Assembly: GCA_003116995.1 (NCBI GenBank)
Contig: BDSL01000062.1
Coordinates: 372,001-436,000 of the forward strand
Direction of reading: 5' to 3'
Length of the DNA: 64,000 bases
Source: Yamagishiella unicocca
Lineage: Eukaryota; Chlorophyta; Chlorophyceae; Chlamydomonadales; Volvocaceae
Shown here: positions 1 to 64,000 of the stretch, in pieces
Layout: every line of letters starts with the position of its first letter
Numbering within the stretch: position 1 is the stretch's first letter
The notes under the pieces: model-generated
What the model was told of the DNA's origin: nothing
What the model saw: the letters and a program-made list of their open reading frames with translations, nothing else
The model's database searches: none
Made by a program: the position numbers and the translations under genes

Positions 1-491
1 CGTAATTGCAGCACTCGATACTACGCATCAAACTGGGTATGTTGCTCCCGTTCGTACGCGGACTGCTTTTACACCCAACGGCGAACCTGGAGCGCCCAGC
101 TTACCCCGAGGATGTCACCCCGATACTGTGGATAGCACGACAAGCCCGGACACGCTTTTGGCTGACCGCGTTGTACGTCCGGACACCTCCGGTCGCTTTC
201 TTAGATGCACACGTTATACTACTTACCAGACACGTAGCCTGTCTGCCTGAAGTGATGACCTTGGTGGTACAGCGGGGCGTGAAGCTTTCAATTCGGTGAC
301 TGCGTGGCTCCGAGTCGTAGTAAGGCAATGCATGGTACGTGAACCGGTGAACGGTCGCAACCTGAACTTCCCCAACTTTTACTACAGCATTAAACCAATA
401 TTTGACGAAAGAATGTTGGCTCCGAACAGCTTATGCTTTCTTTGTGGGACGGTAGAACGCTGACGTGAGCAAGCTTTGCCAGGTATCCAGC
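1..491. other. 5' flank of the Btz-like gene
   Basis: No coding region is supported here. The longest open frame (6-299, plus) lacks a recognisable motif and its opening codon is not ATG. This stretch probably holds the promoter and 5' UTR of the gene that starts near 492, but no clear element could be picked out. Confidence 0.4.
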
Positions 492-2376
492 ATGGCACCG
501 CGTTATAGTCAACATGACGATCGTGATGATCCACAAGAGAAGGACAGTAAGCCGGACTATGGCGGAGGCAGGAGCCGTTTCGACCGGAAGGAGGACCGTG
601 ACCGGCCGCAGGGTCATGGCAAAATAGGTCAGAGCCGTCGTTCCATATTATAACATATATGTTGTTAACAAATTGACAAACTGCCAAAGCGGGACTCAGT
701 ACAACTTGTATGCCTGCATCGACCTTTGGTGCCCCTGCGGTCCCTTACGCTCGTGCAGAGGAACGGTTGACGTACCCTACAGACCGCGACCTGGAGCGTG
801 GACACCGCTCGTCGCGCGACGCACCGCCCGACCCGCCTCGCTTCAACAAGCACAGCGCCCATGACGATCGCGGAGAGCGCAGCGACCACGGCGACTTCCG
901 CGACCACGGCAACGGCGGCAGGGAGCGTGGAGGCGGTGGTGGGGACCGCACAGGTGCTGGCGGTCGTGGAGAACGAAACGACAGATGGCCGCGCGGTGGC
1001 GGCGGTTTCGGAGCTGGCGGTGGCTCCAGGGGAGGCTGGGGCGGAGCACGACCTGGGTCAGGCGCAGGCTTTGTTGACGATAGCCGAGGTGGCGGCCGCC
1101 GTGACGGTCATGACGACCGAGACGAGTGCAACTATGCCGGAGGCGGCGAGACGCGGGATCGCCCTGCCCGCGGTGTTGACGGTGCTGGCAGTATAGGCGG
1201 CCCTCCACGGGGCGGCAACGAGCTGGACGGGTGAGCTAGGATGGCTAGGCTGGGCAGCAGGAGGGGAGAGGGCAGGGGGGCTGCAGGGCAGGGGGGATGG
1301 AGGGCAGGGGGGGGATGAGGGCAGGAGGGGGGTGGAAGGCAGGGTGTGTGTGGAGGGCATGGCACAGGTGCTGCTGATCTGTGCGTGTAGCTGGGTGCGG
1401 ATGTGGGGCTTCTGAGTGCCGTTACGGTAAGGGGAAACTGTTGTGCGAGGTGGTGCAGGCGTGGTTCGAAGAAAAGTTGTCGGCATTAAGACGTACATGA
1501 AGGACTCCTTGCGTCTGGTATTGCCTCTCCTACGTCCCACACCCATATCAACACCCGTATCAACACCCGTATCAACATTTTTACCTCCATCACCTCCACC
1601 ACCTCCACCCATATCCACACCCATATCAACACCCGTATCAACACCCGCCACGCAGACGAGGCGGTGGCAGCGGCAGGCCAGGGCCGCTGGATGGTCGATT
1701 GGGTCCCCCCCGGGGAGGGGGAGGGGGAGGGGGGCCCGGCTTCCGCGGAGACAGGGACGGCGGCGGCGGCCGCTTCCGCAGCGACCACGACGATCGAGAT
1801 CGGGACGGCCGCCGCGGCGAGGGCTACGGGGGCGGCAGTGGCGGCGGCGGGGGCCGGGGCCGCTTCCACAGCGAGCATGATGACCGGGGTGGGGCCGGCG
1901 AGGGCTATGGCGGCGGCGGCGGCGGTGGGGGCCGAGGCCGCTACCGTGGGGGCCATGACGACCGGGTCGGCGACGGAGGCGGCCGCGGCTACGGAGGCGG
2001 CGGCCGGGGTCGCTACCACAGCGAGCACGATGATCGAGATGGGGACGGAGGCGGCGGCGGCGGCTACGGCGGCGGCAGTGGCGGCGGTCGCGGGCGCTTC
2101 CGCAGCGAGCACGATGATCGAGATGGGGATGGAGGCGGCGAGGGCTACGGCGGCGGCGGCCGAGGCCGCGGCCGCGGCGGGGGCGGACAGCCGCAGGACG
2201 ACGGGGAGGGGTAGGTGCTCGAGCGGTGGTGTGTTCTGGTGGGGTAGTTACAGAGGTTGGGTCAAGAACCCCGGGGGTCTTGCGAAGGAGGGAGGGTTGT
2301 TGAGGGGCATTATGGTCGGGGTTTGCTGTGGGCTTGTCGTTTCGCAGGTGGGTGACTGGCTGGCTGGCTGGGTTGG

Positions 2377-2407
<31 letters not shown>

Positions 2408-3381
2408 GTCGGTGTTTGGCTGGCTGGCTGGCTGGCTGCGTCGGTGTTTGGCTGGCTGGCTGGCTGGCTGGCATGGTGGCCGGCTGGCTGGGTGGATGGC
2501 TTGCATGGAAAACTCATGGCCGGGCCAGGGTAGCTAGCTGGTTGGGGTGGGTGGCTGGCAACGATTGCTGGAAGGGGAGGGGGCGTTTGCAGGGCGCGCC
2601 CTCATCTCGGTCCACTTACGAGTGGTTGCCTGGGGTGGGGGCGCCCGTCCCCTCCGGCACCACCAGCCCTGCGCACCCGACCTCGCCCCGCAACCGCCGC
2701 CGTCCCACTTTCCGCACATCACGTCACGACCGCATTGTTGTCCCATTTTCAAACATCACGACACGGGGGCATTGTTGCCTCCTCTCCGCTGGCGCCTTCG
2801 TAAGGCCCACAAGGCCCTTAACGTCGCGCCCTTCGTCGTCCGGATACTTTGTCCGGCTGCGCAGGTACGGACACGCGCGCGGTGGCGGCGGCGGCCGCGG
2901 CTGGGGACGTGGCGGCGGCCGACGCCCGTACGGCGAAGGCGACGGGAGCTTCGCGCAGCGACGCGGGCGCGACCGGGAGCGGTCCCGCAGTCCCATGGGT
3001 CGGTGGGGCCATGACAAATTCCACGAGGTGGCCCAAGAGGCAGCAGCAGAGGACGGCTCCAAGAAGCCGGTGCAGGGCGACGGCGACGACGCGGGCGGCG
3101 GGCAGCAGTCGCGGCAGGGCCGCGGGCGGAGGCGGTGGGGCCCTGAGCACAGCGAGGAGGCGGGCAACGGCGGCGGCGGGCCGGACCGCAACGGCCGTGG
3201 CAACGGCAACGGCGACGCCGGCGGCGGTGCTGAGGACGGTGCTGAGGACGGTGCTGAGGACGGTGCTGAGGACGGTGAGGACGTGGAGCAGGAGCACGCG
3301 GGGGTGACGCTGGGGAAGCTGGACGACGAGCTGATGGCGGAGGCGGCGGAGGCGGCGCCGTACGATGAGCTGGCGGAGTGA
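492..3381 (+). CDS. RGG-rich, HDDR-repeat protein resembling Btz/CASC3 (exon junction complex)
   Basis: Four exons fit in phase: 492-627, 759-1230, 1656-2210 and 2865-3381, giving 559 residues; an in-frame ATG at 465 is an alternative start. Donors are GTCAGA, GTGAGC and GTAGGT, and all acceptors end in CAG. The protein is Arg/Gly/Asp-rich. It opens with PRYSQHDDRDD and carries eight HDDR motifs, five of them in tandem Gly-rich repeats in exon 3. At residues 434-440 it has RWGHDKF. Btz/CASC3 (MLN51) proteins bind eIF4A-III and RNA through a module with an aromatic-x-x-HDDR motif followed by W-x-HD-(K/R)-F, so I infer an exon junction complex or other nuclear RNA-binding role. An RS-like stretch (RDRERSRSP), a four-fold GAED repeat and an acidic end (KLDDELMAEAAEA) follow. 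A generic RGG protein, or a FoP/CHTOP-like one judging by the C-terminal LDDEL motif, is the alternative. Gene structure is surer than family. Confidence 0.6.
1538..1649 (+). repeat. 12-bp tandem repeat in intron 2 of the Btz-like gene
   Basis: Degenerate copies of ACACCCGTATCA occur in two blocks separated by a CCACCT-rich stretch, immediately upstream of the acceptor at 1655. Confidence 0.7.
2340..2520 (+). repeat. GGCT tetranucleotide-based minisatellite in intron 3 of the Btz-like gene
   Basis: Long runs of GGCTGGCT are interrupted by three variants of GGGTCGGTGTTTGGC. It lies wholly within the 654-nt intron 2211-2864. The tract keeps frames open on both strands, which explains the Trp/Ala/Gly-rich and Ser/Gln/Pro-rich spurious ORFs here. 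Confidence 0.8.
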
Positions 3382-3759
3382 GCGGCGGGACCAGCGACGT
3401 GGCACGGCCGGTGGCTCGGTGTTGCCATGCCTCGGAGGGGAGGAGGTCTGTCTGGATCGCCGTACGATGAGTTGGCGCAGTGCGTAGCGGAGGCGCGAAA
3501 CTGGTGGCTGTGGTGTCGTCACCCGGAGGCAGGGGAGGGGAAACACATCCTGGATCGCCTCCGTGCGGGGCTGGGTTGCAAGGAAAGCCCTCTCCCTCTT
3601 TGCGGGGGGGGGGAGGGGCAGGAGCCCGGATCGCCGCTTTGTGGGGGGGAGAGGGGGGGGAGGAGCCTTTGTGTTGACGGGGCCGGAGGGGAGGAGGGCG
3701 GCGCCAAGGGCGTGATGGGGATTGCGCAGCTGGCTGGCCCACGCGAGGGGTAGTGCCAT

Positions 3760-3925
3760 GGGGTCGCCCTACTGGCGGACTGGGGTCACCCTACCGGCGG
3801 ACTGGGGTCACCCTACTGGGGGACTGGGGTCACCCTACTGGCGGACTGGGGTCACCCTACTGGCGGACTGGGGTCACCCTACTGGCGGACTGGGGTCACC
3901 CTACTGGCGGACTGGGGTCGCCGCT
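3760..3925 (+). repeat. 22-bp tandem repeat, about 7.5 copies
   Basis: The unit is GGCGGACTGGGGTCACCCTA plus CT, nearly identical between copies. It lies about 380 nt after the stop codon of the Btz-like gene and before a TGTAA motif, so it is probably transcribed as part of the 3' UTR. Confidence 0.85.
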
Positions 3926-3950
3926 AGCGCCAGCTAGTGCCGGCGCTGGG

Positions 3951-3955
3951 TGTAA
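3951..3955 (+). terminator. Candidate TGTAA poly(A) signal of the Btz-like gene
   Basis: TGTAA is the usual polyadenylation signal in Chlamydomonas-type algae. This copy is 570 nt downstream of the stop codon and follows the 22-bp array. A second TGTAA lies near 4315. Confidence 0.4.
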
Positions 3956-4782
3956 AGGGGGGGGGTTGCGGGTGAAGCACACGCGGGTTGTTCTTCCCCG
4001 AGCTGCTGCTCCTCGCTGCGGAGCTGGCACGCAGCAGGACATGCAAGCGGCTCGTGGCAATGTGGAGCGGTGAGGCGACCGTGCGGGTGCGGGCGTGACC
4101 GTCCATCCGTCCATCCGTCCATCCATCCCCATGACAATTGTCCTGATGAGGTCCGGCAAACGCAATGTTGGCGATTGGACGGCCGCTCCTTCTTTTCCCT
4201 CGCTCAGTGCCGCGCCGGTGTGCATGGGCGTCTTCCGTACGGCGGCCAGCTCAACTTTGGTGCAGGACAGGACCGGGGCCCGGGGCAGCACCTTGGACAG
4301 GGAAGGGCGCCCTCATGTAATGCGCCCTCATGCAATGCGCCCTCATTTAAATGGGGAGTCCTGGGAGTCATGAGGTTGAATAGCACGCTAGACGCACCAG
4401 CAGCCTGAACAGCACAGCTCATAAAGAGGCTGTGCCTTCGCAGATCTCCGTTCGTCCATCGGCCGTGTGTTGGAACGACGCCCATCCGGCGTTGCCTTCA
4501 ACCTCAGGCTCGTAAGCGCAAGGCAAGCTTAGAGAATGTCCGGGTAATGTTCCCGGACAGTAAGGCAACTGACTCGTAATGATACCAGTAGGGCAGCTGA
4601 CGCCTCACGAGACCGAAGTCCCTGCGGCATTTGCCTGGCCCGCTGCCTCAAACCAAGTTTTCCGGCATACGAATCTACCAAACGATTTCCTAATCGGCTT
4701 CCTCGTACACGGCCTTACCTCACAATCCCTCCCTGCCTCTTTTCGACCACCCAGGCGATCACCCGGCTTAATGTTCCTCCTG
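3956..4782. other. Intergenic stretch without a supported gene
   Basis: Short frames on both strands have no recognisable motif. There is a small CCATCCGT repeat near 4103 and an ATGCGCCCTC repeat near 4312-4345, where ATGTAATGCGCCCTC recurs with variants. Confidence 0.5.
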
Positions 4783-4865
4783 CGTCTCTTTCAGTGTCAT
4801 GCGATGCGCCCGATGGCTCTAGCATGTGGTCTGGGGCCCAATGTGACAGTTACTACCAGTACTAG
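4783..4865 (+). repeat. Dispersed SINE-like element, truncated copy 1
   Basis: This matches the conserved 3' part of a family found about a dozen times in the window. The core reads CAGTGTCAnGCGATG, then CCCGATGGCTCT, then GGTCTGGGGCCCA and a tail of short ACT/AGT repeats. The 16-bp array begins directly after the tail. Confidence 0.75.
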
Positions 4866-4875
4866 CGCCCAGGCT

Positions 4876-7194
4876 GCCAGCAGCGAGGGCCACCAGCAGT
4901 GAGGGGCACCAGCAGTGAGGGCCACCAGCAGTGAGGGGCACCAGCAGTGAGGCCCGCCAGCAGTGAGGCCCGCCAGCAGTGAGGGGCACCAGCAGTGAGG
5001 GGCACCAGCAGCGAGGGGCACCAGCAGTGAGGGCCACCAGCAGTGAGGGGCACCAGCAGTGAGGCCCGCCAGCAGTGAGGGGCACCAGCAGTGAGGGCCA
5101 CCAGCAGTGAGGGGCACCAGCAGTGAGGCCCGCCAGCAGTGAGGGGCACCAGCAGTGAGGCCCGCCAGCAGTGAGGGGCACCAGCCGTGAGGGGCACCAG
5201 CAGTGAGGGCCACCAGCAGTGAGGCCCGCCAGCAGTGAGGGGCACCAGCAGCGAGGGGCACCAGCAGTGAGGGCCATGGGCACCAGCAGTGAGGCCCACC
5301 AGCAGTGTGGCCCACCAGCAGTGAGGGGCACCAGCAGTGAGGGGCACCAGCAGTGAGGGGCACCAGCAGCGAGGGGCACCAGCAGTGAGGGGCACCAGCA
5401 GTGAGGGCCACCAGCAGTGAGGGGCACCAGCAGTGAGGGGCACCAGCAGTGAGGGCCACCAGCAGTGAGGGCCACCAGCAGTGAGGGCCACCAGCAGTGA
5501 GGGGCACCAGCAGTGAGGGCCACCAGCAGTGAGGGGCACCAGCAGTGAGGCCCGCCAGCAGTGAGGGGCACCAGCAGTGAGGCCCGCCAGCAGTGAGGGG
5601 CACCAGCAGTGAGGGGCACCAGCAGTGAGGGCCACCAGCAGTGAGGCCCGCCAGCAGTGAGGGGCACCAGCAGCGAGGGGCACCAGCAGTGAGGGCCATG
5701 GGCACCAGCAGTGAGGCCCACCAGCAGTGAGGCCCACCAGCAGTGAGGGGCACCAGCAGCGAGGGGCACCAGCAGTGAGGGCCACCAGCAGTGAGGGCCA
5801 CCAGCAGTGAGGGGCACCAGCAGTGAGGCCCACCAGCAGCGAGGGGCACCAGGAGCGAGGGGCACCAGCAGTGAGGGCCACCAGCAGTGAGGGCCACCAG
5901 CAGTGAGGGCCACCAGCAGTGAGGGGCACCAGCAGTGAGGGGCACCAGCAGTGAGGCCCGCCAGCAGTGAGGCCCGCCAGCAGTGAGGCCCGCCAGCAGT
6001 GAGGCCCGCCAGCAGTGAGGCCCGCCAACAGTGAGGGGCACCAGCAGTGAGGGCCACCAGCAGTGAGGGCCACCAGCAGTGAGGGCCACCAGCAGTGAGG
6101 GCCACCAGCAGTGAGGGCCACCAGCAGTGAGGCCCGCCAGCAGTGAGGCCCGCCAGCAGTGAGGGCCCAGCAGGAGGGCACCAGCAGTGAGGGGCACCAG
6201 CAGTGAGGGGCACCAGCAGTGAGGGCACCAGCAGGAGGGCACCAGCAGTGAGGGGCACCAGCAGTGAGGGCACCAGCAGTGAGGGGCACCAGCAGTGAGG
6301 GCACCAGCAGTGAGGGGCACCAGCAGTGAGGGCACCAGCAGTGAGGGCCACCAGCAGTGAGGGCACCAGCAGGAGGGCACCAGCAGTGAGGGCCACCAGC
6401 AGTGAGGGGCACCAGCAGTGAGGCCCGCCAGCAGTGAGGCCCGCCAGCAGTGAGGCCCGCCAGCAGTGAGGGCCACCAGCAGTGAGGGGCACCAGCAGTG
6501 AGGGGCACCAGCAGCGAGGGGCGCCAGCAGTGAGGGCCACCAGCAGTGAGGGCCACCAGCAGTGAGGGCACCAGCAGTGAGGGCCACCAGCAGTGAGGGC
6601 CACCAGCAGTGAGGGCCACCAGCAGTGAGGGCCACCAGCAGTGAGGGCCACCAGCAGTGAGGGGCACCAGCAGCGAGGGGCACCAGCAGTGAGGGGCACC
6701 AGCAGTGAGGGCCACCAGCAGTGAGGGGCACCAGCAGTGAGGGGCACCAGCAGTGAGGGCCACCAGCAGTGAGGGCCACCAGAAGTGAGGGCCACCAGCA
6801 GTGAGGGCCACCAGCAGTGAGGGGCACCAGCAGCGAGGGGCACCAGCAGTGAGGGCCACCAGCAGTGAGGGGCACCAGCAGCGAGGGGCACCAGCAGTGA
6901 GGGCCACCAGCAGTGAGGGCCACCAGCAGTGAGGGCCACCAGCAGTGAGGGCCACCAGCAGTGAGGGCCACCAGCAGTGAGGGCCACCAGCAGTGAGGGG
7001 CACCAGCAGTGAGGGGCACCAGCAGTGAGGCCTGCCAGCAGTGAGGCCCGCCAGCAGTGAGGCCCGCCAGCAGTGAGGGCCACCAGCAGTGAGGGGCACC
7101 AGCAGTGAGGGGCACCAGCGGTGAGGCCCGCCAGCAGTGAGGGGCACCAGCAGTGAGGGGCACCAGCAGTGAGGCCCGCCAGCAGTGAGGGGCA
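4876..7194 (+). repeat. 2.3-kb minisatellite, 16-bp unit, about 145 copies
   Basis: The unit is CCAGCAGTGAGG followed by one of three four-base endings (GGCA, GCCA or CCCG). A few 14- and 15-bp units cluster at about 6160-6370. Because 16 is not divisible by three and the unit has no stop on the minus strand, all three minus frames stay open for about 790-800 codons, giving a 16-residue Cys-Trp-Pro-Leu-rich periodicity. Those ORFs are a by-product of the array and not genes. Confidence 0.95.
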
Positions 7195-7214
7195 CAAAAA
7201 GGGTTGGGGGCTGG

Positions 7215-7494
7215 GAATCATCTTGCTGTCCGTGGGTCGATCTCCTCGACCGTGCCATCAGCCGTGAAGTGGTAGATGTTTGGGCCTTTCTTGGGGGGCT
7301 GTGCTACGTTAGGGCTCCCCCGGGGAGAGTTGGGCCGCTACGGGTCCTCAACACCCTTTCTTGCGGATAATTTCCAGTCGCCTTCTGTGTGCGGGGCCGG
7401 ACGACATGGATGTGGGTTCGTGGTCAGCCCCCGGCTGCATGGTGGCATTCATGAGCCTCCTGGTTCGTCTCAATCGTACAAGTCACTTGTAAAG

Positions 7495-7541
<47 letters not shown>

Positions 7542-7916
7542 GGTGGCAAGGGTTTTCCGCTCCTTCTGGCTTTCCGTCCCCGGGTGGGCGTGTCCTGCTC
7601 GGGGCTTTCTGGGATGAGAGGGCGGCAGTTGTCCTGGTGGTATCGCGGCGGCGCTCCACTGGTTCACCGGTTTAGGGTCTGCTAGGAGTGGTGGTGGTCG
7701 GTTCCTGAAAGGGGAGCCCACAGCGCAAGGTCCTCCTGGGGTGCTGGATGCTGCTGTGTTTGCCTCTGGACGGTTGACTGGTATCTTGGTGGTTTGCCAT
7801 TGGTGCGGTGCGGCTGGGGTCCTATCTCTTTCGACTCCTTCAGTGTCCGGCGATGTGCCTGATGGCTCTGCCTTATGGGTTGGAACCCACTGTAACAAGT
7901 ACTACTACGATTACTG
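7215..7916 (+). repeat. Dispersed SINE-like element, long copy
   Basis: About 650 bp align by eye with 58010-58400 and then 59080-59230. Shared blocks include GGGCGTGTCCTGCTCGGG, GGCGCTCCACTG and TCGGTTCCTGA. The end holds the family core (CAGTGTCCGGCGATG, then GGAACCCACTGTAAC) and a short ACT tail. Orientation is plus. No protein domain was recognised, so it looks non-autonomous. Confidence 0.75.
7497..7541 (+). repeat. ATC trinucleotide microsatellite
   Basis: About 15 perfect copies of ATC lie inside the long dispersed element. The homologous copy at 58 kb lacks this run, so it expanded after dispersal. Confidence 0.9.
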
Positions 7917-8861
7917 AAGCTCTGCGACGTTGGATTCCTAATGCAAGGATCAATATGTGCGAGGAACGAAACTTGCGATTGTGACAAAGCCTTTCATACA
8001 TGACGCAATCCTGCGGAGATGCCCCGCCCGTGCCATCCTTCCATAACGGATACGACTACCAAACAGTTTACTCCGTTATGAGTGGTGATCAGGGCTCAGC
8101 TTACCCTTTCCGCGCCTAGAGCCCACTGTACCAGTTACCATTACTTCCTTGTGTCAGGAAAACCCAGATGACCCCCAATGCCAAACAGCATGAAACAGGA
8201 TAACCACACGACTTGATTGCATACGATGGTTGCCTTCAAAGGATCTTGGCGTTCTGAGCACTAGACCGTTCATGCCCCCAGACGTCATGATCCTTAGACG
8301 CAGCAACCGCTTGCCAGCAATCGCATAGGAAACATGAACTTCAGTAAAACAGGAACCAAACCATTCAGGCACCTTTACACTGCATTCTGATATCTCAGGT
8401 TCGAATGCCTCGGTGTCCCACTCACCTCTGACAGTGGAAATACCGATACCACAACATCACTTGCGGATCTGAACACAACAACAGTGTACTGTAATACTTC
8501 CTATTAACAGCAGTGCGTAAGGCAGAAACATCAAACCTCATCCAATTGAATGGAAGCCCGTTGAACGGGGCTGTACCGCAAACAGGTACAGCATCCCACG
8601 AAATGCCCCTTGGATCACCGATGCAAATCGCACGCTTCACGTCCCCGATCACATTCATCGTTTTATCTACTGGTTCGCAGTGCTGCTCGTGCCGGCATAC
8701 TATGCTACTGACCGGACTTCAGGGAACGGACGTTTTCACCTACTCTCACGTTATGAATAAGTTGCAGAAAGACAGGGTCATGAAGAAAGACATTCGACGT
8801 AAGGTCCTGGCTAAGGGTAACACTTTGCAATTTGCATTATGAAGGCACAGTCCAGGCTATA
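7917..8861. other. Probable 3' region of the sulfotransferase-like gene, no coding region seen
   Basis: A partial family tail (GAGCCCACTGTACCAGTTAC) lies near 8105. The minus-strand sequence TGTAA (plus 8375-8379) could be the poly(A) signal of the sulfotransferase-like gene, about 610 nt past its stop. Two minus frames of 72 and 78 codons have no recognisable motif. Confidence 0.45.
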
Positions 8862-8984
8862 TCCATGCCCAGCCTAAATTCGTCTCTGGAGGCGGAGGCA
8901 TGTCCACGCCCAACCTAAATTTGCCTCTGAAGGCGGAGGCATGTCCATGCCCAACCTAAATTCGTCTCTGAAGGTGGAGGCATG
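8862..8984 (+). repeat. 41-bp direct repeat, three copies
   Basis: Three near-identical units share the block CCCAACCTAAATTCGTCTCT and a GGCGGAGGCATG end. The array abuts the stop codon of the sulfotransferase-like gene (8989-8991), so it lies in its 3' UTR. Confidence 0.85.
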
Positions 8985-8988
8985 CCAC

Positions 8989-10679
8989 TTAGTTAAGTCC
9001 ACACGAACACCTCCGATTTGGATCCCAGAAGCCGGCATGCATAGCAATGTCGTACACAATGGCATCCAACTGCGCCAGGATTGCAACAAACTTGAACATC
9101 TCGTTATCGATTTTATTTTGCGAATCTACGTGGCTCCACAGCTCCTGGACGTCCATAATAATCTCATCATCGCGGTACGGATGGTCCATGTCGTGGATAT
9201 CAAACATGCACCAACCCAAACCAAGAAGAATTGTCGAGTTGTGCTGCATTTCGTCGCCACGAACCAGCAAGACGTCGTAATGGTTAAGTACAAGACTACG
9301 AGCGATACGCAAATGGGACCCCTTTATAGAACCGTACGGCAGATTGAAGACATCCTCCCCAAGAAGAGACCGGATGATGTAATTATCCAGACAAGCAGGC
9401 ATTAGCTTCTTCCAGGCCTCCACGTCTTGGAAGCCAGTCGGAAAGTAACTTTCCCGGTGATCATAGCATTGCATATTCAGAAAACGCATCCAGTGCTTCA
9501 ACTGCGACATGCCTCGCTCCCGAGGATGCCGTACCTGCAAGGAGTATAAATTATTTAGTCCGCCAGAATAACCATGCATGTGCATAATCTTTCATCATAC
9601 CTGAAGAACCGTAACCATGTCATCTGAGCACGTGTGTGCTGGGTCCGACTCGCCTGACCCCCCTAGTGTTGTATATTCATTCGCGTAAAAATGGATGCCT
9701 TGCTCATGCAGGTAGTCCTTGCGTTCACGACATGCGACCACATTACTACGCCGGCTGTAAGGAAAAGCCACATTGCAGCCCATCGCGGTGTCCCCTGTTA
9801 GTGCTGCGTTGACTGCTACGGCGTTCTCTACAGAATACCACCGGGCCTACAGGGCATCAGACAATATGAGGATTGGAGCATAGCGATACCAGAGAATGCC
9901 ACTACCACATGAACAGTAGCTGGAGTTAGGAATACGAATACTCCCATACACCCTTTCCATGGTGGGTGTTACACAGACGTGCCTTCACCAGCTTGCCCTG
10001 CTTCTCCCATGTTTCGTTCCCCGCACCTCCCCCCAGGAAGGAAACAACCTATGTATAGTAGTACTATCACACAACCCTTACTGGTGTGCGATAGTCCTCG
10101 CACCTGGTCTTCCCAGAGTGAGATGACGCAGTTGTCCTTCCGCACAGGTTTACAGCCAGTAAGCTGTGCGAGATGGCAGAAGGACGTGCCGCCGGCCTTA
10201 CTTATGTGTGAGAATTCAATGACGCCTTTCCGCGTCATTTCGCCTCGATGCTTCGCGTACAGACGTATTAACATTTCCTGTGCCACAAGCTCCGCAACGG
10301 GACTAAAAGTGCCGCCAAGCAGCTCACGAAGGGCAAAGCCGGCCACTATAACTCGACGGACGGCTGGTATATATGCACGTGTAGAAGATTGCTGTATGAG
10401 AGTATCCAAGGCCGCCAAATGCTCGAGGAGCTCGTCTTCAGACACATGAGCCACAGTATACGCCATAACCACGAAAGGCTGGAGTTCGAGGTGGAACTCG
10501 ATTTTTTCTACTTGCTGGTCAAGTGGCAGGAGCGATTGCAAAACATTCAGCACTTCTTCAGTAGTCGCCACCTTCAAACCGTCGCCCGCAAATCGAGATT
10601 GCAGGGCGCTTCTGAGAGCCCCCCCTTGACATGTCACTGTCAATAGGGCAACCAATAGGCAAGATACTAAGACCGACAT
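8989..10679 (-). CDS. Secretory-pathway sulfotransferase-like protein (PAPS-dependent family)
   Basis: Three minus-strand exons fit in phase: 10679-10082, 9794-9601 and 9534-8989, giving 445 residues. Donors are GTAAGG and GTATGA; acceptors are AACAG and TGCAG. Residues 1-20 form a hydrophobic signal peptide or anchor. HISKAGGTSFC at 158-168 matches the 5'-phosphosulfate loop (H-I-P-K-T-G-G-T-S type) of carbohydrate sulfotransferases, and VRHPRERGMS at 265-274 matches the 3'-phosphate motif (R-x-P-x-x-R-x-x-S type). A hydrophobic segment with NHYDVLLV follows near 347-354. The expected reaction is transfer of sulfate from PAPS to a glycan or protein in the Golgi or outside the cell, and volvocine algae have heavily sulfated matrix. 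The acceptor cannot be told from sequence. The SKA in place of PKT in the loop deviates from the animal consensus. The start is the first ATG and directly precedes the signal peptide. Confidence 0.75.
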
Positions 10680-12287
10680 TTGTCAAGGGTCCATGCAACG
10701 GTGAACGTTCATAAAAGGATAGCTGCAAGACTATACTATTGATGAAACTAAAAATATCAGCTCGCAAAACTGAACCTTCTGGTCCATCCATCCTGCCAAG
10801 TGAAGTGGAAAATATAAGGCCCATGTGCTAACCGTGTGTGCGTAATCGGAAAATGATGTATCGGTACCGGTACCGGCAGTTAAACAAAATATTTTTCAAG
10901 TTCAACGGCTTTCGCGCGAGTTAATGTTGCCACTACTATTCCTGATGGCAGTTGGAAGCGGCAGTGCGTAAGGATTCCCGGAGCCATGCCTCGGTTTGCT
11001 TCTATATTTACGGATCTCTACCGAAGGATGGCATTACTATGCGCTCCATTCTCCAAGTGAGGAAATCGTCCCATCGCCAAAGCTGTCAGCCAGCGTCCTC
11101 CGCGATTGACGTTTGCCCGCGCCCTCCAGCCACCACCCGTTGCACATTCCAGCCGGCCCCAGCCGGGGCGGACACCGACCGCCTACCTACCCCCAGCCAG
11201 CCCGTCAACCGGATATGATGTTCCCATGCCTCCCAGCCACCGCGCCCTTGCATTGACGTCTTCACACGACCTAACATGTCATGATTATGGGTTACCGTAC
11301 CGGCTACGGGCGGCTACCCTGCCCGAAACGGAACGACCGTCGAGCACTTGACACCGATCTGGTGCGGCGGAGAGGGGCGTGAGGGGCCTCCGCTCCCGCT
11401 TTCATCACAATCTTTTAGAAACTCTGGCCATGCGATGTGCGTAGGCAGTCTACTTCCACAAGTTCCGCCACAGCAGCTAGTCGGGCATCGGCCCGCCAGC
11501 TACCTCCTTGATATCCTTGCGGCGCAAGGTTGCCTTACGTGGATAATCGTGCAATAGAACACCGTAAAGGACCACCCATTTCTATGGCCCATAATCCCAA
11601 TAAGAAACACTGATAGCCAAGGAGAGAGGGTCTGGCAAGGGAGGAGCGCTGTTCTTATCTCGTTCACCACTCCAATGGCAGCACCACATCAGTTCACCGT
11701 ACTGCAACGTGCAACCTGATGGAGCCAATCCGTCCTTGCCTGCACAGGATCACATGGTCTCCGCAGCCTCCCTCCCCCACCTGTCCCTTTCCCCTCGATG
11801 CCTTCTTTAAGACACATACCTATTCCCGGTATTCCCACCCTCTCAGCCCGTCCCCTCATCCATCTTCTAGTCACCCTCAAACTTATGCCGCGGGTGGCGT
11901 GTAGCTGATGTGCCCGTCGCTACCGAGAGGACCGGGTGGTCAGGCCCCACCCCTTCCTATCCCTTCGGCAGCACTCCAGGGTCGGGCGAGTGATGGCTCG
12001 TGCGCCCACGCGTGATCGCTCCAATGCCACAAGCGCCGCCAGCGCCGCTGCGTCCCGTACGCTTTGCTGCGCTCTAGCTACACATGCGCACGGCGGATGG
12101 GGCTGGCCGCGATTCCCGCTGTATCACCGCTCTCACTGCATTGCATTCCAAGAAGCGGTGTACATACAACGCGGCAAGCACGGCTGAGGTGCGGCGAGCA
12201 CGCTGAGGTCTTTTCTGCAATCCGCCGCACCCGCACTGTTCCGGTTGCGGCCCCAGAATTGGATGTTCCCCGGTAGCAGCACCCCAG
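10680..12287. other. Upstream region of the sulfotransferase-like gene; no gene seen
   Basis: The promoter of the minus-strand gene should lie at 10680-10950. Near 10860 there is a short GGTACC repeat. Several plus and minus frames of 60-90 codons across 11000-12200 show no motif, and their boundaries are not flanked by convincing splice sites. Confidence 0.4.
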
Positions 12288-12540
12288 CGATCGCCAGCGG
12301 CCAGAGCATCTCCTTGTTGTTGTAACGGTTACAGTGGGTTCCAGACCAAGAGGTAGAACCATCGGGCGCATCGCCTGACACTGAACAAGACGGAGGAAAC
12401 AAAATCCGACATGCACCGAAACAAAGGCAAACCACCAGAACACCAAATTGACAGGCCGTAGGCATACAGAGCAGCAGCCAGCACCCCAGGGGGAATTTGC
12501 ACTAGAGGCTCCCCTATCAGGAACTGGCCACCAACCAACC
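12288..12540 (-). repeat. Dispersed SINE-like element, minus-strand copy
   Basis: In minus orientation it carries the family core: a block with GGTGGTTTGCCTTTGTT, then CAGTGTCAGGCGATGCGCCC, then TTGGTCTGGAACCCACTGTA and an AAC-rich tail. Confidence 0.75.
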
Positions 12541-12639
12541 TAACAGCCCAGCATCCGACGAACCAGTGAAGCGCCGCAACGATGCAAACATCGGAACCAG
12601 CCACCTCTCATCCCATAAGGCACGGACCCCTCCTTGTTG

Positions 12640-13030
12640 TTGTTGTAATCGTTACAGTGGGCTCCAGACCTTAAAAGGTAGAGCCATCGGGCGCATCGCC
12701 TGACACTGAAAAAGACAAGGAAAGCAGAGAAAGCCGACGGTTCCGAAAGACAAACCACCCAGAGCCTCACAACCGAGAGCCCAGAGGAAACAGCAAGCAC
12801 CAATACACAGGGGGAGGTTGCGCTGATGGCTCCCCTGCACATGGCCACATGCATCCCAAGCAGACCCCCGAATGGAGAGACAGCAGCACGCCTCGGCAAC
12901 ACAATCGGATAACTCCCCCCCCAAGATCCCGAAAACGTCCCACACCCGAAACGGGCCGATGCCCATAGCGAGACGGGAAGAAACAATGGTACTTAATACC
13001 ATCAACCAGTTGAGGTCAACACCAACAGCA
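12640..13030 (-). repeat. Dispersed SINE-like element, second minus-strand copy
   Basis: It follows the preceding copy head to tail. It has the same core (CAGTGTCAGGCGATGCGCCC, then GGAGCCCACTGTAACGATTA) and an AAC tail, with about 250 bp of further upstream sequence resembling the copies at 15.7 and 19.1 kb only weakly. The upstream limit is approximate. Confidence 0.65.
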
Positions 13031-15689
13031 GTCTCTAGAAAAAGGCAGACCGGCAACACGCCCGAATGGCTGAGCCGTGGCGCAACCTTCGCCTGCAATA
13101 CGGACACCACTTCAGTATGCAACGCCAGGTAGCTTTGCAGGACTTGCGTAGGCTGCGTACTGGCACCGGCTGCGGCATGCGCGAGAGACACCAGAGCCGA
13201 CGAAGCTTGTGTTCCCGCTCCAGCCTAATGCGCCACAAGCGTACCAGCATCTTCGGGATGCCGGCGCCTCCAGAGGCCGTTGTACCCCTCCTGCCGGCGT
13301 ATGTTTCCGAACCTCTAGTTTATAGGCGGCGTATGCGTAACGTGCGCCCCATGTCCAGAAAACGTGCAGTGACCCAGGAGCCTTCGCCATGTCCGTCCCG
13401 GAAGCCCGTGTGTTTGCCACATCGCACTTCTTGGTATCACGTAACCTCACATCTGAGGTTACAAGTTGGTGTTGTCCTTACTTTATGCGGACCGCGCGAT
13501 AATCCTGAGCTCCAGTATCAGCAAGTACTTCAAACTTTGACATCGACCAGTCGTGGTCTCATGCGTGTGGGTGAGTCGCGGGATTCCTGAATGTCAGGAC
13601 GCAACCTACGAGCACATTCCCTTACGAACGGCAACAACAACCCGTACAACAGTTGTCTAGGAGTAACCACTGCTGGCCAAGCCACTCAGGCCATGCCTGT
13701 CGGCGACCCCCCTTGTTTTCGAACCCATTGGGCGCTCGCCATCTGGCGCGGAGTCCCCAGGTGCAGTAGAATGATTAATTCAGCGCCCAAGCTGACGTTG
13801 CTCTCGGCATGCCCTGCCCCGTCGGTTCTTGAGTGCTGAACCACTGGCCCCCGTGCCGAGCTAGCGAGCGCCTAATGTGCTGGCTGCTGGTCCCGCACCG
13901 CTGGTGCAAGGGAGCCTTTTTGTGAGAACTGCCTACCAACTGGCAGGCGTGGCGCTGCGCAAAGCCCCTGCATGTGGGCGAAGCCTTTCTTCGCCCCCAC
14001 TGCCCCGGCTATCGGTCCCATGGCTCTTTACCTGAAGCATGCGGCGTCTAACTGGCCAATATGCAATTGCTCGCGCTTCATCACTCGTTTAGGCGTTTGC
14101 CTCCTGAGGTGTTAACCCCTGGATGCCTGGGTGTCGCTGGGAGCGCAGGGAGGCGCCGCCGTTTGCTATCTCACTTTTGTCGCTGCTGGTACCAGCCTGG
14201 ACCAGCACCGCACGCAAGCAGCCACCTCGTTTTGTTTGCCCTCAAGCTGCGTCAATGCTGGAGGCGACTGCATTTGACAAGGAGTTGTTGAGCACGAGAT
14301 CGCGACTTTGCAGTCTTTATCGTAACGGTTTTCCGAGTTTACGAGGAAAACCATGGTTTTCTGCAATATACGACGTACGAACGTCGCTTAGTTCTGGAGC
14401 GGGGTTGGTCCTGTTGGGACGCTGGGGCGTCGGTGTTTGTACTTTTCGGAGAATCAACGTAGCGCTACAGGCCGTGCTGGCTTTGGACGTTTACGGCTAG
14501 TCGTGTTGCCGTTTGCTGCTGTCCATCGTCGGTGCGTCTTCACCCTCTCCCTACCTGCATTGTTTATTATCGCCCCGTTGGGGCTCTAGCAGAGTGTGTA
14601 ACGGGGCTTAGCAGAAAATTACCTGCGGACATTATTTAGTATTTGTGACTCCAGGGACGGTTTGCATTATTGTGACCATTTGCGACTCCAGGGAAGGCTC
14701 CCAGCGAAATTGGGTGTCACAGCGGTCATGCGTGTGGTGCTAGCCCTGGCACAGGGGTTATGGACCTTACTTCTGTAAATGGTTTTATGCGTTCGATTGG
14801 ATGGCCACGACTATCTGTAGTAAGGAAACCTTCCGTGACACCCTCATGAGCTGGGAAGCCTCCCTGGAGTCACAAACGGTTACCTTAAATGAAAAACGCC
14901 ACTCAGCTTGTGCAATACTTTTGCTGGCTGTAATACTCGCATTCTGCGTTTTAAAGTGCTGTCGCGAACCGCAAACTTATGCGACTGGTTGATGGCCTAT
15001 CGCCTCTATCGCCTCCCGTTGTCGCCCTATCCGTCGCCTCGATCGCCTCTATGCGTTTCTCCTTAAAAAAAGAGTGTGTGCACGTTGGGGATCGCCGCGC
15101 TCGATTTGCTCCCCTAATGAACGTACCGGCAGGCGAATGGGGACCTTTATGGAACTTGGGAATGACTCTTCTTAACAGCTGCGCCACTCAGTAACTTTCG
15201 ATATAAAGATAAAGATAAATATGTGCGGTAGGGTAAGTAGAGCTGAGCTCGACGGCCGAGCCTAACGGCCAGGTTGCAACGGCATAGGCTTCGCATTAAC
15301 TTTGAGGCCCATATTAAGCACATAAACTGCTGTCTCACGGCCTTGGAGCGCGGTTGCGGAAATGATTTGTTAAAGCGACCGTTTGCGACTCCAGGAGGCG
15401 TCCCAGCTCATGGGGGTGCCACGGCAGTCGTGCCAGTAGTAAGGTGGGGTTTGTCTAAGCCTGTGCAGAAAACTGCCAAAGATTGGTGATACGGCCGAGA
15501 GCAGCCTCCAGGGCTCCAATTGTCCTTCAAGGATTGTGCAACGGTGCTTCGTTTCGTTCCACAGGCTTGATATGCCTTTGATGCCAAAAATGACGATGTG
15601 TAAGCCATATACACTTCGTCTTAATCCACATAACACTTCGTCTTTGCTGTCATTACAGCCCTTGAATCTTACGTCAGCACATCCTAGTA
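13031..15689. other. Repeat-derived or decayed stretch without a supported gene
   Basis: A possible minus-strand exon at about 13221-13100 follows a TTAG acceptor-like site and is Ala/Ser/Gln-rich, but no partner exons could be joined to it. Two diverged copies of a block containing TTTGCGACTCCAGG occur near 14685 and 15380, the second extending towards 15450. On the minus strand TGTAA (plus 15653-15657) may serve the ten-exon gene that ends at 16170. Confidence 0.35.
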
Positions 15690-15990
15690 ACTGCTATAGT
15701 GGGCTTCAAACCCCCCGAAGGCACAGCCATCGGGCACATGGGATTCCGAAAGAGAAGCAGGAAGGAGAAAAACGCCATCCGACCGAGGCACGGCAAGCCA
15801 ACAAAAGCCCAGAGCCAGGGCCCAGACGACAAATAGCGGCAAACACCACCCAGGGGTAGGTAGGTTAAAGAGGCCCCTATACCAGCTGCAGCCCAAGCAG
15901 CCGCCCACCCACAGACAGCACAGCGCCTTAACAATTCGAGCGGAAACCCTCCACCTGACATCCAAGGAAACTCCCATGCAGAGCACGCAA
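15690..15990 (-). repeat. Dispersed SINE-like element, diverged minus-strand copy
   Basis: In minus orientation the copy ends in CCCATGTGCCCGATGGCTGT, then TTTGAAGCCCACTATAGCAG and a short ACTAG tail. The upstream block shares GTGCCTCGGTCGGATGGC-type sequence with the copy at 59.6 kb only loosely, so it is one of the oldest copies here. Confidence 0.6.
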
Positions 15991-16169
15991 GCAACCAGCC
16001 CGAATAGGAGGGAAAAACGTTTGAGCGTGCATTTGTTCATCTCCGACTGAAGAAACAGCAGACGTTTAGTTGCCGTTAGTTGCCGCTTGTTGCCGGCCAA
16101 CGATGGCCGGTTTGTTGCGAAACGGATATAACCTCCGTCCCACTACCAGACACACATAACACGGTTTGA

Positions 16170-19100
16170 TCACCGTTCACCCCCGCTCGCAGCAGCCCAA
16201 CAGCCCGCATCAGTCGCGCTGTCCTCCTCCCCCTCCTCCTCGCCCTCCCACGGCTCCCCCTCGCCCTCCTCTTCGTCGTCCTCCTGGTCCCGGCCTCGAA
16301 CTTGGCCGCTCTTGCCCGCCCTGGCAGCTCCTCCCGCCTGCAAGTCCAGCGCCATTATGGTCGGCCGCCAGTGCCGCGCCCGCCAATTTGTGAACCAGTC
16401 CGTGACCTGCGTTGCGAATGGGTTGGTGGGTCGGTGATGTTAAGCCTCGGCAGGCGATGGGTACAGGCGAGAGGTGCCCTGGTGCCCGGTCGCAGCTTAC
16501 CAATTCCTTAGTCTCTGCAGATATCCCCCCATCCGCTCAGGCCCCCACCTTCCGCGCGCCCGCACATCTGTTCGGCTCTACCATATGGCCTGGGGCCCAC
16601 TGTAACAGTCACTACTACCTGTTTGGTACCATATGGTCTGGGGCCCATTGCAACGGTTACTACTACCTCTTGGTCTGGAAGCCGCGCCCGATGGTTCTAC
16701 CTCTTGGTCTGGAACCCACTGTAACCGTTACAACAACTACATGTTAAGCTCTACCTAGTCTGGGGCCCACTGTAACAGTTCTACTACTACCTGCTTGCTC
16801 GTCTTGCCAGTGTACGACGCCAAGCTGGCCTTGATAGAGCGCGGCGGCCTCGGGTCCACGATGTTGGCGAGAGCCCACAGCTGGCACGCGCTGGACCTGG
16901 GCGCCAGCACGGGGCAGCAGGATTCGCGCACGCGCACACATACGGGGTTGGGGTAGCGGTGGGCTCGCACATACACGCGTGGGGTAGCGGTGGATTAACA
17001 CATACGGGCGTGGGGTAGCGGTGGGCTAGCACATACGGGCGTGGGGTAGCGGTGGGCTAGCACATACGGGGGCAGCGGTGGATTAGCACATACGGGGGCA
17101 ATCAGCACATTAGGGGGTTACGGGTTAGCGGTAGTTGGTTTACGCGCGGGAGCCGGGGTTTGGATGCCTACAGATTTACGGATCTACCATGAAAACAGGG
17201 ACTTATAACCCCGACATTAACGTCGACGTTGACACAACGCAATCACCCACCCAGCAGCAATTGAGGGCAAGCTCATCACGCGAAACCGACCATCCATGAC
17301 CCAGCACTGCACACGCCAACACAGTTGCAAGCTAGGTACAAGTATAAACGCACTTGAGCTTGGAGCGCAACAGGCTCAGAAGCGACTCGGCAATGCCGCT
17401 GTGCAGCTGCAGCTGCGTCATCGCCGCAGCGGGAACGCCAAGAGGCGCAGCGCCGTCACCGCCGCCGTACAGCCCTGGCGCGACCACTGCTGCCGCCGGC
17501 GCCCGCTTCTCCAAGTGGCGGATGTAGAGCGACAGCACAGACGCCTTGAGCCTCAGCACCATGGACACCACATTGGCAGCCGCCTCGGGAAACTCGGCCA
17601 GGGAGCCTGCGCTTGGCGGGCGCAGGAAGAAGCGGTTGTACGAGTGGTCGTACGAGCGGTTGTATGCACGGTTATACTTCCATGTTGGAGCCGACGGCCA
17701 GGATACCAGGCAGGCACATGGACGCACGGACACGCAGCGACTGCTGCATGAGGCTCCCGGGGGGATGGAGTGCTCTCTGGGGGACCGAAACCGTACTCCT
17801 GCCATTGGTACGGTGCACCCCCCACAGCTCCGACACCTCCGACAGCCCCGACCCTCCCGACAGACCTGACACCCCCTCCCCCCCGGGTAGCATGCTGGTA
17901 TCCTGGTATCCTGGTATTAGAAGGCTATGCACCAGCTACACTTCCCGTGTCGAGTAATCTGTTCTTTCTGTACCCCCCCGGGTCCAGGATCGGCATACGG
18001 TGAATGTCTGCGTGGCCCTCTGAAGCCGGACCCTCTTACCGTTGATGGCGCTCTCTGCCTGCGCCTCGTTGAATCCCAAGTGCGACATGAGCTCCTTCAC
18101 CTGCCGGTCCGTAGGCGGGGAGGGGGGGCCGAGCACACACAACGAGCTCAGTCTCCTTCGCGGCTCAGCTCAGCATACTTAAAACACAACGAGCCAGCAG
18201 GGGATGGGGGCTGGGGGCTGCAACTGACCGGGGAAGCAGGACACTCATGGGCAAGCTAAAGCCGGGTTTTAGGGTATCTTCCTTGGCAGTCTCTTTCGGT
18301 GCGTTTGCGAATGAGAACCCTCCAGCATCCACCCATCCACCCACCCATCCACCCATGTTCCACACTCGGTTCTGCCTTTTGGTCTGGTTCTAACTTGTAC
18401 CACGACTCATCGTATCCTAGCCTATCCGCTCCCTCGCCTCTGGTGACCCAGACGCGTTTCCTAAGCTACCCACCCACACCCACCAGCTGATCCGACTGCA
18501 TCATGAAGCTGCTGGCAGCCGCCGACAGCGCCACCCGCCGCTCCATATGCGTCCGGGCTAGCGGCGGCGGCGGCGGCATCATGCCAGCCGGCGCCGCCAG
18601 CGCCTGTGCACCTGGCGTGATGGCGGCGGCGCCGGCGGCAGTGCCTGCTGCCACGTCTGGATCCTGCAGCTGGAACTGGTGGAGCTGCCGTACGACAGCG
18701 GTTAGGTAGGGCGCGTCGGCCGCATCGGTGGCAGCTACTGCAAATGCGGCGGCGCTTCCCGCGGCGGCGGCGGTGGCTGCAGCACCGGCGGTAGTGCGGG
18801 CGCGCGGTTGCTTGCGGTTGGCGCCGGCCTGGCATGGTAGGGTGGGGAAGGGGGGAAGGGGGGAAGGGTTGAGAGGAAGCCCGTTGGTCGGCATTGAAGA
18901 GGTAAGTAAAAGCGACGAGGGGTATGGGGGCGGGGAAGGCAAAACATCCATGACCCAAAACAGAAGAAAAACTAGTAGCTGGAGGAAAGTTTTGGCCGCT
19001 GCATGCCGCACCGCATACCGTTCCAGCGGTGGGCAACAGCCAGCCAGCCATCTCGACATGCGGCCCCGCACCTACATGGCCCTTTGTTCTGGAGCTTGTT

Positions 19101-21005
19101 GTACCAAGTTCTGGTGGTTTGCCTTTGTTCCGGTGCACGTCGGTCTTTGTCTCCTCCGTCTTCCTCAGTGTCAGGCGATGTGCCCGATGGTTCTACCTCT
19201 TGGTCTGGAACCCACTGTAACCGTTATAACAACAAAGTACTACTGCCCGATGGCTCTACCATATGGTCTGGGGCCCACGGTAACAGTTACTACTTCTACT
19301 ACTGCCACTACTGGGGCCCACGGTAACATTTACTACTACTACCACTACCCTTGGTGATGTGCCCGATGGTCCTATCCCTTGTTCTGGAACCCACTGTAAC
19401 CGTTACAACAAAAACAACCAAGGGACATCGAAGGGTCCAGCGGAGGGAAAGAGGGCCCGGCCCATCTGCACGACCCGGCCCGGCCCATCTGCACCGTATC
19501 GATGACCACGCATACCCTGCTGTCGAGCGCCCTATCAGCGCCACCACGCCGCTTCCCACCCCCCTGCCACCGCCCCGCTCCGCTTTCACCCCCTCACCCT
19601 TTGGCGGTCGTCGTTCTGGGCCTGCACCCACTGCGCTGCTGCCGCGGCCGCAGCGGTGGTCACTGCGGCCGCAGCAGCAGCCAGTTGCGATGGTGATCCC
19701 GAGCCGCCAGTGTCGATGCTGTTGGCGTCGTCGAGGTTATGTTGCTGTTGTTGCTGCGATGGCGGTGGATAGGATTGGTCTTTACTGAGAGAAGGTAGTG
19801 CAGAATCGGGATTCTCGAAGGAAAAGCGAGCCGATACCAGCAGTAAACAGGTGGATTGCGTGCGCGAGGCATCCGAGCTGGGTTAAGGGTGTTGTGGTGC
19901 GGTAGGGACATGTGGCAGACGTACGAACACTAATGAGGGCAGCGCGTGCATTTGCTCACCGCCGAGCCGCGGAAACTCCACTGGTGCTTGGTTAGGTAAT
20001 TTCCCGCTTATAAAAAGCCGTGTTCATTCGCAAACTAACGAAAGCGGAGGAGGAGGAGGCGCAATCCCAACCCAGCCCAGCGTGTATGTGTGTGGCCGTG
20101 TGTGGCCGCAGGAGTACGGAGGCAGCACAGGGTCGGATGAGGCAAGCCACGTAAGCCTTTGTGCGTGCGTCCATTCTGCGCTCAAATCCAACCGGCCGGC
20201 CGGCATTATGAAGTTTTATAAACTAATCCACTGAGTATTCCTGATCGCCCATTTCAAGCCCTGCGGGGAGTCAGGTACGATTGTGTTTTCCTACGCCGGC
20301 CGCCCCTTGAATCGTGTATGACTTCCGAGTCCCTCGCTGCGCACCACCATGTATACATATGTGCCGTCACTCCTCCTCCCCATCCCCGCAGTCAAGCAAG
20401 CAGCCGTGCAAGCTGCAGCCGCAGCCTCGCTTCTCGCCCCGCCCGGCCCCTCACTGCATGATGCCCCGCCCGGCCCCCCAATGACGCACCGACATGGTAT
20501 CATCGCCCGGCCCCCCACACCGACATGATATCATCGCCCGGCCCCCCACACCGACATGATATCATCGCCCGGCCCCCCAATGACGCACCGACATGACGTC
20601 ATCGCCCGGCCCCCCACACCGACATGACGTCATCGCCCGGCCCCCCAATGACGCACCGACATGACGTCATCGCCCGTGACGGCCGCGCCGAAGCTGTGAT
20701 GGCTGTGACTGTGGCTGTGGCTGTGGCCGTGACTGTGACTATGACTGTGATTGTGGCTGTGACTGTGGCTGTGACTGTGGCTGTGGCTTTGGCTGTTGCC
20801 GTGGCTGTGGCTGTTGAGGCTGACGCTGCTGTCGGATGCCACCGCCACCGCCTCCGCCATCGCGGCCGACCAGCCGCCGCGGCCGCAGTCCTCATTAGCG
20901 GCTGCGCCCATGAGCATTATCTGGTTGGAGCTGCCTCTCTGGCTGCGTGTGCCACCGATAACATGATCACCGCCCTGCCGTTCCGCCATGGAGCCCTCGA
21001 AAAGG

Positions 21006-21040
<35 letters not shown>

Positions 21041-23685
21041 GTGCTGCTGGTGCTGTTCCTGTTGCTGTTGTTGCAGCCAATGGAAGGTTGTCGGCAACTG
21101 CACGGCGGATGGAGGTGCGGAGGCTTGGTACTGCATCTGTACCTGGGTCGGGTCGCTGGGGGGATAGCAGCCGCCCTGCCCGGGCAGGAACGGCAGCTGC
21201 ACCTGGCTAGCAGACGCGGCGCCGGCGGTAAAGGGCAGTAGCTGCGGCGGCAGCGGCGGCAGGGCAGCTGACGGCGGCGGCTGGGCCCCGGCGAGAACGC
21301 CGTGACCGGTATCGATGTGAGGAGCCGCGTGGAGGGGCTGAACGGCGCCGCCGCTGCTGCTGCTGCTACTGGCGGTGGCATCGCCGGGGATCGAAGTGGT
21401 GGCAGCAGCGGTGGCAGTAGCGGTGCATAGCGTAGTGGCGGTAGCGCCTGGTACAAGGTGGGAGCTGGGCGGTGGCGAGGCGGCGCCCGACAGGTGGCCG
21501 CAGCCGGCCATCGTCGTGGCAGCGGTGACGGGCAGGTTCAGCACCTGCGAGCGCATAAGCACATTCGGGCTTGCATGTCTTCATACGCAGTAGTCGGGCA
21601 GCAACCCTGGCTATGGGATCACCTTGTGCCTTTCCAGCGAAACGCGTATACTTTCGCATGCCAAGTACGTGATACGCAATTGCCGGCGCGCCGCCCGTTT
21701 TCGACCTTTGGATAAGTCTGTTCGGGCACGTCAGCCGTACTTGGGGACGCCTGAACAAAGCTCCGCAGCATAACGCCTTCCACCGCAGCTCCAACCGGGG
21801 GAACCCCTAGGCCGCTTATTTTCTGTTGGTCGTTGTCCCTCAGTGGATCCACGCGGCTCGGCTGCCGTCACCCATCCATATGACACCCGTACTGCTGCAC
21901 CCCACGCATCCCGCCCCGTGATGCAACGGACATGAGGGTTACATAGGGCCCACCTGCTGCATCTCCTCCGGGCTTATGGAGAGCAGCATTCCCTCCAGCA
22001 CACTCGACATGTTGAGGCTGGGGAGGGCCATGCTGGCGCCAGCTCCCTGTTGCCGTACACAAGGCACGGCACAGCACGGAATAGTAAGAAACAGCACGGC
22101 ACAGCACGGCACAGCACGGCACAGCACGGAGCCGTAGAGTGCAGCATGGCGCATCCGGCACGCCAGCCGGGGCAGGAGGGGGAGGGCAGGGGAGAGGCTG
22201 AGCACCAGGGGCTTCATTCACAGGGAGGCGAGATGTGTGTTTCCTTGAGTTGGGGGGACGGCCCATCGTGGCGACCAGCAACGACTTGTAAGGCCAGGGA
22301 CGGGCCCTGGGTGGTGCTTTTCAGGCAGGCACGTTGTTGTAACGGTTACAGTGGGTTCCAGACCAAAAGATCGGACCATCGGGCACATCGCGAACCATCG
22401 GACACTGAGGAAGACGGAGGCGCGTGTTGGCGCCTTCGCAGCCCCTCCCAGCCTGGCATGAACAGGTGGGGCTGATCCGTGATGACACGACTCGTGGGAT
22501 TTCATGCTCGCGGGATCATGTTGCCATGCACCTTCCGGCGCATAATTGCGAGAGTAAGGTAGGGCGTGTATTTGGGTTCCTGGGACATCTACTCTCGACG
22601 CAGAGCCCAGCCGAGGGACGGATACCAGCGATGGGAGGACGGGATACCAGAGAGGGAGGGCTGAGGAAGAGACAGGAAATAGGAAAATCGGAAGAAAGAA
22701 CGTGCTACAGCAGCAGGTGGGTCATAGCAGCAGGCAGAAGCCCACGCATTGTATCATGTGGTTGCATCAGTCCTGGTGAGATGCAGTTGGCGAGGCGAGG
22801 CGCATAGGTAGGGGGGGTCATGCGCGCAGAGTCGGTCATGCAAGGCACCGTCACGTTCGCTTCCAGCCAATCGAACCGGACCTCGTGGTTAAGCGGATGC
22901 CCCGGGGTGGAGGAGATCGGCAGTCGCCGATCAGCGTCACACGGCCCAGTAGAGGTACGGGTTTGCAAGCGCCCAATTATCATTGAAATCAAGCGCCCCA
23001 ATATCATGGAAAGCAAGCGCCCCAATATCATGGAAAGCAAGCGCCACATTATCATGGAAAGCAAGCGCCACATTATCATGGAAAGCAAGCGCCACATTAT
23101 TATCCGCAATAAATTTACAAACCTTAGTGAAGAACTAAAGCCATTTAATGGCCACCGTACCCAAACCACGCACTTTGGGGATTCCTTTCCGACGTATAAT
23201 GGAGCTAGGAAGCAGGGCGTCCAGGGTCATGACTCGTGAGGACACCGGCCCTGAGGCGGCCGGTAACTAACGAACTATTTCACTCACGGTGGCAGCGGTC
23301 GCTGCATCGTTCGGCGTGGCTTCAAGCAGCTCCCTGAATATGTTGTCATTTGATCCATAGTTGCAGAGTTCCGCTTCCAGAGACGCGTCTACGGGGTCGC
23401 GGGTTAAATGCAGACGGGGGGAGCGGAATGGGTGCAGCAGGCAGGGCCGCGAGCAAGGAAGGGATCCGCCCGATCGACGCCGGGGTCCAAGCACAGGACA
23501 GGGCACACGGTGCAATTTATTTTATGTTTTGGTGGATCCCCGGTCGATACTGGGTCGTCGCGGCCTAAGGGAACTGACGGGACACGAGCCGCTGCAGGTC
23601 GGTGCGGCAGCAGCAGCTCCGCGGGCAGGAGTCGAGGACGGCAGGACTTACAGGCGAAGTGCGGCACCAAAGTGCAGTCCCCCAT
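16170..23685 (-). CDS. Unrecognised ten-exon protein with poly-Gln, His-Ser and acidic tracts
   Basis: Minus-strand exons are 23685-23652, 23388-23288, 22046-21954, 21544-about 20657, 19784-19598, 18828-18484, 18100-18040, 17606-17354, 16896-16791 and 16337-16170. All joins agree in phase except exon 4 to 5, where the donor is unclear because exon 4 runs into a short satellite. The product is roughly 740 residues and starts MGDCTLVPHFAY. Exon 4 holds a poly-Gln run and a long His-Ser alternation; exon 5 is Gln/Ala-rich. Exon 7 (VKELMSHLGFNEAQAESAIN) resembles the first part of a UBA helix bundle, but the rest is not evident. Exons 8-9 encode amphipathic helices (LRLKASVLSLYIRHLEKR; ANIVDPRPPRSIK). 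The C terminus is strongly acidic. I do not recognise the family. The composition suggests a nuclear regulatory or scaffold protein, which is inference only. The intron after exon 9 starts inside a dispersed repeat. Confidence 0.6.
16565..16790 (+). repeat. Dispersed element tail, four tandem partial copies
   Basis: TGGGGCCCACTGTAACAG or close variants recur at about 16588, 16640, 16705 and 16760, each with a short ACT or AAC tail. The array lies in the last intron of the ten-exon minus-strand gene and reaches its splice donor at 16790. Confidence 0.8.
19085..19425 (+). repeat. Dispersed SINE-like element with three tandem tails
   Basis: A standard copy (GGTGGTTTGCCTTTGTT, then CAGTGTCAGGCGATGTGCCC, then GGAACCCACTGTAACCGTTA) is followed by two further partial cores, at about 19248 and 19350, each with its own ACT or AAC tail. 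It sits inside an intron (19597-18829) of the minus-strand ten-exon gene. Confidence 0.8.
20470..20670 (+). repeat. Short satellite with palindromic ATGACGTCAT and ATGATATCAT cores
   Basis: Units of about 31-47 bp alternate CATCGCCCGGCCCCCCA with CACCGACATGACGTCAT or CACCGACATGATATCAT. The ATGACGTCAT core is identical to a CRE/bZIP-type palindrome. It starts directly after, and blurs, the 3' end of exon 4 of the minus-strand gene. Confidence 0.8.
22330..22430 (-). repeat. Dispersed SINE-like element, minus-strand partial copy
   Basis: Reverse-complement core GGTCTGGAACCCACTGTAAC with CCGATGGTCCGAT upstream and the tail at ACAACG. It is intronic in the ten-exon minus-strand gene. Confidence 0.75.
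22968..23103 (+). repeat. 24-bp tandem repeat, five to six copies
   Basis: The unit is CAAGCGCCACATTATCATGG plus AAAG, with CCCAATATC and CCCAATTATC variants in the first copies. It lies in the long intron 23287-22047 of the minus-strand gene. Confidence 0.85.
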
Positions 23686-23939
23686 GACAGTGGCCGAGGG
23701 ATGAAATGGCAGCGTAGCTCGCCCGGCGATTCGAAAGGACGCGAAGCCTCCGATCAGTGCTCTGCAAATGATGCGGTCCCTACGCAGGGGGTGTTTTCTT
23801 TATATATTTGTATGATATTTGTTTAATGTCTCGGCATTACTTCAGAGGGATTTCACAAGGTGCGAATGCCTGTCCGGCAATGTCCCGCTATCTTCCGGTC
23901 TCCGAAACCATGCTGAAACAAGACGCTCGTCGCAGTCAT

Positions 23940-23944
23940 TTACA
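23940..23944 (-). terminator. Candidate poly(A) signal for the RlmN-like gene
   Basis: Minus-strand TGTAA about 970 nt past the RlmN stop and about 255 nt upstream of the next minus-strand start codon. Long 3' UTRs are normal in these algae, but position is the only support. The stretch 23686-24910 shows no other gene. Confidence 0.3.
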
Positions 23945-24837
23945 ATAAATGATGTTGGAATACAATATTTATATTGGACTAGTTGTCGCCGGACGGCAAC
24001 TGGCATCTGGCAGTTGTGCTCGGACGTCGACGCCCGCTCGGACGTCGACGTTGACGCCCGCACATGTCGCATGCGAACCCGGCAATGCTAATTAGAGCAA
24101 TTATGGCCGAAGCATATACTGCATCGGTGGCTTTATACAGTAGCTTAATAGCCCATCGCTCTGCCCCCTCCCACCGGAAAGTACACCGTCTCAGAAGCCT
24201 GCCTGAGGAGCATTTACTGATCTTATACAACGGAATTGACATTTGTTCTCATTGTCTTTTGCACTGCAATGCTTGCAACGCTGTCAAGTTGTTCGCTATA
24301 CCGCAACCGCTTTTTGAGGCCACCGAGACAAGCAGAGATAATGCCGCTTCCACATTTCTTCCTTTTGACAAATCGTGTGTTCCAGTGATGTTGGTCGCCA
24401 TATAGCGTCCGTCCTCACATGAAAACCTAACAACGGCGGCCGATCCTGGCACCCTCCCCTCAGACTCCACTTGTATATGCGGGAGGAGAGAGAGGCCACG
24501 CCGTGCGGAGACATTGTGCGCTTCTACGGTACCCAGCCCTAGGCCAGCACACAGCTGGGGGCTACTGCCAGCGTTGCACTAAAACCCGATAAACCCTACA
24601 ACCCGATAAAAACACGATCGCAACCGCAGCCACCTGCTACCCATATCACCATGCAGCTGCACTCGCCAGTGCCCCGCCATGTTCCGCACCCCCAACCAGG
24701 CCCACACCACCTCACCCTCGCTCCCGCCAGCCCTCCACCAACCCCTTCCACCTACCGCCTCCAAGGACTGCAATCCACAGGCTCCACCCCACACGGCCCC
24801 CCCCGTCCTATCCCCCAACCCACACACCGGCCCCCCC

Positions 24838-24910
24838 CCGCTACCCTTCCCATGTCGAGTAACCGGTTCTTTTCTGCCCCCCCCCTTTATGCCGAGTAAC
24901 CGGCTCTTGT
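24838..24910 (-). repeat. Intron-repeat family B, two partial copies after the RlmN stop
   Basis: GTCGAGTAACCGGTTCTTTT and GCCGAGTAACCGGCTCTTGT (plus strand) are copies of a motif otherwise found in introns of this window. Their position just past the stop codon raises the possibility of an unrecognised last intron. Confidence 0.65.
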
Positions 24911-27900
24911 CTATAACCCCCGTCCATCACGAACAGCTCGCATCGTAGCCACCGCCAGTGGGCCCTGCTGCTGCACGCCCTGACCCGCCCCACGTGCAGC
25001 CGCCGCCTCCAGCCGCGCCGCCAGCCCCTCCGGCGGCCGCAGCAGCGGCGCCGGCCGTGAGGTGAGGTTGACGTCCCCCAGCTGCCCGCACGCAGCCATC
25101 TCGTCGTCGCCCTTGCTGGCGCGCACGGTGCAGGGCCGGCCGGCGGCCAGGAACACGGCGCGGAAGGCGCGGACGGACTCGTCGGAGGACCTGGGTGTGG
25201 GTCGGGGGCGAGTGGGGGCAGGGGCGGCGTTGCAAGGAAGACCCGTGTGTACGAAAGAAGAACCGTTTGGAAAATACATTTGGAGATGCACGCTGGAGGA
25301 CTCGGGTTGAGGACACAAAAGTCGGAGGTCGGGAAGGGTTTGGGAATCGGTTTGGCGGTTGGTTTGGGAACCGGTTTGGCGGTTGGTTTGGCGGGTTGGA
25401 GATGCCGTTCCGGGCGGCACCTGCCAACTCCCCCCAGAGAAGGCATAAAATGTAGGTATATTAATGGAACGGCCAAGCGGAGTGAGCAAGCGGAGTGAGC
25501 AAGCGGAGCGACGCGGAGCCTGCCCAGACCCTCCCCCCCCCATTTACACCCCTGCCCCCGCACATGCGCCCACAGCTATGTGTCCGAAGACAATGCGCCT
25601 GCTATTATACCTATGTCGTGCCAACCGGTCCTTACGCCACCCTTCCCCCCGCTCGCGGCCCTGCCGTGCGCGGCCCACCTCTGGAACTGCGTTCCCTCGT
25701 GCGGGTTGAACACGATGAGGTTGATCAGGCAGTAGATGTCCGCAGTGAGCGCCAGCAGCCGCCGGGCGTCATCTAGTGTGTCGTTGACGTCAGCCAGCAG
25801 CACGTACTCAATCACAACGAAATCGTCGCCCTGGCAGGGGATCGCAAAAACGAATCTGTTACTCGAGTTCATTAAAAAATAAGGGCCGCTGTCCCCCGAG
25901 CTCCCAGCTTCGCACTCCACTCATCTAAGCTAAACTCAAATAACATCAACTCAACTTCAACTAAGCTAAACTCAACTCAATAAACATCAACGTAAACTCA
26001 AACGCGTGCCCCAAACTGTTGGCCGGCCAGGTTACTTTCCTCCGTTTCCTACGCCGCGCGCGTGAACGAGTTTCCGCGCCAGCCCCAGCTTGCCCCCCAC
26101 CCCCACCCCACCTTGCGTTTGCCGTACGGGAAGGCCTCCCGCAGCGCCCCCAGCAGCTGCTCCAGCGGGTAACGGCGGTTGGTGGGTACGATCCAGTCGC
26201 GCACCTGGGCGGGGGCAGGCAACAAACACATGGGCGGAATGATTTGGTAGTGTAGGAATGAAATGGTAGTGTGGGAGCGATGTGGTAGTGTGGGAGTGAC
26301 GTGGGAGTGACGTGGGAGTGTGGGAGTGACGTGGGAGTGCGTATTGGACACAACCGGAAGCCTAGGAGGAGACCGCTTCCCAGGCACCTCTCACGCAACC
26401 GGCCCCATCCTACCGCTACTACCGGTAGGCGCTTTCACTTCCCGACTGCTCTCTCCCGCGGGGCGACAGTGGTCAGCCGCAATCGGCGCCCACCGCAGCA
26501 TGGTCCGGCCACCACCGCCAGTTGGCCTCCCCGCGCCGCCGCCTGCACCTCGCCTCAACGCTAATAAGGCCCCACTGGGCGTGGAGCGCCTGCACCTCGC
26601 CTCAACGCCAATAAGGCCCCCCTGGGCGTGGAGCGCCTGCGCCTCGCCGAGGCGCTCCGGCAGGCCACAGCGCTGTTGGGTGGGCTCCCGCCTTTCCTCG
26701 CACCACTCCACGTCTTCCACCCAGTGGTGCCGCCCCCCCTGCTCTGTCCTCATCTCGTCTTCCACCCAGTGGTGCCGCCCCCCCCCCGTCCTTCTCTTTG
26801 CCGCGCCCTCTCTTTGACCATCACCTTCACCGCCCTCGGTTTGTCGGCCATGGATTCGCGGATTCGCTTATCAAACCCCCCCGCCCCGTCCTCACCTCGT
26901 CCGTGGTGGCGTGCAGCGACACCGCCAGCTTGGCCCGCCCCTCCGTGATGAAGCGCCGCATCTCCGGCACCAGCCCCACCGTGGAAACGATGATCTTGTT
27001 GCGGCTGAGGTCCAACCCAGTGGACAGAACCTGGGCAGGTGGTGGTGGTGGTATTTTTGGTGGTGGTGGTAATGGTGGTGGTGGTGGTGGTTAAGAGTAC
27101 CCAAATGGGTTGGGGGATGCAGCGAGTGGGTGGGTGGGTGGGTGGGTGGGTGGGTGGGTGGGTGGGTGGGTGGGTGGGTGGGTGGGTGGAGACAACCGGC
27201 GAATTGGCAGAGGAGGAAGGGTGGAGGAAAGGGCGGTGCGGTAAGGAAGGGAGGGAGAGGGGTAAAAGATAATCCGGACAGGAGGGGTAATGCGACTGCT
27301 GGTAATGCGACTGGCGTTGCCGGTGCTGCGGTTATCGTAGCGGACAAGCGGCAGAGACACATGGCATGGGAGGTCGAGCGCGGGTACAGGCGGTTGCGAA
27401 CGGTTGATAGGTGGTTGCGAGCGGTTGGTAGGTGTACAAACGACCGCACCCCGAGGACCCGAGCCGTACACCTCCACTTCTGAACACGAGTCATGTCGTT
27501 TGCGATGAAGCCACTGTAACCGTTACAACAACAACACCAGCAGCTCGCACAGCGGCTGGTGTGTTCGTCGACCGCGTGATGCCGGCCAGCCAGCTATACA
27601 CCAGCCAGCTACACAGCCAGCTATACACCCATTTCCCGTTTGGGCATGCTAGTGCCGCTCGGCCCCTTCCCATAGCTCCTCCCCCCCCTCCCTATCCCCC
27701 CCCCTACATCCCTTCCCTCCTCCACCCTCCCTAGCCACTCCTCCCCCCTCCCTCCCTAGCCACTCCTCCTACATCCCCACCTCGATGGACGCCATCACCG
27801 CGTCGTAGTTGTGCAGCGGCTCTCCCATACCCATGAACACGATGTTGGCGATGGGGATGGAGACGGCCTGCTCGGCCAGGTAGCGGCGAGCCTGCGCGTC

Positions 27901-30900
27901 GTACGACACACGCCCGGCGGCGCGGCACACGGTCGTCGTACAGGGGTCCGCCATACCCCACGCATGTGCACGGTGTCCTAAGGAGGACTCCGTCAGGAAT
28001 TGTAATCATCGCCCCCCGTTGTTCACTTGCGGGTCGTCGCCTTTGCTTATTTTAGGTTTCATATGCTGTTAACGAAGCAATTGTTACGACGTTTGCGTAA
28101 ACTGCACCCAACGCGGCCGGGGGTCTTACACCGATTGTTTAAAGCTTTTGCCGCCCTCCTGCATCCTGGGGGAGCGCGTCCCGTCATCCTCCCCACGACC
28201 TCCGGCGTCGTATATCAAGGCCAAATATTTTCCAGCATGCAACTCCCAATCCAAAAGAGGGCACCAAACGTGCCCTAGCCGGTCTTATTTACTCTTCATT
28301 GCCGACCCACAAGTTTCCTGACCACCACCACCCGCCCCCGGTTCGTGTAACCGGTGTATACCCATGTCGTGGAACCAGTCTTTATGCCCCCGCCCCCCCC
28401 CCCGGCCCTTGGCCCCACCCACCTCCACCACCTGCTCCACGATCTGCGCCGTGGTCAGGTTGCCCAGCAGCCCCATGCGGCCGGTGTAGCAGAACTGGCA
28501 GTTCATGGCGCAACCCACCTGGGGGGAGGCAGGAGAGGGGAGGGGGAGGGGGAGGAGAGGCGGAGCGGAAAAGGAGGGGGGTTTTACATAAAACGGGCGT
28601 GGTACCGGTAACGCGACTGGGGAAATGTAGGAGGGGGAGGGCCGGTTAGCTACGGGTGTGCCCAGCTATAACTCCCGCCCCCCCCCCTCCGCGGCGCGAT
28701 TCAAACCATGCAACGGAAACGGAAGCTCGCCGGTGCCGCGTTGGTCGCGTATCACGTCTCCACGATAACGGTCGGTAACCGGGCCGGGAAGGAGCCGGGC
28801 TTCACCGCGTCCCACCCCACCATGTCCTAATCCGCCACCCCGCGTCTCCGTCCTTCGCTTCACACGCTACCGCACATCGCTTTGCTTCCTGTCCTCTACC
28901 AGGCCGCCGACGGGCCACCTCCCTCCACAAACTTCTCGGTAGCTCATCCCACTGCCCCAGCACGCGCCCGCAACCAGGCATCCTACGACTATGCGCCAGC
29001 CATTCTACCTGTGCTCGTGCAGCCGAGTCTTTCCTCCGCCCCCTCCTCCGCCCCCTCCTCCGCCCCCTCCTCCGCCCCCTCCTCCGCCCCCTCCTCCGCC
29101 CCCCCCTCCGCCCCCTCCTCCGCCCCCTCCGCCGCTCCCGCCTCCGCCTCCGCCCCCTTCTCCCTCCACCCCGCCCGCAGCCCACCTGCGTCGACAGACA
29201 CGCCGTGTACCTCGTGCTGTCGCCGCTGCGGTTAGTCATGGGGATGAGCACCGTCTCCACCGTCCCGCGGGCCGCTCCGCTGCCTGCCGGGCCCTCCCCG
29301 TCATCGCCGCCCAGCAGCGCGAACACCAGCTTGCGCGTGCCGTCCCGGGCGGTGTGTACCGACTGCAGCTGCAGCCCACCGGCCAGGCTACACGTGGCGC
29401 CGACCTGGTTGGGTCGGGTCGGGTTGGGCCGGGTTAGGGCCGGGTTAGGGTTGGGTTGAGTTGGGCTTGGTTGGGTCGGGTTGGGGTGGGTTGGGTTGGG
29501 TGTGGTTGGGTTGTGGGGCTGGGTTGGGGCTGGGTTGGGGCTGGGTTGGGGCTGGGTTGGGGCTGGGTTGGGTTGGGTTGGATCGGGTTGGGTCGGGTCG
29601 GGTTGGGCGGGGTTGGGTTAGGGCTGGCGTGTCCTGCCTCAGGGTCCCACGCCGTAAACTAGGCTAATCACGTCAGATGCCTCCACGACGGCTCGAACCT
29701 AAGACACTAAAAATCCCTAAAACCCTTGCAACCCAAATACTCCAGAGGGCTGCAGCCCGGCAACTAAGTGGCGGATACTGGTGAGTCCCCTCCCTCCAGC
29801 CCCCTGCTCCGAAAAACTCCCCGACCTCGCGCCAGCCGCCACGTCACCTCCGTACATCTGCGCTCCACCTCAGCGCTCTAGACAGGTGTGCCACCCTCCC
29901 CTACCCGGCCGCTCCCTCCCCTTGCAACCCAACACCCTCCACCGCAATCTCAGGCTAGCTTCCGTCCTCCGTCTAGGCGAGCTCACTCCTACATCGTGTA
30001 CTCTTGTACTCGTGTCTCCTCGCCACCCCCGAGGAAGGCGCAATCGGACTCCCGCACCCTCCGCGCTTCTCCCTCCACCCCTCAGGCCCCCGGCTGCCCA
30101 GCCCCCGGCTACCCACCTTCGCCTTGAACGGGGCGCCGAAGCCGTACGCGTCGCCGTCCGCTTGATCCAGGCTGCGGATCCATTTCCGGTTGCCGTACAG
30201 CCACCGATACAGCTGCTTCGCGCGCTTTGGCGGCTCGCCTAAGGAAAAGAGGCGCGCGGGGCGGGGGCCGGTTTAGGGCGAAAGGCTTGAGGGGGCGGGG
30301 GATTGGTTTCCTTGGCTTTTGCGCCTGTCCCACGATCTCTTGCTGCCACGTGGTCGGGCGGGGAAGTAGTACGGAGCCACGTGACGAGCGGAGCGTTTGT
30401 ACGGCAGCGAGCCCACACGTCCCGACGGCTTAGGGAGGTCCCAGACCGGGGTAGGTGGGGTGTTTTGAGGAAGACCCGTGGATTCGAGAAAGACCGTTCA
30501 GAAAAGACGTTTCGAGGTGCATGCTGGAGAACTGGGGTGAGGAGATGAAAGACGAAGGTCGTGTATGTCGACCTTCGGCGGCTAAGTCATATCGGCGGGT
30601 GGGTGGGTGGGTGGGGTGGGGCGCAAAGAGTCCAGCAGAGGGGCGTCTGATGCCTTCACGGCCCCTGCGCGCCACGACGTGTCCACACCTCCTCCACGGT
30701 TGCGCTCCGCAAGGCATGAGTCCTCCCTTTCTCCCAAACCGGGAAGGGACCGGGCCCGGTCCCTTCCCGGGCCCGAATCCCCATTCCAAGCCCACCTAGT
30801 TGCGGAGATCATGCAACATCGGGTCCTGCTGCACGACCCGATGTGTATTCCACGTTACAAACGGGTTCATGGACGACCTTTTTCCCGAGTCGAGTACGAC

Positions 30901-31853
30901 ACCGTTTCGTTCCCTCCCAACCCCCTGCGGTCCGCCGCCTGGCTCCATTAGGCCCCGCGACCCATGGCAATGGAGGTTGCTAGTGCTGCCGCTGCCGCCG
31001 CCGGGATCCCCTCCCACCCCGCGTCACCCCCAGGCGCACGTGGCGGGTGGGGGAAGGGTTGGGCACGTGGGACATGCCAGCCGTACGACGGCATGCCGTA
31101 TAGCCCCCTGTACGAGCACGGGTTTGGGGCCTGGGGGCACCCAGTGGGTAGTGCCACAGCACGGGGGCCGTGATGTCGTACTATGTACGGCACCGCGGTC
31201 GTCGTACGGCAAGGCGCAGGGTTGCGTGGTGGCGGAGCCAGCCCCCCCTCCAGGGCCTCCCTCCAGCGATCCGCAGCTCACCCACGCTCAGGCACCATTC
31301 CTCCAACTCCGGCAGCGTAAGGTTCTTGATCATGAGCCGGCCATGGGCGTCGTACAACCCGGCTCGGTGCGCGAAGGACAGCGGCGCCGACAGCGCGGGC
31401 AGCGCCTCGGCGGCGACGACGGTCGCCGCGGTGCCGCCACTGACGCCAATTGCGCGGGTGCTGGTCCCTCCCCTGCTGTAACTGGCACTAGTGCTGGTGC
31501 CTCCCCTGCTGGAACTGGCACTAGTGCTGGGCGCGTCGTCGTCCAGGTGGGGGCCCGTAAGGAGCGCGCGTCTTGAGACGTCCTGCGTTAAGCGCAACGC
31601 GGTTGGGACGCGCTCTGCCAAACGACGGCGGGGGCTAAGGCTGAAAACTGGCCGCGAGTTGTGGGCCGCCAGTCCACGGAACGAAACCACGGCCTACCTG
31701 CACGCTTCGCCCATTTCCGCGGCTGTATGCTCTTGGTGGACGGCCGTTCGACTGGAATGGCCGTTGGCTTTCACCTTGCCTGGCAGCATTGCGGCAGCGG
31801 AGAAGTGCGCCGCGCATTTCCCCTCTTTTCCTGTTCCGCCAGAAACGGTCCAA
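24911..31853 (-). CDS. rlmN: Organelle-targeted RlmN-type radical SAM rRNA/tRNA adenine-C2 methyltransferase
   Basis: Ten exons join in phase: 31853-31698, 31582-31282, 30238-30117, 29404-29186, 28518-28423, 27891-27781, 27030-26896, 26204-26112, 25830-25679 and 25190-24911, giving 554 residues (542 from the ATG at 31817). The N terminus is Arg-rich and fits a transit peptide. LTLPELEEW and [16 protein letters not shown] are the RlmN N-terminal domain. CAMNCQFC (Cys 269, 273 and 276) is the CxxxCxxC iron-sulfur motif. The two methyl-transfer cysteines are Cys 262, seven residues before the motif as in E. coli, and Cys 496 in [27 protein letters not shown] and [11 protein letters not shown] follow in the usual order. 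The enzyme methylates C2 of an adenosine in 23S rRNA and tRNA, here probably in the plastid. The C-terminal tail of about 50 residues after CGQLG is not conserved. Intron-repeat sequence follows the stop at once, so a further intron and a different end are possible. Confidence 0.93.
25228..25330 (+). repeat. Intron-repeat family A copy in RlmN intron 9
   Basis: Reads GTTGCAAGGAAGACCCGTGT, then ACGAAAGAAGAACCGTTT, then GGAGATGCACGCTGGAGGAC and AAGTCGGAGGTCGG. The order and spacing match copies at 30460, 43465, 48404 (minus) and 50691 (minus). Confidence 0.8.
27124..27188 (+). repeat. GGGT tetranucleotide microsatellite
   Basis: About 16 perfect GGGT units in RlmN intron 6. The transcribed strand reads ACCC. 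Confidence 0.95.
27505..27535 (+). repeat. Dispersed element, short tail fragment
   Basis: GAAGCCACTGTAACCGTTAC followed by AAC repeats, inside RlmN intron 6. Only the tail of the family is present. Confidence 0.5.
29030..29145 (+). repeat. CCGCCCCCTCCT 12-bp repeat
   Basis: About nine units lie in RlmN intron 4 (29185-28519). A similar CTCCTCCTTCTGCCCC array sits in a CPSF160 intron at about 50428-50600. Confidence 0.85.
29396..29630 (+). repeat. G-rich GGGTT-type degenerate repeat next to an RlmN acceptor
   Basis: GGGTTGG, GGGTCGG and GGGTTAGG units fill the end of RlmN intron 3. On the coding strand this is a C-rich tract that ends at the acceptor before exon 4 (29404), so it supplies the pyrimidine tract. 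It differs from the TTTTAGGG telomere repeat of these algae. Confidence 0.75.
30460..30560 (+). repeat. Intron-repeat family A copy in RlmN intron 2
   Basis: Contains GAGGAAGACCCGTGGATTCG, AGACCGTTCAGAAAAGACG and TTTCGAGGTGCATGCTGGAG in family order. Confidence 0.8.
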
Positions 31854-32616
31854 CGTTCGAAGGGATTGTCCAAATTTTGGATGCTAGTTACGACCGAAAC
31901 AGTCGTTACATAGGCGCCGCAAAAACGTACTAGAGCGGATTGCTTCGGTACAACAAAAGCATTGTTATCGCGTCAAAGGATTTGCCGTGTGGACGGCAGT
32001 AGGGGATGCTCAGTCCATCTTTGCCTCCAGGGTTAACGGGTATTTGCGTCTCGTCCCAAAGTTGTACGGTGTTGTCGTAAGGGGCAAGAAGCACTTGACC
32101 CCTACAATAGATGGCCTGCAATACACCTAGCCACAGGTCACTCTCCATTTGGGTCTCCGCATACATTTTTGAGCAGAGGTGTGCTAAGCGGAGCTCGCTC
32201 CAGTTTTGACTTCGTTGGAGGTTTCTGAGGGGCCTGTAGGAGGGTCCTGTCGACCCCTAATTTCAGCGCGAATTTTGATATATACATATACTGTTTGTAT
32301 GTAACAGGTTTACATCACGCTGAGCATAGTTGTTTTTTCAAAGACGTTACCCGAGGAACAGCGTGCAGTCTTTCCACATCTGCTCTGAAACCTCATCAGC
32401 ATGCATACTCAGATGCTGTCGCCATCTTGCAGCTCAGCGACCTCTCCGTGCGGCTGGACGGCTCGCACCCATGCACGGACTCCCAGGTGGGGCGGCTCTC
32501 CTGTCGTCGCTGGTCTGCCTGATAGTTATGAACATTCGCGTATCGATGTACATTTCCAGGGTATTTGGGGTTCACTTCGAACTGCTTTTTACTCCCCCGA
32601 CATGTTGCTGTTGTAG
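31854..32616. other. Region between the divergent RlmN and OPR-like genes
   Basis: It should hold the promoters of both genes and the start of the OPR-like gene. A minus-strand frame (32166-31930, 78 codons) opens with ATG and is not low-complexity, but no domain was recognised and it would lie directly upstream of RlmN. A plus-strand segment near 32424-32487 could be an early exon of the OPR-like gene; its phase could not be settled. Confidence 0.35.
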
Positions 32617-35157
32617 GCCTTGCGGCAGTCCAAGCTCTTGTGGGAGTCCGCCACGGCTGCAACCAGCCAAAGCTGTTGCAGGTGTTGGAGTGCAGGTCAG
32701 TTTGGAGCTGCGAACCTGTACTGAGTGATGGCGTGGCTTGTTACTGAGCGTGTGGCTGTGGCATTGCTTACAGCTGGGTCGAACGCTCAGCCGGGGCATT
32801 TCCCCGTATAATATGCTCAGGAACTTGTTTTGAAATGCATTGTTATCATGTTTCGTTCATGCTGACAGGTGCCGACCACAACGAACTCCGCGTCCGGCAG
32901 CCCTAGCTCGCGTGGGCCGTCGACTTCCTACAGCGGATCACCGCCAAATGCACGCACCATGAATGCTCCTCTTCAAATACTTGTTCGCGCTGCAGCGAAA
33001 GCGCGGGTGGCCGCGGCCGCGCCCGCAGAGCTGTCGGAGGTTTCATCTCGCCTGGCGACAACGCAGAGTTGGCCCGCATTGCAGGTACATACGCCGTCAG
33101 AGGGTCCGGGCATATAGGTCACATCATTTAAATTTGTACGTTGCCTATCAGTAGGCGGCAATCGCACAGGTGTACTACATGTGTACTTTCCCGCCACGAA
33201 TCATTTGTCACAACCTTGGATTGCGTTCTGCGTAGATGCTGGCGCTGCAGTACCAGGGGAGGCTCGATCAGCAAAGCGTCGTCGTCGTGCTCCGACGAGC
33301 CGCGCAGCTCGCCAGTGAGTGTTGCTCTCGACCGTAACGAGTTGCCCTCCTCACATCGCTGCACGTCATGGTTCATGTGCACATTTTCGCGCTCGTCGGG
33401 CACTCCTCATTGGCGCACCCCTCGCCTACTTCCCTACCGCGCCGTCTACCCTGACATACTCTCCCTATGCTGACGTGCCCCCGACCAGGTACAACCACGA
33501 ACCCCAGCACCTCGGAGCAGTATGCGTGCGCCCGGTTCCTCGAATCCGTGGCCATGAGCTGCGCATCGCTCATCCCCTCCATGGGGCCCCCTACAGTGGC
33601 GGCAGTACTCAGCACGCTGGGAGCCCTGGCCAGCAGCGGCCTAGTGGCGCGGCAGGTATGGGGGCATTCGTCTGCGGATGGCAATTGCTGACGTATTGCT
33701 AGGCCCCCTGCTGGGGTGGCTCAATGACCGGTCATGGTAGATGATGGGTTCAGGAAGATGGGTTCAGATGGGCATGACTGCCGCCCCCTTCACCGGCACT
33801 ATCGCCTACTCACCGGGTCCCTGACCCCTAGGACCCTAAACCGGGTCGCTGACCCCTAGAACTCTGCGCCGCGTCCCTGTGCAGGTTCCCAACATGGTCG
33901 TGGTGCTTGTCCAGGCCCTCATCCTGGCCTCGTTGCCGCAGCTGCACTTCTACAGCGGACCGCAGCTCGCCTACGTGCTGCGGGGCTGCGCGCTGTTGTT
34001 GCCCAGCGGGCTGCCGGAGGTGAGCCGCGGCCTTTTGGGTGCGTGTGTGTGTGCGTGTGAGTGTCGGCTGATGATTGGTGAGTGGGCGTATCAACACATA
34101 CGCAGGGGACGTACCACTCAACACGCCGCGCGCGTTCCGTTTCCTGTTCTCGCATGGATTGCTAGTTACCCGGGGGCCCAGCACTCACGCACCTGCTCCC
34201 TTTTGCGCGTGCGGCAGATCTGGTTGGACGAGTGGCAGGCCGTTACCACGGGCTCCGTGCTGGCGGACATGCCTCCGGACGCCCTGGACGCGGTGGTGGC
34301 CAGCCTGCAGGTTCGTGGCGTGACGGCAGTGCGGCCCGGCGCTAGGGCACTGCGTGACGGCAGTGCGGCCAGGCGCCAGGGCACTGCGTGACGGTAGTGC
34401 GGCCAGGCGCCAGGGCGCTTGCGCTGGAAGGGTGCGGTGGCCGGAATCGCCTGCAGCCTGATTTCCGGAGTACCCGGCGGGTGGTGGGGCGAGCGTCTCA
34501 GTTCGTCATCACCAATGCGTACTGTGAACTCAATCCTCACTCTCAACTCTTTTCCGGTTCCATTCTCAAGTTCCCAACGCGCGATCCTTGCTCTCGGTTC
34601 CCCGATCTTGGTCTCGATTCCTCACGGTGTGTTTCTGCGTGCGGGCCTTTCCTGTTCTTCCGCCCAGGCGCTGTACACCGGGCAGAACTGGATGCCTCAG
34701 GACCGGTGGCTGGCGGAGATGCTGCAGGTCGTGGAGGCGCAGCTGGGCGACTACGATGGACAGGTGCGGAAGGCGCCCGACCTGCCTGGGCCGTTGATGG
34801 CCTGAACTCATGTTGGGCGGCAGTGCCGTCATCCACCCTCACGGCACCTGCGCTTAGGCTGTATGGTCATGCTTGCTTCACGCCAGCAGCAGTCAAAGCC
34901 GCCGCAGTCCCCACCTGCCTCTCGCGCTGGTGCGCCCCCCTCACCCCGCCGCTACATGCGTTTGTGTGTGTGTGTATGTGCAGGGCCTGAAGGACCTGGC
35001 TGTAGCGCTGGCTGGGCTGCAGGTGCGACCACACACGGGCTGGGTCGGAAACTTCCGGGCGGCCTTTGACCGGCGAGTGGCGGCGGCGGAGGTCGCTCCG
35101 CATGATGTCGCCAGCGTGCTGTTTGCCTTCACCAAGTTGGAGGTGGCGTTCGCCTAG
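32617..35157 (+). CDS. Helical-repeat (OPR-like) organelle RNA-binding protein, 5' end incomplete
   Basis: Eight exons join in phase: 32617-32681, 32869-33084, 33235-33313, 33489-33655, 33885-34019, 34218-34310, 34668-34763 and 34984-35157 (stop). The first exon needs one base from an unplaced upstream exon, so the true start is missing. The product is a series of degenerate paired helices of about 35-40 residues, with motifs such as LAYVLRGCALLLP, ALDAVVASLQ, LKDLAVALAGLQVRP and HDVASVLFAFTKLE. This spacing and composition resemble octatricopeptide-repeat/RAP-type proteins that bind specific chloroplast or mitochondrial transcripts in chlorophyte algae. The RAP domain often found at the C terminus is not visible. 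Either this is a RAP-less member or the 3' end was lost, since 35158-37800 has no coding continuation. The family call rests on pattern, not on a diagnostic residue. Confidence 0.6.
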
Positions 35158-37861
35158 ACATTTTAGGCGTCCCCGTTTTGTACCAGATCTGCTCCGTAAC
35201 CTGGCCTGTGTGCACGGACGCTGTCGGCGGCCAGCTTTCAGCCCCAGACGTAACTCATATTGTGATTTACGGCGCCCGGTGTTTGCGTCGGTGTTCGCGG
35301 ACGCCTCATAGCGTGTGACTTCACTCCGTCGCCTGGTAGATCTGGCGATGCAAAGGTCAGCGCCACTGCCGGGGCTGTGCCCAGCATGTACAGGGCGGCC
35401 GACCTGAACGTAATCATGTATCTCCGGACCGAGGCGGCGATGCCGACTTAGGTCTGGGAGTCTTGGCGGTACGTATGGTGACGAACCCCCTGCAGCATTG
35501 ATGCTTGGCATTACCCCATCGGGGGGACTCCATGCGGCTCGTAGCTGCTGGGTTGGTTGGCCCTTGTCGCCGGTGCTGACAGTCTCGTGTTAGTGCTACC
35601 CGTATGACCCCCACTGGCGCACCGCTAGGACCTCGATAAGGATGGGGTGAGTGTTCGCAACGGATTTTGCTGCGAGTGGGGCTTTCGATTGACGGTCAGG
35701 GGAAGGCTTTATGAGTCGTGACGGGTCGAAGGGCCTCCATGGCGGTGGCGAGGGGGTAGCTTGTCTGCTGGGGCCCTTTCGTCGCGGCCATGGCTGCTGG
35801 GGGCCCCAGGATGTGGTCCCAACAGGCGGTGCATCAGGGGAGCTGCAGGGGTTGCTGTCTGGTTTGTTGTCACGTCCAGCCATGATGCTCAATGCGTCTT
35901 GGTGCCTCCAAGCGCAGATGAGCCAACGACCGCCAATGAGCGTTGGTTTTGCCGTCATCCTCATTCTCCTAATTTATGGCCAGCGCTGTCGATGGGCAGG
36001 CACCGTTCGCAACTCGTTTCCCGAAGACTGTGCGGCGTTGGCGATATATTGTTTCCGCAGCCTCGCCAGGGACGAGGGACGCAACGTGTATGGCGCGAGC
36101 CAGCAGAGCGTCCTGACGTCGCCGCGCGGCTATGTGACGATGACTCGCGACACAGACGGAAATAATGGCCCCGATCCAGGAGGCGTGTAGTCGTCGCAGG
36201 CTGATGTGCTCTGTTTGTTCGTAGATTATAAACCCCTCAGGAGGTCAGTTGATAGCTAGGTGTACTTCGTTCGCCCAACAGGGAAGGGCTCGGGTAGGTA
36301 GCGGCGCAATGCACGTGGCCTTTCTTTAGGTTGGGATATCCTTGTGACGTTCGTTTTGGCGACGACGACCGACGTGTCGGTGGCCTGCGGTGAGTACAGT
36401 AGGTTGAGAAACCCCTCGATGCACTAGGGCGGCATCTCTGATGTCGCGGCTTGGCAAAGGCGGTGTTTCAGGACCTCCCCCGCAGTGCCGGCTTTTGTTC
36501 AGGTCCCTCCCTGGTGCTTTTTGTCCCAGTTCAGTTTCCTGGGCTGCTGACACCTATATTGCCATTTGATTTTATTGCAGAGGGGCGTACTGCACATTGT
36601 GCAGTACGCGCGTGAGCTTGCAGCTTGAGCATGTGAGCGTCGAGGATTTGTATGCATTGCACACAGTGAATAAAAGCATTTTGGCAGGCTAGCTCGCAGC
36701 GCTCCTGTCCGCGTGAGTGCATATGCCGTCCCGAGGAGGATTGCCGTTGCTATGGCAGTGTGGGTACCGGCCGAACGAGTGCAGGCTGTGGGTCGTTGGC
36801 GTCCGGAGAGCTCATGTAACCAAGCATCGTGCCAAAAGAAGTTGTTACTATGGCATTGTGCCCAAGCACAAGTGCTCAAAATAAGGTGCAGTAAGTCGAC
36901 ATGCATTAAGGGTGGTCAGGCGTGGATTTGCCCCTGAATCATGCACTGCAGCGTATCTCCCAAAGGCCCACAGGAGCCCATCGAGTTGGGTCATACCTGA
37001 CACTACGACTGGCTCCCTTCCTCTTCTCCCTAAACCTGGGTTAGTCCTGTGTCCCCCCCCCCGCAGGGCATACTTGCCCCCGGCGGCCCCACATGGGGCT
37101 CGCCATTAAAGGCATGGCTTGGCCTCTTCTCCCTAAACCTGGGTTAGTCCTGTGTCCCCCCCCCGCTGGGCATACTTGCCCCCGGCGGCCCCACATGGGG
37201 CTCGCCATTAAAGGCATGGCTTGGCACTGTGCTAGGGTGGAGCGTTGCAATGGCAATGAACCGTTCCCTGAGGCGGCAAACACCCGGGAATGACCTTCCA
37301 TGATAACAATATGTTCCAAGCCCCCGCAATGCGCGTACAAGTGGTGGGCCCTGCCATACTGTAAAACTCGAGTAACCTTAGGGCAACGTTCATTATTCGT
37401 TATGTTTACAAACAAACTGTGGACGCCGCTTAGAGATGCTGCAGTTTCCTGCAACTCGAAGACACGTTGTGAAGCTCTGATACAACGATACCATGATAGC
37501 GATGGACGGTTTGTGCATCAGCACGACGATGTCATGTTTATTTTTTAGCCGGCTGCCGAGAAAGGCTTCTTATGGGGCTTACATAACTGCAGCGACATGC
37601 AGCCGCGGGCGTACTTGTAAGAAAGCGAGACGCGAGAGTACGACAACCGTCTGCGCTATCACGGTCGCCTAAGCTACGACTTGACGCCGAGCCTCAACTT
37701 CAATCGGAAATCATTGCTCGCTTCTACACGGGAAGGTCTTACCGCCTCACTAACAACGTTCACTAAAATCGCGGCCAGCTGCCGCGAACGTGGCCTGACC
37801 TCAATGTTTTAGAATGAAAATAGCAAATACATATAAGTGATTGCACGTAAGACCGGTGATC
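35158..37861. other. Intergenic stretch between the OPR-like gene and CPSF160
   Basis: No supported gene. The longest plus frame (35711-36190, 159 codons) has no motif and biased composition. There is a hairpin-like stretch near 36581-36612 (AGGGGCGTACTGCACATTGT then GCAGTACGCGCGTG) and a 103-bp direct repeat at 37020-37225. Confidence 0.45.
37020..37225 (+). repeat. 103-bp direct tandem duplication
   Basis: Two nearly identical units start CCTCTTCTCCCTAAACCTGG, run through GGCATACTTGCCCCCGGCGG and end GGCATGGCTTGG. They differ mainly in the length of a C run and in GCAGGG versus GCTGGG. Confidence 0.9.
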
Positions 37862-40800
37862 ATGAGCACCTGCCTGTACAAGGAGGTAGGCATCGCGCAT
37901 ACATCAGTGTAGGATCGGCTTCGCCGCTATCAGTACGCCCCAAACCTATTCGCATACGTATCCCCCCCATGACTCGAAGTCTGGCTGACGCCAAGCATCT
38001 TTGATCACACGTAACTCGTACGGCTGCCTGTGCACCGCTAGGTGCATGTGGCCAAGCCAGCTGGCATGCACCGCTCCTCGCCTGTGCTCACGTCCCATCC
38101 ACCATCCCCGCCCTTATGGCTTCCCGCGCATGGACGCGCCCACAAACGCACCCACGCCTTGGTCCACCTAGCCCTGCGCCCGTGACGCGCCCAGCATCAC
38201 CCTGCTCAACCCGCAGAGCCCACCCCACTTGACTTTTCAGACATCCCCCCCTGCCTCAGCCTCCACCTGCGCTTCCGCATCTCCCCGTTTACCCCGGGTA
38301 ACCGGGGGTACGGGGTCTTCACGGCCCCCCCTATCTCTTTAAACGGTGTTTTCGGACATCCACGGGTTTCCCTCGAACCCCCCTATACACCAACTACATT
38401 ACCCCAGTCGAGTTACCGGTTCTTTACTTGTAACCCCCCCATCCACGGGTCTTCCTCAAAACCCCATCATCCCGTGTGTCCGAAGACTATGCGCCAGAAG
38501 CTACACTTCCCATGTCGAGTAACTGGTCCTTTTCTGCACCACCACCACCCCCGACGCCCCGGTCCTTCATTCTTCACTCCACTCCTCACCTCCTCACCTC
38601 CTCACCTCCGGCGCCGCGCAGTGCCACCCGCCCACAGGCGTGACTCTCTGTGAGGCAGCGTACTTCACCCATGCGCCCGCCCCCACGCCGGTGGCTGCCG
38701 GCGGCGGCGGCGGCGGTGCGGGCTTCGGCGGCGTGGGGGCGGCGGCGCCGACCGATGGCTTCGTACAGCAGCCCAACCTGGTGCTGGTGCGCACCAACCG
38801 CCTGGAGGTGTACCGAATGAGGTACGACGCAAGGGTGCCTGGATGACACCCCCCCGCGCCGTACGGCGCGGAGGGTGGGGTCCAGGGATGGGGTAAAGTT
38901 GCCAGAGTTGCTAGGCACCCAATCCCTGCCGTGGTGCTCCATTCCGAACGTTCGGCGTCCCCACTCGCCCCATCTGCCCAGGTCAGCGGCGAACACCGCA
39001 CCTCACGCCACGGCCGCTGCGGCCAGCTACGGTGGCGGTGGCGGCGGTGGCGGCGGCGGTGGCGGCGGCGCTCGCCTGGAGCTGGTCGGGTCGTACCACC
39101 TGCATGGGGTGGTGGAGAGCATGGCGGTGCTCAGCGGCGCCACCCCTAGGAGGAGAGACGCTCTGCTGCTGGCCTTCAGGTACCATCTGAGGGGGGCGGG
39201 TCCTAGAGGGGGGGTCCTGGAGGGATGGTCCTGGAGGGGGGTTCTGGAGGGGGAGTTTTATAAGAGAATCCGCGAATCCACGGCCGACAACCAGAACCGG
39301 GTTGCAGAAACGAACCGGTCACTCGACATGGGAAATGCAGCTGGTTCGGACACCTGGACGTGAGCGCATGCTACTGGACTTGGGACCCTCCCTCACCCCC
39401 CCCCACACACATTCATACATACACATACACACACATACACGCACACACCGCCGGGTCCCCTTCCGCCTCCCCGAGCAGGGACGCCAAGCTGTCGGTGGTG
39501 GAGTGGGACCCACGGGTCCACTCGCTGCGCACCTCCTCTATGCACTACTTCGAGGGGGACGCGGCGGCTCTGCGGGAGGGGCGCACTGCGGTGCCGCTGC
39601 CGCCGCGCGTCGTGACCGACCCGGCGGGTCGGTGCGCGGCCATGTCGATGTACTTCTGCCAGCTGGCGCTGCTGCCGGCGCTGGAGGTGCGAACGCGCGC
39701 GCGCGTGGGGGCCTGGTTGGGTGGGTTGCGAGGAAAACACCGATACCCGGATGGTTGGTTGGGGGATGGGGGTTGCAAGGAAAACACCGGTATCCGTGTG
39801 GTTGGTTGGGGGATGGGGGTTGCAAGGAAAACACCGGTATCCGTGTGGTTGGTTGGGGGATGGGGGTTGCAAGGAAAACACCGATACCCGGATGGTTGGT
39901 TGGGGGATGGGGGTTGCAAGGAAAACACCGGTATCCGTGTGGTTGGGTGGGGGATGGGGGTTGCACGGAAAACACCGGTATCCGTGTGGTTGGGTGGGGG
40001 ATGGGGGTTGCACGGAAGACCCGTGTACCCGTGTGGTTGGGTGGGGGATGGGGGTTGCAAGAAAGGCACTTGTACTCGAGGAAAGCCGTGTAGAACAGGC
40101 GTTTCGATGGTGGGTGGGGATGGGTGGGGGATGGGGGCGGGGGGCCCGTGCTCTTACTGTCGCCATGTGTGTTTAGGATTGAGGACGTAGCCGCGGCTGC
40201 TACTACTGCTGGGGTGTTGCGGTCAAAAGGTCGCGACACCGCGGAGCGCTGGGACCAACGGTGCGCTCCCCCTCCCCTTCCCCCTCCCCCCTGTCAGGCT
40301 GATGCTCTGGACCTGGGTGCGGGCGCGGCTGGCGGCGGCGGAGTGGCCACTGTGGGTAACGGCTACATGCTCAACCTGAACAAGATGATGGGCATACGGG
40401 AGGTGCGTACGACACCACGTGACCCACATGGCGCTCTTGTTACCGCTCGTGGTAGAAACCTCGCCCCGCCTTCCCCCCGTGGGGAGGAACCACGGGTGGC
40501 GAGGTTCTGCCGCCCCTCACCCTCCCCTCCGTATGCCTGTCTTCCCCTTACGCCTTTCCCTGCTCTCCCTGAGCTCGACCCCGGCTAGGTCCTCACCACT
40601 GCCAGGACGACTAGGGTTTTAGGGTTTTTTAGGTCCTACAGTGGGTAACCATAGGTCCTCAACACTGCCAGGGCGACTCGCGCTCCTGGCCCCGTCCCTC
40701 CCCGTCCTTCTCACCACCTCCTCCCCCCAATCCGCCGGTTCGTTTTCGGGCCTTGTTTCCCCGGGTCTTCTCCCCTCCCCTCCCCCCCAAGGTTCGCGAC

Positions 40801-42499
40801 CTGGTGTTTCTACACGGTTACACGGAGCCGGTGCTGCTGCTGCTGCATGAGCCTGACCCCACCTGGGTTGGCCGCCTGAGGTGCGGGGGGGGGGGGTCGA
40901 GGGAAACCCGTGGAAACCCGGGGGGGGGGGGTACAGAAAAACCGTTTACACGACGGGACAGGATTGTTAGGGAGGGGGAAGTGACTGTCCAGCCGTCCCC
41001 TTTACTCGGCGCGAGCAGGCTAATCACCCCACCTCACACCTCAATTTCTCCAGCATCCAAGATTCCAAACAAGTGCACCACACGTGTCCCAATCGGTATT
41101 ACGTTTCCGTGCCGACCTACGGGCATCCTCTCAAACCCCACCCCGCCAGCTGGAACCCCGCCCCCCTTGCTACGTTGCTGCCCTCCGTCTCCTATGTCGT
41201 GAACGGGTCTTCTCACCCCACCCCACCCCACCCCACCCCACCCCACCCCGGGTACACCATGCGCCAACTATCCTGCCCTTTTCGCGTCAACGGTTTTTAT
41301 GCCCCACCGGGTACACGGGTTACCCTTGCAACCCTCACCCCCTCCCCCCCGGTTCAGGGAGCGCAAGGACACCTGCTGCCTCACCGCCATCTCACCCCAC
41401 CCCACCCCGGGTACACGGGTTTTCCTTGCAACCCCCACCCCACCCCACCCCGGGTACACGGGTTTTCCTTGCAACCCCCACCCCACCCCACCCCCCTCCC
41501 CCCGGTTCAGGGAGCGCAAGGACACCTGCTGCCTCACCGCCATCTCACCCCACCCCACCCCGGGTACACGGGTTTTCCTTGCAACCCCCACCCCACCCCA
41601 CCCCACCCCGGGTACACGGGTTTTCCTTGCAACCCCCACCCCACCCCACCCCGGGTACACGGGTTTTCCTTGCAACCCCCACCCCACCCCACCCCCCTCC
41701 CCCCGGTTCAGGGAGCGCAAGGACACCTGCTGCCTCACCGCCATCTCCATCTCGCTGCGCCTCAAGCGCCACACGCTGCTGTGGAAGATGGCCGGACTGC
41801 CGTACGACAGCTTCAGGCTGCTGGCGGTGCCGTACAGGCCCGCCGTGCTGGTGATCAGCCCCAACCTGGTGGTGCTGAGCTCCCAGGTGAGGCACCCGGC
41901 AGCCCGGGGTGGGTCTGGGGAGTGGGGCTGTGTGGGGCATGGGGAACATGGGGACAGTACTTGGGACTAGGGCTTGATCGCGAGAAGCCTGGGGGCCAAT
42001 TACAACGTCGTGCGTTTGTGTCGGAGAACTACTTTTTGCCGTCGGCAATTTGTTCGTGCACAACATGTTTTAATATGGAGTTTTAATATGTGTCTTAACG
42101 TGTTTTAACGTGTTTTTTAACGTGCACAACGTGTTTTAATATGGAGACGCGCTGCACCTGCATGTTGCCTCATCAAGCACCACCCCTGCTGGCGACCCGC
42201 ACTCGCCTGCTGGCTCCTCCCTCCTCCGGCGAAACAGCGCGCTCCTCGCCCTGGATATGGGGTCCGGGGGGTGCCGGGGGCGAGGGTTACGGCAAGGGTT
42301 TGGAGGGTGAACGGGGCGAGGGGGCAAGGGACACCTCAAGGCGCGGCGCGAAGAGGAGACTAACGGAAACAAACCACCCCGGTGTCGTTGCAACGGCCGC
42401 GGCACGAAACTAACTATCAGCAACCAACAACGGACGTGTGTTTCTGAGTCCCACGCATTCCCCCCACTGGGTGCTCGCTGTTTCCTAATCCTTACATGT

Positions 42500-42532
<33 letters not shown>

Positions 42533-45500
42533 CCACCCCCACCACCACCCCCACCCCCACCACCACCGCAACCACAACCACCACCACCACCACCACCACT
42601 ACCACAACCACCATCACCATCACCACCATCCCTACCACCACCACCACTACTCCAACCACCATCACCATCGCCGCCACCGCCACCATCGCCATTGCTGCTG
42701 GCTGTTGGTTTCCACACACCAGCGCCTTCTCTCTAAAACCCTACAACCCTACAACCTCGAAACCCACCCACCCGCGCCCCGCCTCCTCCCAGGCCTCCCA
42801 GTACGCCGCCGCGCTCAACTCCAACGCCCTCCCTGGAGAGGCGCCCCCCCCGCTGGTGTTCGACCCCGCACGCGAGCACCCCGCGACCACCGCGTCGCGC
42901 CTGGCGTCGGAGTTCGCGCTCAACGTGCACCCGGTACGACACAGCCGTCGTACAATGGCCGTCGTACAATAGCGCTGCGGCGGCTGCGGCTGCGGCTGCG
43001 GCTGCGGCTGCGGCTGCCTACACCCTCAGCCGTTACCGTTGGTCCTGACCCCCCGTGTGGCTGAACAGCAACCCAGATTAGCCTTGGCGCGCAGCAATAA
43101 ACCACACCGGTACACCCAGGAGGCCGGTGGCGCCTCTTTGCGTCTCTTTGCCTCTTTGCGCCGTAACCCTCCTCCTCCCCTCTCCCCCGCTGTCCGCCGC
43201 TGTTGCGCTCCCAGGACTGCGCCCCCGCCGCCGGCCGCAACGCCACCCTGATTGCGGACCTGGAGGCAGTTGCGGCGGGGGCGGCGGCGGCGTGGCTGAC
43301 ACCCACCACCTGCCTGATGGGTAGGGGCCGGGGAGGGGCGGAAGGGGGCTCGGGGTTGCACGGAAAACCCGTGTACGAAAGAGAAAACCATTCAGAAGAG
43401 CCGGGAGGGGGCTCGGGGTAGGGTGGGGCCAGGTTGTGTGGGTGTGGGAGCCAAGGGGTCGGGTGGCAAGGGAAAACCCGTGTGCGAAGGAAGACCGTTT
43501 AGGGATATAGACGTTTCGAGGTGCATGCAGGAGAGCTTGAGTGAGGAAGCTAAAGTCGGAGGTCGGGTGGGTAGGGTCCGAGGTGTACGGCAATCGTTGC
43601 AATCCGGATCCGGCCCCAGGTACTCCACCGCGGGTGAGGGGGTGGGTGGGGGGTACAATTAAAGAACCGGTAATGCGACTGGGGAAATGTAGGTGGTGCA
43701 TAGCCTTCAGACATCGGGACGCGCGCGCATGCTACTGGACGGTCACTCATGGGGGGGTGGGGGGGAAGCCCGTGGGAAGGGGGGGGATGCGGGCACGTGT
43801 AAAGCGTTGGTTGCAGCTGGCACGTGTCTGTCAGCTGCGGCTCCTAGGCATCGTCGGTGTGTTTACCCCGATCCACCCACCCACTTACCCACCCACTTAC
43901 CCACCCACTTACCCACCCACCCTCGCGCCACCGCCGACGCCAGGCTTGCAGTCCGGCTCCCTGCTCGCGCTGCACCTGCAGTTCGAAGGACCGCCGGACC
44001 AACGAATAACTGCCGTACGCACCGGCGGCGGCCCCGTCGCCACCGTCATGGTGGGCATCACCATGACGGCGGCGGCGCGGGCGCCCGCCGCCGCCGTCGG
44101 CGCCGCCGCGACGGCGGCGGCAGCCCAGCCGTACATGTCGTACAAGGGCCCCAAGGGGCTTATGTTCCTCGGATCGTGGACGGGCGACTCTGTACTGATG
44201 CAGCTGCGGCCGCGCAAGGCTGCTACTGCCGCGGATGGCTGCAAGGAGCTGAAGCGGAGCCGGGGGGCGGCGGCGGGCGACGGCGGCGACGGCGGCGACG
44301 GCGACGGCGACGGCGGCGATACGGCGGCCGCCGCCACTAACCGCAGCGCGGCGGTCGCGGCGGCGGCGGCGGCGTTTGCGGCGGCGGTGGCGGCGGCTGA
44401 CGCCGCCGGCGTCGCGCCACGGTACAGCCTGCGGCTCCTGGACTCACTGCCGTCACTCGGTGGGTTCCGCCTCGGACGTACGGCAACGGGTGCGCGCCGT
44501 ACGTAATAACCCCCTAACCACCCAACCACCACCCCTCGCAGGGCCGGTCCGGGACCTCCTGTTCGCGGACACGTCCACCTCGTCGTACTCGCCGGGCAGC
44601 GGCGGCGGCTCCGAAGCCAGCCGCGGCGGCCCCACCTGCTTCCTGTGTGTTGGCCAGGTGGGTAGCCGCGGGGGATGCAATAAAAGAACCGGTAACTCGA
44701 CTGGGGAAATGTGGTGGGTGCATAGCCGCGGGGGAGGGGAGGGGAGGGGAGGGGAATTGTACGGCCGAGCGGAGTGAAGGGGGCAAGGGACGAGGCGGGG
44801 AGGGTTTGAGGAAGACCCGTGGGAGGCGGGGAGGGGAGGGGAGGGGCGGTGTGGTCCGGAAGGGACGAGCCACAACGGAACGTGGCTGTCTGTAGGCGGG
44901 GGCCCTTGCATGATGACGGCGTTGTGGGCCGTGTGCAGAAAATAAAATAACGAGGGTGAGGGAGCTGAGGAGTTACACCCTGTGGTGATGACGGGGCGTG
45001 GTGTAACATGTAAGCCGTGACGGTCATCAATCCTGAGGAAGGCGCATGTACGCATAACCAAGTGAAGCGCTGCCGACAACTTACCGCGGCAGGGCCGTGG
45101 TTTCGTGTCCCTTGCACCCCACAACCAAGCCCTCACCCAGTGCGCCCGCCAGGAGTGCTCCCGTACACCCGTGATCCGTACGCCGTACGCCTCCCTGCGG
45201 CTCCAGGGTCAGACGGGCGCCGTGGTGATGGCGCGGCAGGGGCTTATCGCCGACGTGCTGACGGAGGTGAGCCTGCCCGCCATCGCCGGCGTGTTTGCCG
45301 TACATCATCGTACGGAGGATGACGACAGCGCGGCCCTCGTGTACGACGCCTCTGGCGGCGGCGGCGGCGACGACGGGGACGGCGCCCGGGGGGCGACGGT
45401 TGAAATGACGCCCGAGCCGCCGGGGGTTGGCGGCGGCGGCGGCGACGCCGGTGCCGACGTGAAGATGGAGGAGGGGACGGAGCCCAAGGCGCTGGGGGCC

Positions 45501-48031
45501 ATCGACGCCAGTGCCGAGGCCGATGGCCTGGTCTCTGGCGCGGATGCGGTGAGGGCGCCGACTGAGGATGCTGGCGTATCGGGGCTGACGGAGGTGGATA
45601 TCAAGACCGAGCCTTCGGTGCCGTACGACGGCGGCGACGTCGCCGCCGCGCCGGCCGAAGTGAAAGCGGGGGACGCAGTGAGGGTGAGGTCGCCGTCGCC
45701 CAAACGGTCGCCCGGTCCGGACGCGGTGGCAGGGGCGGCGGTGGGGGCGGGGGCGGTGGTGGACGTCACCGCTCCCAAGCGACCCATGGGTCCGCCCTTC
45801 CACGCCTACCTGCTCATCACGCTGGGGCGAACCCGTACGATGGTGCTGCGGTGTACGGAGGGGCTGGATGACGTCACCAGCAGGTGGGCGGGGGCGGGGG
45901 GGTAAAAGGGGGGGGGGCAGGTTGCAGAAAACAGTGCAAAACAGGAAACTGGGATGGCGCAAGGGGAAAGCGATGCCGCGGGATGCGCCGAGGCCTGGTG
46001 ACGGCCCATCCGAGGGGGTGTATAAAAACCGTTTTACGCAAGGGGACAGGATAGTTGGCGGCTTGGTGCATGGCCGTCGGACACCAATTTTGTGGGCGCA
46101 TGCTGGAGCACTGAAACTGACTACCGGCAAACCTGTGGAGGCGGCCTGTCGGAGCTGTGTAAAAGAAAAGAAATAGAAAAAGAATAAGTAAACGCGCGGT
46201 GGGGGGGTTTGAGTGCAGGCTGGGCCCGCGGTGGCTACTGGGCTAACACTGGTTGTGAAGCGCAGGTTGCGTGGACTGCTTGTGACGAAGCGGTCGGCAG
46301 GACCGAAATGGTCGCCAGCTCAGACCTCCCCACTCCTCGCGCAGCGGCCGAACCCCAACCAGCCTCGCTTGGGTGGCCCCGCACGACAAAACAAACCCGC
46401 GTTCTCAATACACCCATCCTGGGCCCCGACTCCTCAGCTCCAACTCCACTAGTCCACTTTCTCTGTTAGCGATTCGCTGAGATGCTCCCTCCTCCCCCCC
46501 CTAAGTCGTCCAGTAGCCGGTTCCTCCTTTTTGCAAAACCTTTCCATGTCGTACAACCGGGTGTTTTCCTGTCTCCCCCCCCCCCCGTCCCCCCCCGCCA
46601 CCCCCCCAGTCCTGGCTGCGACTTCATCCTGGACCAGCCCACGCTGTCCGCGGGCAACCTGTTCCACAACGCCGTAATCGTGCAGGTACGACGGGTGTAC
46701 GGCACGGTACGGCCACAAGGCACACAGAGCGATGTCGTACGGAACGGATGCGGGCTTGGCGGTGGCGGCTCGGCGTTACCCGACCAGCGCGTGGGCCCCT
46801 CACTCCGTCCGACTTGGTCTTTACTTAACACTAAAGCGCAGGCCTACGGGCTTCCTCTCAACCCCCCGTTCCGCCCTTCCAGGCGTGTCCCACGGGTCTG
46901 CGTGTTTTGGAGGGCATGTCGCTCGTGCAGGACCTGCCAGTCACCGATCTGCAGGTGGGGTGGGTTTCGAGGGAGACCCGTGGATGCCCTCGCGGTGGGG
47001 TGGGGTCCGATGGAGTCGGGGCCCGCTCGCGGTCGTCGAGTAACCCGAGTCGGAGACGCACGGCGGCGTTGTGGTCGACAGGAGGGTTTCGGAGCTTCGA
47101 AAGGGGTAGTGGAGACAGGCTGGGGCCCGGTTCGATGACAAACCCAACTCCCCCCAACCCCCGCCTGCCCCCAGGCGCTCGGAGCCGTGGCAGCGGCGCG
47201 CCAGGCGGGAGCGGCTCCCCCGACGATCAGCTACATGCAGGTGGGACGAGCGGGTGGGACGAGCGGGTGGGACGAGCGGGTGGGGCGAGCGATGGGGGGG
47301 GGGGTTAGTTGCTCCGTCTCCCATGTCGCGTAACCGGGTCTTCTCACCCCCCCCAACCCCCCCCCCGCCCCCTTGGCGCCCCCACACACCCGCCTCCATC
47401 ACTGACCCCACCCCACCCGCGGGTCTTCCTCGAACCCCACCCGCGCCGCCAAGCACGAACCGCCCCGCCCCACCACCTCACCGAAACCGCCAAAACCTCC
47501 AATACCGCCAAAACCGCCAAAACCGCCAGAGTTACGATAACCCTGCCAAAACCGCCGCCAACCGCCCCCAGGCCGCCGACCCGTACGTGCTGGTGGGGCT
47601 CAGCAACGGCACCGCGCTGTTGCTTGAGGGGGATCCGCTGTCGCTGACGCTGGGGGTGGCGACGGCGGCGGCGGAGCAGCTGATGGCGGCGCCGGCTCGC
47701 AGCGGCCAGCACCGAGTGGCGGCGGCGTGTCTGCAGCGAGACGAGACGGGCTGGATGCGCGGCGTGGCGGCGCCGGAGGCGTTTGGTTCCGGAGCGCCTG
47801 GGGGAGACGGCGCGGGTAGCGATGATGGCGGCGGCGGCGACGGCGGCGGCGACGGCGACGGCGGCGGTGGCTTGTTCCTTTGGATCTGTAGGCATTCGGG
47901 CCGCCTGGAGTGCTACGCGTTGCCCGCCATGAGGCTGGTGTTCCAGAGCTCGGGGCTGGCGGGGGGCGAGGAGGTGCTGCGGATGGGCCCGGCGGCCATG
48001 TACGACATGTACGACATCTTTGGCGGCGTCG

Positions 48032-48062
<31 letters not shown>

Positions 48063-51000
48063 GGGAGGCGACGGCGGCGGTGGAGGCGACGGCGGGGGAG
48101 GCGGCGGCATGGAGGACCCGGTGGCGGAGCTGCGGGTGGAGGCCTTCCGGGTGGGTGGTCGCGGGGGCGGGAAGGGCGTGTGTGTTTTTAAGCGTTGGTT
48201 GGAGGGTTGCGGTGAGGCCGTCGTGGGCCTGAGCGGCTCCCCCCACCCACCTAACCTCCCGGCACCTCCGACCCCTAGCGCCCTAGGTCCTTAGCGTCGT
48301 GCTCGCGGCCAGGGCGCCACTGCACTCCTCGCCAGCGTGCACAGCTGGGCTGGGAGGGGGCGCCACTGCACGCCTCGCCAGCGTGCACCGGTTTCCTCCC
48401 TACCCCGCCTCTGGCCCTCTTCTTCGGCATTGCATCTGCAAACGTATGTCCCAAACGGTTTTCCCTTCGTACACGGATATTGTATACCGTGGATCCTTGC
48501 AACCTCTTCTTGCCCCCGTGTCCCGCCCCGCTCCAGGGAGGCTCCTCCGGCGGCCTGGTGCCCGACTGCGAGCGCCCCGTACTGCTGGCGCTGACCACCT
48601 CGGGAGCACTGCTGGCGTACCAGGTACGGCACGGCTTACCATGTCGTACGCTTGCCCGTACACGTTTTTTCTCGTGTTTGTTTGGGCTTCATCCTGGTAT
48701 GGTGACGTCTCCCAGCGGCGGTCGTGGTTTGAGGATGTGATGTCCGAAACGTCTGGTACCTGTCTTCGGCTGGTACGTTGTCTTGTATGGTTTTTCTTGA
48801 GTCACGGGTTTGTTTCTCCCTTCCCATCCCGCCTGCACCCCCACCCCACGTAACCGGTTTTTATGCCACCCCCCTGCACCCCCCCCCCCAGGCCTTCAAC
48901 CCCAATGCGGCCGGGCCCTCCGGACAGCTCCTGCAGCTCAGCGGGGAGGGCTTGGCGGCGGCGGTGGCGGCGGCGGCGACCCACGGGTCGGCCGCGTCCA
49001 GGCCGCAGCTCGCTTTCTGCCGCCTGCCGCTAGAGACGCTGTCTCACGAGGCGCCCGCGCAAGAGGCGGGCGGTACGGCAGCAGCCGCGCCGGCGCTAGG
49101 ACCCCGTATGGTCAGGTTCGATCACCTCGCCTACACAGACCCGCAGCAGAAGGTGGGTTTTGAGGAAGACCCGTGGGTGCGAGAAAAGGTGGGGTGAGGG
49201 GGCGGCAGGTCTTGTAATGTGTGTGCGTGTGTGTGTGACAGGGTGCGGTGTCCAGGACGGCAACAACCCGCCGTCACGACACCACAACCACAACCACAAT
49301 TACAACTACAACCACAACCCCAACCATAATTACAACCACAACCACAGTTGCAACCACAACCATGACTATAACCACAACCACAACCCCAACCATAATTACA
49401 ACCACAACCACAATTACAACCACAACCATGACTATAACCACAACCACAACCCCAACCATAATTACAACCACAACCATGACTATAACCACAACCACAACCC
49501 CAACCATAATTACAACCACAACCACAATTACAACCACAACCATGACTATAACCACAACCACAACCCCAACCATAATTACAACCACAACCACAATTACAAC
49601 TACAACCATGACTATAACCACAACCACAACCCATCCTCCGCCGGCTAGCTTCTGCTCTCCGTTTCCCATGCCGTGTAACCGGGTCTTCTCGCCACCCCTT
49701 GTTCCCCACCCGCCGCACTCCACCCACCCCCTTTCGCGCCTCCGTGCCCCTCCCTGCCCCTCCTTGAACCCCCCCCCCCCGGCCCCCGACAGACCCATGG
49801 GCCCAGCTGCAGCGGCGTCTTCGTGTGCGGCTCCCGGCCGCTGTGGCTGGTGGCCAGCCGGGGCGGTCTGGTGGCTCACCCCATGTTCGTGGAGGGTCCG
49901 GTGTCCTCTCTGACTCCCTTCCACAACGCCAACTGCCCGATGGTGGGTCACCAGCGACCCGGATGGGGTAGCGAGGAAAGCCGGGGGCCCGGCCAACCAG
50001 CATGAGCCCCCCCCCGCCACTGCCCCCGCCCCCGGCCCCCCATCTCAAAACGTCTGTTCTAGACGGTTTTTTCTCGCATCCACGGGTCTTCCTCGAAGCC
50101 CCGGCCCCTGCCCCCGCCCCTGCCTCCGCTCCCTTCCCCCCCCCCGGCAAAACACACACACACGCACACACACAACCACACAACACTAACTTCGCCCCTC
50201 CCCGCTGTCGTACGTGCTCCGGAACCAACCCCTAGGGTTTCATCACCGCCTGCAGCGGCCGCGGCCAGCTCAAGGTGTGCCAGCTGCCCCCGCACACGCG
50301 GCTGGACGGCGCCTGGGTGACCCGGCGGGTCGCTCTGCGCGTCACCCCGCACCGTCTGGCCTGGTTTCGGGACGCGGGGCTGCTGGCTGCCATCACCTCA
50401 CGACCCGTGCCTGCCAGGTGAGTGGGGCCCCTCCTCCTTCTGCCCCCCTCCTCCTCCTTCTGCCCCGCCTCCTCCTCCTCCTCCCCCTCCTTCTGCCCCC
50501 CTCCTCCTCCTTCTGCCCCCCTCCTCCTCCTTCTGCCCCGCCTCCTCCTCCTCCTCCCCCTCCTTCTGCACCCTCCTCCCCCTCCTCCTCCTCTTCCTCC
50601 TCCTCCGCCTCCTCCTCCGCCTCCGGCCCCCCCTCCTGCTCCTCGCCAGCCGCAGAAGCAATGGGCATGGCCGCCGAAGGTCGCTACACGACCTGCTACT
50701 TTTAGTTTCCGCATCCAAGTCCTCCAGCATGCACCTCCAAACGTGTGTACCAAACGATATATATTTCGTACACGGCTTTTTCCTTGCACCCCCCCCCCCC
50801 TTCATGCGTGTAGTCAGTGTACGGCACCTCCTTGCCCCCCCCTTCCTCATTCCCCGCCCCCTTCTTCCCCCCCCCGCCCCCTCCAAACCCCCGGCCGCAT
50901 ACGTCGTATGAAAGGGTTTTTCCCTCCAGACACACACACACACACACACACGCTCCCCCTCCGCGGCCACACACCCACATCCACACCCACACCCACATCC

Positions 51001-52225
51001 ACGTCCACGCCCTCCCCCGCATTCTTGCAGCTCGTAGCCGTCGAACTGTAAGGAATCCCGTTAACCGCTACTGTTGACCGTTGGCCGTTGACCGTTGATC
51101 CCCTGCTGCCCAGGCCGCGTCCTCCGGAGGAGCCCGGCGGCGACCCCCACGCCGCCGCCGCCTACGCCGCCGCCGCCGCCGCCGCCGCCGGGCGCGGCCG
51201 CGAGGAGTCCTGGGAGCTGCGGCTGCTGGAGCCGTCCGGGTGCAGCAAGCTGTGGTCGTCTCAGGTGCTGCCGCCGGGCGAGCAGGCGCTGTGTCTGCGG
51301 GTGGTGTACTTACAGAACGCCACGTCGGGTGCGCTGGCGTGGGTGCACGTGCGGGGTTACGAGTTGGGGTTTGGAGGGTTTGGGGGGTGGTAAAACCCGT
51401 TTACGCGACGGGACAGGAGGGTTTGGGGGGTGGGCCGCTTACCCGTTTACGCGACGGGACAGGAGGGTTTGGGGCGGGAGGTCGAGGAGGGAAGCATTCC
51501 CGGGAGGGGGTGGGGATACAAATAATAAATTTATATCCGCGGATTTACAGCCGACAAACCAATGGTTATGCGAAACTGTGTGAACGTGAAGCTGTGTTGC
51601 GAAGGTAGCCGAGCCTCAACCCACATACCGCGGTGGTTGTGGACGCGTTGCTCTCGGAGTCCTCGCCATTAACCGCCCCGTACACCACCCCCACCATCCC
51701 TCCGCTCCGGAACCCACTCCTGCAGGCGACACGGATGCGCTGCTGGCTGTTGGCACCGGCTACCCCTTGGGTGAGTCAGCAGGCCGCTGCCGCTCCAGGG
51801 AGGGGCGGGTGGCGCGGGCCCGCAGAGCTGGGCTTGGGCTACAGGGAGGGCCTCCGGCCGCGGCGTGGTCGCGGCCGACCCGCGGGTCAGGCGCCACACG
51901 CCGATGTGTACGAGCCGAGCCGTACGCGCCACACCAAAAAGTAGCTTGGCCCACTGGGCCTTATCCTGGCCTTATCCTTCTGCATCAGGCCCACCAGCCC
52001 ACAACCTCCAATCTCCCGAGTCCGTTGCTGCCCGATGCCCTCCCCCCCCCTTCAGGAGAGGACTACCCCTGCCTCGGCCGCATCTTGCTGTACTCCGTAT
52101 CGGCGGAAGTGGTGGACCTGGGCTCGGGCAACCTCACGCGCAGGTACGCCGCCGCCGCCGCCGCCGGCCCCGCCGCCGCCGCCGCCGCGACCGCCGCCGC
52201 CGCTGCCGCCGCGGCCGCCGCCGCG

Positions 52226-52258
<33 letters not shown>

Positions 52259-55200
52259 GCCGCCGGCCCCGCCGCCGGCCGCAGCGTTTGTGTTATCTCA
52301 CAGCTGAAGCCGCCGCACGTGTTGTAAAGCATCTAGCGCAAAGTGGCGGAAATGAACAGTCCGGACTGCGCGGTATGCGTGCGCAGCAGGCATTCATCGA
52401 GGGAGGCCTCCATTTCTGGCTCGCGTTGCTTCGAAAACGCTGGCTTCTTGGCACGTCACGCCCCCACCACATCCCCTCCCTGCCTATGTCTCGGCCGCCG
52501 CGGGTTCCCTCTGAATCTCTCCTCCCCTCCCCCTTTTTATTGTAACCCCCCCACCTCCCTCCGGGGCAGGTGGAGCGCCGTACTAGTCGCCACTCGGGAC
52601 ATGGCGTCGGCCGTGACCAGGTAGAGGCGGGGGGTATGAGGGGAAACCCGCGGGGGGGAGGCGGGGGGGGGCGGGGGCAGGTATCGCACATACACACGTA
52701 TTGGCCATGCGAGGCAAAGTATCGGATAGGGGCGGAGGGTGCGGGTGACCTCGTAGCGTTCTAGGGATTTAGGGTTGTAGGGGCAGGGTTCTGTCACCTT
52801 TTCTAGAAACTCCCCCCACCACCCCACCAAAGGGTTGCCAACCGTATCAACCCCCAACCCACCGCCCACTTCCTGCCTCCCCCCCCCCCAGCGTGCAGGA
52901 ATTCAAATCGCAGCTTCTTGTGACTTGCGGTAGCAGGGTGGAGATGTACGAGTGGCGAGGACCCGCGCTGTCAGCAGCAGCAGGGGGGCCAGGGGCGGGG
53001 GGCCAGGGGGGAGCGCCAGCAGCCGCATCGGGCCCTCAAGGTGAGGGTGTTTGAGGGGGGCCAAGGGGGCTCAGAAGGGTATTGGAGGGGGGGGCCGGCG
53101 GGGTCAGAAGGGGTGAAGACGGGTGAGGCGGGTTGTGGGGTGGCGTGGGAATGCATGTTGGCCATCGTAGGAGGGAAAGTGTCGGGTAGGTTGAGGGTAC
53201 GGGGAGTGTGGAACGTCTTTCCAAGTGTGCACGGGTTGGGTTTTAGGGGGGAGGGTGCGGCGGGGGCGAGCCAGCCAGCTGGGTGGCGCCTACGGCACCA
53301 GGCGGGGTGGAGCGGAGGGTGTGTGTGTGTGTTTGAGGGGCGGTTGAGCTGCTCGAAACAGGAGGGGGGCGGTGGGAGGACGTCAATGTACGGCGACTCT
53401 CGGCGCCGGATCGAGACGTCTCTGTGAAGGTGGTCGTGTACTGTTCAGGGCCAGCCGGCGCCGCCGCCGCCCCTTCCAGCCTCCCACCAGCCCTCCACAA
53501 GGCCCTTGCAACCCCTTTGACCACCTCCCCTCCCACCAGCCCTCCACAAAGCCCTTGCAACCCCTTTGACCACCTCCCCTCCCACCAGCCCTCCACAAGG
53601 CCCTTGCAACCCCTTTGACCACCTCCCCTCCCACCAGCCCTCCACAAGGCCCTTGCAACCCCTTTGACCACCTCCCCTCCCACCCCCATTCTTCTGAACC
53701 GCCATCTTCACCGCCTTGGTTTGTAGGCCGTGGATTCGCGGATTCTCTTTAAACCCCCACCGGACGCCACCACCTGCCGGTGTCTTGGGCACACAATGAA
53801 ACCTCTCCTGATCCTGCCACCACCACCATGACCTCTCCGGACCCTGCCACCCCCACCACGACGTCAGGTCCCAGCGGCGGCGCCGGCGGCGGCAGTCTGG
53901 AGAAGCGCGCGTTCTTCGACCTGCCCTGCCTGGTGACGGGTCTGGTGGCTGTTAAGGACTACTTGCTGGCTTCTGACGCAAGCCAGGGGCTGTTCTTCGT
54001 GCGATACTCGGTGAGCAGCGGTCGGACCCACCGCCACCACCACCAACAGACGCATTCGAGTTTTACCGGCTTTGAGTCCTTCCCCCACACACACACGCCC
54101 TACACACGCCCAACGCACACCCTCCCTTTCCTATGGCGTGCAACCGGGTCTTCTCGCTACTACCTCCCCCCTCCGACGCATTCGAGTTTTACCGGCTTTG
54201 AGTCCTTCCCCCCCACACACACGCCCTACACACGCCCAACGCACACCCTCCCTTTCCTATGGCGTGCAACCGGGCCTTCTCGCTACTACCTCCCCCCTCC
54301 AACACACATATAAACACACATATAAACGCACACAACCGAGCCCGGCCACGGTCCACCCCCCCCTCCTGCCTTGCCTACCTAGTGCCGACCCACGGGTTTC
54401 CTCTGATACTCCAGCCCCGAAACCAACGCCGACCCACGGGTTTCCTCTCATACAGCTCCCCCCCTGGTGCCTCCGGTGTAACCGGTCTTCATACCCCACC
54501 GCGTGCCTCCCGCCGCCGCCTGCCGCGCGTGGTCTTGTGTTCGAGTCCTGCCCAGGACGCCGCCCGTGTGTTGGAGTTCATGGCCAAGGACTTCGACCAC
54601 CGCGACGTGGTGGCTGCGGGGGTGGTCATAAACGAACCCAAGTTGGCCTTCCTTGCGGCCGACGCGGCTGGCAGCCTGGCGCTCAGCGAGTTCTACGGTG
54701 TGTGTTTTAAGCTGCCGCTAAGTCACGTGTGTAGGGGGGTTCGATAAGAGCATCCGCGAATACGTGTGTAGGGGTGGTGTGAAACCGGTGACACGAAAAA
54801 CGACAAGATAGTGGGCATGGTGGGCGGACAGCGAGGATGTGGGCGCATGCTGGAGCATTGGGACGGACGACCGGCAAACCTGTGGAGCCGGTTTCTTGGG
54901 GCTGCAGAAAGGGGGGGTGTAGGGGTGGGTGGGGGTGGGGGTTCCTATTATGTTGTCTTTTTACTTGCTGACCCACGGGTTTCCTCTCCTCTCATACCCC
55001 GCCTCGACCGACCCCCTCCCGCCCACACACACACACGCACACACACGCGCGCGCAGGCAACCGCAACTCCAACCCCGAGTTCTGGGCGGGTCAGAGGCTG
55101 GCTCCGCTGGGTCTGCTGCACGTGGCTCGCCGCGTGAGTTGCTGCACGTCCATCAAGATGCCAACCAGCGACGGGAAGAACAGGTGGGAGGTGCGAGGGA

Positions 55201-56409
55201 GCCCGCGCACAACGACAAACGGTCGGGGAAGGAGAGGGAATTACTACAGGGAGGGGGTTGAGAGGGGGTTGAAACCCGTAGGCCCGCAGTTGGGGCTGGG
55301 CCGCGTGGGTGGGCTGAAGCCGATCCGCGTAATCCGAGGCGCCTGGTGGTTGTGGTTGTGGTTGTGGTTGTGGTTGTGGTTGTGGTTGTGGTTGTGGTTG
55401 TGGTTGGTGGTTGGTTTCTCACCACTAACTCCAACCCTGACCCCAACCTTAACCCCCAATCCCGACTTCCGTGTTCAATTCCAGGCACGCGCTGCTGTGC
55501 GGCGCCGCTGAGGGTGGGCTGTCGTACGTTGCTCCGGTGCCAGACCCTGAGACGGCGCAGCGGCTGACCGCCCTGCAGACGCACCTCTCGCGCAGCCTGC
55601 CGCACCTGGCGGGCCTCAACCCGCGGTCGTTCAGGTGGGTGGCTGGAGGCGGGTCCTGACGGGCTTTCGAGGGAGACCTGATAGGGTGGGGTAGGAATGC
55701 GGACAGGGTTGCAAAAAAGAACGGGGCGGGGGAGGTTGGCAGGATGAAAACCCGTGTACGACAGGAAAACCGTTTGAAACAGACGGGGCCGGGGGGGGGC
55801 GGGGGGTTAAGGAGGGGACCAGGCCGAGATGGAGATCGATTGATGGAGATGGAGGCGGAGCAAACCTGTAACCCCGACAAAGGAGAAAACCGTAAGCCGT
55901 CAAAGCGCAACCCCCCCCTCCCCTTCCTCACCGCCCTCGCTGCCTAGGCACCGATTCTGCCGCATCCCGAAGCCGCTGGGCGGCGGTGAGGCCCACCACG
56001 CCCCGCCCCCGCCCCGCTCCAACGGCCTGCTGGACGGGCAGCTGCTGCTGGCCTTCCCGCTCCTCAGCCGCGAGCAGCAGGCGGCCGCGGCGGCTGCTGC
56101 GAGCGCCACCCCGCTGCAGCTGCTGGCGGACCTACGGGTGGGTCGCGTGGGAGGGACCGCGAGTATGCCTGTGCTGGGCACCCCACCCCTTGTGCCTGCC
56201 GGATGAGGACTGGTCGGCGACCGGCGACCTGCTGTCGGCTGCTGCCCCGCTTTCCGTCGGTTGTTTCGTCCCCCTAGTGCCTAGTGACTGGGGCCCCGGC
56301 CCGCTGTATCACATCACAGGAGCAGTCTCCAGTCCGACATCGGCCACCTCCCAACCCCTGCCCGTTTCTCGTGTTGCAGACAATTGTGGCGGCCGCTACG
56401 CTCTGCTAG
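37862..56409 (+). CDS. CPSF1: CPSF160, large subunit of the cleavage and polyadenylation specificity factor
   Basis: CPSF160 is a triple beta-propeller scaffold of the nuclear complex that recognises the poly(A) signal. Thirty-one exons join in phase to 1823 residues (plants and animals about 1440): 37862-37885, 38622-38821, 38982-39179, 39479-39686, 40298-40402, 40792-40880, 41712-41886, 42793-42933, 43215-43320, 43944-44459, 44542-44657, 45093-45883, 46610-46685, 46883-46954, 47175-47240, 47572-48150, 48537-48623, 48892-49152, 49793-49942, 50236-50417, 51114-51328, 51726-51770, 52056-52143, 52570-52620, 52892-53040, 53868-54010, 54556-54697, 55057-55183, 55485-55634, 55948-56137 and 56380-56409. 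Exon 1 (MSTCLYKE) joins HPPTGVTL, as in animal CPSF160. Diagnostic runs include [69 protein letters not shown] and [11 protein letters not shown]. Extra length comes from Gly/Ala/Asp-rich inserts, mainly in exons 10, 12 and 16. Reading through the last donor would end the protein at 56206 instead. Confidence 0.95.
38335..38545 (-). repeat. Intron-repeat families A and B in CPSF160 intron 1
   Basis: Reverse-orientation pieces: AAACGGTGTTTTCGGACATC with CACGGGTTTCCCTCGAAC (family A), and CAGTCGAGTTACCGGTTCTT and ATGTCGAGTAACTGGTCCTT (family B, two copies). Confidence 0.75.
39300..39375 (+). repeat. Intron-repeat family B copy in CPSF160 intron 3
   Basis: AACCGGTCACTCGACATGGG, then AAATGCAGCTGG, then GCGCATGCTACTGGAC, the same order as at 43650-43740. 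Confidence 0.8.
39727..40075 (+). repeat. 47-bp tandem repeat in CPSF160 intron 4, about seven copies
   Basis: The unit contains GTTGCAAGGAAAACACCGGT, ATCCGTGTGGTTGG and GGGGGATGGG. Its start is the same as the first 20 bp of intron-repeat family A, so the array seems to have grown out of a family A copy. The last unit merges into family A-like sequence (GACCCGTGTACCCG, then GGCGTTTCGATGG). Confidence 0.85.
41220..41711 (+). repeat. Tandem duplication of intron end plus exon start in CPSF160 intron 6
   Basis: CGGTTCAGGGAGCGCAAGGA followed by CACCTGCTGCCTCACCGCCA occurs three times, beginning near 41351, 41508 and 41706. Only the third copy is followed by the true exon 7 (41712-41886). Each copy is separated by ACCCC-rich sequence with CGGGTACACGGGTTTTCCTT blocks. 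The first two copies therefore carry a full acceptor and about 12 codons of exon that then break off into CACCCC repeats. Confidence 0.9.
42498..42700 (+). repeat. CAG and CAC trinucleotide-rich tract in CPSF160 intron 7
   Basis: About eleven CAG units are followed by ACC/CAC-rich sequence. In one frame it would read poly-Gln and poly-His, but it is upstream of the acceptor at 42792 and out of register with the conserved protein. Confidence 0.85.
43358..43740 (+). repeat. Intron-repeat families A (two copies) and B (one copy) in CPSF160 intron 9
   Basis: GTTGCACGGAAAACCCGTGT at about 43360; a full family A copy at 43465-43566 ending AAAGTCGGAGGTCGG; and family B at 43665-43740 (AAAGAACCGGTAATGCGACT, then GCGCATGCTACTGGAC). 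Confidence 0.85.
44684..44730 (+). repeat. Intron-repeat family B copy in CPSF160 intron 11
   Basis: AAAAGAACCGGTAACTCGAC, then TGGGGAAATGTGG and GTGCATAGCC. Confidence 0.8.
46013..46140 (+). repeat. Family B-like intron repeat in CPSF160 intron 12
   Basis: AAAACCGTTTTACGCAAGGG, then GACAGGATAGTTGGCG, GGGCGCATGCTGGAGCA and ACCGGCAAACCTGTGGAG. The same series is found at 54778-54900. Confidence 0.75.
48404..48504 (-). repeat. Intron-repeat family A, reverse copy in CPSF160 intron 16
   Basis: GCATCTGCAAACGTATGTCC, then CAAACGGTTTTCCCTTCGTA and CACGGATAT, ending GGATCCTTGCAACC; the reverse complement of the family A order. Confidence 0.75.
49268..49632 (+). repeat. ACAACC hexanucleotide array with higher-order units, CPSF160 intron 18
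   Basis: ACCACAACC units are interspersed with ATAATTACAA and ATGACTATAA in repeating blocks of about 40-70 bp, repeated several times. The array fills most of the intron between 49152 and 49793. Confidence 0.9.
50040..50105 (-). repeat. Intron-repeat family A, reverse partial copy in CPSF160 intron 19
   Basis: AAAACGTCTGTTCTAGACGG, then TTTTTTCTCGCATCCACGGG and TCTTCCTCGAAGCC. Confidence 0.75.
50428..50600 (+). repeat. CTCCTCCTTCTGCCCC array in CPSF160 intron 20
   Basis: Pyrimidine-only units, several nearly identical, directly after the donor at 50418. They create long spurious Ser/Pro-rich and Gly/Glu-rich frames. Confidence 0.85.
50691..50796 (-). repeat. Intron-repeat family A, reverse copy in CPSF160 intron 20
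   Basis: CAAGTCCTCCAGCATGCACC, then TCCAAACGTGTGTACCAAAC, ATTTCGTACACGG and TTTTTCCTTGCACCCC. Confidence 0.8.
52144..52290 (+). repeat. GCC trinucleotide-rich tract after a CPSF160 donor
   Basis: A long GCC run starts right after the splice donor at 52143/52144. It is in frame with the upstream exon, so an unspliced transcript would encode a poly-Ala extension and stop near 52327. Confidence 0.85.
53485..53685 (+). repeat. 49-bp tandem repeat, four copies, CPSF160 intron 25
   Basis: Units contain CCCTCCACAAGGCCCTTGCA, ACCCCTTTGACCACC and TCCCCTCCCACCAG with only one or two differences between copies (AAAGCCC for AAGGCCC). Confidence 0.9.
54050..54301 (+). repeat. 126-bp direct duplication with intron-repeat end, CPSF160 intron 26
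   Basis: Two units run from ACGCATTCGAGTTTTACCGG to TATGGCGTGCAACCGGG and TTCTCGCTACTACC. The end resembles family B in reverse. Confidence 0.9.
54778..54905 (+). repeat. Family B-like intron repeat in CPSF160 intron 27
   Basis: GTGAAACCGGTGACACGAAA, then GACAAGATAGTGGGC, GGGCGCATGCTGGAGCA and ACCGGCAAACCTGTGGAG, parallel to 46013-46140. Confidence 0.75.
55345..55410 (+). repeat. GTGGTT hexanucleotide microsatellite, CPSF160 intron 28
   Basis: About ten GTGGTT or GTTGTG units. This is the complement of the ACAACC hexamer that fills intron 18 of the same gene. Confidence 0.9.
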
Positions 56410-57279
56410 CGGTGGCGCCGATGCGTGTGTTTATGTTTTTTGGGAGGGGGTTTAAGGCGGAAACCCGTGTGGGGTGGGGGGGCGTTACCCGTGGTGGTCA
56501 TACAGGGCGTCAGCGAGAGGACTTGGAAGCCACGGGGCGGGGCCGTACATCGCTGCCGTACGTTGCTAGATGATCGTGAGGTTAGGGGGCTGCTGTCGTA
56601 CCGCCCTAGGCGAACTGGCGGGTTAAGGGTTTTAGGCACGAACAACTTGTGTTACGTGGGTGGGCCCTTAAGGGGTAGGCCCTTACGTCGGTAGGCCCTT
56701 AGCAGGGGGTGCGGCGCCAGGTTGCAGATGTCGTCACCCGACATGGTGTCGTCACCCGACATGGTGTCGTCACCCGACATGGTGTCGTCACCCGACATGG
56801 TGTCGTCACCCGACAGATGTTGTCAAAAAGAAAGGAATGGACTGAACCCATGTGTGCTCCCACGCATGGCGGCGAATCGATTGGCGAGGGGGCGCCCGAG
56901 GAAACCGGTTGACACGACATGATTAATGGAAGGGGAGGGGTTAAAGAGGAGACCCGTGGGCCTACCCTTCATGGCAGAAAGAAACCGAGAAGCCAGCCTT
57001 GGTGGGCAGGGGTTGGATGGATGGCGCGTCAGGGGGAAACGTGACTTGGCAAGCTGGCAGCACCGCCTCGCGTGGCAACAGCATCTCGCGGCGGTATGGA
57101 ACCCAGGACCAGTCCGCTAGGCGCCTGTCTCCTGTTACTGAACATTCGAGCAGCCGTCGCGATAGGGCTGGGGCACGGTGGGTGGCAGCCGGGCTGGTCG
57201 TTGGGCTGGGTGCTAACGGGCACCCGGACCTAACTCCCATTCGACAACTGCCGTGCCTGGCGCCCCTGTAGATCGAACC
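56410..57279. other. 3' region of CPSF160
   Basis: No further gene. It contains family A-like pieces (GGCGGAAACCCGTGTGGGG near 56455; GGAGACCCGTGGGCC near 56957), three AGGCCCTTA repeats at about 56664-56700, and the 18-bp array. A TGTAA motif lies at 57369-57373 inside the duplicated segment that follows. Confidence 0.45.
56735..56818 (+). repeat. 18-bp tandem repeat, nearly five copies
   Basis: The unit GTCACCCGACATGGTGTC repeats without change. It lies downstream of the CPSF160 stop codon, so the PDMVSS repeat it would encode is probably not translated. Confidence 0.9.
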
Positions 57280-57970
57280 TCCGCCACGTGGATTGACGCT
57301 CCTAGCGTGCACCCGTCCATCGGACGGACGGTCCGTGGGTCACCAGCAGCAAGGCGGCTTGCCGTTTCTGTAACCGTCCAGGTCACCTAGGGTTAACATG
57401 CCCATCACGCTGGCGCATGCTCACACAGTGGCAAAGCCCCGCTGTGCACATGTGGCTCGTGTTAAACCATTCCCGGGCAGGAGAAGTTGGAGTGCCTGTT
57501 GCCCGGCGTTGCAGGTATTCTTGCCGATCTCAGTCCCTGATAATGTGCCCAGAAGGATTACATGGTATCAGTCGAACATTTTTACACTACGCCATGCGTT
57601 GCTAAGTTGGGGATCGAATGAAGACAGGGTTCCACGCTCATCTTGGGTCATCCAGGGGAACATTTCACGAGCAGGGAGGGCGGATATAAAGGTTACACTT
57701 ATATACCGCTGTTAAGCTGTATATGTTCGTGGTCTGGCCAATAGACACGGGGCGGGTGCCTAGCTTCATATGACAAATCATTAGAGTGATGTTTACCGAA
57801 GTTAAATGAACGCCCATGAAACTGATAATGCATGATAAACGAAAATGGTAAACATTGTGATGAGAGATGGAGGGCCTTAATACACTGTTGGCAAAGCTCC
57901 AGGGTGGCTTGGGTTTGATGGTCAAGAGCTTAGTCCTACTTTGGAATAACTGAGTATTCCTTGCAGTATA
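57280..57970 (+). repeat. Duplicated segment, copy 1 (related to the GT69 upstream region)
   Basis: It aligns by eye, with many substitutions and small indels, with 60441-61050. Best-kept blocks are GCTCCTAGCGTGCACCC, GTTAAACCATTCCCGGGCAG, GAAGTTGGAGTGCCTG, GGTATTCTTGCCGATCTCAG and GGTCAAGAGCTTAGTCC. Order and spacing are retained to the end of the unit. No GT69 coding sequence follows this copy. Confidence 0.85.
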
Positions 57971-58009
57971 TCAGGTACAACAATTAGTTATTCCCCATCT
58001 CGAGCATAC

Positions 58010-58625
58010 GGGGTGGGGTGGTGGAGTCATGGGCCCTTCTTCGGGGGAGGGGGGTGCAGTGTTGGGGCTTCCCCGGAAGGGTGGGAGCCGCTGTGGGGCC
58101 TCGGCACACTTTTTTGCTCGTAAGTTTCAGGTCACCTTGTGCGTGAGGGGCCGGATGACATGGATGTGGTTCGTGATCACCCCCTGGCTGCGTGGCCGCA
58201 GGGTCTTCCCCTTAATCGTGTTTTTCTTGTTCGCGAGTGGGCGTGTCCTGCTCGGGTCTTGCGTTTCCTGGGATGCAGGCGGGCAGTTGTTCTGGTTGCA
58301 CTATGTCGGCGCTCCACTGCTTCCCCGGTTGCGGGTATGTTAGGTGTGTTGGTGATCGGTTCCTGATAGGGGAGCCTGTCATGCCCCAGTACCGGCATGT
58401 ACGAGGGCATTAGTCGTGGTTTCGGCGCCGCTCCAGAAACGCGACTCTGAGCACGACGGTCGGAGTGAAATATCTTGCAAGTGCGTTGTTAGGTACGGTG
58501 CGTTGACACTGAGTAACGGACGTCGTCTTATATTGTCTGTTCGCTTTCGGCGTTGGACAGTAGGCGATGTGCCCGATGGTTCTACCTCTCGGTCTGGAAC
58601 CCACTGTAACCGCTACAAGTAGCTG
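58010..58625 (+). repeat. Dispersed SINE-like element, long plus copy
   Basis: It shares the 5' part with 7215-7916 (GGACATGGATGTGG-type block, GGGCGTGTCCTGCTCGGG, GGCGCTCCACTG, TCGGTTCCTGATAGGGGAGC) and ends with a core (GCGATGTGCCCGATGGTTCT, then GGAACCCACTGTAACCGCTA). Confidence 0.75.
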
Positions 58626-59079
58626 GCTAGCGATCGGAGCCGAAGGGATATGGTGCGCACATCGGGCCCACGTAGCCTCCGCCGCCTTAGCACGGCGTTA
58701 TGCCACTCCTGGTATTCCCGGCCGTGCTCGATGTATCCTCTTGCGCGAGGTGCCCAGTTACAGACGTGCAACAACAGTGGCGAGCATCTGTTGCCCCGCA
58801 AGTAACAGTGCAGCTGTGGGCCGCGCTTCGGTCGGGAGTCAGAAAACCCGGGGCAGAACCCGGAAGAGGTAGCGACTTGCGGCGTTCGCCTGCTAACATG
58901 TCTACGACCTGGTGCGTCGTAGCCTGAGCGCTAACGACGGCGCGCGTCCAGTCAGGCCTGGAGTCAGCCAATACGGACAGCCAGGAAACAGCGTTGTAGG
59001 AGCGTCCGTGATAGCCGAAGCCTGCTGAGGGGCATGACAAGCCTACAGCGCAAATTTGCCCTGGGTTGCTGACTGTTTT

Positions 59080-59230
59080 CACCTCTGATCCTGTGACTGG
59101 TGTCTTGGCGGTTTGCCATTGCTGTGGTGCGGCTGGGGTTCTGTCTTTTTCGCGTCCTTCCATGTTCGATGTGCCTGGTGGTTCTGCCGTTTGGTCTTCA
59201 CATGCCCATGACAAGTCGTACCAAGCAGGT
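59080..59230 (+). repeat. Dispersed SINE-like element, partial plus copy
   Basis: GTGACTGGTGTCTTGGCGGT, then TTGCCATTGCTGTGGTGCGG and CGATGTGCCTGGTGGTTCTG match 7770-7900. Confidence 0.7.
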
Positions 59231-59599
59231 GAACCGGATTGGGCACGAAGCGACCATTGCGTGGCAATACCACGCATTAGTGTACGGCAGGGTACGGCTA
59301 GATAAAGTTGGGAGTCCGATGGGATTGCTGCTTCACACCATTGCCACATCGTAGGTGCCCTGACCACATAATGCTCTCTCCCACGGTAGTTCAGTGGGGT
59401 ACCTCAATAATTTTGCCGAAGTGGCCTCAAGCCCAGACCAACCCTGTGTACGCATGCCACCTCATTACACGTATGGACACCACCGCCTGACCTGCTTGAA
59501 TTGAGTAAAGCGTGACATCAATGGGAAGGCGCATTGGGGCATTGTGACAGCATATGTACTAGATACCACACACTGTTTGTTCCCTGGCCCCTTGGTCGG

Positions 59600-59740
59600 G
59601 TTTTTCGATGGTTTGCTATATCTCGGTCGGCCAGCCTGTTCTTCTTTCTGCGTCCCCTTCAGTGTCAGGCGATGCACCCGATGGCTCTGCCTTCTGGTCT
59701 GGGGCCCACTATAACAGTTACTACTACCACGATGAATCGA
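59600..59740 (+). repeat. Dispersed SINE-like element, partial plus copy
   Basis: CAGTGTCAGGCGATGCACCC, then GGTCTGGGGCCCACTATAAC and an ACT tail. About 80 bp upstream resembles the family block with TGGTTTGC. Confidence 0.75.
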
Positions 59741-60440
59741 AACTGTAGGCAGGTTACAGGGTGTTACAGGGACCCTTCCTCGCGTCGTCGTGCCTCTGTA
59801 AATGAAAACAGTCATTCATCTTCCACATTTCGACCTCCCTGCAGGATATACCTCCACGCTGGTCGCGCTCTTTCAAGGCAAACTGGTACGGTAAGCACAC
59901 TGCGTGACAGGGCAACCGGCAGGTGGAAATAAGATCTGACGGGGCCCAGACTCCACAACAGTACGACAGTGTTCGTCAGCGCCATTTCCTCTGGATACTT
60001 AATGGGGGGAATGAGGTCCGTAAGGATGACGCTGGGCAATCGGCGTTCTAACATGGCTACCCGGGGTTGATTGAAACGAAGCGCGTATGGAATAAGAGAG
60101 ACAAGGCTATCCTCTCAGGTGCTTTCCGATGTGGTTAAGAAGGAGGCGCTGTAAATGATACCGGTTTAGTAGAGGGAGCGCCACTGCGCCCAGGATTTGC
60201 GCGGGTGTACTCCCGTACATCATGCAAAATGTGGTGTACCGGTATGCCTAGATTTGGTGATAGCAGGCCGATGCAGGCGTTGCGCAAAGCTATGTCCCAC
60301 CTGCCCGCCTGCTGCGGTACCGGTCCTGGTGTGAAAAACATGGGCTTAGGAAGGCTACGGTGCCTTGCTCAGATGGAGCACGTTGTGGTTCGCTTCGACC
60401 ATAGCGCACAAGCCCCCCTGGTCCATGTTTTGATGATCCA
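59741..60440. other. Stretch without a supported gene
   Basis: Short frames on both strands only. No domain motif, tandem array or family core was found. It ends where duplicate copy 2 begins. Confidence 0.4.
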
Positions 60441-61050
60441 CTCTCTGCCACATGGTTTAACGCTCCTAGCGTGCACCCTTCCATCCGCCAGAAGGCTCGG
60501 TGATCGGTACGTAGGCCATCAGCAGCAAGGGGGACTGCCGTTTCTGCAACCGTCCGGGTAACCTAGGGTTAAAATGCCCATTACGCTTGCGCATGTTCAC
60601 GCAGTGGCAAAGCCCCGCCGTGCACACGTGGATCGTGTTAAACCATTCCCGGGCAGGAGAAGTTGGAGTGCCTGCTGCCCGGCGTTGCAGGTATTCTTGC
60701 CGATCTCAGTCCCAGACCAGTGTCTCTGACCAACATCCCTGACCAATGTTTAAAAATACATTAGGCCCAAATCCTTCTCTCTGAAGCTAAATATAATCGT
60801 GGTCTGAGCCAATAGGCGCGAGGCAGGTGCCTGGGTTTACATGGTAGATCGCTATAGTGACATTCACCGAAACTAGCCGGACGTACATGAAGCAGGTAAT
60901 GTATGATATATGAATAATGATAGAAAACAACATTACGGGAGGTGGTGCAGGGCCTTACTATCAGTGTTGCCAAAGCTCCAGGGATGCTATGGGTTTTATG
61001 GTCAAGAGCTTAGTCCAACTTCAGATCAGCTAAGTGTTCCCTACATGCCG
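60441..61050 (+). repeat. Duplicated segment, copy 2: upstream region of the GT69-jacalin gene
   Basis: This copy ends just before the start codon at 61062, so it should contain the promoter and 5' UTR of that gene. It lacks roughly 80-100 bp present in copy 1 between the conserved blocks. See copy 1 at 57280-57970. Confidence 0.8.
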
Positions 61051-61061
61051 TTTATGATGAA

Positions 61062-63910
61062 ATGGTGACAATTTGCCACGCTCTCGCGCATGTAACTGTT
61101 TTTTCTCTCATATGGGGGATACAATGGAGCAGCGCGCTTCCATCTCAGGAGGAGGACCTGGCTTTTTTCATTCCTCGGGTCCCTCCTGTGACATCAAGTC
61201 AGCTTTCAGCAGTACTGGCACGGGCAAATGCTCTACGGGACAGAGCAAAGCAGTCTTCTGAAACGGCGCGCGTCGTGGCTGAAGCTGTTGCCGCGGCAGC
61301 ATGCACTCTTCCACCCGTATCACTAGTTCGGGGACTGCGCAGTCTCAAGGACATACCTCAAGAAGTACAGGATCACTTGCCGGAAGCAGTAGACTTACTC
61401 GCAGCTGTCCGTGGGTTGGGCGTTGCTCCATCCTGTCTCGAGCGACCTGGCGCACCGCGTGGACCACCGGGCTCGCATCGGTACCTAATTGCCGCGACCT
61501 TAACCAACTGCGAAGCTCTTATGCCGGTAGGAGACTTGCGTCTGCCTTGAAATCTCGACGCACGACTAATACATAGGCTTGCGCAGTTCTGGATACTGGA
61601 AGTGATGCGCTTGGGGCTCATGCTCGAGGGCAACAACCGTATTCTTAATGCATACTTCCACAATGTCACATCTGGTGAGGCCGAGTCGTGGCTTGGGAGT
61701 GAGGTTCATATCTCGGTGTATGAGAGTGGAAGCACGGACTCAACTGGTACATGGCTTCAAGTAGCCGATGCACTCTGGACGGCGGCTGGATTGCGTTCTC
61801 ATGTGGTAACAAACGGTGCTTTGATTCGCGGCATCCGAATGGATCCCTACTCGGGCAAGTTTCACAAACAACACCGGATAGAGGTACGTGCTCTGGGTTA
61901 ACTTCCATCGCGTCCCTCCACGTGCAAACCCTTAACGGTTCTTCACCGTGCAGTTCCTGTCCTCATTAAAAAATGCTGCGTTGGAACCACTGTACAACAG
62001 TCCACGTGGCACGTTTGATTACGTGTTTTTTGTCAAAGACGGTATGTAAGCCCAATGGTCCATTTATGTAACCCGATTGGCTGTACCTCGATCTGACTTG
62101 CGGGTTTGTCTACATGCAGTCTTCTTTTGCGCACCGGACATTCTTAGGTTAAGCACTCTGAATGCTGATATCTCGTGCGGACTAGATTTTGAGGTGAGTC
62201 GTGTCAGGTTTCGGATTTGCCTTTCCCGGGATTTTTTGATATCATTGCGTGTTTGCCCAGGTGTGGATTGGTGATAGGAAAGGCCATATGGCTGGTACCC
62301 ATCACCAGCCAGACGTCCCAGACCCTCATCGCGTCCTTCTGTCGACGGGTGAGGATGAGTCATCGGTACGACTAGCGCCACCCAATTGGCATTCAGCGAT
62401 TAAACATATGACGCTGGTCCATGCTGAGGAGGCCACAAGGCAGGCTGAAGCGGATACGAGGATCCAAGCAGCACGAGTAAAGCCCAGATACGAATTTTAC
62501 GGTACGAAATTATTGTTGTTGACTTTGATTAGCACCTGAGCTGAAGTTCCTTCCGGCCCTGCGGCTGAAATGACAGATACCTGGGTCTCCAGAGACGTCG
62601 GTGGAAATCCCGTAAGTTGCCCAAGCGAATGCTGTTTCGATGTGTACGGGGACTAAGTCATTTCCTGGTTTCGTTGCAGTTTATCAAGGAAGATCCTATC
62701 GCTCGTGACACCCGAACAATTGACACCTTTCACCGTAGCCTGCCCATTCCGGCAAAGTGTTGTTGGAACGGAGCGGCAATGGTCAACGCCTCATTGCTTC
62801 ATGCTGGTGGGTTGGCAACACGCTGGGAATGCAGATGCCAAAAGTATTTGAGTGCCACATATAAACCCACCCCCTCCGCTGAAAACTGTATAGGAGTTCG
62901 GTTTCGTCCCGGTCTTGTTGACGATGGCGAGTGCGACATTAGCGATTGCTCCATCTTGTGCGAGGATTACCGGCGCATGGGACAAAAGCGTGTCGCCGTC
63001 GACCCGTCAGTAAGAGTCTCCTACGTAGCGTGGACAAAGGTCAGTGGACTTGGGCAATTGTGATATTTATACATCCGCAAAGGCCCATCCAGTGACACTG
63101 TGCCATGCATATTGTAGGACATCCATGGTCGTCTGCCTGGGGGCATTGGGGCTAAGGTTTCGTGGTCGCACGTGGAGAGGAGCGGCGCTTTGGACAAATT
63201 GACGAGAATGTGGAGCGATACCCAAGGCTGCATGTCGATTCAGTGCGTGCCTACACGTGAGTGGGATTGATTTGAGTGATCTGGTTGGCAAACCGATAAT
63301 TTGCTGGCCACCTAACCCTTGATCCCTAAACGTCCTTTCTCCAGGAAAAGGAGCCGAGGAGCCTGACATTCATAAGTTCAGGGTCATTGATCTAAAGAAG
63401 ATCAACTTCACTCAGATATTCTTCGACCGCCTTAAAAACCCTGCACCAGCACCTGCAGCGCCCCTGGCTTGCAACCTGATCATGGGTCCATACGGCGCGA
63501 CAACGGACGGCAGCGCTTTCGATGATCTCACATACTCATCATGGGGCAAGGCGCCGATTACGCGCATTACATACCGTACAAGTACCTATATCAACGGGCT
63601 TCAGCTGACGTATGGGGAGAGCGTGGCTGCACATCATGGCGGAGTTGGAGACGAGGGTGAGATCGTTCTTAAGTCCGGGGAGCTGATAACCCTCGCTGCG
63701 GTTCATTTCGATGACACGGTCGTGTATGGAGTCGTTCTCGGCACTAGCATGGGGCGCAATTTGACGATTGGAAGCTTTCCTCCGGATGTCAGCCAAGCTC
63801 GAGGTAATCCGTGCCCCAGCTCGAGCGCGCATGCTGGCCAGTATCACTTGATTGCGTTGGCAGGGACTGCGGACAACCGTGTTCGCTCGCTCACTTTAAT
63901 TTGGTCTTGA
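61062..63910 (+). CDS. Secreted GT69 (CAP59/CMT1-like) glycosyltransferase fused to a jacalin-like lectin domain
   Basis: Nine exons fit in phase: 61062-61526, 61587-61883, 61954-62041, 62120-62193, 62261-62501, 62577-62611, 62680-63039, 63118-63256 and 63345-63910 (754 residues). Residues 1-25 form a signal peptide or anchor. From about 145 to 525 it follows the cryptococcal CAP59/CMT1 alpha-1,3-mannosyltransferase pattern: YLIAATLTNCEALMP, VHISVYESGSTDS (199-206 core), the HRIEFLSSLKNAALEPLY region, FDYVFFVKDVFFCAPDI, YDTWVSRD, CCWNGAAMV (427-435), GECDISDCSILCEDYRR and VDPSVRVSY. After a Pro/Ala linker, residues 613-754 form a complete jacalin-like beta-prism: GPYGATTDGSAFDD, ITRITYRTSTYINGLQLTYG, HGG-GDEGEIVLKSGE and VRSLTLIWS at the end. 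I infer a Golgi or extracellular enzyme that adds a sugar, perhaps mannose, to a glycan recognised by the lectin part. Donor and acceptor are unknown. The start is the only ATG giving a signal peptide. Confidence 0.87.
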
Positions 63911-64000
63911 ACTATCGCGAATATTTATGTCTTAAGTGCACCCGCACATGTCAGAAATGTATCATTGCGACAGAAGCGAACTAACAGGTAGTTATACAGG
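63911..64000. other. 3' UTR of the GT69-jacalin gene, cut by the window edge
   Basis: Only 90 bases remain. No TGTAA poly(A) signal is visible before the end. Confidence 0.5.

What the first reader, a model, noticed from the sequence alone, without database searches (positions are those of the whole stretch)
61062..63910. GT69 (CAP59/CMT1-type) glycosyltransferase fused to a C-terminal jacalin-like lectin
Nine exons join without a phase break into one secretory protein. Conserved CAP59-type motifs fill residues of about 145-525 and a full jacalin-like beta-prism fills 613-754; the last exon holds linker and lectin together. GT69 is known mainly from fungal capsule and cell-wall mannosylation. 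A lectin module on such an enzyme in a green alga suggests substrate docking or a matrix-bound enzyme. I am not aware of a described example, but could not search.
Basis: partly seen in the sequence, partly recalled or inferred. Interest (0 to 1): 0.82.

Follow-up and report, generated by a model that had tools for sequence, protein, structure and literature searches.

The report
Algal mannosyltransferase carrying a lectin domain
A colony-forming green alga has a gene that joins a sugar-adding enzyme of a family best known from fungal capsules to a lectin-shaped domain whose usual sugar-holding residues have been swapped for others.

The parts
61062..63910 (+). whole gene, ten exons, 725 aa: 61062-61526, 61587-61883, 61954-62041, 62120-62193, 62261-62501, 62577-62611, 62680-62806, 62894-63039, 63118-63256, 63345-63910
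61062..61148 (+). N-terminal uncharged, hydrophobic stretch (residues 1-29), probable signal peptide or short membrane segment
   Evidence: 29-residue uncharged run, Kyte-Doolittle maximum 2.02 at residue 7; no signal-peptide program was run
61149..61475 (+). residues 30-138, N-terminal region before the GT domain, mostly helical in the homolog model
61476..63249 (+). GT69/CAP59 glycosyltransferase domain, residues 139-535 (exons 1 to 9, introns included in the range)
61969..61971 (+). Lys260 where 41 of 42 GT69 rows have Arg
62035..62037 (+). Lys282 (VKD) where 41 of 42 GT69 rows have Asn (ND), next to Asp283, present in 42 of 42
62944..62946 (+). Asp460 where 38 of 42 rows have Glu
62807..62893 (+).
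63345..63910 (+). last exon: linker, whole lectin and stop codon
   Evidence: both paralogs have the preceding intron at the same place and phase and linker plus lectin in one frame after it
63467..63907 (+). jacalin-type beta-prism domain, residues 579-725
63872..63886 (+). DXXXR (Asp714 to Arg718) at the place of the mannose-binding GXXXD motif

Best explanation
A secretory-pathway glycosyltransferase of family GT69 whose lineage gained a jacalin-type domain at the C-terminus before the gene copies of colonial volvocine algae separated. The GT-A domain most likely transfers mannose from GDP-mannose onto glycans of secreted matrix glycoproteins. The C-terminal beta-prism most likely acts as an accessory module that holds the acceptor, the product or the matrix, by a site other than the usual mannose pocket. 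Shown by computation: one open gene, a conserved fusion, one clade among the rows sampled, both folds (on a homolog), and loss of the GXXXD pair. Inferred: entry into the secretory path, sugar donor, acceptor, place of action and lectin ligand. In the window's own copy the enzyme step is less sure than in its relatives because of Lys282.
Against: No activity, expression or location data. Pfam does not recognise the lectin in this copy. The canonical sugar-binding pair is lost. The window copy departs from a near-universal Arg and Asn. Fungal Cap59, Cap6 and Cmt1 are said to need a DXD motif (PMC9765558, passage), and I did not locate its counterpart in the algal proteins. GT69 membership does not fix the sugar or the linkage in algae.
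Confidence: 0.55

Rival explanations
1. The beta-prism is mainly a retention or anchoring device: these proteins seem to start with a signal peptide rather than a long membrane anchor, and the lectin keeps them in the Golgi or in the extracellular matrix.
For: By eye, P0010, P0011 and P0005 have a short hydrophobic start followed by a cleavage-like Ala junction, while the unfused C57 and P0012 have uncharged runs of 31 and 34 residues that begin at residues 18 and 13. Other jacalin-like modules in this genome lie in part beside a PPSPK-rich stretch such as matrix rod proteins have (the comparison with rod proteins is recalled).
Against: No signal-peptide program was run. The window protein, P0005 and P0009 have uncharged runs of 29, 25 and 25 residues that could span a membrane.
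Confidence: 0.2
2. The window's own copy is a pseudo-enzyme: GT activity is lost or reduced (Lys in the ND motif) and the protein now works as a binding protein.
For: Lys282 and Lys260 are the only departures from Asn and Arg among 42 GT69 rows; Asp460 departs from a Glu present in 38 of 42. Of 20 columns conserved outside the clade the window copy breaks two; 11 of its 13 relatives break none or one.
Against: The frame is fully open. None of 24 relative-rate comparisons shows a significant speed-up against P0001 or P0003. P0011 also breaks two of the 20 columns; the three breaks counted for C5 come from my stitching, since its DNA encodes CCWNG. The neighbouring Asp is kept. A base-call error is not excluded.
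Confidence: 0.15
3. Two neighbouring genes (GT and lectin) wrongly joined.
For: No RNA evidence was available.
Against: The last exon encodes linker and lectin in one frame, the exons join in phase, and the same layout recurs in C150 and C5 and in 11 database proteins of four species. The lectin part has no start of its own followed by a signal-like stretch (read from the sequence).
Confidence: 0.03

Closest known systems
Fungal GT69 enzymes (Cryptococcus CMT1, CAP59, CAP6; Neurospora GT69-2)
   Same: CAP59_mtransfer domain and most of the conserved positions; Neurospora GT69-2 has a predicted signal peptide and lies in the Golgi (PMC8092235, passages)
   Different: None of the 24 other GT69 proteins hits the lectin profile; the algal clade also has an N-terminal region and an insert before the FYD motif that the other rows do not match
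ZG16p, a jacalin-related animal lectin
   Different: ZG16p uses Gly147 and Asp151 for mannose (PMC4059138, passages); the fusions have Asp and Arg there
GnT-IVa (MGAT4A) with C-terminal lectin domain; polypeptide GalNAc-transferases with ricin-type lectin domain (the latter recalled)
   Same: Glycosyltransferase with a C-terminal lectin module (PMC9296478, abstract)
   Different: Different GT family and, as far as recalled, different lectin folds; the algal domain lacks its fold family's usual sugar-binding motif
Volvocine 'Jacalin-type lectin domain-containing' proteins such as VOLCADRAFT_105533 (P0003) and Vretimale_7210 (P0001)
   Same: Same architecture; 58% and 62% identity with the corrected protein
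   Different: They are homologs in named species; the searches listed no functional study of them

Membership tests
GT69 / CAP59_mtransfer (PF11735) | Pfam score over the curated cut-off (28.8 bits) | tested here: met
   141.7 bits, profile 1-242 of 242, on the nine-exon form
GT69 / CAP59_mtransfer (PF11735) | GT-A fold like that of GDP-mannose-using enzymes | tested here: met
GT69 / CAP59_mtransfer (PF11735) | Family-conserved Arg and ND motif | tested here: inconclusive
   Asp kept; Arg and Asn are both Lys in the window copy, the only case among 42 rows. Not part of Pfam's formal definition
GT69 / CAP59_mtransfer (PF11735) | Alpha-1,3-mannosyltransferase activity | not testable with these tools
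   No biochemical data
Jacalin-like lectin domain (PF01419) | Pfam score over the cut-off (22 bits) in the window copy | tested here: not met
   No match listed at E <= 10; 6 of 8 homologs pass, P0004 and P0006 do not
Jacalin-like lectin domain (PF01419) | Beta-prism I fold | tested here: met
Mannose-binding jacalin-related lectins | GXXXD sugar-binding motif | tested here: not met
   DXXXR in 13 of 14 members, the window copy included; the 14th (P0003) has an unrelated, probably mis-modelled tail
Lectin-regulated glycosyltransferases (GnT-IVa type) | Lectin domain needed for efficient catalysis | not testable with these tools
   A works-like comparison only

The most novel reading that the evidence does not exclude
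The fusions are the enzymes that build the mannose-containing backbone of the sulfated matrix polysaccharide of colonial volvocine algae, and the beta-prism has been re-tuned (Asp to Arg at the mannose site) to hold sulfated glycan, so that the enzyme is fed or held by its own matrix product. In ZG16p the mutation D151N lost mannose binding and strengthened heparin binding (PMC4059138, passages), which is the direction of change seen here. The 1,3-linked mannan backbone of Volvox SSG 185 is recalled and could not be checked (searches; paper not held). Against: the lectin domains are not basic overall, with net charge from -9 to +5 and -4 in the window copy.
Probability: 0.13. Interest if true: 0.8.

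Novelty: new variant of a known kind. Interest (0 to 1): 0.5.

Why it matters
The enzymes that build the glycans of the volvocine extracellular matrix are largely unknown, as far as I know (recalled). A GT69 clade with a built-in lectin module gives named candidates for knock-out: three entries each in Volvox carteri, V. reticuliferus and Astrephomene, and three genes in this genome. The conserved swap from GXXXD to DXXXR makes a clear binding prediction: loss of plain mannose binding and possibly a gain of anionic glycan binding.

Tried and rejected
Two-gene mis-join: rejected. Plain mannose-binding lectin: not supported. General decay of the window copy: not supported; in 24 relative-rate comparisons none showed the window copy significantly faster, though P0003's wrong tail inflates its own count. 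Structure of the window's last exon from a single sequence: mean pLDDT 31.0, discarded. A lectin-region protein search found two fusion proteins, the query itself and P0005, among 959 candidates; it missed other known members, so it says nothing about wider spread. The Pfam Jacalin search of the own genome found two places on C93 and missed the three fusion lectins, so counts by that model are too low. The host species was not identified.

Full report
What is there. The window lies in a 133.4-Mb assembly of 1415 contigs. Its seventh exon holds 29 residues that homologs lack. They are exactly an 87-nt GT-AG intron without an in-frame stop, 62807-62893. Without it the protein aligns to all 8 homologs with no gap at that place, and the paralogous loci on C150 and C5 have an exon break there. 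The corrected gene has ten exons and encodes 725 aa.

Spread and origin. One search found 8 homologs among 7996 scored candidates. One search found 35 at E <= 1e-5 among 7993. Of these, 11 entries (P0001-P0011: V. reticuliferus 3, V. carteri 3, V. africanus 2, Astrephomene gubernaculifera 3) hit my lectin profile and 24 did not. Eight of the 11 were used to build the profile, so their hits are by construction; P0003, P0007, P0008 and the own-genome C150 and C5 were not. The two V. africanus entries may be one gene in two assemblies. The own genome has three fusion loci: C62 (this window), C150 and C5. Their last intron has the same place and phase. Four other CAP59-family loci, C57, C61, C90 and C122, showed no lectin hit in the 4-5 kb stretches fetched nor, for C90, over 262000-280000. 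The GT tree used 38 of 42 rows (P0008, P0027, P0032 and C122 left out). It puts its 13 fusion rows in one clade (99/98): C150 with P0004 and P0006; C5 with P0005, P0007 and P0009; the window copy with P0001 and P0003, joined less firmly (93/91) by the three Astrephomene rows. C90 is sister to the clade (99/98). Downstream of the C90 GT domain one reading frame gives VDLAQPNYTDWYLAQVSTP and then a stop, which resembles the linker before the lectin in the fusions; I did not build a gene model to prove that it is joined. I read this as a lectin gained behind an older linker; loss in C90 is also possible.

The lectin site. In ZG16p, Gly147, Ser148, Leu149 and Asp151 take part in mannose binding (GXXXD; PMC4059138, passages). 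The structural alignment ends at model residue 754 against ZG16p residue 158. If the last strand pair is ungapped, P0001 Asp743 and Arg747 fall on Gly147 and Asp151. This Asp-xxx-Arg is present in 13 of 14 members; P0003 has an unrelated tail, probably a gene-model error. ZG16p D151N loses mannose binding and binds heparin more strongly (same paper). Pherophorin glycans are highly sulfated (PMC9818292, passage). That makes an anionic ligand thinkable, but net charges from -9 to +5 do not favour it. A 2019 survey of plant lectins reports that in Chlamydomonas jacalin domains only the first of three jacalin motifs was found (PMC6362431, passages and section 12 part 1).

The enzyme site. Among 42 GT69 rows, four of them stitched from tblastn segments, Arg at P0001 position 264 and Asn at 286 occur in 41 each; the exception in both is the window protein, with Lys. 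Glu483 occurs in 38 and is Asp here. Of 20 columns conserved outside the clade the window copy breaks two, P0011 also two, and 11 of 13 relatives none or one; the three counted for C5 are an artefact of stitching. None of 24 relative-rate comparisons with P0001 or P0003 shows a significantly faster window copy. The copy may be less active, differently active or miscalled at these bases. Fungal Cap59, Cap6 and Cmt1 are said to carry an essential DXD motif (PMC9765558, passage); I did not locate it in the algal proteins.

Related modules. Other jacalin-like modules occur on C93:244487-249833 (+) and 262978-265792 (-), one beside a long PPSPK-rich stretch. Two of their last loops read GTAGQFLSQ and GTAGQYLTQ, so Gly is kept and Asp is lost; another there reads differently. 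They share the PCP and GTA features with the fusions, which suggests one algal jacalin subfamily used both in rod-like proteins and in the GT fusions (inference).

Literature. No paper in the library holds both CAP59 and jacalin or GT69 and Chlamydomonas. Five hold Volvox and jacalin (listing); in two of them I read passages and saw no such fusion. In the 2013 review of algal glycosyltransferases the string GT69 does not occur in the main text (PMC3797821). Searches (14 listed of 14; 15 listed of 33) show nothing on such a fusion by title or start of abstract. The Chloroidium genome paper lists CAP59_mtransfer among its families (PMC5509433, one passage), so the GT domain in green algae is not new. 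The library lacks most subscription papers, so 'not in print' is not shown.

Verdict. A genuine, conserved architecture built from two known parts and, in the searches made here, undescribed in papers. What it works like: a lectin-assisted glycosyltransferase, as in GnT-IVa. What it is: a GT69-family protein by sequence, with a jacalin-fold domain that fails the test for mannose-binding jacalin lectins.

Noticed in passing
G000:C93:244487-249833 and 262978-265792 (L031, L032): Several jacalin-like modules, one beside a long PPSPK-rich stretch; a probable multi-lectin rod protein. Two last loops read GTAGQ(F/Y)L(S/T)Q.
   Followed up: partly
G000:C90:268543-273797 (L029, L034): GT69 gene that is sister to the fusions; no lectin found nearby, and one downstream frame has a linker-like VDL..NYT..YL and then stops.
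   Followed up: partly
P0003 and P0007 (Volvox carteri models): The gene models look wrong: P0003 has an unrelated C-terminal tail, P0007 a long low-complexity N-terminus and a missing stretch after FFCAPDL.
   Followed up: no
window 4797-7303: Three long open frames of 806-813 aa on the minus strand overlap almost fully, which suggests a repeat-rich stretch.
   Followed up: no
window 8001-12000 and 60001-64000: G+C falls to about 0.52 against 0.61 for the window; the C150 paralog also lies in DNA of 0.51 G+C.
   Followed up: no
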